Source: Massilia sp. erpn
GTDB taxonomy: Bacteria; Pseudomonadota; Gammaproteobacteria; Burkholderiales; Burkholderiaceae_D
Assembly: GCF_024400215.1 (NCBI RefSeq)
Contig: NZ_CP053748.1
Coordinates: 5,580,001-5,644,000, forward strand
Direction of reading: 5' to 3'
Length of the DNA: 64,000 nucleotides
The translations under genes and the position numbers were made by a program. Position 1 is the stretch's first letter. The number at the start of each line of letters is the position of its first letter. Under the pieces are notes generated by a model. The model did not search any database and had not been told where the DNA came from. It saw nothing but the letters and a program-made list of their open reading frames with translations. Positions 1-64,000 of this stretch are shown piece after piece.

Positions 1-145
1 GGAACTTGATCCCTTCGAAGTCGCTGCAGTTGGCGCGGTAGGTGGATTCGGTCCAGGAGCCGGAATCGGCATAATCATAAAACATGCGCGGAACGCGCTG
101 TTGCGCCAGCCGGCGCAGGTCTTCGATACAGGTGATGAGGGACAT
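1..145 (-). CDS. lldD: L-lactate dehydrogenase (FMN-dependent), N-terminal part only
   Basis: The reverse strand from 145 encodes 48 residues and runs off the window edge, so only the N-terminus is present. It contains a VPRMFYDYADSGSWTE stretch, which is characteristic of the start of FMN-dependent alpha-hydroxy-acid dehydrogenases of the LldD type. These oxidise L-lactate to pyruvate at the inner membrane and pass electrons to quinone. A GGAG ribosome site lies just upstream of the ATG. The family is clear; choosing lactate over glycolate or mandelate as substrate is inference because the active site is outside the window. Confidence 0.8.
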   Translation of the reverse strand, partial: MSLITCIEDLRRLAQQRVPRMFYDYADSGSWTESTYRANCSDFEGIKF

Positions 146-212
146 GCTTGCTCCGCGTTTGTCTTGTTTCGACAAATCATCGGATATTTCGCAACAATTG
201 CCAACTGCTATC

Positions 213-632
213 TCAGAATAGCTGGCGCAACAGCAGCATATATAAGGGCAGGATGGCCGCGATATTGGCCGTCGTCGTGATCAGGGCAAGCTTGCGCATC
301 TCCGCCTTGGTGGCCAGGTGCGGCAACTGGGCTTCGATCGCGGCCAGGCGCTGGCCATACTCCACGCGCATGGCCACGAACTCCGCGTAGAAACTGTCCA
401 GGCGCGCTTCCAGCCGCGCAATATCGGCCTTGACCGCCGCTAGATCAGCCTTGGTGGCGTACTCCTTGCGTATTTCGGCCAGATCAGCCTTGGTGGCATA
501 TTCCTTGCGCATCTCGGCCAGTTCGGCCTTGGTCGCGTACTCCTTGCGCATCTCGGCCAATTCGGCCATCACATCGTTCATCTGTTTCTCCAGAAAGGAG
601 AGGCGGGCATTCTGGCTTTCATCATTGGGCAT
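213..632 (-). CDS. Tail-anchored coiled-coil protein with 13-residue repeats
   Basis: A 139-residue protein of unknown function. Residues 25-63 are three near-identical 13-residue units (LAEMRKEYATKAE) that continue into a longer heptad-like helix, so the centre should be a coiled coil. The last ~22 residues are a single hydrophobic helix ending in LLLRQLF, which suggests a C-terminal membrane anchor. I chose the ATG at 632 because a GAGG motif precedes it; the open frame extends upstream but that part looks non-coding. The layout resembles DUF1640-type coiled-coil proteins, but I cannot assign a family. It is divergent from ttrS. Confidence 0.65.
   Translation of the reverse strand: MPNDESQNARLSFLEKQMNDVMAELAEMRKEYATKAELAEMRKEYATKADLAEIRKEYATKADLAAVKADIARLEARLDSFYAEFVAMRVEYGQRLAAIEAQLPHLATKAEMRKLALITTTANIAAILPLYMLLLRQLF
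444..560 (-). repeat. Three tandem 39-bp repeats inside a coiled-coil gene
   Basis: Three adjacent 39-bp units encode LAEMRKEYATKA(E/D). They differ at only a few bases, so they look like recent in-frame duplications. Each unit changes helix length by 13 residues without breaking the frame. Confidence 0.8.
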
Positions 633-738
633 GGCATCCTCACTGTCAAGCAAGCTCTGGGCCAATTGTGCCCGCCGCCGCCGGATGCAATGATGAGGCA
701 GATCAGATGCCGCCAATAAAGGTATACTAACGCCACTT

Positions 739-2553
739 ATGCGATTCTTCCCGTCTTGTTGGCGGCGGCCCGTGGCGAGTCTGATCACGGCTGTCTGCCT
801 TGTCCCAAGCGCGTTTGCGCGCGACGTCAGCATCGGCGTCTTTGCCTATCAGGGCGAATACGCGGCCGTTTCCGACTGGTCGCCGCTGATCTCCTACCTG
901 AACCACAGCCTGCCCGAACACCGCTTCCAGATGCACAGCTACGACGCAGCGGGCATGCGCAAGGCGATTGGCGACGGCCAGGTCGACCTGGTGATCACCA
1001 ATCCCGGCTACTACGTCACGATGGAAGCCGAATTCGGCTTGAGCCGCATCGCCACGCTAGAGTCCATGCCCGGCGTGCGCGCCGGCCATGCCAGCGGCTC
1101 GGCCATCATCGTGCGCGCCAGCGATTCGCCGCTGCGCGAACTGACCGAACTCAGTGGCAAGCGCGTGGCCGCCGTGGCGCCGGAGGCTTTCGGCGGCTAT
1201 CTGGTGGCCGCGCGCGAGCTGCTGCGCTTTGGCATCGATATGGAGTCCGATCTGCAGGAGCTGCGCTTTGTCGGCCTGCCCATGATGAATGTGGTGCAGT
1301 CGGTACGCAGCGGCACGGTGGATGCGGGTATTGTGCGCAGCTGCTTCCTGGAACAGATGGAAGCGCGCGGACAGCTGCGCATGGCCGATTTCCGCGTGCT
1401 CTCGCCACGCCGCGAAAGCGGCCTGCCCTGCGCCGTCTCGACCGCCCTGTATCCCGACTGGCCGATCGCGGTCACGCGCCAGACCGACCCGGTGCTGGCC
1501 AAGGCCGTCGCCCAGGCGCTGCTGGCCATGCCCGCCAGCGCCAGCGGCATGAGCTGGTCGGTGCCGGCCGATTACCAGCCGGTGCATGAGCTGTACCGCG
1601 AGCTGCGCGCCGGCCCCTACGCCTATCTGCGCGAAATCACGCCGGGCGGCCTGGCGCGCCGTTTCTGGCCCTGGCTGCTGGGCCTGACCGCGCTGGTGGC
1701 CGCATGGATCGTGCATACCGTACGCGCCGAGCAGCTGGTGCATCGCCGCACCGCCGAGCTGCGCGAATCGCTGCGCGCGCGCCAGGCGGCCGAGGCGCGC
1801 ATGCGCGACAGCCAGGAACAGATGGAGCACCTGTCGCGGCTCTCCGTGCTGGGCGAACTGTCCGGCAACCTGGCGCACGAAATCAACCAGCCGCTGACCA
1901 CCATCGGCAACTACGCGCGCAGCGTGCTGCGGCGCCAGTCCGACAGCAAGCTGACGCCGGAGGCGATCACCGAAGCCTGTTCCGAAATCGTCAGCGAAGC
2001 CGAACGCGCGGGCGGCATCGTGCAGCGCATCCGCCACTTCGCCAAGAAACGCAGCGCGGTGCGCGAACCGCTGGCGCTGACGCCGCTGGCGCATGAAGCC
2101 AAGCGCCTGGTCAGCGGCATGCTCGCCAACGCGCCCGACATCGTGATCGAGAGCCGCACGCCGGGCGGCTGCTGCGCCCTGGCCGATGGACCGCAGATCC
2201 AGCAAGTGCTACTGAATCTGATCAAGAACGCCATCGACGCGGGCCGCGGCCTGCCTGCCGAACGCCAGGGCATCCGCGTCGAAATCGGCGCGGCCGACAA
2301 ACGCACCCTGGTGCAGGTGATCGACCAGGGCGCCGGCCTGCCGGAAGAACAGCGGGAGCAGCTGTTCCAGCCTTTCTTCACCACCAAGCCCGATGGCCTG
2401 GGCCTCGGCCTGTCGATCTGCAAGACCATCATCGAGTCGCATGGCGGCCGCCTATGGGCCGAAACGAATCCTGACGGCTGCGGCATGCGCTTTATTTTCT
2501 CACTACCCTGCCATGAATCTTCCACCGCATCAGTGTCTTGTCCACGTTGTTGA
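739..2553 (+). CDS. ttrS: Tetrathionate sensor histidine kinase TtrS
   Basis: A 604-residue membrane sensor kinase. It has a signal peptide (residues 1-27), then a PhnD-like periplasmic binding domain to about residue 300, one membrane helix near 313-330, and a short coiled coil. The kinase core follows: H-box LAHEINQPLTTIGN, N-box NLIKNAIDAG, DQGAGLP, and the GLGLGLSI lid motif. A PhnD-type sensor fused to a kinase beside ttrBCA is the TtrS arrangement, where the periplasmic domain senses tetrathionate. Its 3' end overlaps ttrR by 41 bp, so the two are probably translated together. Confidence 0.88.
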   Translation: MRFFPSCWRRPVASLITAVCLVPSAFARDVSIGVFAYQGEYAAVSDWSPLISYLNHSLPEHRFQMHSYDAAGMRKAIGDGQVDLVITNPGYYVTMEAEFGLSRIATLESMPGVRAGHASGSAIIVRASDSPLRELTELSGKRVAAVAPEAFGGYLVAARELLRFGIDMESDLQELRFVGLPMMNVVQSVRSGTVDAGIVRSCFLEQMEARGQLRMADFRVLSPRRESGLPCAVSTALYPDWPIAVTRQTDPVLAKAVAQALLAMPASASGMSWSVPADYQPVHELYRELRAGPYAYLREITPGGLARRFWPWLLGLTALVAAWIVHTVRAEQLVHRRTAELRESLRARQAAEARMRDSQEQMEHLSRLSVLGELSGNLAHEINQPLTTIGNYARSVLRRQSDSKLTPEAITEACSEIVSEAERAGGIVQRIRHFAKKRSAVREPLALTPLAHEAKRLVSGMLANAPDIVIESRTPGGCCALADGPQIQQVLLNLIKNAIDAGRGLPAERQGIRVEIGAADKRTLVQVIDQGAGLPEEQREQLFQPFFTTKPDGLGLGLSICKTIIESHGGRLWAETNPDGCGMRFIFSLPCHESSTASVSCPRC

Positions 2554-3160
2554 CGACGACCCCGGCCTGCGCCGCTCGCTACGCTTCCTGCTCGAATCGG
2601 TGGGCTGGAACGTGCGCCTGCACGCCTCCGCCGAAGAATTTCTCGAAGTGTGCGACACGCTGGACCCGCCGCTGAACGAGCAGCCCTGCTGCATGCTGCT
2701 CGACATCCGCATGGCCGCCATGAGCGGGCTGGAACTGCAGCAGGTCTTGCAGGAACGGGGCATCGAGTTGCAGATCATCTTCATGACCGGCCATGCCGAC
2801 GTCTCGATGGCCGTGCAAGCCATGAAGTCCGGTGCTGCCGACTTCATCGAAAAGCCCTTCAAGGACCAGCTGATGCTGGACGCCGTCGCCGCCGCCGTGC
2901 GCCGCAGCGCCGAAAGCCTGCAGGAAGCGCGCATCCGCCAGGAAGCGCTGGACATGCTGGCCGCCCTCTCGCCGCGCGAAAGCGAAGTTGCGCGCCTGGT
3001 CGCCCTGGGTCAGCCCAACAAGCTGATCGCCGCCACCTTGGGCATCAGCGAAAAGACCGTCCACATCCACCGCCAGCACGTCATGGAAAAAGCCGGCCTC
3101 TCCTCCGCCGCCGAGCTCGCCCGCCTCATGCTGCGCGCCGACCCCGGCGCCCTTAACTAA
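2513..3160 (+). CDS. ttrR: Tetrathionate response regulator TtrR (FixJ/NarL type)
   Basis: A 215-residue response regulator with an N-terminal receiver domain. It has the acidic pocket VVDDD, phospho-acceptor Asp in MLLDIRM, Thr in IIFMTGHAD and Lys in IEKPFK. The C-terminal LuxR-type helix-turn-helix begins at LSPRESEVARL. This FixJ-like layout matches TtrR, which activates the tetrathionate reductase operon. The ATG at 2513 lies inside the end of ttrS; the frame is open further upstream but receiver homology begins right after this Met. The cognate operon ttrBCA is convergent, just beyond the palindromic repeats. Confidence 0.88.
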   Translation: MNLPPHQCLVHVVDDDPGLRRSLRFLLESVGWNVRLHASAEEFLEVCDTLDPPLNEQPCCMLLDIRMAAMSGLELQQVLQERGIELQIIFMTGHADVSMAVQAMKSGAADFIEKPFKDQLMLDAVAAAVRRSAESLQEARIRQEALDMLAALSPRESEVARLVALGQPNKLIAATLGISEKTVHIHRQHVMEKAGLSSAAELARLMLRADPGALN

Positions 3161-3186
3161 TCCCCCGTTTGCGCTAAATCAAAAAA

Positions 3187-3277
3187 TGTCCAACCCTAGT
3201 GTCAGGCACCAGAGGTGGACATTATTTGCGCCAGATCAAAGAATGTCCGACCCTGGTGCCTGGCACCAGGGTGGATA
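3187..3277. repeat. Pair of palindromic repeats between ttrR and ttrA
   Basis: Two direct copies, about 57 bp apart (3187-3221 and 3244-3277), share the frame TGTCC-A-palindrome-GTGGA. In the second copy CCCTGGTGCC and GGCACCAGGG are exact 10-base arms around one T. Outer TGTCC/GGACA arms extend the hairpin in the first copy. Placed between convergent operons, they could end transcription on both strands. The same frame with a different core occurs at 41959-42062. Confidence 0.75.
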
Positions 3278-3281
3278 TTTT

Positions 3282-3295
3282 TTGATTACGATCAA
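3282..3295. promoter_or_regulatory. Exact FNR/ANR-type box
   Basis: TTGATTACGATCAA matches the FNR consensus TTGAT-N4-ATCAA at every fixed position. It lies 6 bp beyond the ttrA stop codon, downstream of both convergent ttr operons, and not in front of an annotated gene. The match is certain. Function at this place is unproven. Confidence 0.5.
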
Positions 3296-3301
3296 ACTGC
3301 G

Positions 3302-6300
3302 TTATGCACGGCGCAGCTTGGCGGGCAGGCCGTTGCGGACGGAGGTGCCGGAGATGGCGTCGACCCAGGGTGCCTTGTCGGGACGGGTGGGGTCCATGAT
3401 GCCGATGTCGTTGAGGTTGACGCCGGCCGCCAGCTTGCGGTTTTCGGGCTGACGCTCGCCGCCGATGCGGTGGGCGCGCGCGCCCAGTTCGCGGTGGCCG
3501 AAGCCGTGCTCGAAGGCGGCGACGCCGGGTGTGATGCCGGCATGGATCATGACGCGCGCTTTCAGGCTGCCGTCCGGCGTGCTGATTTCAGCCAGGTCGC
3601 CCATCTGCAGATGCATGCGTTCGGCGTCGTCGGGGTGGATCAGCACCGGGTTTTCGGGATGCACCGAGAGCAGGCGCGTGGCGCCGATCGAGTAAGGATT
3701 CTGCAGCGCCGATTTGTAGCTGATCAGCTCCAGCGGCCATTCCTTCAGCGGATAGAGCTTGCGCATCGGCGTGCCGTCGGCGAAGGCCGGTTCCTTCCAG
3801 GTGCCGCAGCCGGTGTTACGCTTGCCGGACAGGCTGTTCTTCGAGCCGCCCACGTTCTCGTTCCACAGATGGCACATGGCTTTCATCGGGTTGCGCATCC
3901 ACTCGGGATTCTCCTCGTCATACGCATCCTTGCCCGGCTGGTAGCGTCCGCCTCGGCTGTACAGGAAGCCGACCTTCGCCACCTCTTCCGGCTTCAACGT
4001 TTTCTCAAGCAGCGGACGCAGACGTTCGACGCCCGACAGCAGCAGGTCTTCCGCCGTCGCATCGGGCACCGGCTCCTTGCCCAGCCAGGCCACGTTGGCG
4101 CCGGCGCGCAGATACCAGTCTTCCGGGCCTTCCAGCGCATAGCTGTTGCCCTCGGCGTCGCTCAGGGCGCCTGCACCGAAGCCGGGCAGTTTCATGGCTT
4201 TCGCCAGCGCGATGAAGAAGGTCTCCATGCCGACCGGACGGCCATCCGGCCCTTTTTGCGCCTTCGGTTCGATCACCGGCCAGCGCGCGCCCATGGCCTT
4301 GGTCGGCACGCCATTCCAGGCAGCGACCCAGCCCCAGCTCTCGTACATCAGCGAATCAGGAATGATGTAGTCGGCATAGGCGTTGCTCTCGTTGATGAAG
4401 GGATCGACCGAGATAATCAGCGGCAGCTTCTTGGGGTCCGCGATGTCGCGCGCCAGCCGCGTGCGCAGTCCTGGAATGCCGTACAGGGGATTGGAAGACC
4501 ACAGCACCAGCGCCTTCAGTCCATACGGATAGCCTTGCATTGCGCCCGGCAGCAGCTCCGTGGTCAGGCCCGAGGCATTCGGGAACCATGGCGCGCTGGC
4601 CGGATAGGGTTTGCCCTTCGCTTTGCCGGCCGCGAATTCCGAGGTTTTCTCGTAAGGCACATTGCGTCCCAGCGGCAGGCCGGAAGGCTTGACCTGTCCC
4701 GCGAAGGTCTCCAGGTTATAGCGCGGACCATTGCCGTCGTCCTTGAAGCCGCCGCCGTTGGCGACGAAGCCGCCCTTCCAGTTCACATTGCCCAGCAGCG
4801 GGTTGATGCTCATCAGCGCATAGGCATTATAAAAACCGCTGCCGCTCATCATGCCGCCGTGGGCGACCACCGAGGCGCGCTTGCCGTGCGCGGACAGTTC
4901 CTGCGCCAGCGCCGCCAGCGTCGCAGCCGGAATGCCGCAGGCCTCGGCGTATGCCTGCATCTCCTTGCGCATCGCCTCTTCGCGCAGCAGCTGCAGCGAG
5001 GATTTCACATGCAGCTCCTTGCCATCGACCAGCAGGCGGGTGTCGACAAAGAGCTGGGCCGCTGCCTTGGCCTGGTCGTGCAGCACGGTCTTGCCGTCCG
5101 CACCAAGGCAGATGAAGGCGTCGCCCTCCTTGTAGCGCTGCTCCTCTTCCACCGCCACGCCCAGGTCGGAGGCGCGCAGCATGCGGCCCTGGCGCGCATG
5201 GCCCGGTTCCACCACCACCAGATGGGTGGCGTTGCTGAACGATGGCTCGCCATTCTCTTTCGCCAGCGCCGCGTTGGGGAAGCCGAGGAAACGGCTGTCG
5301 ATGCGCTCGTTCTCGAACAGCCAGCGCATGATGGCCATGGCCAGCGCGCCATCGGTGCCGGGGCGGATAGGCAGCCAGCGGCCACGGTCGCCGCTGGCGC
5401 GGTTGCTGGAGTGGTTCAGCACCGGATCGACCACCACATAGGACAGTTTGCCCTCGGTGCGCGCCTTGGCGATCAGCGTGCCCTGACGCTTGAAGGGATT
5501 GCCGGCCTGCCCCGGCGCCGTGCCGACGAAGAGCACGAATTCGGCATTGCTGAAATCCGGCTTACAGTGCGGCATTTTCTTCAGGTCACCGAACAGTGCG
5601 CCGGAGCCGGAGCGGTATGCCCCGCCGCAATACGAGCCATGGCCGAAGAAGTTGATGGTGCCGTAAGCCTGCTGGAAGAAGCGGCGCGCAAAACCTTCGC
5701 GGCCATCGTTCACGCTGGACAGCACGGCCACCTGGTTCACGCGCGGTCCCAGTTCCGGCTTGTCGGCATTGATCGGCGTTTTCAGGTCGCGCAGGCTGCC
5801 CAGGCCTTCCACTCGGCCTTCGCCGAACAGATCACCACCCTCCACCACTTCGCGCACCAGCTGCTCGAAGGAGATCGGTTCCCAGCGTCCGCTATTGCGC
5901 GGGCCGACGCGCTTCATCGGCGTCAGCACGCGATAGGGCGAATCGATCTGCTGGGCCACGGCATTGCCGCGGCCGCAGGCGGTCGAACGGCCCGCCAGGC
6001 CCTTGCCTTGAAAGGCGGTCAGCGATTTGAAGCTGTCGCGCACACTGGCCTTCATCGGCAGATGCGGATCGGTGGACAAAGGGCTGTAAGGATTGCCGGT
6101 CACGCGCAGCACCTTGCCCGAAGCGCGTTCGATGCGCACGCGCACGCCGCACATGGTGGTGCAGCCCAGGCAGGTGGTGTAACTCACCTGCTGCGCCGGA
6201 TTCACTGACAGGTGGCCTTGCGCATCGATGCGGAATTCCGGTTCGGGCGCATCACCGGCGACGCGGTGTTTTGGCTTGTCGTGGCCGGCCAGCTTGCCCA

Positions 6301-6391
6301 CCATGCGGCCGGCGGTTTCGGAAAAGCCGGCGGCGAAGGCGGCGACACCGCCCGCAGCCAGGATGGTACGGCGTTTGCTGATGTTTTTCAT
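3302..6391 (-). CDS. ttrA: Tetrathionate reductase catalytic subunit TtrA
   Basis: A 1029-residue molybdopterin oxidoreductase, the usual TtrA length. An N-terminal twin-arginine motif (SKRRTIL) precedes a hydrophobic Ala/Gly stretch, so Tat export is expected. C74, C77 and C81 (CLGCTTMC) plus a later Cys near residue 146 would bind one 4Fe-4S cluster. The GSYCGGAYRSG segment holds the likely Mo-ligating Cys. With TtrB and TtrC it reduces tetrathionate to thiosulfate in the periplasm. I chose the ATG just inside the 5' end because Tat signals start this way; a GTG at 6466 would extend into ttrC. It is the last gene of ttrBCA. Confidence 0.85.
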   Translation of the reverse strand: MKNISKRRTILAAGGVAAFAAGFSETAGRMVGKLAGHDKPKHRVAGDAPEPEFRIDAQGHLSVNPAQQVSYTTCLGCTTMCGVRVRIERASGKVLRVTGNPYSPLSTDPHLPMKASVRDSFKSLTAFQGKGLAGRSTACGRGNAVAQQIDSPYRVLTPMKRVGPRNSGRWEPISFEQLVREVVEGGDLFGEGRVEGLGSLRDLKTPINADKPELGPRVNQVAVLSSVNDGREGFARRFFQQAYGTINFFGHGSYCGGAYRSGSGALFGDLKKMPHCKPDFSNAEFVLFVGTAPGQAGNPFKRQGTLIAKARTEGKLSYVVVDPVLNHSSNRASGDRGRWLPIRPGTDGALAMAIMRWLFENERIDSRFLGFPNAALAKENGEPSFSNATHLVVVEPGHARQGRMLRASDLGVAVEEEQRYKEGDAFICLGADGKTVLHDQAKAAAQLFVDTRLLVDGKELHVKSSLQLLREEAMRKEMQAYAEACGIPAATLAALAQELSAHGKRASVVAHGGMMSGSGFYNAYALMSINPLLGNVNWKGGFVANGGGFKDDGNGPRYNLETFAGQVKPSGLPLGRNVPYEKTSEFAAGKAKGKPYPASAPWFPNASGLTTELLPGAMQGYPYGLKALVLWSSNPLYGIPGLRTRLARDIADPKKLPLIISVDPFINESNAYADYIIPDSLMYESWGWVAAWNGVPTKAMGARWPVIEPKAQKGPDGRPVGMETFFIALAKAMKLPGFGAGALSDAEGNSYALEGPEDWYLRAGANVAWLGKEPVPDATAEDLLLSGVERLRPLLEKTLKPEEVAKVGFLYSRGGRYQPGKDAYDEENPEWMRNPMKAMCHLWNENVGGSKNSLSGKRNTGCGTWKEPAFADGTPMRKLYPLKEWPLELISYKSALQNPYSIGATRLLSVHPENPVLIHPDDAERMHLQMGDLAEISTPDGSLKARVMIHAGITPGVAAFEHGFGHRELGARAHRIGGERQPENRKLAAGVNLNDIGIMDPTRPDKAPWVDAISGTSVRNGLPAKLRRA

Positions 6392-6402
6392 GATGCTCTT
6401 TC

Positions 6403-7500
6403 TCAGGCTTTGACTGTGTCGTCCCAGCGCATAAAGCTGGTCAGCACGATATAGATGGCGAAGCACAGGCCGGCGGTGCCGATGATGCCGACCAGGCTGT
6501 CGGGACGCATGCTCAGCACATAGGGATAGCCGGTGGCGCCCAGTTTGGGGATGCTCTGGCCGCCCATGAAGACGATCCAGCGCAGCAGCCAGGCACTGTG
6601 CAGCGCCAGCACGGCGGGCAGCAACAGGCTATGGCTGCGGTAGCGCGCCACCCACAGCAGCACGAGGATGCTGGCCAGCAGCCAGGCCAAGGTTTGCAGC
6701 CAACCACGCGAACCGCTCACGGCATCCAGCATGCCGGCCGCCGCTGGCGATATGCCGCTGATGCCGGCGCCGAACCAGGCGCCCAGCAACAACAGGGTGG
6801 CCCATTGGCTGTATACCAGCCAGCGGTTCAGCAGCGGCGCCGACGCGCGCTGGCGCGCCAGTCCTTCAAACAGGGCAATGATGCCCAGGCCGCCGGTGAA
6901 GGCGCTGAGGGCGAACAGCAGCGGCAGCAGCGCGGTATTCCACAGCAGGCGGGCGCGCACCACCATCACTTCCATGCCGGTGTAGAGCAGGATCAGGGCG
7001 GCACCCAGCGCGGCCACCAGGGCGGCCAGGCGGATGGCGCCCGCATTGTCATGGCCGCCGTAGGCGAGCCAGCGGTACAGCGCGGCCATGCGCGGCGGCG
7101 TGTCCGCTTCCGCCGCGATGTTCGCCAGCGTGGGACGCAGACACAGCCAGGCATACAGCGCCAGCCCGAACAGGTACAGGGGAATGAAGAAGGAGCCCCA
7201 GGCCATCCACGATCCCAGATTCGGATGCAGATAGAAATTCATGAAGCGGCCCGGCTGGTGCAGGTCGGCCAGCAGCGCGACCGGCGCGCTCAAGCCGCAG
7301 ACCAGGGCCGCCAGCAAGGCGCGGCGGCCGATGCCGCGCCAGGCGGGACGGCGCCACACCAGGCCTGGCAGCGAAAGGAAGAAGGCGGCCGTGGACAGGC
7401 CGATCAGGAAGAAGTACTGCACGGCCCAGGGCAGCCAGCCCGGTTCGCGCGCAAAGCCGAGCACTTCGACGATGGAGTTCACTCTGGTACTCATATTCAT
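6403..7500 (-). CDS. ttrC: Tetrathionate reductase membrane subunit TtrC
   Basis: A 365-residue NrfD-family integral membrane protein with about nine hydrophobic segments. It should anchor the TtrAB pair and take electrons from the quinol pool. Its ATG overlaps the ttrB stop codon by 4 bp (ATGA), a sign of translational coupling, and ttrA follows 11 bp downstream. The RxPGWLPWAVQYFFLIGLS start and LFALSAFTGGLG segment fit the family. The assignment depends mostly on membrane topology and position between ttrB and ttrA. Confidence 0.85.
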   Translation of the reverse strand: MNMSTRVNSIVEVLGFAREPGWLPWAVQYFFLIGLSTAAFFLSLPGLVWRRPAWRGIGRRALLAALVCGLSAPVALLADLHQPGRFMNFYLHPNLGSWMAWGSFFIPLYLFGLALYAWLCLRPTLANIAAEADTPPRMAALYRWLAYGGHDNAGAIRLAALVAALGAALILLYTGMEVMVVRARLLWNTALLPLLFALSAFTGGLGIIALFEGLARQRASAPLLNRWLVYSQWATLLLLGAWFGAGISGISPAAAGMLDAVSGSRGWLQTLAWLLASILVLLWVARYRSHSLLLPAVLALHSAWLLRWIVFMGGQSIPKLGATGYPYVLSMRPDSLVGIIGTAGLCFAIYIVLTSFMRWDDTVKA

Positions 7501-8237
7501 GCTCCTTGCATCTCGGGACGCCACATCATTTCGGCGGCGGAATCGCCATCGACGCGGCCGGCCAATTCCTTATCCAGGCCGATGTAAAAGACGTGCGGCT
7601 TGGTGCCCGCTTCCGGCTTCAGCACGCTGACCTGGCCTTCGGCTTCTTTCAGGCGGCGGCTGATTTCGCTGTCGGGGTCATTCACGTCGCCGAAGATGCG
7701 CGCGCCGCCGACGCAGGTTTCCACGCAGGCCGGCAGCAGGCCGACATCCACGCGGTGCACGCAGAAGGTGCATTTATCGGCCTTGCCGGTATGGTGGTTG
7801 ATGAAGCGCGCTTCATACGGACAGGCTTGCACGCAATAGGCGCAGCCGACGCAGCGGTCGCCGTCGACCAGCACGATGCCGTCCTCGCGCTTGTAGGTGG
7901 CGCTGACCGGGCAGACCGGGATGCAGGGCGGCTCCTCGCAGTGGTTGCACAGGCGCGGCAGCACGGCCAGGCCGGACTGGCCGGTTTCGCTGCGCACGGC
8001 ATAGGTGGCGACGGTGGTGCGGAATTGGCCGATGGGCAGGTCGTTTTCCATCGAGCAGCTGATGGTGCAGGCCTGGCAGGCGATGCAGCGGCGGGTGTCG
8101 ACCAGCATGCCCCAGTGCGGCGTGCCCTGACCGGCGGACGCGGCTTCGGCAGTGGTGGCGGTGGCGGCCAGGCCGGCCGTCACGGCGGGCAACGCGCTCA
8201 GGAAGAAGCGCCGGGAGAGATTGGCTTGATTGCTCAT
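7497..8237 (-). CDS. ttrB: Tetrathionate reductase iron-sulfur subunit TtrB
   Basis: A 246-residue ferredoxin-like subunit. An SRRFFLSALPAV Tat-type signal peptide is followed by four cysteine groups, CIACQACTISC, CNHCEEPPCIPVCP, CVGCAYCVQACP and CTFCVHRV...CVETC. These should carry four 4Fe-4S clusters. It moves electrons from TtrC to TtrA at the periplasmic face. It is first in the ttrBCA operon, and a perfect inverted repeat lies about 80 bp upstream of its start. Related subunits occur in other Mo-enzymes; adjacency to ttrSR is what points to tetrathionate. Confidence 0.87.
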   Translation of the reverse strand: MSNQANLSRRFFLSALPAVTAGLAATATTAEAASAGQGTPHWGMLVDTRRCIACQACTISCSMENDLPIGQFRTTVATYAVRSETGQSGLAVLPRLCNHCEEPPCIPVCPVSATYKREDGIVLVDGDRCVGCAYCVQACPYEARFINHHTGKADKCTFCVHRVDVGLLPACVETCVGGARIFGDVNDPDSEISRRLKEAEGQVSVLKPEAGTKPHVFYIGLDKELAGRVDGDSAAEMMWRPEMQGA

Positions 8238-8313
8238 GTGAAGCTCCGTAGTTTTACGGCTTCACTTTATTCTTTTAAGCAATATTCAGAAATTGGAAGA
8301 AATATCGAGCAGG

Positions 8314-8331
8314 ATAGGGAAAATTCCCTAT
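8314..8331. promoter_or_regulatory. Inverted repeat upstream of ttrB, candidate TtrR operator
   Basis: ATAGGGAA and TTCCCTAT form exact 8-base arms separated by AA, 77-94 bp upstream of the ttrB start. The position suits an activator site for the ttrBCA promoter. Because TtrR is encoded in the same cluster it is the natural candidate, but this is inference. Confidence 0.5.
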
Positions 8332-8356
8332 GAAAAGTCACTATGCTGAAGGGGAA

Positions 8357-8395
8357 AAGAAAAAAGGGCCAGCGCTTTCACGCTGACCCTTTTTT
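8357..8395. terminator. Bidirectional intrinsic terminator
   Basis: GGGCCAGCG and CGCTGACCC (one mismatched pair) form a stem at 8366-8389. A T run follows on the plus strand and an A run precedes it, so it can end transcription from both sides. On the minus strand it directly follows the tRNA-Arg cluster. Confidence 0.8.
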
Positions 8396-8403
8396 CCTAC
8401 TAC

Positions 8404-8480
8404 TGGTGCGGCTGGCAGGAATCGAACCCACGACCCCTTGGTTCGTAGCCAAGTACTCTATCCAGCTGAGCTACAGCCGC
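8404..8480 (-). tRNA. tRNA-Arg (anticodon ACG), copy 1
   Basis: The 77-nt reverse-strand sequence folds as a cloverleaf, starting GCGGCTGTAGCTC and ending with encoded CCA. The seven-base anticodon loop CTACGAA gives anticodon ACG, read as ICG after deamination. It is identical to the two copies upstream and is last in transcription order, followed by a strong terminator. Confidence 0.97.
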
Positions 8481-8500
8481 AAAACTTTCACTTCCAACCC

Positions 8501-8516
8501 GTCGCTCGACAGCGAC
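8501..8516 (-). other. Hairpin in tRNA spacer
   Basis: GTCGCT and AGCGAC arms around a CGAC loop lie between tRNA copies 1 and 2. The matching hairpin at 8679-8694 has one base pair swapped on both sides (T-A to C-G). That covariation supports a structure in the precursor RNA. Confidence 0.6.
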
Positions 8517-8534
8517 AGGCCTTACTACACAATC

Positions 8535-8611
8535 TGGTGCGGCTGGCAGGAATCGAACCCACGACCCCTTGGTTCGTAGCCAAGTACTCTATCCAGCTGA
8601 GCTACAGCCGC
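8535..8611 (-). tRNA. tRNA-Arg (anticodon ACG), copy 2
   Basis: Identical in sequence to the other two copies: 77 nt, CCA encoded, anticodon ACG. It is separated from copy 1 by a 54-bp spacer and from copy 3 by a 101-bp spacer, each holding a small hairpin. Confidence 0.97.
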
Positions 8612-8678
8612 AAAAACTTCTCACAATAATAACAGGCGCTTTACAATACTTCAAACCCTGCTATTTTTACTTCATCCC

Positions 8679-8694
8679 GCCGCTCGACAGCGGC
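8679..8694 (-). other. Hairpin in tRNA spacer, second copy
   Basis: GCCGCT and AGCGGC arms around the same CGAC loop as the hairpin at 8501-8516. It lies between tRNA copies 2 and 3. It may guide processing of the polycistronic tRNA transcript. Confidence 0.6.
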
Positions 8695-8712
8695 AAGTCT
8701 TACTGCAAATTC

Positions 8713-8789
8713 TGGTGCGGCTGGCAGGAATCGAACCCACGACCCCTTGGTTCGTAGCCAAGTACTCTATCCAGCTGAGCTACAGCCGC
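8713..8789 (-). tRNA. tRNA-Arg (anticodon ACG), copy 3
   Basis: First of the three tandem copies in transcription order, with the same 77-nt sequence and encoded CCA. A well-formed sigma-70 promoter lies about 70 bp upstream on the minus strand. Confidence 0.97.
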
Positions 8790-8816
8790 TTAAGCAATAC
8801 TGCAAACTACCTGCTT

Positions 8817-8855
8817 CTTGCTTTCTTTCGTGACGTTGTCCGCGAAAGAAGCAAG
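8817..8855. repeat. Inverted repeat in the tRNA leader
   Basis: CTTGCTTTCTTTCG (8817-8830) pairs with CGAAAGAAGCAAG (8843-8855) with one bulge. It lies just after the predicted tRNA transcription start, so it would form a stem in the 5' leader of the precursor. Confidence 0.5.
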
Positions 8856-8884
8856 ATTATAGGGAGGCTTTGTCCTCTTGTCCA
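8856..8884 (-). promoter_or_regulatory. Sigma-70 promoter of the tRNA-Arg operon
   Basis: On the minus strand TGGACA (8884-8879) and TATAAT (8861-8856) are separated by exactly 17 bases. The -10 is a perfect match and the -35 differs from TTGACA at one position. This is a strong promoter, as expected for a stable RNA operon. Confidence 0.75.
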
Positions 8885-8970
8885 GAGTGAAGTAAAAGAA
8901 TTTTTCAAAGGCAGAGTGTGCGGATTGGTGTACGATTTCCCTCAGTTTGCGTTTTTATAATGATGGAAGA

Positions 8971-9792
8971 ATGACTGGAGAAGACAAACTGGCTGCCTGC
9001 GACTGGTCGCGCAGCCCCCTCGGCCAGCCGGCCCACTGGCCCCACACCCTGCGCTTGAGCGTGGAGATCATGCTCAACAGCCCACAAGCCATGCTGCTGA
9101 TGTGGGGCCGGCAGCAGGTCATGCTGTTCAACGATGCGTATATAGAGCTGGCCGGCCCGCCCTCGCTGCAGGCGCCGGGCGGTACGGTGCCGTCCATGCT
9201 GCCAGCCGCGTGGAGCTGGAATCCCGCGGCGCTGGAACAGGTTTGGGATGGCCGCGCCCTGGCCTTCCGCGCCCAGCCCCTGCAACTATGGCGCGGCGGC
9301 AAACCGGCCAGCGTCGGTCTCGACCTGTATTACACGCCGTTGCGCAATCCTACGGGCGACATCGACGGTATCCTGTGCGCCCTGCGCGAAGCGGCGCCCC
9401 TGCCGGCCGCCGCCGCGGCGGCGCAGGCAGCGGCCAGCCTGCGCATCCTGGTGGTCGAGGACAATCTGGACGCGCAATACCTGGTGTGCGAAATGCTGCA
9501 AACCTTCGGCCACCAGGTGCAGGCCGTGGCGCGCGCCGAAGACGCGCTGCAGCGGCTCGACGCCTCCCGCTTCGACATCCTGTTCAGCGATATCAGCCTG
9601 CCCGGCATGTCGGGTGTGGAACTGGCCCGCCTGGCCTTGCAGCACCAGCCCGGCCTGAAAATCATGTTCGCCTCGGGCTACGGCCAGGCCTTGCTGCAGC
9701 AGCTGGACTTCCCCGCCCTGTCCCTGCAAAAACCCTACGATATCGAGCAGTTGCAGACGGCGCTGGCGCGCCTGGCGCCGTCGCCCCGCTGA
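8971..9792 (+). CDS. PAS-like domain plus response-regulator receiver, no kinase core
   Basis: A 273-residue protein. The first ~150 residues carry the DWSRSPLG...WP...LR pattern with LMWGRQQVMLFNDAYIEL, a PAS-like domain typical at the front of hybrid kinases. A receiver domain follows from about residue 158 (LRILVVEDN, phospho-Asp in ILFSDISLPG, Lys in LQKPYD). No HisKA or HATPase region lies between them. The ATG at 8971 follows GGAAGA; a TTG at 8947 is also open. It may be a single-domain output partner of the hybrid kinase downstream, or a deletion product of one. Confidence 0.75.
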   Translation: MTGEDKLAACDWSRSPLGQPAHWPHTLRLSVEIMLNSPQAMLLMWGRQQVMLFNDAYIELAGPPSLQAPGGTVPSMLPAAWSWNPAALEQVWDGRALAFRAQPLQLWRGGKPASVGLDLYYTPLRNPTGDIDGILCALREAAPLPAAAAAAQAAASLRILVVEDNLDAQYLVCEMLQTFGHQVQAVARAEDALQRLDASRFDILFSDISLPGMSGVELARLALQHQPGLKIMFASGYGQALLQQLDFPALSLQKPYDIEQLQTALARLAPSPR

Positions 9793-9916
9793 CATTGCAC
9801 CAGCTACCGGTATTCGGCGTGTAACAGGCGCAACGGTGTGGCCGCTTTGGTAAAGCGAAAGCTACAATGTTCGCACGGCGCGGCGAGGAGAGCGCGCCGG
9901 CACCGCGTGAAACTGC

Positions 9917-12823
9917 ATGAGCTATCGACCACGTCCACCAGGCCCATCCACCCGCCGCTCCGCGCCACCGTTGCCGCCCGCGACGGGGGATGGCTTGCAG
10001 CTGTCCGCCGTCCAGCTGCATACGGTGCTGGACAGTATTACCGACGGCCTGGCTGTGCTCGATCTGCAGTGGAATATCACCTATCTGAATGCGCGCGCCG
10101 AAGACCTGATCCAGGCGCGCACGCCGGAGCGCCCCACGCCGCTGGGCAAGAACCTGTGGCAGGAATTTCCCGCCCTGCGCCACACCGTGCTGGAAGAACG
10201 CTTCCGCCACGCGCTGGCGGCCCAGCAGACCGTCAGTTTCGAGCTGTACTACGCACCGCGCGCGCGCTGGCTGGAGGTGCGCGCCTTTCCCTCCAGCGCG
10301 GGGCTGACCGCGTATATCCAGGACATCACCCGCCGCAAGGACGATGAACGCGCCCTGCGCGACAGCAGCAAGCGCTTGCAGGTGGCGCTCAGCACCGGCC
10401 AGCTCGGCGACTGGAGCGGCGATATGTGCAGCCGCAGCGTCATGCTCGGCGACCGCGCCGCCGCCCTCTTCGACCTGCCGGCAGAAACGCCCATCCCCTG
10501 GGCCGCCCTGCGCGAGCGCGTGTTGCAAGAGGACTGGGACGCCGTCTGGCAAGCCTTCCAGCAGGCGCGCACCAGCGCCAGCGATTTCCAGACCGAATGC
10601 CGGGTGCAGCACGGCGGCGGCGAACGCCTCTGGCTGCGCGTGGCGGGCCGCTTCAATTATGGCGAGGGTGGCGAGCTGCTGGGCATGACCGGCATGGTGC
10701 AGGACGTCAGCACGCGCAAGGCGGCCGAGGATACGCTGCGCCACAGCCAGGAAGAATTGCGCGCCCTGGCCAATTCAATTCCCCAGCTGGCCTGGATCGC
10801 CCATTTCGACGGCAATATGGTGTGGTACAACGAACGCTGGTATGAATACACCGGCACCACGCCCGACCAGGTCTTGAACCACGGCTGGGAGCAGGTGTAC
10901 GAACCGGACTCCCTGCCCGCCATGAAGGCGCGCTGGCGCGCCTCGCTGCGCAGCGGCACGCCCTTCGAAATGGAATTCCCGATCCGCGGCGCCGACGGCC
11001 ATTACCGCTGGTTCCTGACGCGCGCCAACCCGGTGCGCGACAGCACCGGCCAGCTGCGCTGCTGGTTCGGCACCAGCACCGATGTCGACCAGGTCAAGCG
11101 CGTGCAGGAAGCGCTGCGCGAGGAAAGCAAGATGCTCGAAGTGCTGAACAGCACCGGCAATGCGCTGGCCCAGCGGCGCGAACTGCGTCCCCTGCTGCAG
11201 GACGTGACCGCGGCGGCGGCCGACATCAGCGGCGCGCGCTTTGCCGCTTTCTACTACCGCGGCGAAGGCGGCGCGCCGCTCTACACCGTGGCCGGCCTGG
11301 TGCCCGAGGCCTTCCGCCGCCTGCCCCTGCGCCGCGCCGCCGCGCTGCTGGCGCCGGTCTTGCGCGGCGCCATCATGCGCGCTGCCGAGGCGCCGGACGA
11401 CCCGGCCCTGCGCAGCTATCTGGCGCTGCCGGTGCGCTCGGGCAGCAGCGCGGTGCTGGGCGCCCTCCTGTTCGGCCATCCGGAACCGGCCATGTTCAGC
11501 GAGCGCACCGAGCGCATCGTCGCCGGCTTTGCCGCCCAGGCCGGCGTGGCCCTGGACAATGCCCGCCTCAACGAAGCCATGCGCCACGCCGCCGAGGAAC
11601 GCCGCCTGCTGCTCGACAGCGAACGTGGCGCGCGTGCCGAGGCCGAGCGCACCAGCCAGATGAAGGATGAATTCCTGGCTACCCTGTCGCACGAGCTGCG
11701 CACGCCGCTGACGGCGATCCTGGGCTGGGCCCAGGTGCTGCGGCGTGGCAGCCGCGACCTGGCCGACCTGAACCGCGGCCTGGAAACCATCGAGCGCAAT
11801 GCGCGCGCCCAGGCCCAGTTGATCGAGGACTTGCTCGATATGAGCCGCATCACCTCGGGCAAGGTGCAGCTCGACATGCAGCGCATCTCCCCCCTGACCA
11901 TCCTCGACGCCGTGATCGAAACCGTGCGTCCGGCGGCCGAGGCCAAGCAGATCCGCATTGAACGCGACTACCAGGCCAGCGTCCTGGTGGCGGCCGATCC
12001 CGGCCGCCTGCAGCAGGTGATGTGGAATTTGCTCAGTAATGCGCTCAAGTTCACGCCCCATGGCGGCGCCGTCAAGCTCAGCGTCGGCCTGGCCGGCGGC
12101 CAGGTCGAGATCGTCATCAGCGACAGCGGCATCGGCATCCAGCCCGAATTCCTGGCCCACGTCTTCGAGCGCTTCCGCCAGGCCGACGCCTCGACCACAC
12201 GCCGCCACGGCGGGCTGGGCCTGGGCCTGTCCATCGTCAAGCATCTGGTCGAACAGCATGGCGGCACAGTGGCGGCGGCCAGCGCCGGCGAAGGCAGCGG
12301 CGCCAGTTTCACCGTGTGCCTGCCGCTCGCTTCCGGCCCCGCCCTGCCGCTGCGGCCGGCGCGGCCGCCGGCACCGCAGCCGCCGGCCGCCTTCGCCTTG
12401 CCGGCCAGCCGCGCGCTGGATGGCCTGCGCGTGCTGGTGGTGGATGACGAGGCCGATGCACGCGAGCTGATCCAGCGTATACTGAATGATAACCATGCCA
12501 GCGTGACGCTGGCCGCCAGCGCGGCCGAGGCGCTGAAGCTGGCGCGGCGCCAGCGCTTCGACCTGCTGCTCACCGATATCGGCATGCCCGGGACCGATGG
12601 CATCGAACTGCTGGCGCGCATCCGCGCCCTCGGCGCGGCGCGCGGCGGCCATCTGCCAGCCATCGCGCTGACTGCCTTCGCCCGCTCGGAAGACCGGCTG
12701 CGCGTGCTGGAAAGCGGCTTCCTCGACCACCTGGCCAAGCCGGTCGAGCCGGCCCAGTTGCTGGCCGCCGTGGCGTTGGCGGCGCCGCAGGCGGGACGCG
12801 CGGCGCGCCCCACCCTGGCTTGA
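9917..12823 (+). CDS. Hybrid sensor histidine kinase (3x PAS, GAF, HisKA, HATPase, receiver)
   Basis: A 968-residue soluble hybrid kinase. Three PAS domains lie near residues 35-150, 155-280 and 285-400, and a GAF domain near 410-555. HisKA has MKDEFLATLSHELRTPL (His about 591), and HATPase has NLLSNALKF, DSGIGI and GGLGLGLSI. The C-terminal receiver has VVDDEAD, Asp about 887 in LLLTDIGMPG and a conserved LAKPVEP. I see no membrane segment, so it should sense a cytoplasmic cue. It follows the PAS-receiver gene by 124 bp. The ligand cannot be read from sequence. Confidence 0.88.
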   Translation: MSYRPRPPGPSTRRSAPPLPPATGDGLQLSAVQLHTVLDSITDGLAVLDLQWNITYLNARAEDLIQARTPERPTPLGKNLWQEFPALRHTVLEERFRHALAAQQTVSFELYYAPRARWLEVRAFPSSAGLTAYIQDITRRKDDERALRDSSKRLQVALSTGQLGDWSGDMCSRSVMLGDRAAALFDLPAETPIPWAALRERVLQEDWDAVWQAFQQARTSASDFQTECRVQHGGGERLWLRVAGRFNYGEGGELLGMTGMVQDVSTRKAAEDTLRHSQEELRALANSIPQLAWIAHFDGNMVWYNERWYEYTGTTPDQVLNHGWEQVYEPDSLPAMKARWRASLRSGTPFEMEFPIRGADGHYRWFLTRANPVRDSTGQLRCWFGTSTDVDQVKRVQEALREESKMLEVLNSTGNALAQRRELRPLLQDVTAAAADISGARFAAFYYRGEGGAPLYTVAGLVPEAFRRLPLRRAAALLAPVLRGAIMRAAEAPDDPALRSYLALPVRSGSSAVLGALLFGHPEPAMFSERTERIVAGFAAQAGVALDNARLNEAMRHAAEERRLLLDSERGARAEAERTSQMKDEFLATLSHELRTPLTAILGWAQVLRRGSRDLADLNRGLETIERNARAQAQLIEDLLDMSRITSGKVQLDMQRISPLTILDAVIETVRPAAEAKQIRIERDYQASVLVAADPGRLQQVMWNLLSNALKFTPHGGAVKLSVGLAGGQVEIVISDSGIGIQPEFLAHVFERFRQADASTTRRHGGLGLGLSIVKHLVEQHGGTVAAASAGEGSGASFTVCLPLASGPALPLRPARPPAPQPPAAFALPASRALDGLRVLVVDDEADARELIQRILNDNHASVTLAASAAEALKLARRQRFDLLLTDIGMPGTDGIELLARIRALGAARGGHLPAIALTAFARSEDRLRVLESGFLDHLAKPVEPAQLLAAVALAAPQAGRAARPTLA

Positions 12824-13040
12824 AACGCCATATCGTAATTGCACGGGTTGTTATTAAATAATTTATAATTGTTTCTGCAGCTCCTACTCAAACACGCGGC
12901 AATGTCCTACAAGCAACTTGTTCACTCTTTGCTACACTGCAAAGACTGATGTGCGCCGCCTGGGAAACCGGCGCGCTACACTTTGAGTTTCCCACCACGG
13001 CCTCGGCCGCGGTAGATGAAAGAAGCGATGCGAGAACACT

Positions 13041-14057
13041 ATGCCCAGTCCAGATGAGATCCTGAACGCCAAGATCCTGGTGGTGGACGATTGCGCCGAC
13101 AATATCGAGCTGATGCTCGAAATCCTGCGCGATGCCGGCTACACCAATGTCACGGCGACAATGCTGCCCGAGCAGGTGTGCGCCCTGCATCGCCAGCATT
13201 GCTACGACCTCATCCTGCTCGACTTGCAGATGCCGGAATTGAACGGCTTCCAGGTCATGAAGGGCTTGAAGGAAATCGAGCAGCAAGGCTATCTGCCGGT
13301 GCTGGCCCTGACTGCCCAACCCAGCTTCAAGATCGCCGCGCTGGAAGCGGGTGCGCGCGACTTCATCAGCAAGCCCTTCGACCTGCTCGAAGTGCACAAA
13401 CGCATCCACAATATGCTGGAAGTGCGCCTTCTCTACAAGGAACTGGCCCAGTACAGCCGCCAGCAGCAGGAGCTGGCCCTGCACGACCCGCTGACGGGCC
13501 TGCCCAACCGCCGCCTGCTGGAAGACCGCATCGCCACCACCCTGCAGCATGCCGCGCGCCATCAGCGCAAGGCAGCCGTCATGTACCTGGACCTGGATGG
13601 CTTCAAGGCCATCAACGACACCCACGGCCATGCTTATGGCGACGAAATCCTGAAGCAGGTGGCGCAGCGCCTGGTCGGTTCCTCGCGCAAGGAAGACACC
13701 GTGGCGCGCGTGGGCGGCGATGAATTCGTGATCGTGCTGGGCGAGGTGGGCGGCCTGGGCGATGCCCAGGAACCGGCGTCCAAGCTGATCGAAGTGGTGG
13801 CCGAACCGTACCAGGTCAATGGCCTGACCTTGAGCCTGTCGACCAGCATCGGCATCGCCCTCTATCCCGAAGACGCCGGCACGGTGGAGCAGATGATCAA
13901 TGCTGCCGACAACGCCCTATACGAAGCCAAGCGCTCCGGCAAGAACCGCTTCTGCGCCGCCTCGGCCCTGCACAAGGCCCAGGTGCATGCCCAGCCGCTG
14001 CCGGCCGCCAGTGCGCGCCACCAGGCGGCACAAGCGGCCATCGGCAGCGTCGCCTGA
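13041..14057 (+). CDS. Receiver-GGDEF diguanylate cyclase response regulator
   Basis: A 338-residue response regulator that should make c-di-GMP on phosphorylation. The receiver (residues 1-125) has VVDDCADN, phospho-Asp in ILLDLQMPE and ISKPFD. The GGDEF domain starts at HDPLTGLPNRRLL and has an intact VGGDEF active-site loop. An RKED motif lies five residues ahead of it, matching the product-inhibition I-site (RxxD). It resembles the PleD/WspR class with one receiver. It lies between two hybrid kinase genes that are candidate phosphodonors. Confidence 0.9.
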   Translation: MPSPDEILNAKILVVDDCADNIELMLEILRDAGYTNVTATMLPEQVCALHRQHCYDLILLDLQMPELNGFQVMKGLKEIEQQGYLPVLALTAQPSFKIAALEAGARDFISKPFDLLEVHKRIHNMLEVRLLYKELAQYSRQQQELALHDPLTGLPNRRLLEDRIATTLQHAARHQRKAAVMYLDLDGFKAINDTHGHAYGDEILKQVAQRLVGSSRKEDTVARVGGDEFVIVLGEVGGLGDAQEPASKLIEVVAEPYQVNGLTLSLSTSIGIALYPEDAGTVEQMINAADNALYEAKRSGKNRFCAASALHKAQVHAQPLPAASARHQAAQAAIGSVA

Positions 14058-14124
14058 TGCTCCCGCCTTGGCGCCCGCCTCGATCCGGGGCGCGGCGGCG
14101 GGTGATCTCGCAACGGACGGCGCC

Positions 14125-14712
<588 letters not shown>

Positions 14713-14730
14713 CTAAAGTAGAACGATAAA

Positions 14731-16431
14731 GTGCCTAAAGCAGACAAACCCAAGATTCTGGTCGTCAACGACGACGCCAACAGCCTGTTCGCACTGACGA
14801 GCTTGCTGGCGCAATGGGCGGAACAGGAATCCTATGAAGTGGTGGCGGCCCGCTCCGGCGAGGAGGCGCTGCGCCAGGTACTCATGCATGACTTCGCCGT
14901 CATCCTGCTCGATGTGAATATGCCGGGCATGGACGGCTTTGAGACGGCGGAAGCCATCCACCAGCGGCCGCGCTCGGCCGATATTCCCATCATCTTCATC
15001 ACCGCCTTCGTGGCCGATGAACTGGACCGCCTGAAAGCTTACCAGCAGGGCGCCGTCGACTTCCTGTTCACGCCGGTGATCCCGCAGGTGCTGTTCGCCA
15101 AGATCGCCGTCTTCGTCACCTTGGCGATGAAGAACGAGGAATTGAAGAAACAGGCGCGCCAGCTGAGCCAGCGCACCACCGACCTGATCGCCAGCAACGA
15201 ACGCCTGATGCGCGAGATTGAGGAGCGCAAGACGGCCGAACGGCAAAACCATGCCAAGGACGAATTCCTGGCCATGCTGGGCCATGAGTTGCGCAACCCG
15301 CTGTCGGCCATCAGCAGCGCCGCCTCGCTGATCGGCCTGCCCGGCGTGTCGCTCGAGGCGGTCGGCCGCGCCAAGCAGATCATCCAGCGCCAGAGCGGCC
15401 ACCTGGGCCGCATCGTCGACGATCTGCTCGACCTGAGCCGCGCCATGTCGGGCAAGATTCTGCTCAACCGCGCCCCGCTCGACCTGGCCGCGCTGGCGTC
15501 CAGCTGCCTCGACACCTACCGCACCACCGGACGCAGCGCCGGTTATGACATCACCCTGGCGGCCGAGCCCTGCTGGGTCGAGGGCGATGCCACGCGCCTG
15601 GAGCAGATTCTCAACAATCTGCTCGACAATGCGCTCAAGTACACCCAGCCCGGCGGCCAGATCGAGGTCACGGCCGAGGTGGAAGACGAAGACGTGGTGC
15701 TGAGCCTGCACGACAGCGGGGTCGGCATCGCGCCCGAACTGCTGCCCCATGTGTTCGACGTGTTCGTGCAGGGCACCAGCACGCTCGACCGCGCGCAAGG
15801 CGGCCTGGGCATCGGCCTGGCCCTGGTGCGGCGTCTGGTCGAACTGCATGGCGGCAGCGTCACCGCCCATAGCGACGGCGGCAGCGGCGAAGGCAGCACC
15901 TTCGTCATCCGCCTGCCGCGCACCGAACGTCTCCCTGTAGCGAAAGACTGCGATATGGACTCCCCGCAACAAGGCAAACCCGCCGTCCTGCTGATCGAGG
16001 ACAATGAAGACGGCCGCGAAATGATGTCGATGATGCTGAGCTGCTACGGCTATCAGGTGCACCATGCGGCCGACGGCCTGCAGGGCCTGGCCGTGGCCGC
16101 CAGCGCGCGGCCCGACGTGGCCCTGGTCGATATCGGCCTGCCCGGCATCGACGGCTATGAGGTGGCGCGCCGCCTGCGCGCCAATCCCGATACCCGGCAT
16201 ATCCGCCTGATCGCCCTCACCGGCTACGGCCTGGCCGAAGACCAGCGCCGCGTGCTCGATGCCGGCTTCGATATGCACCTGGTGAAACCGGTCGACATCG
16301 ACAACCTGATGCTGGCCATCGGCGGCGCACCGCTGTCCGCTGCGCCCCCCCAGGCTGCGGACCCGGCCGCCACGCAAGCGCCCGCGCCCCTCGCCGCCAG
16401 CGCCCCGGCCGCGCTCGGCGCCGGCCACTAG
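14731..16431 (+). CDS. Hybrid histidine kinase (receiver, HisKA, HATPase, receiver)
   Basis: A 566-residue kinase flanked by two receivers. The first has phospho-Asp near residue 60 (ILLDVNMPG). A helical linker leads to HisKA with FLAMLGHELRNPLSAI (His about 184). HATPase has LLDNALKYT, DSGVGI and GGLGIGLAL. The C-terminal receiver has Asp about 465 (ALVDIGLPG) and HLVKPVD. It starts with GTG. With no sensor domain it probably acts downstream of another kinase in a phosphorelay. The last ~30 residues are Ala/Pro-rich and probably disordered. Confidence 0.88.
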   Translation: MPKADKPKILVVNDDANSLFALTSLLAQWAEQESYEVVAARSGEEALRQVLMHDFAVILLDVNMPGMDGFETAEAIHQRPRSADIPIIFITAFVADELDRLKAYQQGAVDFLFTPVIPQVLFAKIAVFVTLAMKNEELKKQARQLSQRTTDLIASNERLMREIEERKTAERQNHAKDEFLAMLGHELRNPLSAISSAASLIGLPGVSLEAVGRAKQIIQRQSGHLGRIVDDLLDLSRAMSGKILLNRAPLDLAALASSCLDTYRTTGRSAGYDITLAAEPCWVEGDATRLEQILNNLLDNALKYTQPGGQIEVTAEVEDEDVVLSLHDSGVGIAPELLPHVFDVFVQGTSTLDRAQGGLGIGLALVRRLVELHGGSVTAHSDGGSGEGSTFVIRLPRTERLPVAKDCDMDSPQQGKPAVLLIEDNEDGREMMSMMLSCYGYQVHHAADGLQGLAVAASARPDVALVDIGLPGIDGYEVARRLRANPDTRHIRLIALTGYGLAEDQRRVLDAGFDMHLVKPVDIDNLMLAIGGAPLSAAPPQAADPAATQAPAPLAASAPAALGAGH

Positions 16432-16483
16432 GGGGGGCGGCGCGCGGTCTCAGCCCTATGACCAAGGCCGCCGCTTCCGCGCG

Positions 16484-16996
16484 TCACGCCTGGGGCCGGC
16501 CACGCTGCAGAGTCTCGCCGGGCAGCGGACGCGGCGGCACAAAGTCGACTTCCTCCTTGCGAGCCGCCACCTGCTGGCCCAGTGCCTGCAGATCCACCCC
16601 GGCCCGCTTGGCGCTGGGGAAGATTTCCCCCTCTTCCTCCTTGACGTGGTGCAGGATATATTCGCTGAGCACCTTGAGCTTGGCGTCGTACAGCTCGTCG
16701 TGCGGGTCGGCCTCCATGATCTGGGCGATCAGCTCCTTGGCCGAAGCATGCTCGACGGTCGCCTCGTCGATCAAGTCTTCATTCTCGCGCGCGGCGGCGC
16801 GCAGGGCCGGGTAGAAAATCTCTTCCTCGGCCGTGGCGTGGCGCGTCAACTCCAGGCAAATCTCCTCGGCCAGCTTTTTCTTGCTGGCGAAAGCCCGGTC
16901 GCCCAGTGCTTCGTACTGCTGGAACATGGCTTTCACATTGGCGTGGTCTTGCTTGAGCAGGCTCAGGACGTCCTGCTGCTTGGCGGCGGCACTCAT
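16484..16996 (-). CDS. Hemerythrin-like HHE domain protein
   Basis: A 170-residue protein with the HHE cation-binding pattern: LLKQDHANVKAMF, TRHATAEEEIFYPAL, VEHASAKELI and LHHVKEEEGEIFP. The His and Glu residues should hold a di-iron site that binds oxygen, NO or iron. The ATG at 16996 has GGGAG in front. It is divergent from the NarX-type kinase at 17161, whose family often senses redox or nitrogen oxides, but a functional link is only inference. Confidence 0.88.
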   Translation of the reverse strand: MSAAAKQQDVLSLLKQDHANVKAMFQQYEALGDRAFASKKKLAEEICLELTRHATAEEEIFYPALRAAARENEDLIDEATVEHASAKELIAQIMEADPHDELYDAKLKVLSEYILHHVKEEEGEIFPSAKRAGVDLQALGQQVAARKEEVDFVPPRPLPGETLQRGRPQA

Positions 16997-17160
16997 AGAA
17001 AACTCCCGGAAAAGGTGGAAAGAGCGCCCAGCTTCCCAGTTCCGGCCGGCGCCGTATGTGCGCGGACTAACTATTGCGCCAGTGCGACATTGCTTTCCAA
17101 CCTCAGGTATCATCGCGCCATAACAACAAACCAGACTCACCTCCACTACTCTTGAGACCT

Positions 17161-17871
17161 ATGTCCTTACCGGTACCCCCCCTCCCCCCGGAGAGCGCCG
17201 ATGTGGCGGAGCTGCGCGAACTGCTGGGCCACGTCCACACCTGCTGGGATAATGAAAAGCGCCTGCTGGCGCGCCAGCTGCACGACAGCATGGGCTCTTC
17301 GCTGACGGCCCTGACCATGCATCTGGGCCTGCTGGCGGCCAAGCTGCCGCAGGAACCGGCCCTGCTGGACCGGGCGGCGCAGATGAAGAATCTGCTGCAC
17401 ACCATCATCGACACCAACCGCCAGATGCAGCATAAGCTGTGGAACGACAAGCTGGAATTTCTCGGCGTGCGCGTGGCCCTGGGCGAGCTGGTCGAACAGT
17501 TCGGCCAGCAGCACCAGCTGACGGCGCGCTGCAGCCTGCCGGAGGACGAGCCGATGTGCCCGCGCGGCCATAGCGTGGTGCTGCTGCGCGCGCTCGAAGA
17601 AGGCTTGCGCAATGTGCTGGCCCATGCCCAGGCCAGCGAAATCGATGTGATCGTGGATGACAACGATGAACAGATCATGCTGACCGTGCGCGACAACGGC
17701 GTCGGCCCGCTCCCGGGCAACAGCGCGGACGCCGGCGCCGCCCGCTACAGCCTGCGCGCGCTGCGCGAACGCGCCCTGTACCTGGGCGGCAGCCTGGACC
17801 TGCTGGCCGCCACGCCTGGCCCCGGCGCCTGCCTGACCGTGATCCTGCCGAAACCGGTGCCGGCCGCCTGA
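17161..17871 (+). CDS. Soluble NarX-type (HisKA_3) sensor histidine kinase
   Basis: A 236-residue kinase with no sensor domain or membrane segment. LLARQLHDSMGSSLTAL is the HisKA_3 phospho-acceptor region (RxxHD), and the ATPase domain has ALEEGLRNVLAHAQA and VRDNGVGP. The family normally pairs with a NarL-type regulator, but none is next to it. The ATG at 17161 was chosen because the kinase core starts soon after; the frame is open 29 codons further upstream. It may act with another protein that supplies the sensing part. Confidence 0.8.
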   Translation: MSLPVPPLPPESADVAELRELLGHVHTCWDNEKRLLARQLHDSMGSSLTALTMHLGLLAAKLPQEPALLDRAAQMKNLLHTIIDTNRQMQHKLWNDKLEFLGVRVALGELVEQFGQQHQLTARCSLPEDEPMCPRGHSVVLLRALEEGLRNVLAHAQASEIDVIVDDNDEQIMLTVRDNGVGPLPGNSADAGAARYSLRALRERALYLGGSLDLLAATPGPGACLTVILPKPVPAA

Positions 17872-17899
17872 GAGCTGGCGGCGCCGCCCCGCGCCGCCG

Positions 17900-19198
17900 C
17901 TAGTGCAGCTTGACCAGCGGCGTGCTGCGCTTGATCAGAAAGCGCGCCAGCGCCAGCACGCCGGTGCGCACGCTGCCCAGCACCGCCTGATGGTGCAGCA
18001 GGTGCAGGCTGACGTACATCAGCCGCGCAAACATGCCTTCCACGAACCAGTTCAAACCTTTGAGCGAACCCATCAGGCTGCCCACCGAGGTGGATGGGCC
18101 GAACGATACCAGGGAACCGTAATCGCGGTAGGCATACGGCGCCGTTGGCGGCGCCCGGCCCTCGGCCTGGCGCACAAAGGTGTCCAGCAGATAGTCGGCC
18201 TGCTGGTGGGCCGCCTGGGCGCGCGGCGGCACCGGCTTGCCGTCGGCACCGACGCAATGGGCGCAGTCGCCCAGCGCATAGATGCCGGGGAAGCCCGGCA
18301 CCGCCAGGTCGCCGCCGACTTCGATCTGCCCGCCCTTGGCCAGCGGCAGGCCCAGTTCGGCGAGGAAGGACGGCGCCTTGATGCCAGCCGCCCAGACCAC
18401 GATATCGGCCGGATATTCCTGCCCGCCCTGCACCGCCACCTTCTCATCCGTGATGGCGGTGACGCGGGTGTCGGTCGCCACCGTGATGGCGCGCTGCAGC
18501 AGCAGCTTGAGCGCGGCCGAGGATACCCGCTCCGGCAGCGGCGCCAGGATGCGCGGCGCGCCTTCGAGCAGGGTGATGCGCACGTCCTTGAGCGGATCGA
18601 GCTGGCCGAAACCATAGGCGGCATACACGCCGCTGGCCTCGCGCAGCTCGGCCGCCAGCTCGACGCCGGTGGCGCCGCCGCCGATGATCACCACGTCCAC
18701 GCCGCTGCGCGCGCGGCTGGCCTGCTCCAGCTCGGCCTTGACCAGCAGCTTGAGCAGGGTCAGGCGGAAGCGTTCCGCATCTTCGGTGGCGTTGAGGGAA
18801 ATGGTATGTTCAGCCGCGCCCGGCACGCCGAAATAATTGGAGGTGCTGCCGACGGCCAGCACCAGGGCATCGTAGCCAATCTGCCGCTGCGGCAGGATGG
18901 TCTCGCCGTGCTCGCCATGAATGGCGCCCACGGTCAAGCTGCGGCTGGCGGCATCGAGTGCCGTCAGCGGGCCGTAGACATAGGTGAAGTGGTTGTCATG
19001 CGCCAGCATCTGGTAGGACAGGCCTTCCTGGTGGATGTCCAGGGTGCCCGCCGCCACCTCGTGCAGCGAAGGTTTCCAGATATGGTAAAGCCGGCTATCC
19101 ACCAGCATCACCTGGCCGGGTCCGAGCTTGCGGCCCAGCTTGCAGGCCAGTTCCAGGCCGCCTGCCCCACCCCCAACGATCACAAACTTGCTACGCAA
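17900..19198 (-). CDS. ndh: Type II NADH dehydrogenase (NDH-2)
   Basis: A 432-residue single-subunit NADH:quinone oxidoreductase. The FAD-binding GxGxxG motif (VIVGGGAGG) is at the N-terminus, and a second nucleotide motif (VIIGGGATGVELAAEL) is in the middle. YALGDCAHC binds FAD, and the C-terminal tail should sit on the membrane. It oxidises NADH without pumping protons. The start is TTG at 19198 with AAAGGAG in front; the open frame continues into the neighbouring gene's repeats but that extension is low-complexity and unlikely to be translated. A His-rich secreted protein is encoded 43 bp upstream. Confidence 0.87.
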   Translation of the reverse strand: MRSKFVIVGGGAGGLELACKLGRKLGPGQVMLVDSRLYHIWKPSLHEVAAGTLDIHQEGLSYQMLAHDNHFTYVYGPLTALDAASRSLTVGAIHGEHGETILPQRQIGYDALVLAVGSTSNYFGVPGAAEHTISLNATEDAERFRLTLLKLLVKAELEQASRARSGVDVVIIGGGATGVELAAELREASGVYAAYGFGQLDPLKDVRITLLEGAPRILAPLPERVSSAALKLLLQRAITVATDTRVTAITDEKVAVQGGQEYPADIVVWAAGIKAPSFLAELGLPLAKGGQIEVGGDLAVPGFPGIYALGDCAHCVGADGKPVPPRAQAAHQQADYLLDTFVRQAEGRAPPTAPYAYRDYGSLVSFGPSTSVGSLMGSLKGLNWFVEGMFARLMYVSLHLLHHQAVLGSVRTGVLALARFLIKRSTPLVKLH

Positions 19199-19241
19199 AC
19201 CTGGCTCCTTTCGTATGGGCAGCCGGGCGGCGGGCGCGGGA

Positions 19242-19745
19242 TCAGTCCCGATGCTTGCCGTGGCCCCGGTCGTGCTTGTCTTCGTGCTTATCGTGGTGCT
19301 TGTCATGGCCCTTGCCGTGGCCATGGCCATGGCCTTGGCCTTGGCCTTGGCCTTGGCCGTGTTCATGCCCGTAATGGCGCTCTTCGCGGTACTCATGACG
19401 GTGCTCGCCGCGGTAACGCGGCGCGTAATCGTTCAGATACCAGTCGTCGCGCACGAAATACACTTGGCGGCCGCAAGCGTTATAACGGCCGCAATGCTTG
19501 CTCCAGTGCTTGGCATGGCCAGGCGGCACGCGCAGGTACAGCGGTTCGCTGATGACCCGCACGGGGCGCTGGATGATGACGGGCTGGGCGTACAGCACGG
19601 GCGGCGGCGGCATGCTGCCGATATCGATGCGGCCGTAAAAGCCGGGCTGGCCGATATTGATGGACACGCCCACATCGGCGGCGCTGGCGGCCGGTGCGGC
19701 GGAAACGGCGGCCAGCAGGCTGGCGGCGAGGATCAGGGTCTTCAT
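19242..19745 (-). CDS. Secreted protein with Gly/His/Lys/Asp-rich C-terminus
   Basis: A 167-residue exported protein. Residues 1-22 are a signal peptide ending in ASA. The middle (QPGFYGRIDIG, YDDWYLNDYAPRYRG-like stretch) resembles small periplasmic proteins of unknown role. The last ~45 residues are HGQGQGHGHGKGHDKHHD-like, which could bind metal ions. The tail is coded by GGCCAA/GGCCAT-type hexamer repeats. It lies upstream of ndh on the same strand and may share its transcript. Confidence 0.7.
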   Translation of the reverse strand: MKTLILAASLLAAVSAAPAASAADVGVSINIGQPGFYGRIDIGSMPPPPVLYAQPVIIQRPVRVISEPLYLRVPPGHAKHWSKHCGRYNACGRQVYFVRDDWYLNDYAPRYRGEHRHEYREERHYGHEHGQGQGQGQGHGHGHGKGHDKHHDKHEDKHDRGHGKHRD

Positions 19746-19853
19746 GGCTATCTTACTAATGGCTGGTTCAGGGGGCGATCTCATCTGTGCACCCTGGTGA
19801 CATTGTAACGACAACGCTTTCTGCCCGTATGTTCGCCAGCGCACATTGCTTCC

Positions 19854-20693
19854 TTAGCGGAAATTTGCCAGCGGGAAGACCACCCCGGCAAACATGGACC
19901 AATCCTGGCTGCGCGTATTGAGCCCCTTGGCCACGCCGACATCAAAGGCCAGGCGTGGATGCGGGGTATAGGCGGCGGCCAGCAGCAGCTGGGCCGTGGT
20001 GCCGGCGCCATGGCGCTGCGTGCCCGACAACTCCGCCGTCGCGCCCCAGCGCTCAGCCACGGGCAGGGAGAAGGAGGCCGACAAGCCTTTCTGCAGCCGT
20101 CCCTCGCCCTCGTCCACCCGGCCCAGGCGCAGCAGGTTCAGGTTGGCATCCAGATGCAGGCTGCCGAAGTCGCGGCTGTAGATGCCGTTCAAGCCGTAAT
20201 CGCTTTTGCCGCTGCCCAGGCCATCGCGCGCGATGGGCGCTTTGGCGCTCAGCTCCAGGCCCAGCACGCTGGCCTCGTCCAGGCGCAGCGCGCGCTTCAG
20301 GGTCGCCGTCAAGTCGCCAACGCCGCGCTGACGGCCGCTGTCCGGCGCGCGGGCGCTGATCCAGGCTTCGCCACCGAGCAGCACGCCCCAGTCTTCATTG
20401 AACGCCAGCTTCAGCAGCATGGGCAGGCTGGCGCGGCGCGTCCCCTCGTCGCGCGAGCGCAGGCCGCCTATTTCCATTTCCAGCTGGCCCGGCGCCGGCA
20501 GGGAGGCCGGACTCGATACCGAGGGCCGGTAAGGCAGGACCGGCGGCGGCCCATCCTCGCCGGCCTGCGCCGGCCGGGCCAGCGCGGCGCCACCCGTCAT
20601 GAGCAGGATGGCCGCCAGCCGCCGGAAAGACGCCGCGCCCCTGCCGGCGGCATGGCGCGTACCCATGTTTCGACCCTGCGATGTTTTCTTCAT
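19854..20693 (-). CDS. Outer-membrane beta-barrel protein, MetA-pathway-like
   Basis: A 279-residue exported protein with a signal region in the first ~45 residues ending at PAQA. It then has alternating beta-strand patterns (LEMEIGG, WGVLLGGEAWISA, LDANLNLLRLG) and a final FAGVVFPLANFR. This layout fits the Phenol_MetA_deg family of outer-membrane proteins, some annotated as transporters. Substrate is unknown. The ATG at 20693 has GGAAAG in front; a second ATG at 20666 is possible. Confidence 0.6.
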   Translation of the reverse strand: MKKTSQGRNMGTRHAAGRGAASFRRLAAILLMTGGAALARPAQAGEDGPPPVLPYRPSVSSPASLPAPGQLEMEIGGLRSRDEGTRRASLPMLLKLAFNEDWGVLLGGEAWISARAPDSGRQRGVGDLTATLKRALRLDEASVLGLELSAKAPIARDGLGSGKSDYGLNGIYSRDFGSLHLDANLNLLRLGRVDEGEGRLQKGLSASFSLPVAERWGATAELSGTQRHGAGTTAQLLLAAAYTPHPRLAFDVGVAKGLNTRSQDWSMFAGVVFPLANFR

Positions 20694-20751
20694 TGTTTTT
20701 CTTTCCGCTCGCACTCCCGCCGGACCCAGCCGGACGGCGCAGCCCATCTTA

Positions 20752-22347
20752 TCAGGCGCGGGCCAAGTCTGCTTGCAGCTGGCTGATGGCGGCCCGCGAC
20801 TGGCTGATTACCTTGTCGGCGATGCGCTTGCGCATGCTCTGCACCCGCCCCGCCGCCTCCGCCTCCAGCAACAGCGGCGTCAGCAGTTGCACCGCCGACT
20901 CGTGGAAGCTGGCGGCAATGCGGTCGAGCTGGGCGCAGAAGACGGCGTCGGCATCATTCAGGCGCTTGCGCAAGCCTTCCTCGAAGGCGCGGCGCTTGTC
21001 CTGGATTTCCGAGCGCTTGCGCCGCCCGCCGTCGTTGAGCCATTTGAACGCGCCGGCCAGTAGCACCGCGCCGCCGACAAAGGGCGCCACCGGCGCCACG
21101 GCCGGCAGCACCACCGCCATACCGAAGATATACAGGGCGGTGCCGGTGCCGGCTGCCGCCACCGCGCCGCCCATCAGCGTGACATTGGCCGCCGTGTCGA
21201 CCCGGTTCGCCAGCCGCGTGCCGATGCGCAGGCGCGGCATCAGGCGCGCCAGGGCGGCGTGGTGCTGGCGTTCCAGCGCATTCGACTGGCCGCCGCGGAT
21301 ATCGGCCTGGAACAGGCGCAGATCCTGGTTCAGCAGCTCCAGCGCCTCCTCCTTGCGCCGCACCACGCGGTCCAGGCGGCGCTCCATTTCCTGGCCGAAC
21401 TGGTCGCGTGCGATGCTGTCCCATACATCCTCATCCTTCCACTGGTCGGTATGCAGGCGCTCGGTGATGGCCAGCTCGATGGCGTTGCCGGCGTCGTGCA
21501 CCACATCGTCGATGTCCTGCCACAGCATGCGGCGCTCATAGGCAACGCGGGAATCGACCAGCGCCAGCCGCTGCTGCACCTGGCGCTTAAGCTGGGAAGC
21601 CGCCATCAGCAGGCTCGACGCGCCCGCCTCGCAGGCCAGCAGCGGGCCGGCGTTCTCCTGGTAGACGGCGATGCCCTCGCTGATGGCGGCAATCGCCTCG
21701 CGCACCAGGGCCAGCAATTGCTGCTGATCCAGCATGCCGCCCTTGAAGCCACGCGCATGGTCGAGCAGCTCGGCCTGGCCTGTGCTGCGGCCGAAATCGG
21801 CGACCGCATCGACCAGGCCGCGTCCCATGACCAGCTTGCGCGCCTGGCTGCCCAGATTGTTCAGCAGGCGGCGTTCGTCCTCGGGCGGCAGGCCGAACAG
21901 CTGGTCGGGCCGCAGGCGCAGATTCAGGGCGCGCGCAAACTTGTGGGCCAGCGGCCGCGCCTGGTTGCCTTGCAGGGCCAGCAGGGGTTTGACGAGGGCA
22001 AAGGCGCCGTCGCGGGCGGCGGCGTCGGTATCGGCGCTGGCGCGGCCCAGGGTGCCGAGCGCCCAGTCCACGGTGACGCCCGACTCGATAGCGTTCAGCA
22101 CCACGGCGGTAAACAGGGCCGAGGCCTTGCCCTCGCCGGCGATATCGGTAATGGCGGCAAACTGGGCCAGGGTCAGCCTGCCGTCGGCGGCGGCCACGGC
22201 GCCGACGGCGCGCGCCAGGCTGGCATGAAAGCCCAGATCGGAACACAGATACTCGTCCAGCGAGCGGATCTGGATCGCATGCTCGGGGATGGCGGCAACG
22301 GCGGCGGGGGCAGCGCTGGCAACGGTAGCGCCAAAGATGCTGTTCAC
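20752..22347 (-). CDS. Large unknown protein with TerB-like start and membrane hairpin
   Basis: A 531-residue protein I cannot assign. Residues 40-130 (LARAVGAVAAADGRLTLAQF, ALFTAVVLNAIESGV) resemble TerB-like helical domains. Residues 220-360 are long charged helices, residues 390-440 are two hydrophobic segments (LMGGAVAAAGTGTALYIFG, VVLPAVAPVAPFVGGAVLLAGAF), and another helix bundle follows. A helical stalk around a membrane hairpin recalls the non-GTPase half of bacterial dynamins, but no P-loop is present. Confidence 0.55.
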   Translation of the reverse strand: MNSIFGATVASAAPAAVAAIPEHAIQIRSLDEYLCSDLGFHASLARAVGAVAAADGRLTLAQFAAITDIAGEGKASALFTAVVLNAIESGVTVDWALGTLGRASADTDAAARDGAFALVKPLLALQGNQARPLAHKFARALNLRLRPDQLFGLPPEDERRLLNNLGSQARKLVMGRGLVDAVADFGRSTGQAELLDHARGFKGGMLDQQQLLALVREAIAAISEGIAVYQENAGPLLACEAGASSLLMAASQLKRQVQQRLALVDSRVAYERRMLWQDIDDVVHDAGNAIELAITERLHTDQWKDEDVWDSIARDQFGQEMERRLDRVVRRKEEALELLNQDLRLFQADIRGGQSNALERQHHAALARLMPRLRIGTRLANRVDTAANVTLMGGAVAAAGTGTALYIFGMAVVLPAVAPVAPFVGGAVLLAGAFKWLNDGGRRKRSEIQDKRRAFEEGLRKRLNDADAVFCAQLDRIAASFHESAVQLLTPLLLEAEAAGRVQSMRKRIADKVISQSRAAISQLQADLARA

Positions 22348-22429
22348 AGCTTTCTCCTTTCGCTCCAGAATGCGTCTCTGGCATTCTAGCCGAATAGTAA
22401 AAAAGCGGAAGGCCGTACAGGACAGTAAT

Positions 22430-23080
22430 TCAGGACAGCAGATGAATGATGGTCAGCGCAAAGCCGAGCTGGGCCAGCATCAACAGGAACATCGAGCGGT
22501 ACACATCGGCGCGCAGGATGGCGATCTGAGCGGAGATATGCTCTTTCATCCCGCGCAGCTCTTCGGCGCGCAGCTTGTTGCCGGCTTCCGTTTGCTCGCG
22601 GTGCAGCCGATCGGACTCCTGCCGGTGTGCTGCCAGGCGCTGGTCGATCTCCTTCTTGTAGTCCTCGCTGCGTTTATCGCGCTCCTGCTCGTACTTCTCC
22701 CACGCTTTCTTGCGCTCCTGCTCGGACTGTTCCCACGCTTTCTTGCGTTCCTGCTCAGACTTCTCCCACTCTTTCTTGCGTTCCGCGCGCTGCAGCGCCT
22801 GCTCTTGCTCGTACTTCTCACGCCGCAATTCCTGCACTTTCGCGTATTCGTCGCGTTCCTTCTCTTGCGCTTTCTTGTACTCATCGAAACGCCGGTCCCG
22901 CTCCTCCCAGCGCTGATTTTGCGCCTCCAGACGTTCCATAAAGCATCGATGTTCGTATTCGGCGCGCTCCTTCGCGGCCTGGATCTCGGCGCGGGTGCGC
23001 TCGTCCAGGCCGGACACCTCACTACGCAACAGCTTGATATCGGATTCGTGCATTACCGGGTCGACGCGGGAATCGGGCAT
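22430..23080 (-). CDS. Tail-anchored coiled-coil protein
   Basis: A 216-residue, extremely charged protein. Residues 30-175 are nearly all Glu, Lys, Arg and Gln in heptads, with SEQERKKAWE repeated. This predicts one long coiled coil. The last ~25 residues (SMFLLMLAQLGFALTIIHLLS) form a single membrane helix. I placed the start at 23080 because GGAG lies seven bases upstream; an ATG at 23092 is also open. Its layout matches the unrelated-looking protein at 213-632. Confidence 0.65.
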   Translation of the reverse strand: MPDSRVDPVMHESDIKLLRSEVSGLDERTRAEIQAAKERAEYEHRCFMERLEAQNQRWEERDRRFDEYKKAQEKERDEYAKVQELRREKYEQEQALQRAERKKEWEKSEQERKKAWEQSEQERKKAWEKYEQERDKRSEDYKKEIDQRLAAHRQESDRLHREQTEAGNKLRAEELRGMKEHISAQIAILRADVYRSMFLLMLAQLGFALTIIHLLS

Positions 23081-23149
23081 GGCAAGCTCCATGTAGAAAC
23101 CAGTATAGTGCGCCGCCCCCGCTTATGGCATGCTGATCCGGCGCAAGGC

Positions 23150-23644
23150 TCAGGGCGCCGCTTCGGTCGACAGCACCAGGGTTTCTTTGATCTCTTCCAT
23201 CACCACATAGCTCTTGGACTGGGCCGCGCCCGGCAGGTTCAGCAGCATATCGCCCAGCAGCTTGCGGTACTCGGCCATCTCGCGGATGCGCGCCTTGATC
23301 AGGTAATCGAAATCGCCCGACACCAGATGGCATTCCTGCACCTCGGGAATGCGCAGCACCTCGCGCCGGAACTGTTCGAACACCAGGGCCGATTTCTGGT
23401 TCAGCGTGATTTCCACGAAGACCAGCAGGGTCGCCCCCAAGGCAGGCGGGCTGATGCGGGCGTGGTAGCCGGTGATCACCCCGTCGCGCTCCATGCGCTT
23501 GACGCGCTCGATGGCCGGCGTGATCGACAAGCCGACCTGCTCGCTCAGATCCTTCATCGAGATCCGCCCATCCTCTTGCAGGATGCGCAGGATCTTGCGG
23601 TCCAGCTTGTCCAGGCCGCGCACGGATTCCTTTTGGGTTCTCAT
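23150..23644 (-). CDS. Lrp/AsnC-family transcriptional regulator
   Basis: A 164-residue regulator with an N-terminal winged helix (LDKLDRKILRILQEDGRISMKDLSEQVGLS, shown only as a pattern start) and a C-terminal RAM ligand-binding domain that includes LVSGDFDYLIKA. Lrp-type proteins form octamers and respond to amino acids. It is divergent from dadA across 106 bp, so it probably controls dadA, and D- or L-alanine or leucine is a likely effector. The operator itself I cannot pinpoint. Confidence 0.9.
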   Translation of the reverse strand: MRTQKESVRGLDKLDRKILRILQEDGRISMKDLSEQVGLSITPAIERVKRMERDGVITGYHARISPPALGATLLVFVEITLNQKSALVFEQFRREVLRIPEVQECHLVSGDFDYLIKARIREMAEYRKLLGDMLLNLPGAAQSKSYVVMEEIKETLVLSTEAAP

Positions 23645-23750
23645 GATTTATTAATGAATATCGCTCATTTTATGGTAACAAACACTGGAGAAACAAACTT
23701 ATCATAGTAAAAATCCCCGCACAAGAAATAATTAATACATAGGAAGAGAC

Positions 23751-25040
23751 ATGCGCGTCGTCGTTCTTGGAAGTGGCGTCATCGGCGTAACCACCGCCTA
23801 CTATCTGGCCAAGGCCGGCCACGAAATCACCGTACTGGACCGCCAGCCCGGTCCCGCCCTGGAAACCAGTTTCGCCAACGCCGGCCAGATCTCCCCCGGC
23901 TACGCCTCGCCCTGGGCCGCGCCCGGCATCCCGCTGAAAGCAATGAAATGGATGCTGCAGCGCCACGCCCCGCTTTCGATCACCCCGGACGGCACCCTGT
24001 TCCAGCTGCAATGGATGTGGCAGATGCTGCGCAACTGCAATGCCGCCAGCTATGCCGTCAATAAAGAACGCATGGTACGCCTGGCCGAGTACAGCCGCGA
24101 CTGCTTTAAAGTGCTGCGCGCCGCCACCGGCATCGAATACGAAGGCCGCCAGCAAGGCACGACCCAGCTGTTCCGCACCCAGAAGCAGCTGGACGACGCC
24201 GCCAAGGATATCCAGGTACTGGAAGAAACCGGCGTGCCCTACGAGCTGCTGACGCCCGAACAGCTGGTCGGCGCCGAACCCGGCCTGGCCGCCTCGCGCC
24301 ACAAGCTGGCCGGCGGCCTGCGCCTGCCCAACGATGAAACCGGCGACTGCCAGCTGTTCACCACCCGCCTGACGGCCATGGCCGAGGAATTGGGCGTCAA
24401 ATTCCGCTACAACGTCGATATCGGCAACCTGGCCATGAGTGGCGATGAAGTCAAGGGCGTGCGCTGCGGCGCCGAACTGGTGACGGGCGACAGCTTCGTG
24501 GTGGCGCTGGGCGCCTATTCGACGGCCTTCCTCAAGCCCCTGGTCGAGATCCCGGTCTATCCGCTGAAAGGCTATTCGATCACCGTGCCCATCGTCGATG
24601 GCGGCAAGGCGCCCGCCTCGACCATCCTGGACGAAACCTACAAGATCGCCGTCACCCGCTTCGACGACCGCATCCGCGTCGGCGGCATGGCCGAAATCGC
24701 CGGCTTCAATCTGGACCTGAACCCGCGCCGCCGCGAAACGCTGGAAATGGTGGTCAACGACCTCTTCCCCGGCGCCGGCAACACGGCCGACGCCACCTTC
24801 TGGACCGGCCTGCGTCCGATGACCCCGGACGGCACGCCCGTAGTCGGCCGCACCGGTCTGCGCAATCTGTTCACCAACACCGGCCACGGCACCTTGGGCT
24901 GGACCATGTCCTGCGGTTCGGCCCAGCTGCTGGCCGACCTGATCTCGGCCCAGCGCCCTGCCATCCGCGCCGACGACCTCTCGGTCAGCCGCTATCGTCA
25001 AGAAAGCGGCACGGGCCGTCCCGAGCTGGTCAACGCTTAA
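23751..25040 (+). CDS. dadA: D-amino acid dehydrogenase DadA
   Basis: A 429-residue FAD flavoprotein. It begins [20 protein letters not shown] (GxGxxG) and has the DadA-type [22 protein letters not shown] region and a C-terminal [17 protein letters not shown] that contacts FAD. It oxidatively deaminates D-amino acids, mainly D-alanine, and passes electrons to the quinone pool at the inner membrane. AGGAAG precedes the ATG. No racemase gene is adjacent. Two hairpin terminators follow. Confidence 0.92.
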
Positions 25041-25064
25041 GCAAGAGCGCGGCAAAGCGGTGAC

Positions 25065-25129
25065 AAAAGCGGGAATAGTGCCCGCTTTTCCCGAAATCTT
25101 TCAGAAAACCGGGGTCCGTCCCCGGTTTT
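25065..25129 (+). terminator. Tandem hairpin terminators after dadA
   Basis: The first hairpin (25065-25089) has AAAAGCGGG and CCCGCTTTT arms. The second (25105-25129) has AAAACCGGGG and CCCCGGTTTT arms with a 5-base loop. A-rich and T-rich flanks let each end transcription in either direction. Both precede the HDOD gene. Confidence 0.8.
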
Positions 25130-25147
25130 CTTCGTATAATTTTCGGC

Positions 25148-25987
25148 ATGAATAAACTGGAAGCCTTCGGGCATATAGCCGCGCTGGCAATGCGCGGCGA
25201 TCTGGTGTTCCCCACCAGCGTCAACGCCGCCCTGCGCGTCCAACTCGCGCTGGACGATCCCGATTGTCCTATCGACGAAGCGATCCGCCTGGTGCTGGCC
25301 GAGCCGCAGCTGGCCGCGCGCACCGTGGCGCTGGCCAATTCGGCCATGTTCAGCCGCAGCGGCGGCGCCGTCGTCACCAATGTGCGCGCCGCCATCATGC
25401 GCATCGGCTATCACAATCTGTTCGCGCTGGCAGCCGCCATGGTGGTGCGCCAGTTCGGCAGCAAGATCACCGATCCGGAATTGCGCAATATGGCCGAGCA
25501 GCTGTGGGACCACACCATCCACGTGGCCTGCCTGTCGCGCATCATCGCGCGCGAGGTGACGTATGTGAATCCGGACACCGCGCTGTTCGCGGCCATCGTG
25601 CATGAAGTGGGCGGCTTTTACCTGCTCTCGCGCGCCGACGAATTCCCCGGCCTGCTGGAACCGGACCCGGAAAACTGGCAGCCGGCCAGCGAGGAAATCA
25701 TCACGCGCGAGGTGATGCACAAGCTGGGCATTCCGGAACCGGTGGCCACGGCCATCGAGGGTCTGCGCGACGGCTTCCTGCAAATCCCGCCCGACACCCT
25801 GCTCGACACCCTGCTGCTGGCCAACCATCTGGCGCCGGTGGCCTCGCCGCTGCCGTCCGCGCCGCGCGAGGAACCGGCCCATTCCGAATCGATCATCGAC
25901 CTCTTTATCGACGAGGAAAAGCTGGCGCGCATGCTGGCCGAATCGAAAGCCGATGCGGCCTCGATGAACGCGGCCCTGCTGGTGTGA
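25148..25987 (+). CDS. HDOD-domain signalling protein
   Basis: A 279-residue protein made mainly of an HDOD domain. It has LVLAEPQLAARTVALANSAMFS, IMRIGYHNLFALAAA, LWDHTIHVACLSRIIA and IVHEVGGFYLLSRA. HDOD is a degenerate relative of HD hydrolases; the canonical metal-binding HD pairs are incomplete here, so enzymatic activity is unlikely. Proteins of this family modulate c-di-GMP or stress signalling. It stands alone between the dadA terminators and a convergent nitrobindin-like gene. Confidence 0.85.
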   Translation: MNKLEAFGHIAALAMRGDLVFPTSVNAALRVQLALDDPDCPIDEAIRLVLAEPQLAARTVALANSAMFSRSGGAVVTNVRAAIMRIGYHNLFALAAAMVVRQFGSKITDPELRNMAEQLWDHTIHVACLSRIIAREVTYVNPDTALFAAIVHEVGGFYLLSRADEFPGLLEPDPENWQPASEEIITREVMHKLGIPEPVATAIEGLRDGFLQIPPDTLLDTLLLANHLAPVASPLPSAPREEPAHSESIIDLFIDEEKLARMLAESKADAASMNAALLV

Positions 25988-26035
25988 TTTCTTGTGGCGG
26001 CGCTGCCCTGCGCGGGCAGCGCGCCGCCAAGCGCC

Positions 26036-26680
26036 TTAAGCACTGGCGCGCGCCAGCGGGTTCGGCGTCGGCTCGGCCACCTTGTGCAGCAGGTTGCGGT
26101 CGATATGGTGGAAAGGCTCGCTTTCCTTGCCGCGGATGAGCATCACCGTGTCTTCCTCATAGCCCCAGCTGCCGTCCTCGTGCTGCGTCACCTTGATGCG
26201 GTATTCCACCGTCTTGAAACCGAATTCCAGGAAGGGATTGGAGCGGATGCCATAGGTGTCCGATTCCAGCTTGGCCACCAGTTCGAACTCCTTGGCATCG
26301 GGCGCCACCGTGCCGGCCGCCATGGCGATCTGGCCGCGCGGAATGGCCAGGGTCTGGATCACGGTCTGGGTCGCCGGCTCCCACAACCAGTAGCCGACCT
26401 GCTCGTGGTAGGTCTTCACATTGTCCGGCTTATTGATGATGATCAGGTAGCGCAGGCCGTAGAACAGCTGCGGGCCATTGGTCACGGGATCGATAGGCTG
26501 CAGCTCGATGCGCTCGACGAAAGCCTGCTTGCGCGGACCGTCGGCCTTGGGCTTGATATCCAGGCCGCGCTGGCCTTCCCAGATGCCGGCCATGGCCGTC
26601 AGCGGGCCGAGGTTGGCGAGGGTATTGATGTCGATGTTGCTGGGTTCGGTGTAGATATCGTCGGAGAATTGTTGGCTCAT
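26036..26680 (-). CDS. Nitrobindin-like heme-binding beta-barrel protein
   Basis: A 214-residue protein. It has a GIWEGQRGLD (GxWxG) entry motif, then alternating strands including QLFYGLRYLIIINK and EQVGYWLWEP. This matches the FABP-like heme-binding barrel of THAP4/nitrobindin proteins, which bind ferric heme and NO. A proximal His is expected but I cannot identify it with certainty. The ATG at 26680 was preferred to the upstream one. It is the third gene in line with the aminotransferase and the hybrid kinase. Confidence 0.7.
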   Translation of the reverse strand: MSQQFSDDIYTEPSNIDINTLANLGPLTAMAGIWEGQRGLDIKPKADGPRKQAFVERIELQPIDPVTNGPQLFYGLRYLIIINKPDNVKTYHEQVGYWLWEPATQTVIQTLAIPRGQIAMAAGTVAPDAKEFELVAKLESDTYGIRSNPFLEFGFKTVEYRIKVTQHEDGSWGYEEDTVMLIRGKESEPFHHIDRNLLHKVAEPTPNPLARASA

Positions 26681-26733
26681 GGCTGGCGTATCAGGGCTAA
26701 GAATGCGGATAGGCAATTGTAGCCTAAGCCCGC

Positions 26734-28956
26734 TCAAGCCGGTTCGCCCGCCATCACCCCCAGAAGATGCACCAGCTTGCTGGTATCGAGCGGCTTGACG
26801 AAATAGTGGTCGAAGCCGGCCGCCAGCGCGCGGTCCTGGTCTTCCTTGCGGCCATAACCGGTCACGGCGATCAGCTGGCAGCGCCCCGTTTGCGGCAGCT
26901 GGCGCAGGTGCTCGGCCAGCTGGTAGCCGTCGATATCGGGCAGGCCGATGTCGAGGAAGCAGATCTGCGGCGCCGTGGCGCGCGCCAGTTCGATCGCTTC
27001 GGTGGCGCGGTGGGCGATAAAGACGCGGTGGCCGGCGGCCTCCAGGAACAGGGCCAGGGTCTGGGCCGCATCCACATTATCGTCCACCACCAGGCAGCGC
27101 AGGCCATGCTGGGGCGGCAGGCTGTGTTCCGCCGGCTGGTCCAGGCCCGGCGCCACTTCGCCCTGGGCTGCCGGCAGTTCAATGGCGAACTGGCTGCCGC
27201 GGTCCGGCCCGGCGCTGTCGGCGCGCACCGTGCCGCCATGCAGCAGCACCAGGGTGCGTACCAGGGCCAGGCCCAGGCCCAGGCCGCCCTGTGAACGGTC
27301 CGAGGTACGTTCGCCCTGGGTAAACAGTTCGAACACCCGCCCGCACAGCTCGCGCGTCATGCCGATGCCGTCATCCTCCACCAGCAGGCGCACACGCTCG
27401 CCGTCGCGGCGCAGGCGCACATCGATCTGGCCGTGCTCGGGCGTGTACTTGGCGGCGTTGTTGAGCAGGTTGGCCACCACCTGCACCAGGCGCTTATGGT
27501 CGCCGCTGACAGCCTGCGCCTCGTCCGGCAGATCCAGGTTGAGCTGCTGGCGCTTGCTCTTAAACAGCGGATAGGTCTGTTCCACCGCGTCTTCCACCAC
27601 ATGGCGCAGGTCCAGCACCTGGCGGTTCAGCTTGACCAGGCCGCGCGTCACGCGCGAGACGTCGAGCAGGTCGTCGATCAGGCGTGTCATGTGTTCGACC
27701 TGGCGGCTGATGATGTCGGCCGTGCGCGCCACCGAGGGGTTGTCGCCATGTGCCATCTTCAGCACCTGGGCGCCGGAACTGATCGGCGCCAGCGGATTGC
27801 GCAGCTCATGCGCCAGCATGGCCAGGAATTCGTCCTTGCGCTTGTCGGCTGCCTGCAGCGAGGCGGCGGCGGCATCGCGCTCCCACTCCTTCTTCTGCAA
27901 GGCCAGGGCCATATCGTCCAGCGAGCGCGCCAGGTCGCTGATTTCCTCGTTCTCGTACTGCATGCCGGTGCGCGTATCGAGCGAGCCGGAAGCGATGCGG
28001 TTGGCGGTGCGCGCCAGCGCCTGCACCCGCCGCACGATCAGCACATCGCCGCCGAACCAGGCAGCCAGCAGGGCCAGGGTGACGGTGGCCACCAGGCCGA
28101 TGGTGGCGATCAGCTGGTCGCGCTGGGCCGCCGCCACGATTTCTTCCTGCGGGATGCCGATCATCACGGTGTAATCCGAGACCTCATGGCGGCCGACGCG
28201 GGCGAAGGCGTACATGCGCTCCACGCCATCGTCGTCGGCGACCAGGATCGGCGTCTTGGGCGGATGCAGCAAGCCTTTCTGCAGCGGCGCCGGCAGCTTC
28301 TTGCCGAACCAGGGGCCGGGATCGGGGCGGCGCGAGATAATGGTGCCTTGCGAATCGGCGGTCCACAGCACGGCGCCCGGCGAGAGCTGCACATCGAGCA
28401 CGAATTTATCGAGTTCGGCCAGGTCCATGGCGGCGAACAGCACGCCCACCACCTCCCCTTTCTTGATGACGGGATAAGTCAGGTTGATCGTATGCTTGCC
28501 GATCACACGGCCGAATACATAATTGCTGGCGACGAAGCGGCGCTCGCTGATGGCGCGCTGGAAGTGGGCGCGGTCGCCCAGGTTCACCATGCCGATCGAG
28601 GCCACGGCGCTGCAGGTCACATCGCCGTTCAGCCGGATCAGGCCGAAATTCACATAATCGAGATTCTTGGACAGGATGTCCGACATCAGCACGCTGCAAT
28701 CGTGCTGGTCGCCCAGCACATCGGGCACGCTGGACAGGTCGCGCAGGATCTGGCGCGCGCCCTCCAGCGACTGGGCTTCATTGGCTGCCGCCAGGTTGGC
28801 CACGCGCTGCAGGTTCTCGCGCGCCACCTCGATGGCGTGTTCGCGCTCGCGCATCCCGGTCAGCACCGTCATGGCGGCCATCGGCGTAATCGCCAAGGCC
28901 ACCAGCAGAATCAGGCGCCCACGCAGGCTGTTCAGGCGGAACACGTTCATCGGCAT
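26734..28956 (-). CDS. Membrane hybrid histidine kinase with Cache-type sensor
   Basis: A 740-residue kinase. A first membrane helix ([20 protein letters not shown]) and a second near residue 290 bracket a periplasmic sensor of dCache type ([21 protein letters not shown]). A HAMP-like stretch, HisKA ([14 protein letters not shown], His about 380), HATPase ([26 protein letters not shown]) and a C-terminal receiver (Asp about 668 in [14 protein letters not shown]) follow. It starts 7 bp after the aminotransferase stop codon, so they are very probably cotranscribed. The signal is unknown; dCache domains usually bind small molecules such as amino acids. Confidence 0.87.
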
Positions 28957-28963
28957 ACGGCTC

Positions 28964-30127
28964 CTAAGCCGCCTGGCCGGCCGCAGCCAGCTTGTTGCCC
29001 AAAGCGATGATGGCGTCCACGCCACGCTTCAGGGTGGCCACATCGTCGGCGATATAGCCGATGCGGATAAAACCGGCGCAGCCGAGGGCCTCGCCCGGCA
29101 TGATGGCGACGCGGTATTGTTCGATCAAGGTTTCGGCAAAGGCGTTGGTGTCCATGGTCAAACCCGAGATATCGCCCCACAAATAGGGACCTGAATCGGG
29201 ACGCGTCATTTTAATCCAAGGCACGGCAGAAAACATCCCCACCACCAGATCGCGCCGTGCGCGATAGTCGGCCACCAGTTCCGGCACGTCGCCGGTAGCG
29301 AAAGCCGCTTCGGCCGCCACCTGGCTCAGGGCCGGCACGGCGGCGGTGATCGGGCCTTGCAGGGCTTCCATCGATTTCACCAGCACGGCCGGGGCCACGG
29401 CGAAGCCGGCGCGCCAGCCCATCATGGCATAGCTTTGCGAGGCCGAGAAAATGGTGACGACGCCAATCTCGGCCCAATCCTTGGCCAGGGCCGCCAGGCT
29501 GTGGTGCTGCCCCGCGAAAATCAGCTTTTCATAGCTTTCGTCGACGATGCAGTGGGCGCTGCGGGCGCGCAGCCAGTCGGCGATGGCCAGCAGCTCGTCG
29601 CGGGTAAACACCTTGCCGCTCGGGTTGTGCGGGTTGTTGACGATCAGGACCTTGGCACGCGGCAGCGTGTCGAGGAAGGCGGCATCGATGCGCGCCGGCT
29701 GGTCGACCAGCACGATATTCAGTCCCAGCAACTGGGCGGTGGCGACATAGGCCGGCCAGTGCGGACGGAACACGATCACGGTATCGCCCGGATCGGTCAT
29801 GACATACAGGGACTGGTACAGCGCCTGCTTGGCGCCATTGGTGACGATGACTTCGGCCGCGCTGGCTGCAATGGCGTTTTCGGTGCCCACCTTGGCCGCC
29901 AGTTTCTGGCGCAGGGCCGCCGCGCCGCCCACTGCCGTGTAAGGCAGCAGCGGCTGCTGCACCGCTTCGGCCACGGCGGCGCGCACATGCTCGGGCGCCG
30001 GGAAGTGGGAGATGGCGATCGAAAAGTCGATGACCTCCTCGCCTTGCAACTTCAGTACATCAACACGTTCGTGCATGGCCGTGGTGGCCAGCGGCCGGGC
30101 GGCCGCAATCCGTTTAGATACCTGCAT
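28964..30127 (-). CDS. Class I PLP aminotransferase-family protein lacking the catalytic lysine
   Basis: A 387-residue fold-type I aminotransferase by overall sequence. Present are VTNGAKQALY, RPHWPAY (ring-stacking aromatic), NNPHNPSG (PLP Asn), VDESY (Asp and Tyr that hold PLP), GWRAGF and a C-terminal GFIRIGY with the substrate Arg. However, where the family has Lys (as in AKAFAMTGWR or SKTYAMTGWR), this protein reads SASQSYAMMGWR: the codon is CAA, Gln231. That residue forms the Schiff base with PLP, so ordinary transamination should be impossible. The ATG at 30127 was chosen over a TTG at 30160. It lies 7 bp upstream of a sensor kinase gene. Confidence 0.85.
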   Translation of the reverse strand: MQVSKRIAAARPLATTAMHERVDVLKLQGEEVIDFSIAISHFPAPEHVRAAVAEAVQQPLLPYTAVGGAAALRQKLAAKVGTENAIAASAAEVIVTNGAKQALYQSLYVMTDPGDTVIVFRPHWPAYVATAQLLGLNIVLVDQPARIDAAFLDTLPRAKVLIVNNPHNPSGKVFTRDELLAIADWLRARSAHCIVDESYEKLIFAGQHHSLAALAKDWAEIGVVTIFSASQSYAMMGWRAGFAVAPAVLVKSMEALQGPITAAVPALSQVAAEAAFATGDVPELVADYRARRDLVVGMFSAVPWIKMTRPDSGPYLWGDISGLTMDTNAFAETLIEQYRVAIMPGEALGCAGFIRIGYIADDVATLKRGVDAIIALGNKLAAAGQAA

Positions 30128-30175
30128 GTCGGGGCATACCTTTCTTGAAAAGTTAGCCAAAACATTTTACCAAAA

Positions 30176-30190
30176 TGCAATAAAATTGCA
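30176..30190. promoter_or_regulatory. Inverted repeat upstream of the aminotransferase gene
   Basis: TGCAAT and ATTGCA form exact 6-base arms around AAA, 49-63 bp upstream of the aminotransferase start. The sequence is AT-rich and lies where an operator or promoter would be expected. Confidence 0.4.
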
Positions 30191-30225
30191 CCCAGGTTTT
30201 TCTATCGTGCGAGTGCCCGGCCCCC

Positions 30226-32925
30226 TCAAACGCCGAGCGGGGCGGGCGCCGCCGCGCGTGTTTCCGCAACTTGCGAAATGAAATTAATTGCCGCTCCAGC
30301 CTGCAGCAAGGCGGCAATGCCGTCGGCCGCCAGCGGCGGGCTGAGCAGATAGCCCTGCAACTCGTCGCAGCCGTTGGCGCGCAGGAACTCACACTGTTGC
30401 GCCGTTTCCACGCCCTCGGCGATAACGCGCATCTGCAGCTGGTGTGCCAGCGAGATGATGGCGCGCGCAATGGCCTGGTCGTCGGCGCTGTTGGCCAGGT
30501 CGCGCACGAAGGACTTGTCGATCTTCAGGCGGCCGATGGGGAAGGACTTCAACGCCGCCAGGCTGGAATAGCCGGTGCCGAAATCGTCGATCGACAGCGC
30601 CAGGCCCATGGCCTCCAGCTCGCGCATCTTGGCCACGGCCTGCTGCACGTCACGCATGATCAGCGACTCCGTCACCTCCAGCTCCAGCCAGCGCGGCGCC
30701 AGGCCGCCCTGCTGCAAGGCCTCGGCCACGCGCGCTTCCAGGCGCAGGTCGTCGAACTGGCGCGGCGAGACGTTGACCGAAATGGTCAGCGGCGGCAAGC
30801 CGGCATCCTGCCAGGCGCGCCCCTGGCGGCAAGCTTCGCGCAGCCCCCATTCGCCGATGGCGACGATGGCCCCGCTCTCCTCGGCCAGCGGAATGAACTG
30901 GTCGGGCCGGATCGCGCCGCGCTCGGGATGCTGCCAGCGCAGCAGTGCTTCGACGCCGAAGATGCGGCCGCTCTCCAGGTCCAGCTTGGGCTGGTATTCC
31001 AGGCGCAGCTGCTGCTCGTCGACCGCCTTGCGCAAGCCATCCATCAAGGCCAGCTTCTCTTCCAGCGAGGCGTTCATCTCGCAGGCATAGAACTGGTAAT
31101 TGTTCTTGCCGCCATCCTTGGCGCGGTACATGGCCGCGTCGGCGTTCATCAGCAGGGTGCCGGGATCGGCGCCGTCGCGCGGATACAGGGAAACGCCGAT
31201 GCTGCAGCTGACCTGCACTTCCTGCCCTTCCAGGAGCACCGGCCGGATCACCTCGGCGCGGATGCGCTCCAGCAGCGGCGCGATGCTGGCCGCCTCGCCA
31301 CAGGCCTGCGGCAGCACCAGCACGAATTCGTCGCCGCCGAAGCGGCCCACGGTATCTTCGCGGCGCAGGCACAGGGCCATGCGCTCGGCCACCTGTTTCA
31401 GTAGCTCGTCGCCGGCATTGTGGCCCAGGCCATCGTTGACCAGCTTGAAGCTGTCCAGGTCGATGAAGGCCACGGCCACGGCCTGCTTGTCGCGCCGTGC
31501 CCGTTCGATGGCCTGACGCAGTCGCTCGCCGATCAGGCTGCGGTTGGGCAGGCCGGTCAAGGTGTCGTGGTGGGCCATATGGTAGATGCGCTCTTCGGTC
31601 GCCTTGCGTTCGCTGATATCGCGCACAATGGCCACCACGCCGCCCTCCACGCCCACCACCTGCCAGTGCAGCCAGCGCGCATCCACCTGGGGCATGATGT
31701 TTTCCATCTCTTCGTGATGGGTGCCGCCCAGATTGGTGATGCGCACCAGCTTGTCGAAGATGCCGTTCTCGCGCGTCTCGGGCAGCCAGGCGCACAGGGT
31801 CTGGCCCTGCAGCTCCTGCTTGCTCAGGCCCGTCATCTTTTCGGCGCGCGAGTTGGCGGTGGTGATGCGGAAATCGGTGATCGCGCCCTGCTCGTTGCGC
31901 AGGGCGCGCAGCACGAAGAAGGAATCCATATTCGCTTCCGACGCGGCGGCATAAGTCTCCTGCGCCAGGCGGATGCGGCGGCGCGCGCGCGCGCCCTGCC
32001 AGCACCACAGCCAGGTCATGGCCATGGCCATCAGCAGCACGGCGCTGGCCACGCCCGCTTCCCACAGATGATTCAGGCGGCGCTGCTCGACGCTGGCCAT
32101 CACTTCGCTTTCGGCCATGCCGGCCACCGCCGTCAGCGCAAAGCCGTGCAGCGGACGCGCCGCCATATAGCGGCGGATGCCGTCCCAGGGACTGGCCTGG
32201 GGCTGGCCCTGCGACAGCGGCGCGCGCGCCAGGCTCTGGCCCCAGGAGACTTTTTCGCCCACGCGCAGCACGCGCAGCACGCCGTCCTGGCCCAGCAGGC
32301 CTTGCACGCCCAGTTCGCCCTGGCGCGAACGCTCGTAGCCGCTGGTGAAATAGGCGGGATCGACTTCGACGATGGCAATGCCGGCGAAATTGCCGCCGGC
32401 ATCGTTCAGGCGGCGCGTGAAATGCAGGTGCCAGTCCTGGTTGGCCTGGTCGCGCATGGTCTGCGCCACATACACGCTATCGCTATTGCGCGCCTTGTGC
32501 ACCTTGAAATAATCCTGGCCGCTGACCGGAATATTGCGCGCCGCCGGACTGCTGGCGATAGTATTGCCGCGCGCATCGGTCAGGCTGACCACGAACACCA
32601 GGCCGGAAGGCAGCAGGCCTTGCTGCGCCAGTTCCTTGAGCGCCTGCTCCGGCCCCTTCTTTTCGGTCACGTATTTCAGCAGCTTGAGGGTCTGGTCGAT
32701 ACCGTTCAGATTGCGCGCCACCTGCGCCTCGTAGGTGGCGATCAGCTCCTGCACCGACTCCACGGCGGCGGCGCGCGCGGCGGCGCGTTCGGCGTCGATG
32801 AAATGCAGGGTCACGCCCCAGATGGCCGCCAGCAGCACCACGGTGAACAGTGGCAGGGACAGGAAGGCGTCCTGCCACCAGCGCAGCAAACGCATGCCGC
32901 GGCTTTCGCGTCGCAGTTGGCCCAT
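30226..32925 (-). CDS. Membrane GGDEF-EAL protein with Cache and PAS domains
   Basis: An 899-residue c-di-GMP enzyme. A membrane helix near residue 25 starts a periplasmic dCache sensor to about residue 285, a second helix (AGVASAVLLMAMAMTWLW) follows, then PAS, GGDEF and EAL. The GGDEF loop is intact (GRFGGDEF) with an RRED I-site. The EAL part has EALLRW, DDFGTGYSSL, IDKSF and EGVET, so both synthesis and breakdown are possible. The ATG shares one base with the stop codon of the upstream PstS-like gene (TGATG), which indicates coupled translation. Confidence 0.92.
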   Translation of the reverse strand: MGQLRRESRGMRLLRWWQDAFLSLPLFTVVLLAAIWGVTLHFIDAERAAARAAAVESVQELIATYEAQVARNLNGIDQTLKLLKYVTEKKGPEQALKELAQQGLLPSGLVFVVSLTDARGNTIASSPAARNIPVSGQDYFKVHKARNSDSVYVAQTMRDQANQDWHLHFTRRLNDAGGNFAGIAIVEVDPAYFTSGYERSRQGELGVQGLLGQDGVLRVLRVGEKVSWGQSLARAPLSQGQPQASPWDGIRRYMAARPLHGFALTAVAGMAESEVMASVEQRRLNHLWEAGVASAVLLMAMAMTWLWCWQGARARRRIRLAQETYAAASEANMDSFFVLRALRNEQGAITDFRITTANSRAEKMTGLSKQELQGQTLCAWLPETRENGIFDKLVRITNLGGTHHEEMENIMPQVDARWLHWQVVGVEGGVVAIVRDISERKATEERIYHMAHHDTLTGLPNRSLIGERLRQAIERARRDKQAVAVAFIDLDSFKLVNDGLGHNAGDELLKQVAERMALCLRREDTVGRFGGDEFVLVLPQACGEAASIAPLLERIRAEVIRPVLLEGQEVQVSCSIGVSLYPRDGADPGTLLMNADAAMYRAKDGGKNNYQFYACEMNASLEEKLALMDGLRKAVDEQQLRLEYQPKLDLESGRIFGVEALLRWQHPERGAIRPDQFIPLAEESGAIVAIGEWGLREACRQGRAWQDAGLPPLTISVNVSPRQFDDLRLEARVAEALQQGGLAPRWLELEVTESLIMRDVQQAVAKMRELEAMGLALSIDDFGTGYSSLAALKSFPIGRLKIDKSFVRDLANSADDQAIARAIISLAHQLQMRVIAEGVETAQQCEFLRANGCDELQGYLLSPPLAADGIAALLQAGAAINFISQVAETRAAAPAPLGV

Positions 32926-33350
32926 CAGTGCACCACCAGCACCGGCTTGACGCTGGCATCGAGCGCGCTGCGTTCGATATAGCCGATCATATTCGGATTG
33001 TCCGCCACCAGCTTGCGCACGGCGGCGCTGCTGCCCATTTCGCGCGGCGGCTGGCCGCGTCCCGTAAAGATCATCTTGGTCCAGTAAGCTTTCATCAGGG
33101 CCGGGCTTTTCGCCGCCACCTTGCTGTAGAACTCATTGCGCAGCGGCGTGTTGATGGCCTGGTCGATGGCGACCGCCTCCCCGCCTTCGGGAAAACGGGC
33201 CACTTCGGCCAGGAAGATGTCGGCCACCTGCTCGGCGCGCAATTGCGCCACCGGGCTGCGGCTGGAGACGATCACCACAAGCTCGGCCGCCACGGCCGGC
33301 ACGCTCAGCACGGCGCTCAGGAGCAGTGCGCCCAGTTTGCTTAGTCGCAT
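32925..33350 (-). CDS. Short PstS-like phosphate-type substrate-binding protein
   Basis: A 141-residue exported protein with a signal peptide ending at AVAA. The remainder (IVSSRSPVAQLRAEQVADIFLAE, MIGYIERSALDASVKPVLVV) matches short proteins annotated as phosphate ABC-transporter binding proteins, which are about half the size of full PstS. It lies between a porin and a GGDEF-EAL gene and overlaps the latter. No ABC permease or ATPase is nearby, so it more likely hands a ligand to the sensor than to a transporter. GGAGG precedes the ATG. Confidence 0.75.
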   Translation of the reverse strand: MRLSKLGALLLSAVLSVPAVAAELVVIVSSRSPVAQLRAEQVADIFLAEVARFPEGGEAVAIDQAINTPLRNEFYSKVAAKSPALMKAYWTKMIFTGRGQPPREMGSSAAVRKLVADNPNMIGYIERSALDASVKPVLVVH

Positions 33351-33361
33351 GACGGCCTCCG

Positions 33362-34705
33362 TCAAAATACGAAATCGACCACAACGCTGCTGACGCCAAA
33401 GGCCTTGCCGGAGCGGAAGCCCGGCTGCACATTGATCAGCGTTCCCGAGGTGCCGCCGTGCGGACGCACGCGGTCATACTGCATTTTCAGGGCGACCGAG
33501 GGCGCCACATCCCAGCGCAGGCCGGCGGCCACCGTATCCTGCACCGAGATCATGCTGAGCCAGGCGTTCAAGCCGCCGTTCAGGCGGCGCGCCCGTTCCG
33601 CCGCCTGCGGCCGCAGGCCGCGCATGGGAATGCCGCGCACCCAGGTCGGGGTATTCGCATGCACCTTGCCCGCCACCAGATAGGGCGTGAAGGCGCCGAT
33701 GCGGTAGCCGCCGCTCAGATACATGGCGGTCTTGTCGCCCAGGAAGGAACGGGTATTGATGCGGCCCGCCTCGCCCATCAGGAACCAGTTGCCCGGGTCA
33801 TAGTTGAAGCCGAGACTGACCACGCTGACGCGGCGCTCGCTGGCGTCGTAGCGGTTGGCCAGACGCTCGCCGTAGCGGCCGAAATGGCGGAAGGCGTTGA
33901 AGAAATCCTTGCCGTAATTGATGCGCAGGTCGGCGCTGAGCAGGCTGGCGCGCACGCTCAGCGCACCGATGCTGGCCGTGTTGGAAATGCCGGTCAGATC
34001 GCTGGCCTTGGCGCGGAAGGCACGGCTGACGTCGATCTCGGTGCGGCCGTACAGCAGCTGGGTCACATTCTTGACGCCGCCCAGCTGCCAGCGGTAACTG
34101 GCATCGATGCCGTCGCTGCTGCTGATGGGCAGGGTGCCGTACAGCTCGACCGGCGGCCGCACCCAGGGCAAGGCATAGCCGGCCTTGCGGTAGTCGGCGG
34201 TGACGAACAGCGGCAAGGCGATGCGGCCGACACGCAGGCTGAGCTCGGGCGTGGCCTGGTACTTGATATTGGCCCACTCGACCTTGGGCTGCCAGGAATC
34301 GAGCAGGCGGCGCTCGGACACCACCTGCACCACGGCCGACCAGTTGCGGTCGAACTGGGCGCCGAGCTGCACGCCGAAGCGGCTGTCCACCGCCGTGCTC
34401 CACTCGTGGCTATGGCCGGCCTGGCCGGGATTCAGGGGATTGGCCGTGAAGTCGGCCTGTTTTTCGCTGGACCGCACGGCGCCCAGGCTGCCGAAACCGC
34501 CGAAGGTCCAGCTCGGCAAAGCGCTGGCCGGCGCGGGTGTGGACGCCGGAACGGTGCCGGCCTCCGCGCCGGTGGCCGGGCCGGTATCGGCAGGACTGGC
34601 CAGCACCGGTTCGGCGCTGTCCTTCACGGCCTGGGCATGGCTTGCGGCCACGGGTAGGGCCAGAGCCAGACAAGCGAAGGGAATCAGATGACGCTGCTTC
34701 TGCAT
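33362..34705 (-). CDS. Outer-membrane porin-like protein
   Basis: A 447-residue exported protein with a signal peptide (to ASHA), a Pro/Ala-rich linker to residue ~65, then beta-barrel pattern to a final aromatic residue (VVVDFVF). Segments such as WTFGGFGSLGAV, VEWANIKYQATPELSLRVGRI and YLSGGYRIGAFTPYL fit porins of the phosphate/oligosaccharide-type outer-membrane families. It is first in a three-gene operon with the PstS-like and GGDEF-EAL genes, 11 bp apart from the next. Its solute is unknown. Confidence 0.75.
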   Translation of the reverse strand: MQKQRHLIPFACLALALPVAASHAQAVKDSAEPVLASPADTGPATGAEAGTVPASTPAPASALPSWTFGGFGSLGAVRSSEKQADFTANPLNPGQAGHSHEWSTAVDSRFGVQLGAQFDRNWSAVVQVVSERRLLDSWQPKVEWANIKYQATPELSLRVGRIALPLFVTADYRKAGYALPWVRPPVELYGTLPISSSDGIDASYRWQLGGVKNVTQLLYGRTEIDVSRAFRAKASDLTGISNTASIGALSVRASLLSADLRINYGKDFFNAFRHFGRYGERLANRYDASERRVSVVSLGFNYDPGNWFLMGEAGRINTRSFLGDKTAMYLSGGYRIGAFTPYLVAGKVHANTPTWVRGIPMRGLRPQAAERARRLNGGLNAWLSMISVQDTVAAGLRWDVAPSVALKMQYDRVRPHGGTSGTLINVQPGFRSGKAFGVSSVVVDFVF

Positions 34706-35016
34706 TAATAGGTTTCCGATAAACTAATCGCAGCAGGAAAGCAGCGCACAAGGCTGCACACGGCCGGTTCCAGCACCGCGGACACTTCCTGCAAGTGGTA
34801 AAGGTGGCAGCGCCGACTGCGGCTGCGTGGATCAACGGATGCGCGCACGGCGCGCCTTGAATTCTCACACTTTATAACAGCCCCTCGGGACTGTCGATAA
34901 ATTTCCTTAGAGAATCACTTCTATTTTTGTGGAAACATTTTCATTCTTGCCAAGCCGGGGCATGCCGCGGCGCCTGCCGTACAATGGCGTTTTTTGCACG
35001 AAGAGAAGGACGGGCG
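34706..35016. other. Intergenic region between divergent porin and NUDIX genes
   Basis: 311 bp without a supported gene. Short imperfect inverted repeats such as ACAGCCCC/GGGACTGT lie near 34874-34892. It must hold the porin operon promoter on the minus strand and the NUDIX promoter on the plus strand, but I cannot locate either with confidence. Confidence 0.5.
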
Positions 35017-35439
35017 GTGAGCATGCAGCTTTCTTGCGGCACCTTGATAGTCAACGCGGCGGGTGAACTGCTGCTGTGCCATGTGACCGGCACCGCCAAC
35101 TGGGATATTCCCAAGGGCTTGCGCGATCCGGGCGAAACCCCGCTGCAGGCGGCGCGGCGCGAACTGCGCGAGGAAGCGGGCCTGGAGCTCGACGACGCCC
35201 TGTTCCGCGATCTGGGCGAGTTCGACTACCGGCGCGACAAGCGCCTGCACCTGTTCCACGTCGCCGCCGGCGACGGCCTCTGCCAGCTCGACCAGCTGCA
35301 TTGCAGCAGCTTCTTCCCGCACCACCGCACCGGCGAAGCCACGCCCGAATGCGACGGCTTCCGCTGGGCCAGCCGCGAGGACGTGCGCACCCTGTGCTGG
35401 CCGCGCATGGCCCAGCGCCTGCTGTCGCTGGCGTGGTAG
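35017..35439 (+). CDS. NUDIX hydrolase
   Basis: A 140-residue NUDIX protein. The full NUDIX box is present (GLRDPGETPLQ, then RRELREEAGLEL), with the Glu residues that bind divalent metal. Such enzymes cleave nucleoside diphosphates linked to other groups. I chose GTG at 35017 because AAGGA lies six bases upstream; ATG at 35023 is the alternative. Substrate is not predictable from the box. Confidence 0.88.
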   Translation: MSMQLSCGTLIVNAAGELLLCHVTGTANWDIPKGLRDPGETPLQAARRELREEAGLELDDALFRDLGEFDYRRDKRLHLFHVAAGDGLCQLDQLHCSSFFPHHRTGEATPECDGFRWASREDVRTLCWPRMAQRLLSLAW

Positions 35440-35521
35440 CCGTCAGCAGAATATTGGCAGAACTGCTAGTCTAGACGCCTCTGCGCTTCCGCAGGTGTTC
35501 AGATGACGAAAGGGCGACCGC

Positions 35522-36478
35522 ATGACCGACCAGCAGATTCCCATCCACTCCGGCTTTGGCGCCACCACCACGGCAACGCAAGTGCTGGCCGGACTCGATC
35601 TATCCAATATGACGGCCATCGTTACCGGCGGCCATTCCGGCCTGGGCCTGGCAACGACAAGAGCCTTGGCCCAGGCTGGCGCGCGGGTCATCGTTGCCGC
35701 CCGCAATCCCACCTCGGCCAGGATGCAACTGGCAGACCTGGACAAGGTCGAAGTCGCGCAATTGGACTTGGGCAATCTCGGCAGCGTGCAAGACTTCGCC
35801 GCCACTTTTCTGGCGAGCGGCCGCCACCTCGATATCCTGATTGGCAGCGCCGGCATCATGGCTTGTCCGGAAACACGCCTGGGGCCGGGCTGGGAAGCGC
35901 AGTTTGCCACCAACCATCTTGGGCACTACGCCCTGGTTAACCGGCTCTGGCCCGCCTTGCAAGGCGGCGCCCGGGTCGTGTCCGTCTCGTCCGCAGGTCA
36001 TCAGCAATCGGGCATGCGCTGGGATGATGTGCACTTCACGCGAGGCTATGACAAGTGGCTCGCTTATGGTCAGGCCAAGACTGCCAATGCCCTGTTTGCC
36101 GTCCACCTGGACAAGCTGGGCCGGGACGCCGGCGTGCGCGCTTTTTCCCTCCATCCCGGCAAGATTTTTACGCCGCTGCAACGCCATCTGGCGCAAGAGG
36201 AAATGATTGCCGCCGGCTGGCTTGACGCAAAGGGCAATCCCGCCGATCCCACATTCAAGACCCCGGAGCAAGGCGCGGCCACCCAGGTATGGGCGGCAAG
36301 CTCGCCCCAGCTGGCTGGCCTGGGCGGACTGTATTGCGAGGACTGCGACATTGCCCGCGTCGACGCAAGCCACCCGCCCTCCTTTGTCGGCGTCAGCCCC
36401 CATGCGATTGATCCGGAACAGGCGGAACGCCTGTGGGCCTTGTCCGCCGAACTCACCGGCGTCAATGCCTTCAACTAG
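35522..36478 (+). CDS. Short-chain dehydrogenase (retinol-dehydrogenase-like)
   Basis: A 318-residue SDR. It has the nucleotide motif VTGGHSGLGLA, GSAGIM (usually NNAG), NHLGHY, the catalytic Ser in VSVSSAGH and Y-x-x-x-K in YGQAKTA. The NHLGH element and length fit the retinol-dehydrogenase-like oxidoreductases, which use NAD(P)H on lipophilic or aromatic carbonyls. The gene stands alone, convergent with the SDR at 36485 with six bases between stop codons. Confidence 0.88.
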   Translation: MTDQQIPIHSGFGATTTATQVLAGLDLSNMTAIVTGGHSGLGLATTRALAQAGARVIVAARNPTSARMQLADLDKVEVAQLDLGNLGSVQDFAATFLASGRHLDILIGSAGIMACPETRLGPGWEAQFATNHLGHYALVNRLWPALQGGARVVSVSSAGHQQSGMRWDDVHFTRGYDKWLAYGQAKTANALFAVHLDKLGRDAGVRAFSLHPGKIFTPLQRHLAQEEMIAAGWLDAKGNPADPTFKTPEQGAATQVWAASSPQLAGLGGLYCEDCDIARVDASHPPSFVGVSPHAIDPEQAERLWALSAELTGVNAFN

Positions 36479-36484
36479 GGAAAC

Positions 36485-37225
36485 TCAAACCCCGCCACCG
36501 CAGCGCATGGTCGTTGCCGTCACATACGAGGCGGCCGGGGACAGCATCCAGGCCACCGCTTCGGCGATCTCCTCCGGCTCGCCTGGACGCTGCATGGGAA
36601 TGCGTGGTGTCACGCGCCGCACGCGGTCCGGCTCACCCGCCGCCGCGTGGATCTCGGTCAGCGTGAAACCGGGGGCCACGCCGCACACCCGGATGCCCTC
36701 GGTCGCCAGCTCCTTGCCCAGCCCCATGGTGAAGGCATCCACCGCCGCCTTGCTGGCGGCGTACCACACATAGTCGTGCGGACTGCCGCTGGCAGCGGAG
36801 GTGGACGAGATATTCAGCACCACCCCGCCCTGCCCGCCGCGCCGGAAAGCGGCGATGGCGGCGCGCGTGCAATCCATCAGGCCGAACACATTGGTCTGGA
36901 ACACGGCCTCCACCATGGCCGGATCGGCCTCGCTGAACTGGCCCAGACGGCCCGTGATGCCGGCGTTATTGACCAGGGCCGTGGGCAGGCCCAGCTCGCG
37001 CTCCACCGTGGCGAACAGGCGGCCCACCTGTTCCGGCACGGCGACGTCGGCCTGCACCGCCAGCGCCCTGCCGCCGGCGGCGCGGATTTCATCCACCACC
37101 GCCTCGGCCGCCACCGCGTTGTGCCGGTAATTGACGGCCACCGCATAAGCTTCGCGCGCCACCCGCTTTGCCACGGCCGCGCCGATGCCGCGCCCCGCCC
37201 CCGTTACGATCACTACCTTGTCCAT
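36485..37225 (-). CDS. Short-chain dehydrogenase (FabG-like)
   Basis: A 246-residue SDR with the classic features: VTGAGRGIG near the start, LVNNAGITG, catalytic Ser in ISSTSAASG and YAASK. It ends in a TTMRCGGGV-type segment, as in FabG-like reductases that end with Gly-rich tails. It lies 37 bp downstream of the FAD-Rieske oxidoreductase and is probably cotranscribed with it. GTGGAG precedes the ATG. Substrate unknown. Confidence 0.88.
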   Translation of the reverse strand: MDKVVIVTGAGRGIGAAVAKRVAREAYAVAVNYRHNAVAAEAVVDEIRAAGGRALAVQADVAVPEQVGRLFATVERELGLPTALVNNAGITGRLGQFSEADPAMVEAVFQTNVFGLMDCTRAAIAAFRRGGQGGVVLNISSTSAASGSPHDYVWYAASKAAVDAFTMGLGKELATEGIRVCGVAPGFTLTEIHAAAGEPDRVRRVTPRIPMQRPGEPEEIAEAVAWMLSPAASYVTATTMRCGGGV

Positions 37226-37262
37226 GCTCCACCCCGTGAGAAACAAACAGGGCAAGACAATA

Positions 37263-38801
37263 TCACGGCGTGGGCGGCAGTGCAGCGGGCGCCAGGCCGG
37301 TGGCGGCCGGGCCATGCAGCACCTTGCCATCGACCCCGAAGCGCGAACCATGGCAGGGACAATCCCAGGACTGCTCCTGGCCATTCCAATGCACCGCGCA
37401 CCCCATATGCGGACAGGCCGCCGACAGCGCCAGCAAGCCGCCCTGCAGCGTGCGGTGCACGGCCAGCAGGCGCACACCGTCGCGCAGCAGCGCGCCCTGG
37501 CCCGGCGCGATCTGGTCCGCCGACTCCACCTGGCCCTGGCGCGCCCAGTCGGCATACTGGGCCATGGTATTGGCCTGCTCCAGCACCAGTTCGCCCAGGC
37601 CGTGCAGCGGCGTGCGCGCCGGTTCGTACAGGCCGGCCCAGGGATTGGGGCGCTCCATGATCAAGTCCGTCACCAGCATGGCGCCGGCTGTGCAATGCGT
37701 CATGCCGTTGCCGGAATCGCCGGTGATGATGAAGACATTCTTGCCGTCCATGGGGTTGTGGCCCAGATAAGGCAGGCCGTCGGCCGGTTCCATCACCGTG
37801 CCCGACCAGCGCCACACCACTTCGCGCAGCATAGGAAAGCGCAGCCGCGCCCAGGCTTCGATGGCGTCGTAGCGCGCCTCGCCGCGCGCGTCCTGGCCCA
37901 CCTTGTGGTCCTGGCCGCCGACGATCAGCACATCGTACGCCGTGTCGGTGGCATCGCCCGCCAGCCGCACATAGTAGTAAGGCTGGCCGGTATCCCATAG
38001 CAGCATGGAGGGCAGCTGGTGGCGCGCCACGCGCAGGCCCAGCACATGGCTGCGGTAGGCGGCCAGCTTGGTATGCATCACCAGCCGGTCGTTGAACGGC
38101 GTATTGGTCGCCACCACCACGGCGCGCGCGCCGATCTCGCCCTGCGCCGTGGCCACGCTTTGCCACACGCTGTCGCCGCTGATGTCATGCGCGCGGGTGG
38201 CGCCGTGAATGCGCCCACCCAGGCGCAGGATGGCGTCGGCCAGGCCGTTCAGATAGCGCAGCGGATGGAATTGCGCTTGCCCGGCAAAGCGCAGGCAAGG
38301 GCCGGTATCCCATTCGCGCAGGCCGGGCACGCGCGGCAGCAGTTCCACCTCCAGCTCCAGCTGGCGCGCCGCCTGGTATTCGCGCTCGATCAGCGGCTGG
38401 TGCGCGGCCAGGGCCGTCACCAGATAGCCATCCAGGCGCTGCCAGGCGCAGGCGATCTTTTCGCGCTGCACGATGGCTTCCACCAGGGCGATGGCGTGGC
38501 GGTAGCTGTCCGCCACTTGCTGCGCGGCGTGGCCGCCGAAACGGCGCTGGATTTCGCCATAGCGCTCGTCGGGCGGGAAGAAATGGGCCGCGGTGCGGCC
38601 GGTCTCGCCCGCGCCCACATCCTCGGCGTCGATGACGATGACCTGCCTGCCCTCTCTCAGCAGCAGATAGGCCGCCGTCAGCCCGGCAATGCCGGCGCCG
38701 ATCACGCAGACGTCGGTCTGGGCCTGGCCCGCCAGCGGCGGGAACGGCGGCGCGGGTGCGGTGGCGGTCCACAGCGAGGTGCTCGATCCTATGCCTTGCA
38801 T
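37263..38801 (-). CDS. FAD oxidoreductase fused to a C-terminal Rieske domain
   Basis: A 512-residue fusion. The first ~400 residues are a DAO-type FAD oxidoreductase with VIGAGIAGLTAAYLL (GxGxxG) and PADGLPYLGHNPM, ITGDSGNGMTHCTAGA near the C-terminal FAD contact. The last ~80 residues have the Rieske 2Fe-2S ligand pairs CPHMGC and CPCHGSRF (C-x-H and C-x-x-H). Proteins of this layout are widespread but their substrates are poorly known. The FabG-like SDR is downstream. The ATG at 38801 has GGGAGA upstream. Confidence 0.88.
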   Translation of the reverse strand: MQGIGSSTSLWTATAPAPPFPPLAGQAQTDVCVIGAGIAGLTAAYLLLREGRQVIVIDAEDVGAGETGRTAAHFFPPDERYGEIQRRFGGHAAQQVADSYRHAIALVEAIVQREKIACAWQRLDGYLVTALAAHQPLIEREYQAARQLELEVELLPRVPGLREWDTGPCLRFAGQAQFHPLRYLNGLADAILRLGGRIHGATRAHDISGDSVWQSVATAQGEIGARAVVVATNTPFNDRLVMHTKLAAYRSHVLGLRVARHQLPSMLLWDTGQPYYYVRLAGDATDTAYDVLIVGGQDHKVGQDARGEARYDAIEAWARLRFPMLREVVWRWSGTVMEPADGLPYLGHNPMDGKNVFIITGDSGNGMTHCTAGAMLVTDLIMERPNPWAGLYEPARTPLHGLGELVLEQANTMAQYADWARQGQVESADQIAPGQGALLRDGVRLLAVHRTLQGGLLALSAACPHMGCAVHWNGQEQSWDCPCHGSRFGVDGKVLHGPAATGLAPAALPPTP

Positions 38802-38911
38802 GACAGTCTCCCTTGCGAATGTAGGGATAGGCAGCCGCCTCCAGCACAAGCTACCATTCGTATGTTACGATAGGTAAGTTAATACGTTTTCTTCAACCCA
38901 AGGAGGTTTTT

Positions 38912-39931
38912 ATGGCTGCACCAGTACTCATTATCGGCGGTTCCGGCATTGTTGGCGCACGCGCCGCACGCACCCTGCACCAGCTGCATCCCAGCCTGCC
39001 CATCGTGCTCGGCGCCCGCGATCTGGAGAAGGCCGGCGCCGTGGCGCGCGGGATCGATCCCGCCACGGTCAGCGCCGTGCGCATCGACCTGGAGCGCCCC
39101 GACCTGGGCCTGCCCGCCGGCGCCGCCTTCAGCGCCGTCGCCGTCTTCCTCAAGGACGATACCCTGAATTCACTGAAATACGCGCAAGCACATGGCCTGC
39201 CGTATATGAGCGTGTCCAGCGGCACCTTCGAGCTGGGACCGGAAGTGGCGCACTACATCCACCGCCCCCAGGCCAGCGCAGTCCTGCTGGGCAGCCAGTG
39301 GCTGGCCGGCGCGGCCACCCTGCCGATCCTGCATTTCGTGCGCGAATTCGCCAGCGTCGACGCCATCCGCATCGGCGTGCTGCTGGATGAACAGGATATG
39401 GGCGGCCCCGCCGCCTATGCCGACTACGAGCGCATCATCGGCAAATCGCCGCATACGCTGGTGCTGAGCGGCGGCAGGTACAGCTGGATCACCAGCAGCG
39501 ACAACGGCAGCACCCTGGTCAGTGTGGATGGGGTGTCCCTGCCCGCCCAGCCTTACGCGCCGTTCGATGTGATCAGCCTCGGCGCGGCCACCGGCGCGCG
39601 CGACGTGCGGCTCGATATTGCACTGGGCGAATCGGCCAGCCGCCGCCGCGGCGCCGCCTTCTCCACTGAAATCATTGTCGAATTGAGCGGGCGCGATGCC
39701 AACGGCGCGGCACGCCAGGTCAGGCATGAGCTGGTGCACCCTGCCGGCCAGGCGGCGCTGACGGCGCTGGGCGTGGCGCTCGGCATCGAAAGGCTGCTGG
39801 GGCTGGATGGCCGTGCCGCGCCCGGCCCCGGCCTGTACTTCCCCGAGACCCTGATCGAGCCGCGCTACATGCTCGAACGTCTGCGCGAAAGCGGCGCCCG
39901 CCTGGAACGCCAGGAACTGGCGCCCGCCTGA
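38912..39931 (+). CDS. Saccharopine-dehydrogenase-like NAD(P)-binding protein
   Basis: A 339-residue protein that starts with a Rossmann fold (PVLIIGGSGIVGARAARTL, then GARDLEKA). The rest resembles saccharopine dehydrogenase-like reductases, in which N-terminal NAD(P) binding is followed by a substrate domain. Function in this organism is unknown. AAGGAGG precedes the ATG, an almost ideal ribosome site. It is divergent from the FAD-Rieske gene. Confidence 0.75.
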   Translation: MAAPVLIIGGSGIVGARAARTLHQLHPSLPIVLGARDLEKAGAVARGIDPATVSAVRIDLERPDLGLPAGAAFSAVAVFLKDDTLNSLKYAQAHGLPYMSVSSGTFELGPEVAHYIHRPQASAVLLGSQWLAGAATLPILHFVREFASVDAIRIGVLLDEQDMGGPAAYADYERIIGKSPHTLVLSGGRYSWITSSDNGSTLVSVDGVSLPAQPYAPFDVISLGAATGARDVRLDIALGESASRRRGAAFSTEIIVELSGRDANGAARQVRHELVHPAGQAALTALGVALGIERLLGLDGRAAPGPGLYFPETLIEPRYMLERLRESGARLERQELAPA

Positions 39932-40236
39932 GCGCCCAAGTGCTAAGGACCGCTTTTGGCCGGCGCATACCACTTGCAGCCAGGCCAAAACTGGTCCGCA
40001 CAATTTAACAAATTTGTTATTTTCTTATGCGCGAATTACTGCATTGCAGCAGATTTTCTCATAGGGAGGCCAGAAAAACACTACTTTCAAAATTGCAAAC
40101 CTAACATCGTTGGCTTTTTGAAACTGGTATTGGAGTGGATGCATTTAATGAAACCACTTGACTACCACTTTGAGCGACCGCATTCTCGTCCCTGCTTTTC
40201 CACGCGTAGGGGTTTACTCACAATCAGGAGACAATA
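39932..40236. promoter_or_regulatory. Upstream region of the chitinase cluster with two palindromes
   Basis: 305 bp, AT-richer than the genes around it. TAACAAATTTGTTA at 40006-40019 is a perfect 14-base palindrome. CTGCATTGCAG at 40039-40049 is another, with a single central base. Both suit operator sites for a regulator of the chitinase cluster. AGGAG lies just in front of the first chitinase start. Confidence 0.5.
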
Positions 40237-41925
40237 ATGCGACACGCTATCAGGGCGAACAGCCTGGTCATCGGCATCATCGGCAGCATGCTTGCTGCCT
40301 GCGGCGGCGGAGGCGGCGGCACGGACGCCGGCATCTCGGGAAAAACGCAAGCAGCATCCATGGCGGCAGCCGCCTGCGCCGCCTGGAGTTCCAGCCAGGT
40401 CTATACCGCGGGCGACTGCGTGACCTATGACGGCAAAACCTATAAAGCCAAGTGGTGGACCCAGAACAATGTTCCGGGCGCCGACCAGTGGGGTCCATGG
40501 CAGCTGCAGACCGACACGCCGACGCCGACGCCGACTCCTACCCCCACTCCAACACCAACTCCCACTCCAACGCCGACGCCAACCCCGACGCCAACGCCTA
40601 CACCCACCCCGACGCCAACGCCAACACCGGTCGGCCGCGAAATCGGTTCCTACTTTGCGCAATGGGGCGTCTATGGCCGCGCCTACGAGGTGGCCGACAT
40701 CCACACCACCAAGACCCCGGTCAACGGCGTGCAGACCAGCATCGCCGACCAGCTCACCTTCATCAACTACGCATTCGGCAACGTCTACGCCAAGAACGGC
40801 GGCTATGAATGCGATATGGTCACCAAGACCGAGACCGGCAACCAGTCGCCGCCACCGGCCGACGCCGGCACCGGCGGCGATGCCTGGGCCGACTACCAGC
40901 GCCAGCCGGCGCGCACCGTCAACGGCCAGACCGTGCCGTGGGATGCCAAGCTGTCCGGCAACTTCCTGCAGCTGAAACTGCTCAAGCAAGCCCACCCGAA
41001 CCTGAAAGTCTTCATCTCGCTGGGTGGCTGGACCTGGTCGAAATACTTCTCGGCCGCGGCCAAGACCGACGCGCTGCGCAAGCAGCTGGCCAAATCCTGC
41101 GTCAAGCAATTCATCGCCGGCGACCTGCCGGTACAGGATGGACGCGGCGGCCCCGGCACCGGCAAAGGCGTGTTTGACGGCATCGACATCGACTGGGAAT
41201 ACCCGGGCGGCGGCGGCCAGCCATACAACACGGTGGACGCGGTGAACGACAAGCACAACTTCACGCTGCTGATGCAAGCCTTCCGTGAAGAACTCGATGC
41301 CCAGGGCACCAAGGACAACAAGCGCTATCTGCTGACCGCCGCCGTCGGCGCCGGCGTGGACAAGATCAACAACACCGAACCGGCCCTGTACCAGCAGTAC
41401 ATGGACTGGGTCAACTTGATGACCTACGACTTCCACGGCGCCTGGGAAAACACCACCAACTTCCACTCGCCGCTGTACCACGACCCGGCCGATCCCTCGA
41501 CCGGCAATGTCGCCAAGTACAACACCCACGACGGCATCACCGCCCTGGTCGCCGCCGGCATGCCGAAGAACAAGATCCTGCTCGGCGTGCCGTTCTACGG
41601 ACGCGGCTGGAAGAACGTGCCGGCCGGCGCCAGCGGCAACGGCCTGTACCAGACGTCTGGCGGCGGCGCCAACGGCGCCTGGGAAACCGGCATCGAGGAC
41701 TACAAGGTTCTCATAGGCAAGGCCGGCACCCGCACCTACCACCCCGTCACCAAGCAGCTCTTCCTCTATACCACCACCGGAGAATGGTGGAGCTACGACG
41801 ACGCCACCGTGATCGGCACCAAGATGCAGTACATGCGCGATCAAGGCCTGCGCGGCGCCTTCTCCTGGGAGCTGGACGGCGACGCCAGCGGCGCCCTGAC
41901 CAGCGAAGTCTGGAAAGGCCGCTAA
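40237..41925 (+). CDS. GH18 chitinase, predicted lipoprotein with CBM5/12 domain
   Basis: A 562-residue chitinase. Residues 1-22 form a lipoprotein signal (MLAAC, lipid on Cys22, followed by six Gly). Residues ~47-92 are a CBM5/12 chitin-binding domain (WSSSQVYTAGDCVTYDGK, KAKWWTQ, GPWQ). A (Thr-Pro)n linker follows to ~132, then a GH18 catalytic domain with SLGGW and DGIDIDWEYPG, so Glu321 is the proton donor. It should cut beta-1,4-GlcNAc chains. Lipid anchoring would hold it on the cell surface, if the protein crosses the outer membrane. First of three chitinase genes. Confidence 0.93.
   Translation: MRHAIRANSLVIGIIGSMLAACGGGGGGTDAGISGKTQAASMAAAACAAWSSSQVYTAGDCVTYDGKTYKAKWWTQNNVPGADQWGPWQLQTDTPTPTPTPTPTPTPTPTPTPTPTPTPTPTPTPTPTPTPVGREIGSYFAQWGVYGRAYEVADIHTTKTPVNGVQTSIADQLTFINYAFGNVYAKNGGYECDMVTKTETGNQSPPPADAGTGGDAWADYQRQPARTVNGQTVPWDAKLSGNFLQLKLLKQAHPNLKVFISLGGWTWSKYFSAAAKTDALRKQLAKSCVKQFIAGDLPVQDGRGGPGTGKGVFDGIDIDWEYPGGGGQPYNTVDAVNDKHNFTLLMQAFREELDAQGTKDNKRYLLTAAVGAGVDKINNTEPALYQQYMDWVNLMTYDFHGAWENTTNFHSPLYHDPADPSTGNVAKYNTHDGITALVAAGMPKNKILLGVPFYGRGWKNVPAGASGNGLYQTSGGGANGAWETGIEDYKVLIGKAGTRTYHPVTKQLFLYTTTGEWWSYDDATVIGTKMQYMRDQGLRGAFSWELDGDASGALTSEVWKGR
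40516..40632 (+). repeat. (Thr-Pro)n linker repeat, first chitinase
   Basis: About 117 bp of alternating ACN-CCN codons that encode a (Thr-Pro)n linker between the chitin-binding and catalytic domains. The unit is not uniform at the third codon position. Such repeats can expand or contract by slippage. Confidence 0.8.
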
Positions 41926-41958
41926 GCCACAGCCGAGCCCGCCGGATGGCCGTCCCGT

Positions 41959-42062
41959 CCACCCTGGGGTCAGACCCCAAATCGGACACGAACTCGGCCT
42001 TAGCTGACCTGCCTTAAAGATGAGACCGTGTCCGATTGGGGTCTGACCCCAAGGTGGACACG
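41959..42062. repeat. Inverted pair of palindromic repeats between chitinase and JmjC gene
   Basis: Two copies face each other. The first (41959-41995) contains TGGGGTC-A-GACCCCA and continues into ATCGGACACG. The second (42026-42062) contains CGTGTCCGAT and TTGGGGTC-T-GACCCCAA. Each copy is itself palindromic, and the two can also pair with each other as a long hairpin. The frame TGTCCGA-palindrome-GTGGACA is the same as at 3187-3277. Confidence 0.8.
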
Positions 42063-42086
42063 GGCTCGACTATTCGAGGAGACATC

Positions 42087-43112
42087 ATGAAACGTCGTGC
42101 GACGGTGCATCAGCTGCGCAATATCGGGGATGACTGGCGGCGCTGGATTGGCGAGAATCTGATCCTGGGCACGCATCCGGAGGCGCTGGCCGGCATCCTG
42201 CAACAAAACGGCATCTCCAGCGTCGAGGCGCACCATGAGATCGAGGCGGCGCTGCGCAGCCCCTATCTGCAAGGTTCGCAGCGCCTGCGCAACCGGCTCG
42301 CCAAGCGCGACTGGGTGATCGGTATCCAGTCCCAGCTCAACCGCCTGGCGCCGGTGCATATTCCGCGCCGCGAGAAGCTGTCGCGCGAGGATTTCCTGCA
42401 GCAGCACTATGCGCTGAACCGTCCCGTCATCATCACCGGCATGCTGGACGATTGCGCGGCGCGCAGCAAGTGGACCCTGGATTTCTTCGCCAGCCAGTTC
42501 GGCGAGCGCAGCGTCGAGGTGCAGTTCGGCCGCAACGCCGACCAGGACTATGAAATGAACAGCATCGCCCACAAGCGCCAGATTTCTTTCGGCGAATTCG
42601 TGGCGCTGGTGCGCAGCAGCGGCCATACCAACGATTTCTACATGACGGCGAATAACGACTCGCGCAACCGCCACGCGCTGCGCGAGCTGTGGGCCGATGT
42701 GCCGGCACTGTCCGAGTATCTGAAGCCGGCCGGCGAGCAGCAGGGTTTTTTCTGGTTCGGCCCCGCCGGCACCGTCACCCCGTTCCACCATGACCTGACC
42801 AATAACTTCATGGTGCAGATCATGGGCCGTAAGCGCGTGCGCCTGATCGCGCCCTGCGACACGCCGCGCCTGTACAACCAGCGTCACTGCTTTACCCCGG
42901 TCGATGGCCGCGCCATCGATGTGCAGCGCTATCCGGACATGGCGGGTGTTCCGGTACTGGACTGCGTTCTGGAACCAGGCGAGATCCTGTTCCTGCCGGT
43001 GGGCTGGTGGCATTTCGTCGAGGGTCTGGACATTTCCGTGACCATCGCCGCGACCCACTTCTTATGGGACAACGATTTCTACAGCAATTACCCGCCTAAT
43101 CACGATTTCTAA
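42087..43112 (+). CDS. JmjC/cupin-type Fe(II)/2-oxoglutarate hydroxylase
   Basis: A 341-residue protein whose second half is a JmjC-like cupin. Metal ligands are visible as H-x-D in PFHHDLTNNF and a distal His in LPVGWWHFVEGL; NRPVIITG and QGFFWFGPAG are family features. Such enzymes hydroxylate amino-acid side chains of proteins or small molecules. It lies between two GH18 chitinase genes, starting 161 bp after the first and ending 13 bp before the second, so it is likely cotranscribed with the latter. GAGGAGAC precedes the ATG. Confidence 0.85.
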   Translation: MKRRATVHQLRNIGDDWRRWIGENLILGTHPEALAGILQQNGISSVEAHHEIEAALRSPYLQGSQRLRNRLAKRDWVIGIQSQLNRLAPVHIPRREKLSREDFLQQHYALNRPVIITGMLDDCAARSKWTLDFFASQFGERSVEVQFGRNADQDYEMNSIAHKRQISFGEFVALVRSSGHTNDFYMTANNDSRNRHALRELWADVPALSEYLKPAGEQQGFFWFGPAGTVTPFHHDLTNNFMVQIMGRKRVRLIAPCDTPRLYNQRHCFTPVDGRAIDVQRYPDMAGVPVLDCVLEPGEILFLPVGWWHFVEGLDISVTIAATHFLWDNDFYSNYPPNHDF

Positions 43113-43125
43113 AAACGGAGACAGA

Positions 43126-45486
43126 ATGAAAACCTACAGCACCTTACTCATGGTCTTGCTGGGCGGCGCCCTGGCGGCCTGCGGCGGTGGCGGCGGCGAC
43201 AATAGCGCCAGCGCGCCCAGCGGCACACGCCTCGCCGCCGCCCCCGCGCCCGCTCCGGCCGCCGCCTGCGCCGAGTGGAGCGCCAGCCAGGTCTACACGG
43301 CCGGCGCCTGCGTCACCTATCAAGGCAAGACCTATACCGCCAAATGGTGGACCCAGAACAATGCGCCGGGCGCCGACCAGTGGGGCCCATGGCAGCTGCA
43401 AACCACGCCAACGCCAACGCCGACTCCAACACCCACCCCAACGCCGACACCCACGCCGACTCCAACACCAACGCCCACCCCCACTCCCACGCCAACACCG
43501 ACGCCCACACCTGTGGCCTGCCGTCCCGACGGCCTGGTCTCCGGCGTCACCAATGTGCCGTACTGCGGCGTCTACGATACCGACGGCCGCGAGAAACTGG
43601 CCAATGGCCTGCACCGCCGCATCGTCGGCTACTTCACCAGCTGGCGTACCGGCAAGAACGGCGCCCCGTCCTACCTGGTCAGCGACATCCCGTGGGATAA
43701 GCTCACCCACATCAATTACGCCTTCGCCGGCGTGGACAAGAGCACCTTCAAGGTCAAGCTGGGCAGCGGGGCGGACAATCCCGATACCGGCGTCACCTGG
43801 CCCGACATCCCGGCTGCCGCCATGGACCCCAGCCTGCCATACAAGGGCCACTTCAATCTGTTCAGCCAGTACAAGAAACGCTATCCGGGCGTGAAGATCA
43901 TGCTCTCGGTGGGCGGCTGGGCCGATAGCGGCGGCTTCTATCCGGCCACCACCAATGCCGACGGCAGCATCAACACGGCCGGCATCAACACCCTGGCCGA
44001 TTCCATGGTGGCCGTGCTGCGCCAGTACACTTTCTTCGACGGCATCGACATCGACTACGAGCATCCGACCACGAATAACGAGGCCGGCAACCCGCTCGAC
44101 TTCGGCCTGTCAAAACCGCGCCTGGCTGGTCTGATGAAGAGCTATAACCAGCTGCTCAAAGTGGTGCGCGACAAGCTCGACGCCGCCGCCGTGGCCGACA
44201 ACCGCTACTACCTGCTGACCATCGCCGGCTCGGCTTCGGGCTGGGTGCTGCGCGGCGAGGAAAACCTGTCGGGCCTGAAGCACCTGGACTACGCCAGCCT
44301 GATGTCGTATGACCTGCATGGCGGCTGGAACCAGTTCGTCGGCCCCAATGCCGCCCTGTTCGACGACGGCAACGACGGCGAACTGCGCGCCGCCAATGCC
44401 TACTCCTACGGCGGCATCGGCTACCTGAACGTGGACTGGGCCTACCGCTACTACCGCGGTGCGCTGCAGGCAGGACGCATCAATATCGGCGTGCCTTACT
44501 ACACGCGCGGCTGGCGCGACGTGAATGGCGGTACGAATGGCCTGTGGGGCACCACCGCACTGGTCAACGACACCGTGATCTGCGCCGGCACCAAGTCCTG
44601 CGGCACGGGCGCCATTGGCATCGACAACGTCTGGTTCGACCTCGACACCAACGGCAAGCCCCTGCCCGGCGGCGGCAATCCGCTGTGGCATGCGCTGAAC
44701 CTGCAGAACGCCATCGTGCCCGACTATCTGGATGCCTACGGCGTCACCGAGAAAACCCTGACCGGCACCTACCAGGCCAACTACAACGCCACCCTGGTGG
44801 CGCCATGGCTGTGGAACGCCACGCGCAAGGTTTTCATCTCGACCGAAACCACGCAGTCCATCGCCACCAAGGCCAAGTACATCGTCGATAACAATATCGG
44901 CGGCATCATGATCTGGGAACTGGCGGGCGACTACGATTGGCATCCATCGAAGAACGGCGGCAAAGGCGAGTACTTCATGGGCTACACCCTGACCACCAAT
45001 GTGTTCAACGCCTTCAAGGCGGCCGGTCCGTATGGCCACAAGCGCGCCGAAAGCGTGATTCCGGCCACCAGCGCCAAGGTCAGCATCTCGCTGGGCAGCT
45101 GGGCCTTGGGCGACAGCAGCTATCCGATCAACCCGGTGATGACGGTGACGAACAACAGCGCCACCACCATCCCAGGCGGCTCGGTGGTGGAGTTCGACTA
45201 CCCGGTGTCGGCGCCCGCCAATATGAGCGACCAGTCGGGTTATGGGCTGAAGGTGATCAAGGCCGGCTACACGGGGCCGAACAATATCGGCGGCTTCAAG
45301 GCCAATTTCAACCGCGCCCAGTTCACCATCCCGGCCTGGCAGTCGATCGCGCCAGGCGCCTCGGTGGCGCTGACCTTGAACTACCAGCTGCCGATCTCCG
45401 GTCCCTCGGCCTACACCATCACGGTGGGCGGCGTGCGCTATGCGCTGAGCAGCGAGTATCCGGAACTGCCGGTGGGCCTGCAATAA
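43126..45486 (+). CDS. GH18 chitinase, predicted lipoprotein with CBM5/12 and C-terminal domain
   Basis: A 786-residue chitinase. The lipoprotein signal ends in ALAAC (Cys19) followed by Gly. A CBM5/12 domain (EWSASQVYTAGACVTYQGK, GPWQ) and a (Thr-Pro)n linker lead to a GH18 domain with SVGGW and DGIDIDYEHP, where Glu312 is the proton donor. A further ~145 residues from about 640 form a beta-rich domain (ISLGSWALGDSSYPINP) like the C-terminal domain of ChiC-type chitinases. It starts 13 bp after the JmjC gene. Confidence 0.93.
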   Translation: MKTYSTLLMVLLGGALAACGGGGGDNSASAPSGTRLAAAPAPAPAAACAEWSASQVYTAGACVTYQGKTYTAKWWTQNNAPGADQWGPWQLQTTPTPTPTPTPTPTPTPTPTPTPTPTPTPTPTPTPTPVACRPDGLVSGVTNVPYCGVYDTDGREKLANGLHRRIVGYFTSWRTGKNGAPSYLVSDIPWDKLTHINYAFAGVDKSTFKVKLGSGADNPDTGVTWPDIPAAAMDPSLPYKGHFNLFSQYKKRYPGVKIMLSVGGWADSGGFYPATTNADGSINTAGINTLADSMVAVLRQYTFFDGIDIDYEHPTTNNEAGNPLDFGLSKPRLAGLMKSYNQLLKVVRDKLDAAAVADNRYYLLTIAGSASGWVLRGEENLSGLKHLDYASLMSYDLHGGWNQFVGPNAALFDDGNDGELRAANAYSYGGIGYLNVDWAYRYYRGALQAGRINIGVPYYTRGWRDVNGGTNGLWGTTALVNDTVICAGTKSCGTGAIGIDNVWFDLDTNGKPLPGGGNPLWHALNLQNAIVPDYLDAYGVTEKTLTGTYQANYNATLVAPWLWNATRKVFISTETTQSIATKAKYIVDNNIGGIMIWELAGDYDWHPSKNGGKGEYFMGYTLTTNVFNAFKAAGPYGHKRAESVIPATSAKVSISLGSWALGDSSYPINPVMTVTNNSATTIPGGSVVEFDYPVSAPANMSDQSGYGLKVIKAGYTGPNNIGGFKANFNRAQFTIPAWQSIAPGASVALTLNYQLPISGPSAYTITVGGVRYALSSEYPELPVGLQ
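43411..43512 (+). repeat. (Thr-Pro)n linker repeat, second chitinase
   Basis: About 100 bp of alternating ACN-CCN codons, close in sequence to the linker at 40516-40632. On the opposite strand it gives a spurious Val-Gly open frame. Homology to the first copy allows recombination between them. Confidence 0.8.
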
Positions 45487-45535
45487 ACCGCATTTGAAAA
45501 TCCGCGCACCGTGGCCCAGACCACGGGCGCGCCAG

Positions 45536-45570
45536 GCGGAGCACCGGGGCCATCAACCCTGGCGCTCCGC
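45536..45570 (+). terminator. Strong hairpin between second and third chitinase genes
   Basis: GCGGAGC (45536-45542) and GCTCCGC (45564-45570) are the outer arms; CCGGGG and CCCTGG pair inside with one wobble. A TTCTTC stretch follows. It could end transcription or stabilise RNA ends; it lies 22 bp upstream of the GH19 start, so it may also regulate that gene. Confidence 0.5.
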
Positions 45571-45592
45571 TTCTTCCATCAAGGAGACAAAC

Positions 45593-47062
45593 ATGAAATC
45601 CCCCTTCCCGCTTGCGGCGCTGGGCCGCGCCCATCCCTCCGCTCTCGCTTCCGCTGTGCTGCCCGCCTTGCTGCTGGCCGCCTGCGGCGGCTCTTCCTCC
45701 GACAATCCAGCCGGCGCCCAGCAGCACCAGGGCTTGCGCATGGCCGCCGCGTCGGCCGCCGCCTCCTGTCCGGCATGGAACAGCAGCCAGGTCTACACCG
45801 CCGGCATGTGCGCCATCTACCAGGGCAAGCAGTACGAAGCCAAATGGTGGAACCAGGGCAGCACGCCGAACCAGGCCGATACTTACGGCCCATGGAAATA
45901 CATCGCCGATGCGCCCGATCCGGACCCGGGTCCTGGTCCCGGCCCTGGCCCTGGCCCGGGACCAGGTGGCGTGCCAACCAAGGCCCAGGCCGAGGCCAAG
46001 GAAGTGGCACTGACCGACAACGACTTCTTCCGCAAGGTGAAGGCTTCCATCCGCACCCTGGACAATGCCGGCGTGGACGCCGTGACGCCGGGCGCGGCCT
46101 CCAATCCGGCCAATGTGAAGCGCGTCGAGCGCCTGCTGCCGGAAACCAAATGGGAGTTCTACTTCTCCATCCGCGAAGCCAGTTACACCTATCGCCGCTT
46201 CCTGCAGGCCATCGCCAAATTCCCCGCCATCTGCGACGACTACAGCGACGGCCGCAATGCCGACGCCATCTGCCGCCACAGCCTGGCCACCATGTTCGCC
46301 CACTTCGCCCAGGAGACCGGCGACCATAACGCCAGCATTCCCCTGCCGCAGTGGCGCCAGGGGCTGAAGTATCTGCGCGAACTGGGATGCGAAGAGAATG
46401 GTCCGGGCTGCGGCTACAACACCGAGTGCGCCGATCCGGTCTTCAATACCGTCTGGACCTGCGGCCGCAATGCCGATGGCAGCTACAAGAAATACTTCGG
46501 ACGCGGCGCCAAGCAGCTGTCCTACAACTACAACTATGGTCCCTTCTCGCAGGCCATGTACAAGGGCGACCAGTCGGTGCTGCTGAAAGACCCCGACCTG
46601 GTGGCGTCGACCTGGCTGAACCTGGCCTCGGCCACCTTCTTCTTCGTCTTCCCGCAACCGCCCAAGCCCTCCATGCTGCATGTGCTGGATGGCACCTGGG
46701 TGCCGAACCAGGCCGACCGCACGGCCGGCGCGGGCAATAACTTCGCCACCACCATCATGATCATCAACGCCGAGTGCGGACAAGGCACCGAGAAGCCGGC
46801 GGCACAGAACCGCATCGACTACTACAAGCAGTTCGCGGCGGACCTGGGCTGGAATATCGGCAGCGAACAGCTGTCCTGCGCCAGCATGCAGCGCTTCGGG
46901 CCATCCAGTTCGGCGGCCTATAACATCTATTGGGAGAAAAACTGGAGTTCGGGCGGCGATTACCAGTGCCAGCTGGTGAGCTATCAGACCCCGTACAGCG
47001 CCCTCATTGCGAGCAACTACGTGAAGTGCGTGGAAAAGAACTGGAATGTCGTGCTGAAGTAA
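45593..47062 (+). CDS. GH19 chitinase, predicted lipoprotein with CBM5/12 domain
   Basis: A 489-residue chitinase of family 19, which has a lysozyme-like fold unlike GH18. The signal ends in LLAAC (Cys31). A CBM5/12 domain (WNSSQVYTAGMCAIYQGK, AKWWNQ, GPWK) and an Asp-Pro/Gly-Pro linker follow. The catalytic domain has AHFAQETGDH with the general acid Glu near residue 240 and YFGRGAKQLSYNYNYG, a GH19 signature. GH19 enzymes invert and also attack fungal walls, complementing the two GH18 enzymes. AAGGAGAC precedes the ATG. Confidence 0.92.
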   Translation: MKSPFPLAALGRAHPSALASAVLPALLLAACGGSSSDNPAGAQQHQGLRMAAASAAASCPAWNSSQVYTAGMCAIYQGKQYEAKWWNQGSTPNQADTYGPWKYIADAPDPDPGPGPGPGPGPGPGGVPTKAQAEAKEVALTDNDFFRKVKASIRTLDNAGVDAVTPGAASNPANVKRVERLLPETKWEFYFSIREASYTYRRFLQAIAKFPAICDDYSDGRNADAICRHSLATMFAHFAQETGDHNASIPLPQWRQGLKYLRELGCEENGPGCGYNTECADPVFNTVWTCGRNADGSYKKYFGRGAKQLSYNYNYGPFSQAMYKGDQSVLLKDPDLVASTWLNLASATFFFVFPQPPKPSMLHVLDGTWVPNQADRTAGAGNNFATTIMIINAECGQGTEKPAAQNRIDYYKQFAADLGWNIGSEQLSCASMQRFGPSSSAAYNIYWEKNWSSGGDYQCQLVSYQTPYSALIASNYVKCVEKNWNVVLK

Positions 47063-47073
47063 GCCTTATTGGC

Positions 47074-47104
47074 CGGCGGGCAGGACATTCCATCCTGCCC
47101 GCCG
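47074..47104. terminator. Perfect 12-bp hairpin after the chitinase cluster
   Basis: CGGCGGGCAGGA (47074-47085) and TCCTGCCCGCCG (47093-47104) are exact complements around a 7-base loop. No T run follows, so it may act as an RNA-stability hairpin or rely on Rho. Confidence 0.6.
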
Positions 47105-47123
47105 ACTCCGGCAACGGCCTGGC

Positions 47124-47507
47124 TTATGCAAGCAGCAAAGGAAAATCGTCTTCACTCATCCTTTGCAGCACCGCTTGCAGTTCCACCTTCTGCGCCGGGC
47201 TATCAAATGCAATCAGCAACTGGCCAGCAACGTTCAGGAATGTTTTTCCCTTCTCAGTGAGACGGATGCAAAGCCCGCCCTCGTCCATCGCCACCGAAGC
47301 GATGCCGCCGTAGCCGGAACGTGCCTGGTCCTCTATCTCGATATGGGCCACGTCCATGCCCAGCTCCTCGTCCTGCTCGTCCGGTTCCAGGGTTTTCTGC
47401 AGCAGGACATACTTGTGCGGCTCTTCGCCGTCATCCAGGAAGCCGATTGTCAGGCTGTACTCATCTTCCTCGATACTGATTGTCTTGGCCGCGATCTTAT
47501 AATCCAT
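47124..47507 (-). CDS. Imm10-like immunity family protein
   Basis: A 127-residue soluble protein. It has the order LQKTLEPDEQDEELGMD, then YGGIASVAMDEGGLCIRLTEKG, as in Imm10-type proteins, which protect against toxins secreted to neighbours. No toxin gene is visible next to it, so it would be an orphan. GGAGG precedes the ATG at 47507. Family assignment is from memory of the pattern, so I rate it moderate. Confidence 0.55.
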   Translation of the reverse strand: MDYKIAAKTISIEEDEYSLTIGFLDDGEEPHKYVLLQKTLEPDEQDEELGMDVAHIEIEDQARSGYGGIASVAMDEGGLCIRLTEKGKTFLNVAGQLLIAFDSPAQKVELQAVLQRMSEDDFPLLLA

Positions 47508-47772
47508 CCTTGCCCTCCTTTTCGGCGCCAATGATAGCTCAGGCTTGGTCACCGCGCAGCGCCCGCTGGCACAATGCGTCCACCCACTCATTGCCGGCAT
47601 CGCCCAGGCAATCCATCAAGGGCCAGCTTTATGCACTTCCAGCCGATCCTGTAATAACCCAGCCCTGCCTACCCCTCTCTATTCAACATGGCCACTTTGC
47701 TTAGAGTTTGAAATAAACTGCAATATGTCAGCCGCTGCATTGCCGGCGCAGTTTGTCCTTAATGAGGAAGAT

Positions 47773-47988
47773 ATGCAGAAACATATTGCAGTAGAAATCA
47801 GTCAACTGATGCGGGAATTTTCAAAAAAACTGAACGATTCGCTGCTCTTGGTGCAAGATAGTGGCGAGCTGGATGATTTTGAAAAATATCGGGAAGATGT
47901 AAGCAAGCTCATGACAATCATGTATCTGGATATCATGAAGCCGATCCACCTTTGCTATCCCGACTTGGAGCCCCCAGGTTTAAGTTAG
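47773..47988 (+). CDS. Small AT-rich gene of unknown function
   Basis: A 71-residue acidic, helical protein (HIAVEISQLMREFSKKLNDS, DFEKYREDVSKLM) with no recognisable family. GAGGAAG lies directly in front of the ATG at 47773; an earlier ATG at 47725 lacks one. The sequence is clearly richer in A and T than its neighbours, which suggests acquisition from elsewhere. It lies between the Imm10-like gene and an MFS exporter. Confidence 0.5.
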   Translation: MQKHIAVEISQLMREFSKKLNDSLLLVQDSGELDDFEKYREDVSKLMTIMYLDIMKPIHLCYPDLEPPGLS

Positions 47989-48093
47989 TAAGCCGGGTTA
48001 TTAGTTGCTGGGAATGACCTGTCCGAGAAGCACAAATCTTCATTTTCTTGCTGCCAAGCTGATGGCACGGGTCGGGGTTAAGTCGGTGCTTCC

Positions 48094-49278
48094 CTAAGAC
48101 TTGAACGCCCGATTCATGCCGAACACCACGCCGGACAAGCAGGCCGCAAGAATGGCCAGCACGGTCCAAGCGAAGGCACCGGAGCCGGCGCGGTCGAGCA
48201 GGATACCGCCCACCACGCCACCGATGGCGACGGCAGTGTTCCAGCCGGTGGTATACATGGATTGGGCCACATCGATGCCGTCGCCAGCAAAGCGCGCCAG
48301 CGCCGTCTGCGTGATGGTCGAGAAGCCGCCCACCGCCACACCCCAGATGGCTGCGGCCAGATACACCATCCACGGCGTCGCGGCCCACAGGCCAAGCAGC
48401 AGCGCGGCCAACGCAAATATCCCGATATTGATCACCCCCAGCCGGCGCACATGGCGGTCGACCAGCAGGCCGACGCACCACAGGCCGGCGATCGAGCCCA
48501 GGCCGAAGACGAACAGCACCAGGTCAACCTTGGCCGACAGGCCTGCAGGCTGCAGCAGCGGTTCGATATAGATGTAGAAAATATTATGCGCGATCACGAA
48601 GCTGAAGACCACGAACAGCACCGCGCGGATGCCGCGCTTGAGGAAAACGCTGCCCAGCGTCTGGCGCCGCTCGCGGCTCTGGCCGGGGTAATCGGGCACG
48701 ATGGCCAGCACCCAGGCCGCCAGCAGCAGCGCCAGGCCGCTCATCAGGCCAAACGCGCCCTGCCAGCCGATCAGGCGGCCCAGCACGGCGCCGAGCGGCA
48801 CCCCCAGCACCAGGGCAAGGGTGCCGCCCGCGCCCGTCAGCGCGATGGCCCGTCCAGCTAGATGCGACGGCGAGATGCGCACCGCATACCCCGCCAGCAG
48901 CGACCAGACGACGCCGCCGAAAACGCCGGCGCAAAAGCGGGCCACCAGCGACACGGTGTAGTTGTCCGACAGCGCGGTCACCAGATTAACCAGCGCAAAG
49001 CCGCAGATGGCGCTCAGCAGAAGTGGACGGCGGCGCAGGCCCTGGGTCAGCAGGGTCATCGGAATGGCGGCGGCAAACGCGCCCACGGCATAAGCGGTGA
49101 TGAATTGTCCAGCCAGGCTTTCGGACACGTTCAAGCCCGTTGCGATGGAAGAGAGCAGGCCGGCCGGCAGAATTTCAGTCAATAGCGTGATGAAGGCGGC
49201 CATGGCCAGAGCCAGCAGCCCGCTGACGGGCAGGCGATCCGCCTCCCGTTGCGGGATGGCGGTAGTTGCGTGATTCAT
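48094..49278 (-). CDS. MFS drug/sugar efflux transporter (DHA1-type)
   Basis: A 394-residue transporter with twelve predicted membrane helices. It starts LPVSGLLALAMAAFITLLTEILPAGLL-like, the DHA1 pattern, then has the RRPLLLSAICG loop-type motif and RISPSHLAGRAIALTGAG. It probably exports small molecules by proton antiport; members of this group export drugs, purines or sugars. It has no obvious partner genes. Substrate is unknown. Confidence 0.85.
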   Translation of the reverse strand: MNHATTAIPQREADRLPVSGLLALAMAAFITLLTEILPAGLLSSIATGLNVSESLAGQFITAYAVGAFAAAIPMTLLTQGLRRRPLLLSAICGFALVNLVTALSDNYTVSLVARFCAGVFGGVVWSLLAGYAVRISPSHLAGRAIALTGAGGTLALVLGVPLGAVLGRLIGWQGAFGLMSGLALLLAAWVLAIVPDYPGQSRERRQTLGSVFLKRGIRAVLFVVFSFVIAHNIFYIYIEPLLQPAGLSAKVDLVLFVFGLGSIAGLWCVGLLVDRHVRRLGVINIGIFALAALLLGLWAATPWMVYLAAAIWGVAVGGFSTITQTALARFAGDGIDVAQSMYTTGWNTAVAIGGVVGGILLDRAGSGAFAWTVLAILAACLSGVVFGMNRAFKS

Positions 49279-49487
49279 AAAACAATATCCTTAGTACAAC
49301 GATTGCTGCGCCATTAGAGGCGCGGTTGCGCCATAGTAACAGCTCCTGTGGAAGTGAATATCTGCCGCAGCGAATAACACCTATGCCTCTGGCGTCATCA
49401 ATATGGCGGCGAACGCCTGCTGTTGGGCTAGCGTGCCATAATGCGCGCGCAGAGTTAGTACAACCTCATACAAAAGCGCAAAGAACA

Positions 49488-49994
49488 ATGACCGAAGAGC
49501 AACTCGAACAACAAGAGTGGGATATCGTCCGGAATTATCTCGTCAGCGCCACCAAGGCACAGCGGCATATCTTTGCTGCGCGCGCCAACTATGACGGCAA
49601 TAGCGAGGCATTTCGTTGGCTCGTCGACAGTACGGAAACCGATCAAGCGACGGCTTTGCTCCTGTACTGGAATCTCGGCGCCGCCTGGTATGTGCAGTTC
49701 GATTCGGCGGAAGCATCCTCGAGCCCAGCCACGTACCAGCTGCTGCGCCTTATCGAGCAGCGCTGCACGGCAGGCTTCTATGAGACTGCCGCCATCTACT
49801 TCAACCCGCATCGCAGCTCGGGGGCGCGGCCAGACGACTATCCGGACATTCCGGTCAAAGTGGCTATTCCCGACATCATGCTGCGCCCTGTCGAAGGCAG
49901 CGAGCGTGTCGACATTGAAGGCGACCCCGAAGGTTACGATGAAGGCCTTCCTTTCGACATTGCGGAGGCAATCTACGCGCTGTACAGCGAATAA
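49488..49994 (+). CDS. DUF4274-like protein
   Basis: A 168-residue soluble protein. Segments QRHIFAARANYDGNSEAFRWLVD and TALLLYWNLGAAWY fit the DUF4274 pattern, and members are often found near toxin-immunity genes. It sits two genes away from the Imm10-like gene. I chose the ATG at 49488; the open frame extends further upstream but lacks a ribosome site. The molecular role is unknown. Confidence 0.55.
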   Translation: MTEEQLEQQEWDIVRNYLVSATKAQRHIFAARANYDGNSEAFRWLVDSTETDQATALLLYWNLGAAWYVQFDSAEASSSPATYQLLRLIEQRCTAGFYETAAIYFNPHRSSGARPDDYPDIPVKVAIPDIMLRPVEGSERVDIEGDPEGYDEGLPFDIAEAIYALYSE

Positions 49995-50026
49995 GGAACG
50001 GCATAAGAACGGTCAGCCAGGTCCGA

Positions 50027-51055
50027 TCACGGCCTGGCATGCGGCCTGGGATCCTGATCCACTTTGCGCAGAAAATCGAAAACGGTTCTGGTGAAGATGG
50101 CGGCCGGCGCGAATTCCACCTTATCCCAGGTATCGGTAGTCTTGTGGTAATCGGGAATGCCCTCGGCCTTGCCGAAGACGCGGTTACTGATGCCGATCTT
50201 GCCGAACGGTCCGGCGTCGTAGGAGAAGCTGCCTTCGTTTTCCGGCGGATACTCGTGCGAATACTCGTCGTCATCGTCATTGACGCCGTTATAGACCTGT
50301 TTGAACCACGTCTCGGCATAGCGGTCGCGCTGGGCCTGGGAATAGCTGCTCCAGCGCTCGAAACCGCGGCCGATCATATCGATGGAAATCATCAGCACGA
50401 TATTCTTGTTGGGGAAGCCGGGCAAAGGATGGGCAACGTGGTGCATTGACCCCATTTCCCCCTGCTCTTCCGCGCCGTAAGCCACGAACATCAGGGTGCG
50501 TTTATTGGCGCCCTTATAGTGGGAAAACATGCGCGCCAGTTCCAGCGTGGCCGCCAGGCCGGACAGGTCGTCATTGGCGCCCGGATAATGGGTACCGCCC
50601 GGTGCGCGCCCGAGGTGGTCGCGGTGGGCGCTGACGACGATGACTTCGCGCGCCAGCGCCGGATCGTTGCCGGGAATGATGCCGATCACATTGCTGGTCG
50701 CCATGCGCTTGCCCAGCAGCGGATTGGCCGGATTGCCATGGCTTTCGCCGTCCGGCTGGGAGATGGTGGTGTAAAAGCGCTGCAGATAGCCGTCGTTCCC
50801 CGCCGCCTGCAGCCCTATGGCCTGGAACTCCTTGACGATGACATCGCGCGAGCGGCTGTCGCCCGCCGTACCGGGCAGGCGGCCTTCATACTCCGCATCG
50901 GCCAGCTCTTCGACCAGATCGCTCATTCTGTCCACATCCACGGCGGGCGGCTGGTCATCGCGGCGCCTGTCGGCAGCGCCCAGATTCAAGGCCAATCCGG
51001 AAAGCAGGCCAGCCGCCAGCAGGCATCGCGCGCCTAGTCGCATCGAAAATTTCAT
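50027..51055 (-). CDS. Secreted M28-family zinc aminopeptidase
   Basis: A 342-residue exported peptidase with a signal peptide in the first ~25 residues. Zinc ligands and catalytic residues fit M28: SAHRDHLG (His, Asp), GANDDLSG (bridging Asp), GAEEQG (catalytic and ligand Glu), SIDMIG, and a late His in DYHKTTDTWD. It should remove N-terminal amino acids in the periplasm or outside. The ATG at 51055 has AAAGG in front; other in-frame ATGs lie upstream. Confidence 0.88.
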   Translation of the reverse strand: MKFSMRLGARCLLAAGLLSGLALNLGAADRRRDDQPPAVDVDRMSDLVEELADAEYEGRLPGTAGDSRSRDVIVKEFQAIGLQAAGNDGYLQRFYTTISQPDGESHGNPANPLLGKRMATSNVIGIIPGNDPALAREVIVVSAHRDHLGRAPGGTHYPGANDDLSGLAATLELARMFSHYKGANKRTLMFVAYGAEEQGEMGSMHHVAHPLPGFPNKNIVLMISIDMIGRGFERWSSYSQAQRDRYAETWFKQVYNGVNDDDDEYSHEYPPENEGSFSYDAGPFGKIGISNRVFGKAEGIPDYHKTTDTWDKVEFAPAAIFTRTVFDFLRKVDQDPRPHARP

Positions 51056-51157
51056 AAAACCTTTCATATATGCCGAAAGACTGGCGCGCAGCCCGCAAGG
51101 TTGCGACCACGGGGTCTTCGTGCTGGTCTGATTCCCGGCCGGCGGCGCCACGTACCG

Positions 51158-51625
51158 CTAAGCGCTTTGGTACAGCCGCCACAGATACGCCAGCAGCAGC
51201 ACCGCAGCCAAGGCGGCCAGGCGCACGATCCAGCCCTGGCGCTGCACGCGGCGCACCTGCTGGCGGCTTTCCACGCGCGCCGCTTCGATCAGCGCCAGGT
51301 CGTCGGGATGGGCATAGGTCAGATCGGGCGTGCGGTAGGTTTCCAGTTCGTCGCCGCGCACGCGCGCTTCCAGCTTGCCGGCCAGTTCCAGCATCAGCGC
51401 AAGAAAGGCCTTGCCGGGATTCTTGGCCCACAGTTCGCCATCCTGCAGGATCATGATTTCGCTGGCGCGGCCTTGCAGCGGCCGGTACAGCCGCAGTTCG
51501 CCGCCTTCACGGTGTTCCGCGGCCAGTTTGCCGTCCATGCCAGCCACGGCGGCGTGGATTTCCTCACGTGAAAGCGGATGCAGTTGTCCATCAATGGTGC
51601 GCAGTATGGTGACGTGGTAGCCCAT
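51158..51625 (-). CDS. Unknown protein with C-terminal membrane helix
   Basis: A 155-residue protein I do not recognise. It is mainly soluble (YHVTILRTIDGQLHPLSREE, ending a long helix QQVRRVQRQG) and has one C-terminal membrane helix (WIVRLAALAAVLLLAYLWRLY). It is upstream of the M28 peptidase on the same strand, 102 bp away, and could be cotranscribed. Confidence 0.6.
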   Translation of the reverse strand: MGYHVTILRTIDGQLHPLSREEIHAAVAGMDGKLAAEHREGGELRLYRPLQGRASEIMILQDGELWAKNPGKAFLALMLELAGKLEARVRGDELETYRTPDLTYAHPDDLALIEAARVESRQQVRRVQRQGWIVRLAALAAVLLLAYLWRLYQSA

Positions 51626-51752
51626 TTTGAGTCGCTGTGGAACGATTGAACGATGTCGGCGATTGTAATCAGATTAATATCAGCCTGCAAACGTTCATTA
51701 CTGTATTAACAATATTCATCTTGCTCGCTGCCACCCAGCGAACGGAGCAAGA

Positions 51753-52436
51753 TCAGATGGGCTTGATCAGCTTCAAATCCATGGCACGGCTGATCGCATG
51801 GCGGGTGCCATACACCTTGAACTTGGACGCCACTTTTTTCAGGTGGAAGTAGACCGTATGTTGCGAGATGCCGAGGATCTGGCCGATTTCCTGGCTGGTC
51901 TTGCCGCTGGCGCTCCACTGCAGGCATTGGCGCTCGCGCGCGGTCAGGCGCGGCACCTCGGCCGGCCAGCTGGCGCGCCAGACGCGGCAAGCCGCCTCAT
52001 GCAGGTAGGAGCCGAGCAGGAACAAGTCGGCGGTGGCGCCCTTGTCGGCATCCTGGTGGAAGTAGAAGTCGATGCGGCTCCAGCCCAGGTCGCTGCGCGC
52101 GGCCATGCTCAGGCCGGACACGATGCCGGCCCCTTGCAGGGACTGGTACACCGGCGCAGCGTCCCCGCCGGCGCACAGGGTGGCGGTATCCCATTCCAGC
52201 GGAATGCCGGAGGCGCCGATATGGCGGCTGACGGGATCGGCCTCGTCGCCGAATTCAGCCATGATGTGCGGCGGCAGCGAGCCGATCGCCTGGCGCTGGC
52301 CGGCCACACTCATTCTGAGCATGAAACTGCTGGCAGGGAAATGCTGCAATAAGTCCTGCGCAGCGGTCGCCAGATCAGGCCATTGCTGCGCCCGCAAAAG
52401 CAAGGCCAGTTGCGAGCGCGAAGGCCGCAGGTGCAT
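51753..52436 (-). CDS. LuxR-type regulator with autoinducer-binding domain
   Basis: A 227-residue regulator. The N-terminal ~150 residues fit the autoinducer-binding fold with an ADPVS Asp-Pro pair and the Trp in GIPLEWD. The C-terminal helix-turn-helix runs from LTARERQCLQWSASGKTSQEIG, as in LuxR. It should bind an acyl-homoserine lactone or similar signal. No luxI synthase is in the window, so it may be a LuxR solo. The start is uncertain: a TTG at 52535 would add 33 residues, and an AGGGGAG motif lies before an in-frame CTG. Confidence 0.8.
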   Translation of the reverse strand: MHLRPSRSQLALLLRAQQWPDLATAAQDLLQHFPASSFMLRMSVAGQRQAIGSLPPHIMAEFGDEADPVSRHIGASGIPLEWDTATLCAGGDAAPVYQSLQGAGIVSGLSMAARSDLGWSRIDFYFHQDADKGATADLFLLGSYLHEAACRVWRASWPAEVPRLTARERQCLQWSASGKTSQEIGQILGISQHTVYFHLKKVASKFKVYGTRHAISRAMDLKLIKPI

Positions 52437-52793
52437 GTCGGTGCCCAGGATAGCTCCCCTTTCTGTATGCAGGTATCGGAAAACTTCGATTAATTGTAAA
52501 CATGGCAATGCTGTATCACCAAGCACTATTTCCAAATTGCAAACAACTAGCCACTCTCAGTAGCACGACCGTGCTGATATTGCACCGCATCAAAATTATC
52601 TTTTCGGTAATTTTGCACTGAAGCGCTTGCTGCATGCCAGTGTTTTTACCCTACGAATTCTGATAGTTCTTTCGGCCTAAATCTTTGTGTCTAAGAAAGA
52701 AAAATTACTGATTTTGTAAATAAATGTTGCAGTCGCAAATGCGAATCAGTATCATTTACTTTTTTATTCAAAGTAGAAAACGGGTAGAAACTG
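52437..52793. promoter_or_regulatory. Intergenic region between LuxR gene and TonB receptor
   Basis: 357 bp without a supported gene, unless the LuxR start lies further upstream. It is AT-rich and must hold the divergent promoters. The Fur-like box at 52741-52759 is the clearest element. Confidence 0.5.
52741..52759. promoter_or_regulatory. Fur-like box upstream of the TonB receptor
   Basis: GCGAATCAGTATCATTTAC resembles the 19-base Fur box (GATAATGATAATCATTATC and natural variants starting GCGAAT). It ends 34 bp upstream of the receptor start, overlapping where the promoter should be. Iron repression of the whole operon is then expected. Confidence 0.6.
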
Positions 52794-54740
52794 ATGTTCA
52801 ATAAGAAAATTCTGGCAGTCGCTCTGGCAAGTATTGGCATGCAATCGGCATACGCGGCCGATGCGGCCGGCATCAACGATATGGATACCGTGGTGGTGAC
52901 GGCGTCGCTGCAAAAGCACACGGTCGCCTCCGCCCCCGCCTTTGCCACCGTACTCAGCGCCGAAGACATTGAAAAATCCCCGGTCAACAGCCTGGCCGAC
53001 CTGCTGCGCGAAACCGTCGGCGTGGCCAACGTCACCGACGACAGCGGCCGCGACCAGATCTCCATCCGCGGCCTGGACGGCAAGTACACCCTGATGCTGG
53101 TCAACGGCAAACGCGTCTCCTCCACCGGCGCCCTGTGGCGCGGCAGCGATTTCGACTTCAATTCCATCCCGCTGAGCAGCATCAAGCGCGTGGAAATCGT
53201 GCGCGGCCCGATGGCCGCCCTGTACGGTTCCGACGCCATCGGCGGCGTGGTCAACATCATCACCAAGACCCCGACCAAGGACTGGAAAGGCAGCGTCACC
53301 GGCGAATACCGCCAGATCGCTTCCGGCGACAAGGGCAATCAGCACAAGCTGAGCGCGAACGTCTCGGGCGCCGTCAACGATGCACTGAGCCTGTCGCTGA
53401 ACGGAGAAATCTACGACCGCGACCCATGGTTCGCGCCAGGCGCCAACCCCACTCTCCAGTCGCCTGCGCTGGAAGAAAAGAAATCGCATAACTTCGTCGG
53501 CAGCGCCACCTGGAAACTGGCGGAGAACCAGAGCCTGGACTTCGACCTGGCCTATGCCAACGACAAGCGTCCTTACGGCGTCTTCTACTACTACTTCGAC
53601 CCGGTCAGCAAATACGAAGCGCGCGATCTGCGCGCACAGGAATCCAAGCGCACCACCTTCGGCGTGACCCATAAGGGCAGCTGGGATTGGGGCAGCACGC
53701 ACGCTTACCTGAGCCGCGAAACCACCAAGATCGACGACTTCAACACCCGCTACAACGCGCCGCAACAACGCAACCTGAAGGAAGAGAACACCTACGCCAA
53801 GTTCTACGCCAACGTCAGCCTGGGCATCAATGCGCTGGCCGCCGGCGTCGACCTGCGCCGCCAGGAAATAAAGGATGCGGTCAGCTTCGTCAAGACCGGC
53901 AAGGCCAAGATCGACAGCTCGGCCCTGTTCGTGGAAGACGAGATCACCCTGAACGACAGCCTGCGCCTGACCCTGTCCGGCCGTGCCGACCATAACGACA
54001 GCTTCGGCAACCACTTCTCGCCGAAGGGTTATCTGACCTATGCGCTGGACAAGGACATCACCATCAAGGGTGGCGTGAGCAAGGCCTTCAAGGCGCCGGA
54101 AGCCTATCAGACCAATGCCGAATACGGCATCATCAGCTGCGGCGGCAACTGCATGTTGTACGGTAATCCAGCGCTGGAACCGGAAACCAGCACCAACTAT
54201 GAAGGCGGCATCGAGATCCGCAAGAAAACCTGGGGCGCCAGCGCCGTGGTGTTCAAGAACGATGTCGACGACATGATCCTCGCCGCCTACGATCCGGCCC
54301 TCAAAATGCGCCGTTGGACCAATATCAACAAGGCCAAGACCAGCGGTCTGGAACTGCAAGGCGATGTGCAGCTGCATCCGCAATTCTCGGTCAGCGCCAA
54401 CTACACCCACCTGAACGCCGACGCGGTCGATAACCAGGGCAAGAAAACCCAGCTCGACAGCCGTCCGAAAAACACGGCCCACGTCAGCTTCGATTGGAAA
54501 CCGCTGCCTTGGCTGACCAGCTCCCTGTCCACCAACTACATCGGCAAGCAGTTCTATGAACAGCACGAGCTGCCGAGCTACACCCGCACCGATCTGGCGC
54601 TGTCGGCCAAGGTGGACAAGGTGGTGCTGCGCTTTGGCGTGAAGAACCTGAGCAATGTGAATCTGGACAAGAAGGACAAGAACTTCCAGAGCAATGAACT
54701 GGGCCGCAACTACTACGCCAGCGCGACTTATAACTTCTAA
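52794..54740 (+). CDS. TonB-dependent outer-membrane receptor (FepA/CirA type)
   Basis: A 648-residue receptor with a signal peptide ending at SAYA and a TonB box (DTVVVTAS). A plug domain (DLLRETVGVANVTDD, ISIRGLDGKYTLMLVNGKR, RGPMAALYGSDAIGGVVNI) and a 22-strand barrel ending in ASATYNF follow. The best fit is the catecholate siderophore/colicin I group. It imports ferric siderophores through the outer membrane using energy from TonB. It heads an iron operon with PepSY genes; a Fur-like box lies upstream. Confidence 0.9.
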   Translation: MFNKKILAVALASIGMQSAYAADAAGINDMDTVVVTASLQKHTVASAPAFATVLSAEDIEKSPVNSLADLLRETVGVANVTDDSGRDQISIRGLDGKYTLMLVNGKRVSSTGALWRGSDFDFNSIPLSSIKRVEIVRGPMAALYGSDAIGGVVNIITKTPTKDWKGSVTGEYRQIASGDKGNQHKLSANVSGAVNDALSLSLNGEIYDRDPWFAPGANPTLQSPALEEKKSHNFVGSATWKLAENQSLDFDLAYANDKRPYGVFYYYFDPVSKYEARDLRAQESKRTTFGVTHKGSWDWGSTHAYLSRETTKIDDFNTRYNAPQQRNLKEENTYAKFYANVSLGINALAAGVDLRRQEIKDAVSFVKTGKAKIDSSALFVEDEITLNDSLRLTLSGRADHNDSFGNHFSPKGYLTYALDKDITIKGGVSKAFKAPEAYQTNAEYGIISCGGNCMLYGNPALEPETSTNYEGGIEIRKKTWGASAVVFKNDVDDMILAAYDPALKMRRWTNINKAKTSGLELQGDVQLHPQFSVSANYTHLNADAVDNQGKKTQLDSRPKNTAHVSFDWKPLPWLTSSLSTNYIGKQFYEQHELPSYTRTDLALSAKVDKVVLRFGVKNLSNVNLDKKDKNFQSNELGRNYYASATYNF

Positions 54741-54814
54741 GTCCCGCAGCTAGCGGTTTTTCGACCGATGCGCTCATGCCCTCTTGCGGGGCATGGGCGC
54801 TTACCGTTTCTACT

Positions 54815-55075
54815 ATGTCTATCCTCTTTTACGTCTTGACGCTGCTGGGCTGCGCCCTGCTCTATCTGAGCCACCGTCACCAGGCTTTGCGGCGCGCGCC
54901 GCTGCCCGCCCTGCCGGCCCGCTTGGCCGGTGCACTCTTACTGCTGCTGGCCCTGCCCTGCGGCCTGAGTTTCCTCGGCACGGCCACCACGGTCTTCGTC
55001 TGGCTGGTGCTGCAGATGCTGGCCTTCGGCCTGTTCCCGTTTATCGCCCTGCTGCTGAGGAGGACCGAAGCATGA
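54815..55075 (+). CDS. Small membrane protein, DUF3325-like
   Basis: An 86-residue, three-helix membrane protein (LGCALLYLSHRHQALRR, LAGALLLLLALPCGLSFLG, VFVWLVLQMLAFGLF). Its size, position and first helix fit the DUF3325 family, which accompanies TonB receptors and PepSY proteins. Its stop overlaps the next start by 4 bp (ATGA). Role in iron uptake is known only by association. A more upstream ATG at 54776 is possible. Confidence 0.65.
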   Translation: MSILFYVLTLLGCALLYLSHRHQALRRAPLPALPARLAGALLLLLALPCGLSFLGTATTVFVWLVLQMLAFGLFPFIALLLRRTEA

Positions 55076-55377
55076 GCGGCAAAAACAAAAAACCTATCCG
55101 CGCCGACTGGTGGAGCAAGACACTGGCCGGCTGCATCCTGGGCTGGACCTTGGCGCTGGCCGTGGCGGGCATCTTCGCCTGGGCCGGCCCCGGCGGCGCC
55201 GATGCGCCGAATAAAACCCAGTTCGTGATGTGGATGATCGCACCCGTGTGGATGCTGGTCTTCAGTCTGAGCTATCTGTTTCGCAGCGGCGCGCGCGCCC
55301 TGCTCTGGCTGGGCGCGGCCAACGCGCTGGCCTATGCCCTTCTTTTCTCTCTGCGTGGAGTCCCGGCCTTCTCATGA
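55072..55377 (+). CDS. Small membrane protein, DUF3649-like
   Basis: A 101-residue membrane protein with helices at LAGCILGWTLALAVAGIFAW, FVMWMIAPVWMLVFSLSYLF and LLWLGAANALAYALLFSLR. This matches DUF3649 proteins of iron-transport operons. It overlaps both neighbours by 4 bp (ATGA at each end), so the three genes are translated together. Function unknown. Confidence 0.72.
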   Translation: MSGKNKKPIRADWWSKTLAGCILGWTLALAVAGIFAWAGPGGADAPNKTQFVMWMIAPVWMLVFSLSYLFRSGARALLWLGAANALAYALLFSLRGVPAFS

Positions 55378-57032
55378 AAATCCGCAGCGATATTCTCCGT
55401 ATTTACCAAAGCCTGCATACCTGGGCCGGTCTCGGCGCCGGCATGCTGCTGTTCATCGGCTTCTTCGCCGGCGCGCTCACCATGTTCAAGGAACCGCTGG
55501 ACCGCTGGGCCAGCAGTCCCGCCGCCGTGCATGGCGCGCCAGCCGCCGCCACCGGCGAAGCCAGCCTGGATAAGCTGGTGACCCAGGTGCTGGACCGCTA
55601 TCCCGCCGCGCGCCGCGAGTTCACCCTGCATCTGGAGCGCAACGAATACGCCACCTCGCCTATCAGCTGGAGCGCCGGCGAAGGCGGCCGCGAACTCGAT
55701 CTGTCGGCGCGACGCTGGGAGGCGGGACTGGATGCCTCCGGCCAGCTGCAGGTGCGGCAAGCCTTGCCCACCCAGCTGGCGCAGCTGATCGATATGCTGC
55801 ACCGTACCGGCGGCATTCCCGGCTCGCTGGGCGGCGAATACCTCGGCATCTATCTGATGGGCGTGGCTGCCGTGCTGTACTTCCTGGCCCTGGTGTCCGG
55901 CCTGATCCTGCTGCTGCCCACCCTGGTCAAGGATTTCTTCGCCCTGCGCGCGGGCAAGAACCGCAAGCGCTTCTGGCTCGACGCCCACAATATCGTCGGC
56001 ATCACCAGCCTGCCCTTCCACATCGTGATCAGCGTGACGGTGATCGTATTCGCCTTCCACGACCAGTTCTACGACAGCCTGGCGCATGTGGTGTACGAAG
56101 GCCGCCCCATGTTCGGCGCGGCGCCCGGCGCAAAGCCCGTGGTGCGTCCGCTGGCCGATATGCTGCCGCCCACCACGCTGCTGCGCAAGGTGCGCGACAC
56201 GGCGCCCGAGGCCGAGGTGACGGAAGTCCTGTTCATGGGCCTGGACAGCCCGCGCCCCATGGTGCGCGCGGCGGTGGCCGACGCCCGCCATCTGGTGGCC
56301 GGACCGACGACCGGCTTCGTGATGATCGATCCCTACACCGGCAAGACCGATACCGATATGCTGCCCGGTAAAGAAGATTTTTGGAGCAGCCTGGTCACGC
56401 CCTTCTTCGCCCTGCATTTCGGCAATTACGGCGGCAATCTGACGCGCTGGATCTACTTTGCGCTCGGCCTGGGCGGCGCCTTCCTCTTCTATACCGGCAA
56501 TCTGCTGTGGGTGGAAAAGCGGCGCAAGAACCAGTTGCGCGACGGCGCCCTGCCGCAGCAGACGCGCGCCACCGCGCTGATGGCCAGCGCCACCCTCGGC
56601 GTCTGCCTCGGCAGCGTAGCCGGCAGCGCTTTCGCCATCGCCGCCGCCAAGTGGCTGCATGCCTGGGTGGCGAATGCGAATTCGGCCTGCGTGACGGTGT
56701 ATTACGCGGTCTTCCTAGCCAGCGTGGCCTGGGCCTTCTGGCGCGGTGCGGCGCGCGCAGCGCCGCAGCTGCTGCTCCTGTGCGCGCTGGCCGCCTTCGC
56801 CATCCCGTTCGCCACACTGGCCGGCTGGCTGCTGCCGCAGGCCGGTTTGTGGTCGCATGCCAGCGGCGCCGCGCTCGGCGTCGATCTGAGCGGCCTGGTG
56901 CTGGGCCTGGCGCTGCTGTATGGCGCAAGGCTGAGCGCGCGCCGCCTGCGCCATGGTCCGGCCGACAGCGTCTGGTCGGCGCCGCCGCGCGCACACGCTG
57001 AGGAATTGCACAAGCTGGCACGACAAGAGTAG
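55374..57032 (+). CDS. PepSY-associated membrane protein (FoxB/PiuB-like)
   Basis: A 552-residue inner-membrane protein. It begins IRSDILRIYQSLHTWAGLGAGMLLF, the PepSY-TM pattern, with conserved His in helices (LHTW, WLDAHNIVG, FHIVI). PepSY-TM proteins beside TonB receptors are believed to reduce or release iron from siderophores. The His residues could hold heme. It is the last gene of the receptor operon. Confidence 0.85.
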   Translation: MKIRSDILRIYQSLHTWAGLGAGMLLFIGFFAGALTMFKEPLDRWASSPAAVHGAPAAATGEASLDKLVTQVLDRYPAARREFTLHLERNEYATSPISWSAGEGGRELDLSARRWEAGLDASGQLQVRQALPTQLAQLIDMLHRTGGIPGSLGGEYLGIYLMGVAAVLYFLALVSGLILLLPTLVKDFFALRAGKNRKRFWLDAHNIVGITSLPFHIVISVTVIVFAFHDQFYDSLAHVVYEGRPMFGAAPGAKPVVRPLADMLPPTTLLRKVRDTAPEAEVTEVLFMGLDSPRPMVRAAVADARHLVAGPTTGFVMIDPYTGKTDTDMLPGKEDFWSSLVTPFFALHFGNYGGNLTRWIYFALGLGGAFLFYTGNLLWVEKRRKNQLRDGALPQQTRATALMASATLGVCLGSVAGSAFAIAAAKWLHAWVANANSACVTVYYAVFLASVAWAFWRGAARAAPQLLLLCALAAFAIPFATLAGWLLPQAGLWSHASGAALGVDLSGLVLGLALLYGARLSARRLRHGPADSVWSAPPRAHAEELHKLARQE

Positions 57033-57035
57033 GAT

Positions 57036-57049
57036 TTGACCTGGATCAA
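57036..57049 (+). promoter_or_regulatory. FNR-like box upstream of the stress-protein/PHA operon
   Basis: TTGACCTGGATCAA matches TTGAT-N4-ATCAA with one difference (C for T in the left half). Its centre is about 76 bp before the first start codon, a distance that fits a class II activator site. It suggests induction at low oxygen. Confidence 0.6.
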
Positions 57050-57118
57050 AGTTATTGTCGGCCCATCGGATCAGACTGATGCTCATCAGGAACTTACTTT
57101 GTCATCAAGGAGGGTTTT

Positions 57119-57307
57119 ATGAGCATCAATCAAGGACTGGTCGACCGCTGTGTGCATATTCTGATGATTGCGGGACTGTTGATAGCGACCGGCATGGTGT
57201 ATTTCGGCATCGCCGGCTGGATTGTGCTGATTCCGGCGCTGGCGGGCCTGACCGGCCTAGGCCGCGCGCTGCTGCCATCCACCGCGCAGGCCCGCCGCTA
57301 CGGCTGA
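57119..57307 (+). CDS. Small two-helix membrane protein
   Basis: A 62-residue protein with two hydrophobic segments (HILMIAGLLIATGMVYFGIAG and IVLIPALAGLTGLGRALL). It resembles small DUF2892/YgaP-tail-like membrane proteins. It precedes the universal stress gene by 26 bp and is probably first in the operon. AAGGAGGG lies in front of the ATG. Role unknown. Confidence 0.7.
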   Translation: MSINQGLVDRCVHILMIAGLLIATGMVYFGIAGWIVLIPALAGLTGLGRALLPSTAQARRYG

Positions 57308-57333
57308 ACTCCGCGCCAAACAGGAGGAAGATC

Positions 57334-58170
57334 ATGTTCAAGACTATCGTATTGCATGTAGACGCCTCACCCCAGTTCGATGCGCGCATGGCCCTGGCCG
57401 CGCGCATGGCGCAGGACTTCGAGGCCCACCTGGTCGGCTGCGCCGTCACCGGCCTGTCGCTGCGCGACTTCGTTTTCCTGGCCTGCTCCAACCGCAGCGC
57501 CGTTCCCAGCGGCGAGTACGAGCAAATGCGCGAAGCGCCGCGCATTCATCTGCAGCAGTTCACGCAGCAGGCGGAAAGCCTGGGCGTCGATTCCTACGAA
57601 TCGCGCATGGTCGACGAGGACGCGGTGCAAGCCTTGCAGCTGCAGGCGCGCTACGCCGATCTGCTGGTGGTGGGACGCGGCGATCCCGATTCGCGCGGCC
57701 TGCGCGGCACGGCCAGGCTGCCCGAGGAGCTGGCCCTGCACAGCACCCGCCCGGTGCTGGTGGTGCCGGACGGCTACCACCGCGAAGGCGGCATCGGCAA
57801 GGTCACCATCGGCTGGAACGCCAGCATGGAAGCCACGCGCGCCGTGCAAACCGCCTTGCCGCTGCTGCGCCGCGCATCCAAGGTACAGGTGGCCGTCATC
57901 AATCCCGACGAAATGCCGGAACGCCATGGCGAGCAGCCGGGCGCGGACCTGGCCCTGTATCTGGCGCGGCATGGCGTGCAGATCGAAGTGGTGCAGATCG
58001 AAACCGCGCAGACCACGGCCGGCGCCCTGCTCGATCTGGCGCGCAGCAGCGGTTCCGACCTGCTGGTGGCCGGCGCGCGCGGCCATAGCCGCTACCGCGA
58101 ATGGGCTTTGGGCGGCGTCACGCGCGACCTGCTCGACCAGGCCACATTACCCCTGTTGCTGGCCCACTGA
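57334..58170 (+). CDS. Universal stress protein with two Usp domains
   Basis: A 278-residue protein with two tandem Usp domains. The first (MFKTIVLHVDASP, LLVVGRGDPDSRG) and second (KVTIGWNASMEATRAV, LLVAGARGHSRYREWALGGV) each have the nucleotide-binding-like loop, though the G-2x-G-9x-G(S/T) pattern is only complete in the second. Double-Usp proteins help cells survive low oxygen or stress. The PHA synthase gene starts 7 bp downstream. AGGAGGAAG precedes the ATG. Confidence 0.88.
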   Translation: MFKTIVLHVDASPQFDARMALAARMAQDFEAHLVGCAVTGLSLRDFVFLACSNRSAVPSGEYEQMREAPRIHLQQFTQQAESLGVDSYESRMVDEDAVQALQLQARYADLLVVGRGDPDSRGLRGTARLPEELALHSTRPVLVVPDGYHREGGIGKVTIGWNASMEATRAVQTALPLLRRASKVQVAVINPDEMPERHGEQPGADLALYLARHGVQIEVVQIETAQTTAGALLDLARSSGSDLLVAGARGHSRYREWALGGVTRDLLDQATLPLLLAH

Positions 58171-58177
58171 GGCCGCC

Positions 58178-59980
58178 ATGACGCGGCGCTCGCTCTCGGC
58201 CAGTTGCAGCCTGCAGCGCCAGGGCAGCGCCTGGCAGGGAGGGCAGGCGCACAGCTATCCGGAAAGCGGCAACGAGAATGCCGCCGCCGCCGACCTGTTG
58301 CTGAACGCCGCGCTGGCGCGCTGGACCGCCTCGGTGTCGCCGGCCGCCATGGCCGTGGCCTATGCCGACTGGCTGTGCCATCTGGCGCTGTCGCCATCCA
58401 AGCAGCAGCACCTGCTGCTGCAGGCGGCCGACAGCGGCCAGCGCTGGCTGCACTATGTGGAGCAGGCGCTGCGCCCCGGCCTGCCGGGCGAGCCGCAGCC
58501 GGCCATCGAACCGCTGGCCCAGGACCGGCGCTTCGAGGAAGCGCCCTGGCAGCGCTGGCCTTTCAACGCCATCTCGCAAGGCTTCCTGCTGCAGCAGCAA
58601 TGGTGGCACCGTGCCACCAGCGGCGTGCGCGGCGTGTCGCGCCACCACGGCGAGGTGGTGACGTTCACCGTGCGCCAGATGCTGGACTGGCTGGCGCCTT
58701 CCAACTTCATCGCCACCAATCCCGTGGTGCTGGACGCCGTGCTGCAAAGCGGCGGCGCCTGCCTGCTGAACGGCGCGCAAAAAGCCGCGGCCGATATCTG
58801 GCGCGGCATCACCGGCGCCGGCGCCGATGCGCCGCCGGCCTATGCGCCGGGCCGCAATCTGGCGCTCACGCCGGGCACGGTGGTGCTGCGCAACCACCTG
58901 ATCGAGTTGATACGCTATGCGCCCGCCACGCCCAAGGTGCATGCGGCGCCGCTGCTGATCGTGCCGGCCTGGATCATGAAGTACTACATCCTCGACCTGT
59001 CGCCGCACAACTCGCTGGTACGCTATCTGGTGGAGCAAGGACATACGGTTTATATCATTTCATGGCGCAATCCCGATGCCGAGGACCGCGAGCTGTCGAT
59101 GGAGGATTACCGCCAGCAGGGCGTGATGGCGGCGCTGGATGCGATCACGGCGCAAAGCGGCGCGCGCCGCATCAACGCCGCCGGCTACTGCCTGGGTGGC
59201 ACGCTGCTGGCGATTACGGCGGCAGCCATGGCGCGTGACGGCGATACCCGCCTGGCCAGCGTTACCCTGCTGGCGGCCCAGGTGGACTTTACCGAGCCGG
59301 GCGAGCTGTCGCTGTTCGTCGACGAGAGCGAGGTGAGCTTCCTGGAGGCGGGCATGTGGGAGCGCGGCTATCTGGACACGCGCCAGATGGCGGGCGCCTT
59401 CCAGCTGCTGCGCTCCAACGACTTGATCTGGTCGCGCCGCCTGCGCGAATACCTGCTCAACCTGCCCGCCGTGGACAGCGACCTGATGGCCTGGAACGCC
59501 GACGCCACGCGCATGCCCTACCGCATGCACAGCGAATACCTGCGCAACCTTTTCCTGCGCAACGACCTGGCCAATGGCCGTTACCAGGCCGGCGGCCGGG
59601 CCGTGGCCCTGACCGATATCGAAACGCCCTTCTTCGCTGTCGGCACCCTGAGCGACCATGTAGCGCCCTGGCGCTCGGTGTACAAGCTGCTGTTGCTGGC
59701 CGATGCCGATGTCACCTTCCTGCTCACCTCCGGCGGCCATAATGCGGGCGTGGTGTCGCCGCCCGGCGAAACGGGACGGGTCTACCAGATCGCCACCCAT
59801 CACGAGGACACGGCGTATATCGATCCGGACAGCTGGCACGCCTGTGTCGAGCAGCACGAAGGCTCGTGGTGGCCCGCCTGGGCCGAATGGCTGGCGCGCC
59901 TGGCCGGCCCGCTGGGCGATCCGCCGCCGCCCGGTCCCGTGCTGGGCGAAGCGCCCGGCACTTATATCTTCCAGCGCTAG
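58178..59980 (+). CDS. phaC: Poly-beta-hydroxyalkanoate synthase, class I
   Basis: A 600-residue synthase that polymerises 3-hydroxyacyl-CoA into PHA granules. The lipase-like box is GYCLGGT with catalytic Cys338, the Asp is in SDHVAPW and the His in GGHNAG. FNFIATNPVVLDAV-like (here SNFIATNPVVLDA) and WIMKYYILDLSPHNSLV are class I features. It lacks adjacent phaAB; instead it is coupled to a stress protein. Its stop overlaps the convergent phosphorylase stop by 4 bp. Confidence 0.93.
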   Translation: MTRRSLSASCSLQRQGSAWQGGQAHSYPESGNENAAAADLLLNAALARWTASVSPAAMAVAYADWLCHLALSPSKQQHLLLQAADSGQRWLHYVEQALRPGLPGEPQPAIEPLAQDRRFEEAPWQRWPFNAISQGFLLQQQWWHRATSGVRGVSRHHGEVVTFTVRQMLDWLAPSNFIATNPVVLDAVLQSGGACLLNGAQKAAADIWRGITGAGADAPPAYAPGRNLALTPGTVVLRNHLIELIRYAPATPKVHAAPLLIVPAWIMKYYILDLSPHNSLVRYLVEQGHTVYIISWRNPDAEDRELSMEDYRQQGVMAALDAITAQSGARRINAAGYCLGGTLLAITAAAMARDGDTRLASVTLLAAQVDFTEPGELSLFVDESEVSFLEAGMWERGYLDTRQMAGAFQLLRSNDLIWSRRLREYLLNLPAVDSDLMAWNADATRMPYRMHSEYLRNLFLRNDLANGRYQAGGRAVALTDIETPFFAVGTLSDHVAPWRSVYKLLLLADADVTFLLTSGGHNAGVVSPPGETGRVYQIATHHEDTAYIDPDSWHACVEQHEGSWWPAWAEWLARLAGPLGDPPPPGPVLGEAPGTYIFQR

Positions 59981-61518
59981 GCCGTCGCCTCCACCGTCAC
60001 CAGCGCGCCTTGCGTTTCGGCGTAGTCAAGCGCATAGCGTAGTTCGCCCGGCGTTTCCGCATACAGCGTGAGCAGCGGCTGCCCCGGTGTCAGTATGGTT
60101 CCCAGCGGTGCGTGGAAGCGCAGCCCGGCAGCGGCGGCGCGCGGCGCGCCCGCCAGTTTGGCCAGGGTGGACAGCTTGCGGTTGTCGATGGCCACCACCC
60201 GGCCGCCATGGCGCGCCGTCAGCACTTGCGAGCAACAGGCTTGCGGCAGTTCGCGCATGCCGCCCTGCGCCGCGCAGATGCCCTGAAACTTGCGCCAGGC
60301 CGCCCCGCTTTCCAGCGTCTGGCGCGCCAAGGCTTCGCCCTGGCCTGGCGCGGCCTTGCCGCCCAGCTCCAGCAGCAGGCCCGCCAGGATCAAGGCGCGC
60401 TGGCGCAGATCCTGCGGCGCATCGTCCTGCTGACGCAGCACGGCCAGCACATCGAGCGCTTCCTGCGCCGGGCCGATGCCGCTGCCGACCGGCTGGCTGC
60501 CGTCGCTCAGCACGCAGCGCACATGCAGGCCAAGCGCCTGACCGCAGGCTTCCAGCCTCGCGGCCAATTGACGCGCCGCCTGTTCCGAGCGCACCTTGGC
60601 GGTGCGGCCCCAGGGAATATCGATCAGCACATGGGTGGCGCCGGCCGCCACCTTCTTCGACAGCACGGAAGCGACCAGCAGGCCATCGCTGTCCAGCTCC
60701 AGCGCGCGTTCGACGCGGATCAGGATATCGTCGGCCGGACTCAGTGCCACGCCGCCGCCCCAGGCGATGCAGCCGCCCTCGCGCTGCACCACCTGGCGCA
60801 TCTGTTCCACTTCCAGGCTGACCGGGGCCAGCACTTCCATTGTATCGGCCGTGCCGGCCGGCGAGGTGATGGCGCGCGAGGACGTCTTGGGCATGGTCAG
60901 GCCGCAGGCGGTCACGATGGGCACCACCAGCAGCGTGGTGCGGTTGCCCGGCAGGCCGCCGACGCAATGCTTGTCCACCACCACCGCGGCCGGCCACTGC
61001 ATGCGCTGGCCAACCGCCACCATGGCCCGCGTCAGGGCGATGGTTTCGGCCAGGTCGAGGTGGCTGCCGGAACAGGCGGTGATCAGGGTGGCGAGATGGA
61101 TGTCGGAATAGCGGCCGGCCACGATATCCTGCGCCACGACCAGTAAGGCCGCATCGTCGAAGGGACGGCCTTGCAGCTTGGCGCGCACGGCGGCGAACGA
61201 TTGCAGCGGCGCCGCGTGGCGCAGTTGCACAAGGGTGCCGTCGCGCACGCCGAGCGCCTGCCAGCTGGCCTCCGACAGTCCCACCTCGTCCAGTTCCAGC
61301 AGCTCGCTGTCGGCCACATTCAGCGTGGCCGTCACCGTCAGCGCGCCGCAGGTCAATTCAATGCGCGACTGCGCCTCAAAGCCTTCGGCGCGGCACACCG
61401 GACTATCGCGCCGCAGATACACCACCAGATGCTGATAGGTGTCGATACCGAGGCGACGCGCGCGCAGCATCGAAGCGCTGGCAGCATTGACGGCATTGGC
61501 GGGAGGCGGCTGGTGCAT
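59977..61518 (-). CDS. Long-form thymidine phosphorylase
   Basis: A 513-residue phosphorylase of the long archaeal-type family, with an extra ~80-residue N-terminal domain. It has the glycosyltransferase core (SDIHLATLITACSG, VDKHCVGGLPGNRTTL, KTSSRAITSPAGTADTMEVL) that binds phosphate and pyrimidine, and a C-terminal PYNP-like domain. It splits thymidine into thymine and deoxyribose-1-phosphate, or possibly AMP. In low-oxygen loci of related bacteria it often neighbours Usp and PHA genes. A TTG six bases upstream of the ATG is an alternative start. Confidence 0.82.
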   Translation of the reverse strand: MHQPPPANAVNAASASMLRARRLGIDTYQHLVVYLRRDSPVCRAEGFEAQSRIELTCGALTVTATLNVADSELLELDEVGLSEASWQALGVRDGTLVQLRHAAPLQSFAAVRAKLQGRPFDDAALLVVAQDIVAGRYSDIHLATLITACSGSHLDLAETIALTRAMVAVGQRMQWPAAVVVDKHCVGGLPGNRTTLLVVPIVTACGLTMPKTSSRAITSPAGTADTMEVLAPVSLEVEQMRQVVQREGGCIAWGGGVALSPADDILIRVERALELDSDGLLVASVLSKKVAAGATHVLIDIPWGRTAKVRSEQAARQLAARLEACGQALGLHVRCVLSDGSQPVGSGIGPAQEALDVLAVLRQQDDAPQDLRQRALILAGLLLELGGKAAPGQGEALARQTLESGAAWRKFQGICAAQGGMRELPQACCSQVLTARHGGRVVAIDNRKLSTLAKLAGAPRAAAAGLRFHAPLGTILTPGQPLLTLYAETPGELRYALDYAETQGALVTVEATA

Positions 61519-61583
61519 ACTCAATTGACTCTCCTGTGGTGCTGATAATCCGCAAAGCCTACGCAAGCAGTGTGAACATGAAA

Positions 61584-61597
61584 TTGATTCACGTCAA
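61584..61597 (-). promoter_or_regulatory. FNR-like box upstream of the phosphorylase gene
   Basis: TTGATTCACGTCAA matches TTGAT-N4-ATCAA with one difference. Its centre is about 72 bp upstream of the phosphorylase start and 82 bp from the serine hydrolase start on the other strand. It pairs with the similar box at 57036. Confidence 0.6.
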
Positions 61598-61620
61598 AAA
61601 AAATGTAATATTTCTTTTGG

Positions 61621-61634
61621 TACACAGCTGTGTA
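61621..61634 (+). promoter_or_regulatory. 14-bp palindrome overlapping a -10 element
   Basis: TACACAGCTGTGTA is a perfect palindrome that overlaps the TATAAT at 61633-61638, upstream of the serine hydrolase gene. A repressor bound here would block the promoter. Confidence 0.55.
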
Positions 61635-61672
61635 TAATTGCCAAATCAGCAATCACCAGAAGAGAGACGTCC

Positions 61673-62788
61673 TTGAGCCAGCCACGCAGCGCGCTTTGCG
61701 CCATTCTGTTTGCCGCCTTTTGCTTCCATGCCCACGCCGCGCCGGCCGCCGCGCCCAACCCGGCCAACCTGATCGCCACCGCCACCGCCGTGGCCCGCAT
61801 CGACGACTACCTGACGCAGAATTTCGCAGCCGGCCAGCCGGGCATCACCGTCATCGTCGTCAAGAATGGCCTGCCTGTGCTGCACAAGGCTTATGGGCTG
61901 GCGAACCTGGAACAGAAAACGCCGCTGGAACCGGCCATGAGCTTGCGCGTCGGCTCGGTCACCAAGCAGTTCACGGCGGCGGCCATCATGCAGCTGGCGG
62001 AACAGGGCAAGCTCAAAGTCAGCGACAGCATCACCACCTATCTGCCGGATTACCCGACCCACGGCCAGACCATCACCATCGAGCACCTGCTGACCCACAC
62101 CTCCGGCATTCCAAACTATACGGCGCTGCCGGGCTTTGGCGAGATCGTTCAGAAGACGATGAGCGTCAACGAGATGATCGCCTTCTTCAAGGACAAGCCG
62201 CTGCAATTCACGCCGGGCGAACGCTTCAGCTACAGCAATTCCGGCTACTTCCTGCTGGGCGCCATCATCGAAAAAGTCTCCGGCCAAAAGTATGCGGATT
62301 ACATGCGCCAGCACATCTTCGCACCGCTTCAGCTCAACAGCACTTTTTACGACAGCGACGAATGCCGCGCCCAGCCCTGCGTGGCCGGCTATTCGAAGCG
62401 CCTTTTGGGCGGTTTTGACAGCCCCCAGGTCATCAGCATGACACTGCCCTATGCGGCGGGCGCCCTGCGTTCCAGCGTAGACGATCTGGCGCGCTGGAAT
62501 GCCGCCATCGTGGACGGCAAGCTGCTGAAACCGGAAACCTGGCGCCGCATGCACACCGCCTACACGCTGAACAACGGCAAGACGGCGGACTATGGCTACG
62601 GCTGGTTTGTCGGACAATTCAAAGGCCAGCCTATGTATAGACACGGCGGCGACATTCCCGGTTTCTCGGCCGGGACGCAGTATCTGCCGGAGAGCGGCAT
62701 CTATGTGGCCGTCATCACCAACCGCGACGGCGGCCAGCCGGATATGGGAACCGTCACCAAGAAAATCACCACCCTGCTGCTGGATTGA
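61673..62788 (+). CDS. Serine hydrolase of the beta-lactamase/DD-peptidase family
   Basis: A 371-residue exported enzyme with a signal peptide ending at AHA. The class C-type motifs are SVTKQF (SxxK), YSNSGY (YxN) and HGGDIPG (HxG in place of KTG). Such enzymes include esterases, D-aminopeptidases and beta-lactamase relatives. The start is TTG at 61673 with AGAGAGAC upstream. The downstream TonB-like gene begins three bases after its stop codon, so they form an operon. Confidence 0.88.
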   Translation: MSQPRSALCAILFAAFCFHAHAAPAAAPNPANLIATATAVARIDDYLTQNFAAGQPGITVIVVKNGLPVLHKAYGLANLEQKTPLEPAMSLRVGSVTKQFTAAAIMQLAEQGKLKVSDSITTYLPDYPTHGQTITIEHLLTHTSGIPNYTALPGFGEIVQKTMSVNEMIAFFKDKPLQFTPGERFSYSNSGYFLLGAIIEKVSGQKYADYMRQHIFAPLQLNSTFYDSDECRAQPCVAGYSKRLLGGFDSPQVISMTLPYAAGALRSSVDDLARWNAAIVDGKLLKPETWRRMHTAYTLNNGKTADYGYGWFVGQFKGQPMYRHGGDIPGFSAGTQYLPESGIYVAVITNRDGGQPDMGTVTKKITTLLLD

Positions 62789-62790
62789 CG

Positions 62791-63414
62791 ATGGCGCAGG
62801 CGCCCAGCTTCCGCGAATACGAACAAAGGCGCATGCTGCGGCCGGCCTTCGGACTCGGCCTGGTTCTGCTCATTCATCTGGGTTTGCTGGCGGTGCTGAA
62901 AGCGCCCGGCCGGCCGCCGGAAGCGGTTGACGAAGACCGGTGGCCACCGCTGGTCTGGCTAGCGCCCATCAAGCCCGCCAAACCCGTGCCGCGCTCCGAG
63001 CCGGAAAAGAAAGCGCTGGAGAACGCACCGCCGCCGCACGCCAGCCGGCCCGCAACGCAAGCGCTGCCGGAGCCTGCGCCCGCTGGCCCTGCCGCCCCCG
63101 TGCAGCCGGAAGCGATTACGCCGCCAGTCCCCGTCGAAGCAAGCCGCGATGCGCCAAAATTCGATGTGAATGCGGCGCTGAAATCGGCGCGCGTCATCGC
63201 CACCAAACGGGCGGGCAAGGACGATATCCCACTCGACCAGCTCAAGGACAGGCCAGTCAATGAACTGAGCACGGAAAGCAGGCTGGGTAAGGAAATCGCC
63301 AGATCGGCGCGCGCCGACTGCATGGATGTGGTCCGCGGCGTCGGCACTTTGGCGCCGCTGGCCGCTGTCCTCGTCACCCTAACCGACAAGAAGGACTCCG
63401 GCTGCAAATGGTAA
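62791..63414 (+). CDS. TonB-like protein with proline-rich stalk
   Basis: A 207-residue protein with an N-terminal membrane helix (FGLGLVLLIHLGLLAVL), an extended Pro/Lys/Ala-rich stalk (KPAKPVPRSEPEKKA), and a small C-terminal domain with two Cys that could form a disulphide. The layout recalls TonB, but the typical TonB C-terminal domain is not obvious. It may span the periplasm. It is cotranscribed with the serine hydrolase. Confidence 0.6.
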   Translation: MAQAPSFREYEQRRMLRPAFGLGLVLLIHLGLLAVLKAPGRPPEAVDEDRWPPLVWLAPIKPAKPVPRSEPEKKALENAPPPHASRPATQALPEPAPAGPAAPVQPEAITPPVPVEASRDAPKFDVNAALKSARVIATKRAGKDDIPLDQLKDRPVNELSTESRLGKEIARSARADCMDVVRGVGTLAPLAAVLVTLTDKKDSGCKW

Positions 63415-63420
63415 GCGGCG

Positions 63421-63936
63421 TCAGTTCAGGCGCTTGACCATCACGCAGCGCTGGGCCGGATCATGGCCGCATGTGGCCTCGTAGGCGACCTTGGCGACAT
63501 AGCTCTCGCCCAGTTCCGCCGCCGCCACTTCGGCAAAGCCCAGGCGCGCGTAGTAAGGCGCATTCCAGGCCAGGGAGCGGTAAGTGGTCAGGGTCAGCGC
63601 TTCGACGCCCAGCTGGCGCGCATAGGCTTCCACCGCCGCCATCAGGCGCGTGCCGATGCCGCGGCGCTGGCTGGACAAAGCCACCGACAGCTCCACGATA
63701 AAGAGATGGCCGTCCATCACCTGCGCAGCCAGGAAACCGCTCAGCCCACGCTCGCCATCCGCCACCCACAAGCGCCCCTGCGCCAGGCAGCCTTGCAGGA
63801 AGCTGGCGGGCGTCGGTTCGCTGCCGGCGATCCACTCCAATCCCGGCGCGGCGAGAAAAGCGCCGGCGGCGCTGCGCTCCACATCGGCCAGTGAAGGAAT
63901 ATCGGCGGCCAGCGCCGGACGGATCAGAATGGACAT
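63421..63936 (-). CDS. GNAT-family N-acetyltransferase
   Basis: A 171-residue acetyltransferase. The acetyl-CoA loop is SSQRRGIGTRLMAAV (Q/R-x-x-G-x-G), and the later strand LTTYRSLAWNAPYYARLGFAEV completes the GNAT fold. It should acetylate an amine of a small molecule or protein. The ATG at 63936 was preferred to an upstream one at 63981. It is convergent with the TonB-like gene. Confidence 0.9.
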   Translation of the reverse strand: MSILIRPALAADIPSLADVERSAAGAFLAAPGLEWIAGSEPTPASFLQGCLAQGRLWVADGERGLSGFLAAQVMDGHLFIVELSVALSSQRRGIGTRLMAAVEAYARQLGVEALTLTTYRSLAWNAPYYARLGFAEVAAAELGESYVAKVAYEATCGHDPAQRCVMVKRLN

Positions 63937-64000
63937 GCGACAGCCCCGCAAATAAAAGTGCGCCGAGTGTAGCACGCCCAATTCCTGCTTGCAGGGCGCA

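Follow-up and report, generated by a model that had tools for sequence, protein, structure and literature searches.

The window analyzed here, a 64,000-nucleotide stretch of the Massilia sp. erpn genome, contains a gene pair on its minus strand in which a gene for a protein of the class I aminotransferase fold that lacks the Schiff-base lysine (AT) is followed by a gene for a hybrid histidine kinase. The features of the locus, and the main residue changes in AT, are listed in Table 1.

Table 1. Features of the AT-kinase locus (window coordinates) and residue changes in AT (protein positions).
Feature	Position	Strand	Remarks
Lys-less class I aminotransferase-fold protein (AT)	28964..30127	-	open CDS, 387 aa, PF00155
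CAA codon of Gln231, aligned with the Schiff-base Lys	29435..29437	-	phmmer and profile alignment; Gln invariant in orthologs
Gap between AT stop codon (28966..28964) and kinase ATG (28956)	28957..28963	-	7 nt; sequence
Hybrid histidine kinase	26734..28956	-	dCache-HAMP-HisKA-HATPase-REC (Pfam domains); 740 aa from the ATG at 28956
GGDEF-EAL protein with a PAS domain and a dCache match below threshold	30226-32925	-	directly upstream of AT; Pfam
Short element TGGTAAAAT	30164-30172		upstream of AT
THAP4-like heme-binding barrel, PF08768	26036-26680	-	downstream of the kinase; not among the widely shared neighbours
Lrp/AsnC-type regulator (PF01037), divergent from DAO-family oxidoreductase (PF01266)	23150-25040		Pfam
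Switch in AT	residues 38-41		GEPD in relatives, AISH in the clade
Switch in AT	residue 228		G in relatives, S in the clade
Switch in AT	residue 231		K in relatives, Q in the clade
Switch in AT	residue 236		T in relatives, M in the clade
Switch in AT	residues 259-260		QS in relatives, PI in the clade
Switch in AT	residues 313-314		AF in relatives, GP in the clade
Switch in AT	residue 343		V in relatives, M in the clade

In the Pfam domain search, PF00155 was the sole domain of AT, covering residues 31-373 of 387. The N terminus aligns from its first residue with known aminotransferases in the profile alignment, and no signal peptide was seen by eye. The HisKA, HATPase and REC motifs of the kinase were all located. 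A GGAG sequence straddles the AT stop codon and is readable as a Shine-Dalgarno sequence, which suggests that translation of the two genes may be coupled. In terms of the wider surroundings, a same-strand homologue of the upstream GGDEF-EAL gene (at least 45% identity) was found upstream in 3/30 AT loci, the window included, and in 2/37 of the other kinase-sensor loci that were fetched. The short element upstream of AT, possibly a retained operon promoter, also lies upstream of the kinase in a genome that has no AT (G106, locus L200). The divergent PF01037 and PF01266 genes probably serve D-amino acid catabolism.

The preliminary description of this locus held that a glutamine from a single CAA codon stands where the family has its lysine. 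The phmmer search against the PDB bears this out, as the segment SASQ(231)SYAMMGWR was aligned with the GFAK/GAAK motifs of aspartate aminotransferases, and the profile alignment pairs Q231 with K306 of the Arabidopsis prephenate aminotransferase, which is the site of the mutation in 5wml. Thus, in the alignment with class I aminotransferases that the description had called for, Gln231 sits on the Schiff-base lysine, the defining feature of an active class I aminotransferase. This lysine is stated to be absolutely conserved in all catalytically active aminotransferases (Koper et al. 2022, PMC9309667). Gln was present at the site in three overlapping sets: 121/121 proteins (120 listed of 770 matches, plus the query), 30/30 orthologs of 58-100% identity from 294 genomes of the family, and 62/62 named clade loci that cover the site. 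The last set derives from 65 returned loci, of which one was a fragment without the region and two, from Streptococcus, were Lys-bearing aminotransferases at 30-32% identity. A lone mutation or sequencing error, with lysine kept in sister genomes, had been raised as a possible refutation and is rejected by these counts. Each of the 33 aminotransferases that the tree set contains from outside the clade has Lys at the aligned site. A lysine codon is one base change away from CAA, and both CAA and CAG are used among 29 loci, so it is the residue at position 231 that is conserved and not the codon. The dN/dS of AT was 0.09-0.28, and none of the 30 listed orthologs contained an internal stop. The comparison of sequences thus indicates a natural, fixed Lys-to-Gln change that marks a whole clade, and the earlier judgment that simple decay is unlikely agrees with the invariant Gln and the dN/dS values.

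The remainder of the active site is largely kept, as had also been claimed. Among the residues common to the AT clade and 28 Lys-bearing relatives are T15, Y63, G98, K100, W124, N168, D196, Y199, S230, R239 and R355. Of these, N168, D196, Y199, R239 and R355, all present and conserved in AT, are presumably the Asn/Asp/Tyr/Arg contacts to PLP and the carboxylate-binding Arg of class I aminotransferases. T15 and K100, both conserved, correspond in the profile alignment to T84 and K169 of Arabidopsis prephenate aminotransferase, which according to the entry titles are the residues mutated in 5wmi and 5wmk; AT thus has both of these residues of the aspartate/prephenate aminotransferase subgroup, which we take to act in the recognition of acidic substrates and prephenate. 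At 36 positions, on the other hand, the AT clade and the Lys-bearing relatives are fixed differently, a switched position being one that is fixed in at least 97% of the 121 clade proteins and at least 85% of the 28 relatives. Several of these positions presumably sit in motif loops that line the canonical pocket, and it would seem that the pocket acquired its new specification as one unit and was then frozen. Because the cofactor and carboxylate contacts are kept while 36 positions were switched as a set, AT appears to be repurposed and not decayed. Three histidines, H41, H167 and H208, are new and conserved in the clade. A compensating lysine elsewhere in AT was considered and rejected, as the only lysines conserved at 90% or more among the 121 proteins are K79 and K100, and neither is new (present in 27/28 and 28/28 Lys-bearing relatives, respectively).

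AT is approximately 30% identical to class I aspartate/prephenate aminotransferases (5wmh/5wml, 1j32, 1bjw), and its best matches are aspartate aminotransferases. Against the NCBIfam equivalogs for aspartate aminotransferase the best score was 241 bits (NF041091, cut-off 550), and none of the 25 families listed of 70 matched reached its cut-off. In the tree, the 12 rows with Gln form a single branch with 100/100 support and a stem length of 4.17, a very long stem that drew a long-branch warning from the tree tool. Profile searches of 294 family and 398 phylum genomes found no Lys-bearing sister group that would bridge this stem: the 30 clade members in the family scored 486-719 bits (the lowest being a truncated gene) and the next best protein 247, and the two in the phylum set scored 663 and 708 bits, followed by 252. 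A search of 399 order-level genomes at E 1e-55 returned four matches, all from the same family. When one genome per species was scanned (84,980 species), 63 clade loci were found, all in Oxalobacteraceae, the count being of members recognized by two peptide patterns, so that members with neither fall outside it. These loci were distributed over Massilia (34), Duganella (16), Pseudoduganella (4), Rugamonas (3), Herminiimonas (2, which are two pieces of one MAG), Noviherbaspirillum (1) and Telluria (1), with two that carry no genus label. The source databases name the proteins 'aspartate aminotransferase', 'pyridoxal phosphate-dependent aminotransferase' and similar, and the active enzyme that such names imply is probably wrong; judged by its residues, AT is best named a putatively repurposed, Lys-less aminotransferase homologue.

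The coupling of AT to a sensor kinase, which the preliminary description had reported for this copy, proved to be real and conserved when the orthologs were inspected for nearby kinase genes. The kinase lies directly downstream of AT in 29/30 genome loci, there on the same strand, and in 60/62 named loci, and in many orthologs the two genes overlap by ATGA or are spaced by 4-15 nt. The two exceptions among the 62 are the Herminiimonas MAG and a locus whose sequence stops within 300 nt of AT. In this MAG, AT is apparently split between two contig ends (L128 and L130), and in G025, the matching genome, the kinase is found inside a third contig, on a different contig from AT; this is likely the only case of an unlinked pair. 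No fusion of AT and kinase was found, since the AT frame stops 1146-1179 nt from its start in 29/29 loci with an adjacent kinase (longer open-frame figures are stop-to-stop lengths). No third conserved gene family was found in more than 11/30 AT loci once the clusters overlying the AT and kinase genes, mostly antisense ORFs, were set aside.

All 30 of the 294 family genomes with AT also hold the kinase, and a further 19 hold an orthologous kinase, with a sensor part that is 57-84% identical, and have no AT match at E 1e-60 anywhere in the genome; the fetched kinase loci of these 19 contain no trace of AT. In 12 of the 19, members of one gene family lie 164-250 nt upstream of the kinase, and the same family is found approximately 1267-1595 nt upstream of the kinase in five AT loci, with AT in between. 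In two more of the 19, the kinase is preceded by the GGDEF-EAL gene that precedes AT in three AT loci. The sharing of flanking genes indicates a single site at which AT, and nothing else, is either present or missing. When mapped on the kinase tree, the presence and absence of AT amount to 11 changes, at least 7 of which are forced by well-supported branches; AT has been repeatedly gained or lost, and parsimony separates neither. Because AT in this sample never occurs without the kinase and the kinase often occurs without AT, the pattern is the one expected of an accessory that acts via the kinase, and this asymmetry favours a sensor or regulator over a free-standing metabolic enzyme. The distances of AT and kinase were correlated (Spearman 0.75, 406 pairs from 29 loci), a value that is confounded by shared species history. 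A comparison of kinases with and without AT for an interface signature gave a weak, two-sided result with no convincing candidate: only A174 and Y333 are conserved in kinases paired with AT but relaxed in those that lack it, and three columns show the opposite trend. Overall, the kinases without AT are no less conserved than those with it. As the kinase persists and stays conserved without AT, AT is dispensable for its basic function.

The sensor domain was also observed outside these loci. In two other Oxalobacteraceae genera (g23 and g44; loci L220-L234) the same domain, 44-52% identical, is carried on a longer protein, and in 13 of these sensor loci a PP2C-like gene was recognized upstream by eye. 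In L220, the kinase appears, again by eye, to be replaced by a GGDEF/EAL-like output, so that this type may represent a natural exchange of the output behind one dCache sensor.

From genomics we infer a partnership of AT and kinase, in which AT is probably a sensor and not an ordinary enzyme. The reading that we prefer, at about even chances, is that AT is a cytoplasmic, non-turning-over receptor for PLP or PMP with an amino acid (or keto acid) that modulates the kinase. An aminotransferase of the aspartate/prephenate type would have been repurposed as a ligand-binding accessory of the hybrid sensor kinase, keeping the contacts to the ring and phosphate of PLP or PMP and those to the alpha- and distal carboxylates. 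Since Gln231 replaces the Schiff-base lysine, no internal aldimine can form, and ordinary transamination is not to be expected. AT should then hold PMP with a keto acid, or else PLP and a dicarboxylic amino acid joined in a stable external aldimine, with no turnover. A K270Q mutant of LL-diaminopimelate aminotransferase gave a ligand complex, and it is on this account that AT is read as a non-turning-over receptor. Ligand binding would close the AT fold and alter how it touches the HAMP/DHp region on the cytoplasmic side of the kinase, and the output of the phosphorelay would be tuned, while the dCache domain reads the periplasm in parallel. Cofactor and ligand binding, the lack of turnover, a physical contact between AT and kinase, the direction of the effect and the nature of the ligand are thus what we infer for AT. 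In its full form, the proposal is that AT represents a new kind of sensory partner of histidine kinases: the Lys-to-Gln change would have frozen a free-standing aminotransferase as a receptor that binds, in the cytoplasm, a dicarboxylic amino or keto acid linked to PLP/PMP, and through it a membrane-bound hybrid kinase would gain a second input, a metabolic one, with lineages gaining or losing AT and keeping the kinase. This wider claim is tentative and falls somewhat short of even chances.

The main rival is that AT is a Lys-independent enzyme that works with PMP, PLP or no cofactor and relies on Gln231, or on a newly gained residue (His41, for instance), for a different reaction, perhaps one that makes or removes the ligand of the kinase. 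The active-site motifs are coherently switched and near-invariant, as in an enzyme with a new specificity, and H41, H167 and H208 are a counterpoint to the receptor reading that could support another chemistry. Glutamine is a poor acid/base, however, and no lysine has newly taken over its role, as K79 and K100 are common to the Lys-bearing relatives. Precedents for such an enzyme are described in the sources: the E1/ColD 3-dehydratases have His for the same lysine and still react through PMP (PMC8987622), the synthase gene jqsA adjoins the sensor kinase gene jqsS in Janthinobacterium (PMC3566124), and CqsA is placed among the PLP-dependent alpha-oxoamine synthases (PMC6148460). The best matches of AT are nevertheless aspartate aminotransferases and not CqsA, no other gene family lies beside AT in more than 11/30 loci, and an AT without the kinase was not found in the 294 genomes (30/30 paired). 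On balance, we consider a Lys-independent enzyme unlikely, though a serious contender.

An unrelated moonlighting role, as a scaffold, expression spacer or other, in which AT shares the kinase operon by chance, is improbable. Adjacency by itself shows no contact, and the gene is dispensable, but the residues of the pocket motifs are among the most conserved in AT and the pair is kept in 60/62 named loci. Still less probable is a role of AT as the non-catalytic member of an aminotransferase heterodimer, contributing residues to a Lys-bearing partner whose gene lies elsewhere. AT does keep Y63, which in its family presumably reaches into the active site of the partner, and SPT1, which has no such lysine, is described as pairing with SPT2 (PMC6148460). 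The dependence that is observed, however, is on the kinase; no Lys-bearing aminotransferase was seen among those widely shared neighbours that were annotated, and the best AT paralog in its own genome is only 27% identical. As for a decaying pseudogene or a sequencing error, the repeated gain or loss of AT is what such a gene might show, but the dN/dS of 0.09-0.28, the lack of internal stops in 30 orthologs and the invariant Gln leave it barely credible, and the orthologs have already refuted it.

If the receptor reading is true, a clade with a natural, fixed Lys-to-Gln change, otherwise intact cofactor contacts and a constant kinase partner would show how an enzyme of central metabolism becomes a receptor, and the reading of intracellular amino acid status by sensor kinases would become testable in a two-gene system, for which the kinase-only genomes are natural comparators.

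Aminotransferase folds that sense effectors are known from the MocR/GabR regulators, in which the fold is fused to a DNA-binding domain and the lysine is kept. AT differs from them in that it is free-standing, with Gln at the site and no DNA-binding domain found (PF00155 only). Compared with the aminotransferases of Arabidopsis (PPA-AT, 5wmh/5wml), Phormidium (AspAT, 1j32) and Thermus (AspAT, 1bjw), it is set apart by Gln, the 36 switched positions and the pairing with a kinase gene. A search of the open-licence PMC literature found no title that deals with an aminotransferase of the Gln type beside a kinase, which is weak evidence of absence. A gene for a PLP-type synthase beside a sensor kinase gene is described for CqsA-CqsS, LqsA-LqsS and JqsA-JqsS, also in Oxalobacteraceae (PMC3566124, PMC6148460). 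Those synthases are active and of the alpha-oxoamine-synthase type, whereas AT, judged by its best matches, is of the aspartate-aminotransferase type, has no such lysine and is paired with a dCache hybrid kinase. Natural replacements of the lysine were found in the cited sources as His in the nucleotide-sugar 3-dehydratases E1/ColD (PMC8987622) and as its absence in SPT1/LCB1 of serine palmitoyltransferase (PMC6148460). The former are likewise relatives of aminotransferases, but they belong to the sugar-aminotransferase lineage and are active, while AT has Gln and no His at the site; SPT1, likewise a natural homologue of PLP enzymes, is a member of the alpha-oxoamine synthase family that forms a heterodimer with a Lys-bearing paralog and has no kinase. 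The closest likeness in the residue itself is to the K270Q LL-diaminopimelate aminotransferase (3eia), which has the same fold and the same Lys-to-Gln change and, according to the entry title, was crystallised with L-Glu; it is a laboratory mutant of a metabolic enzyme, whereas the change in AT is natural and fixed.
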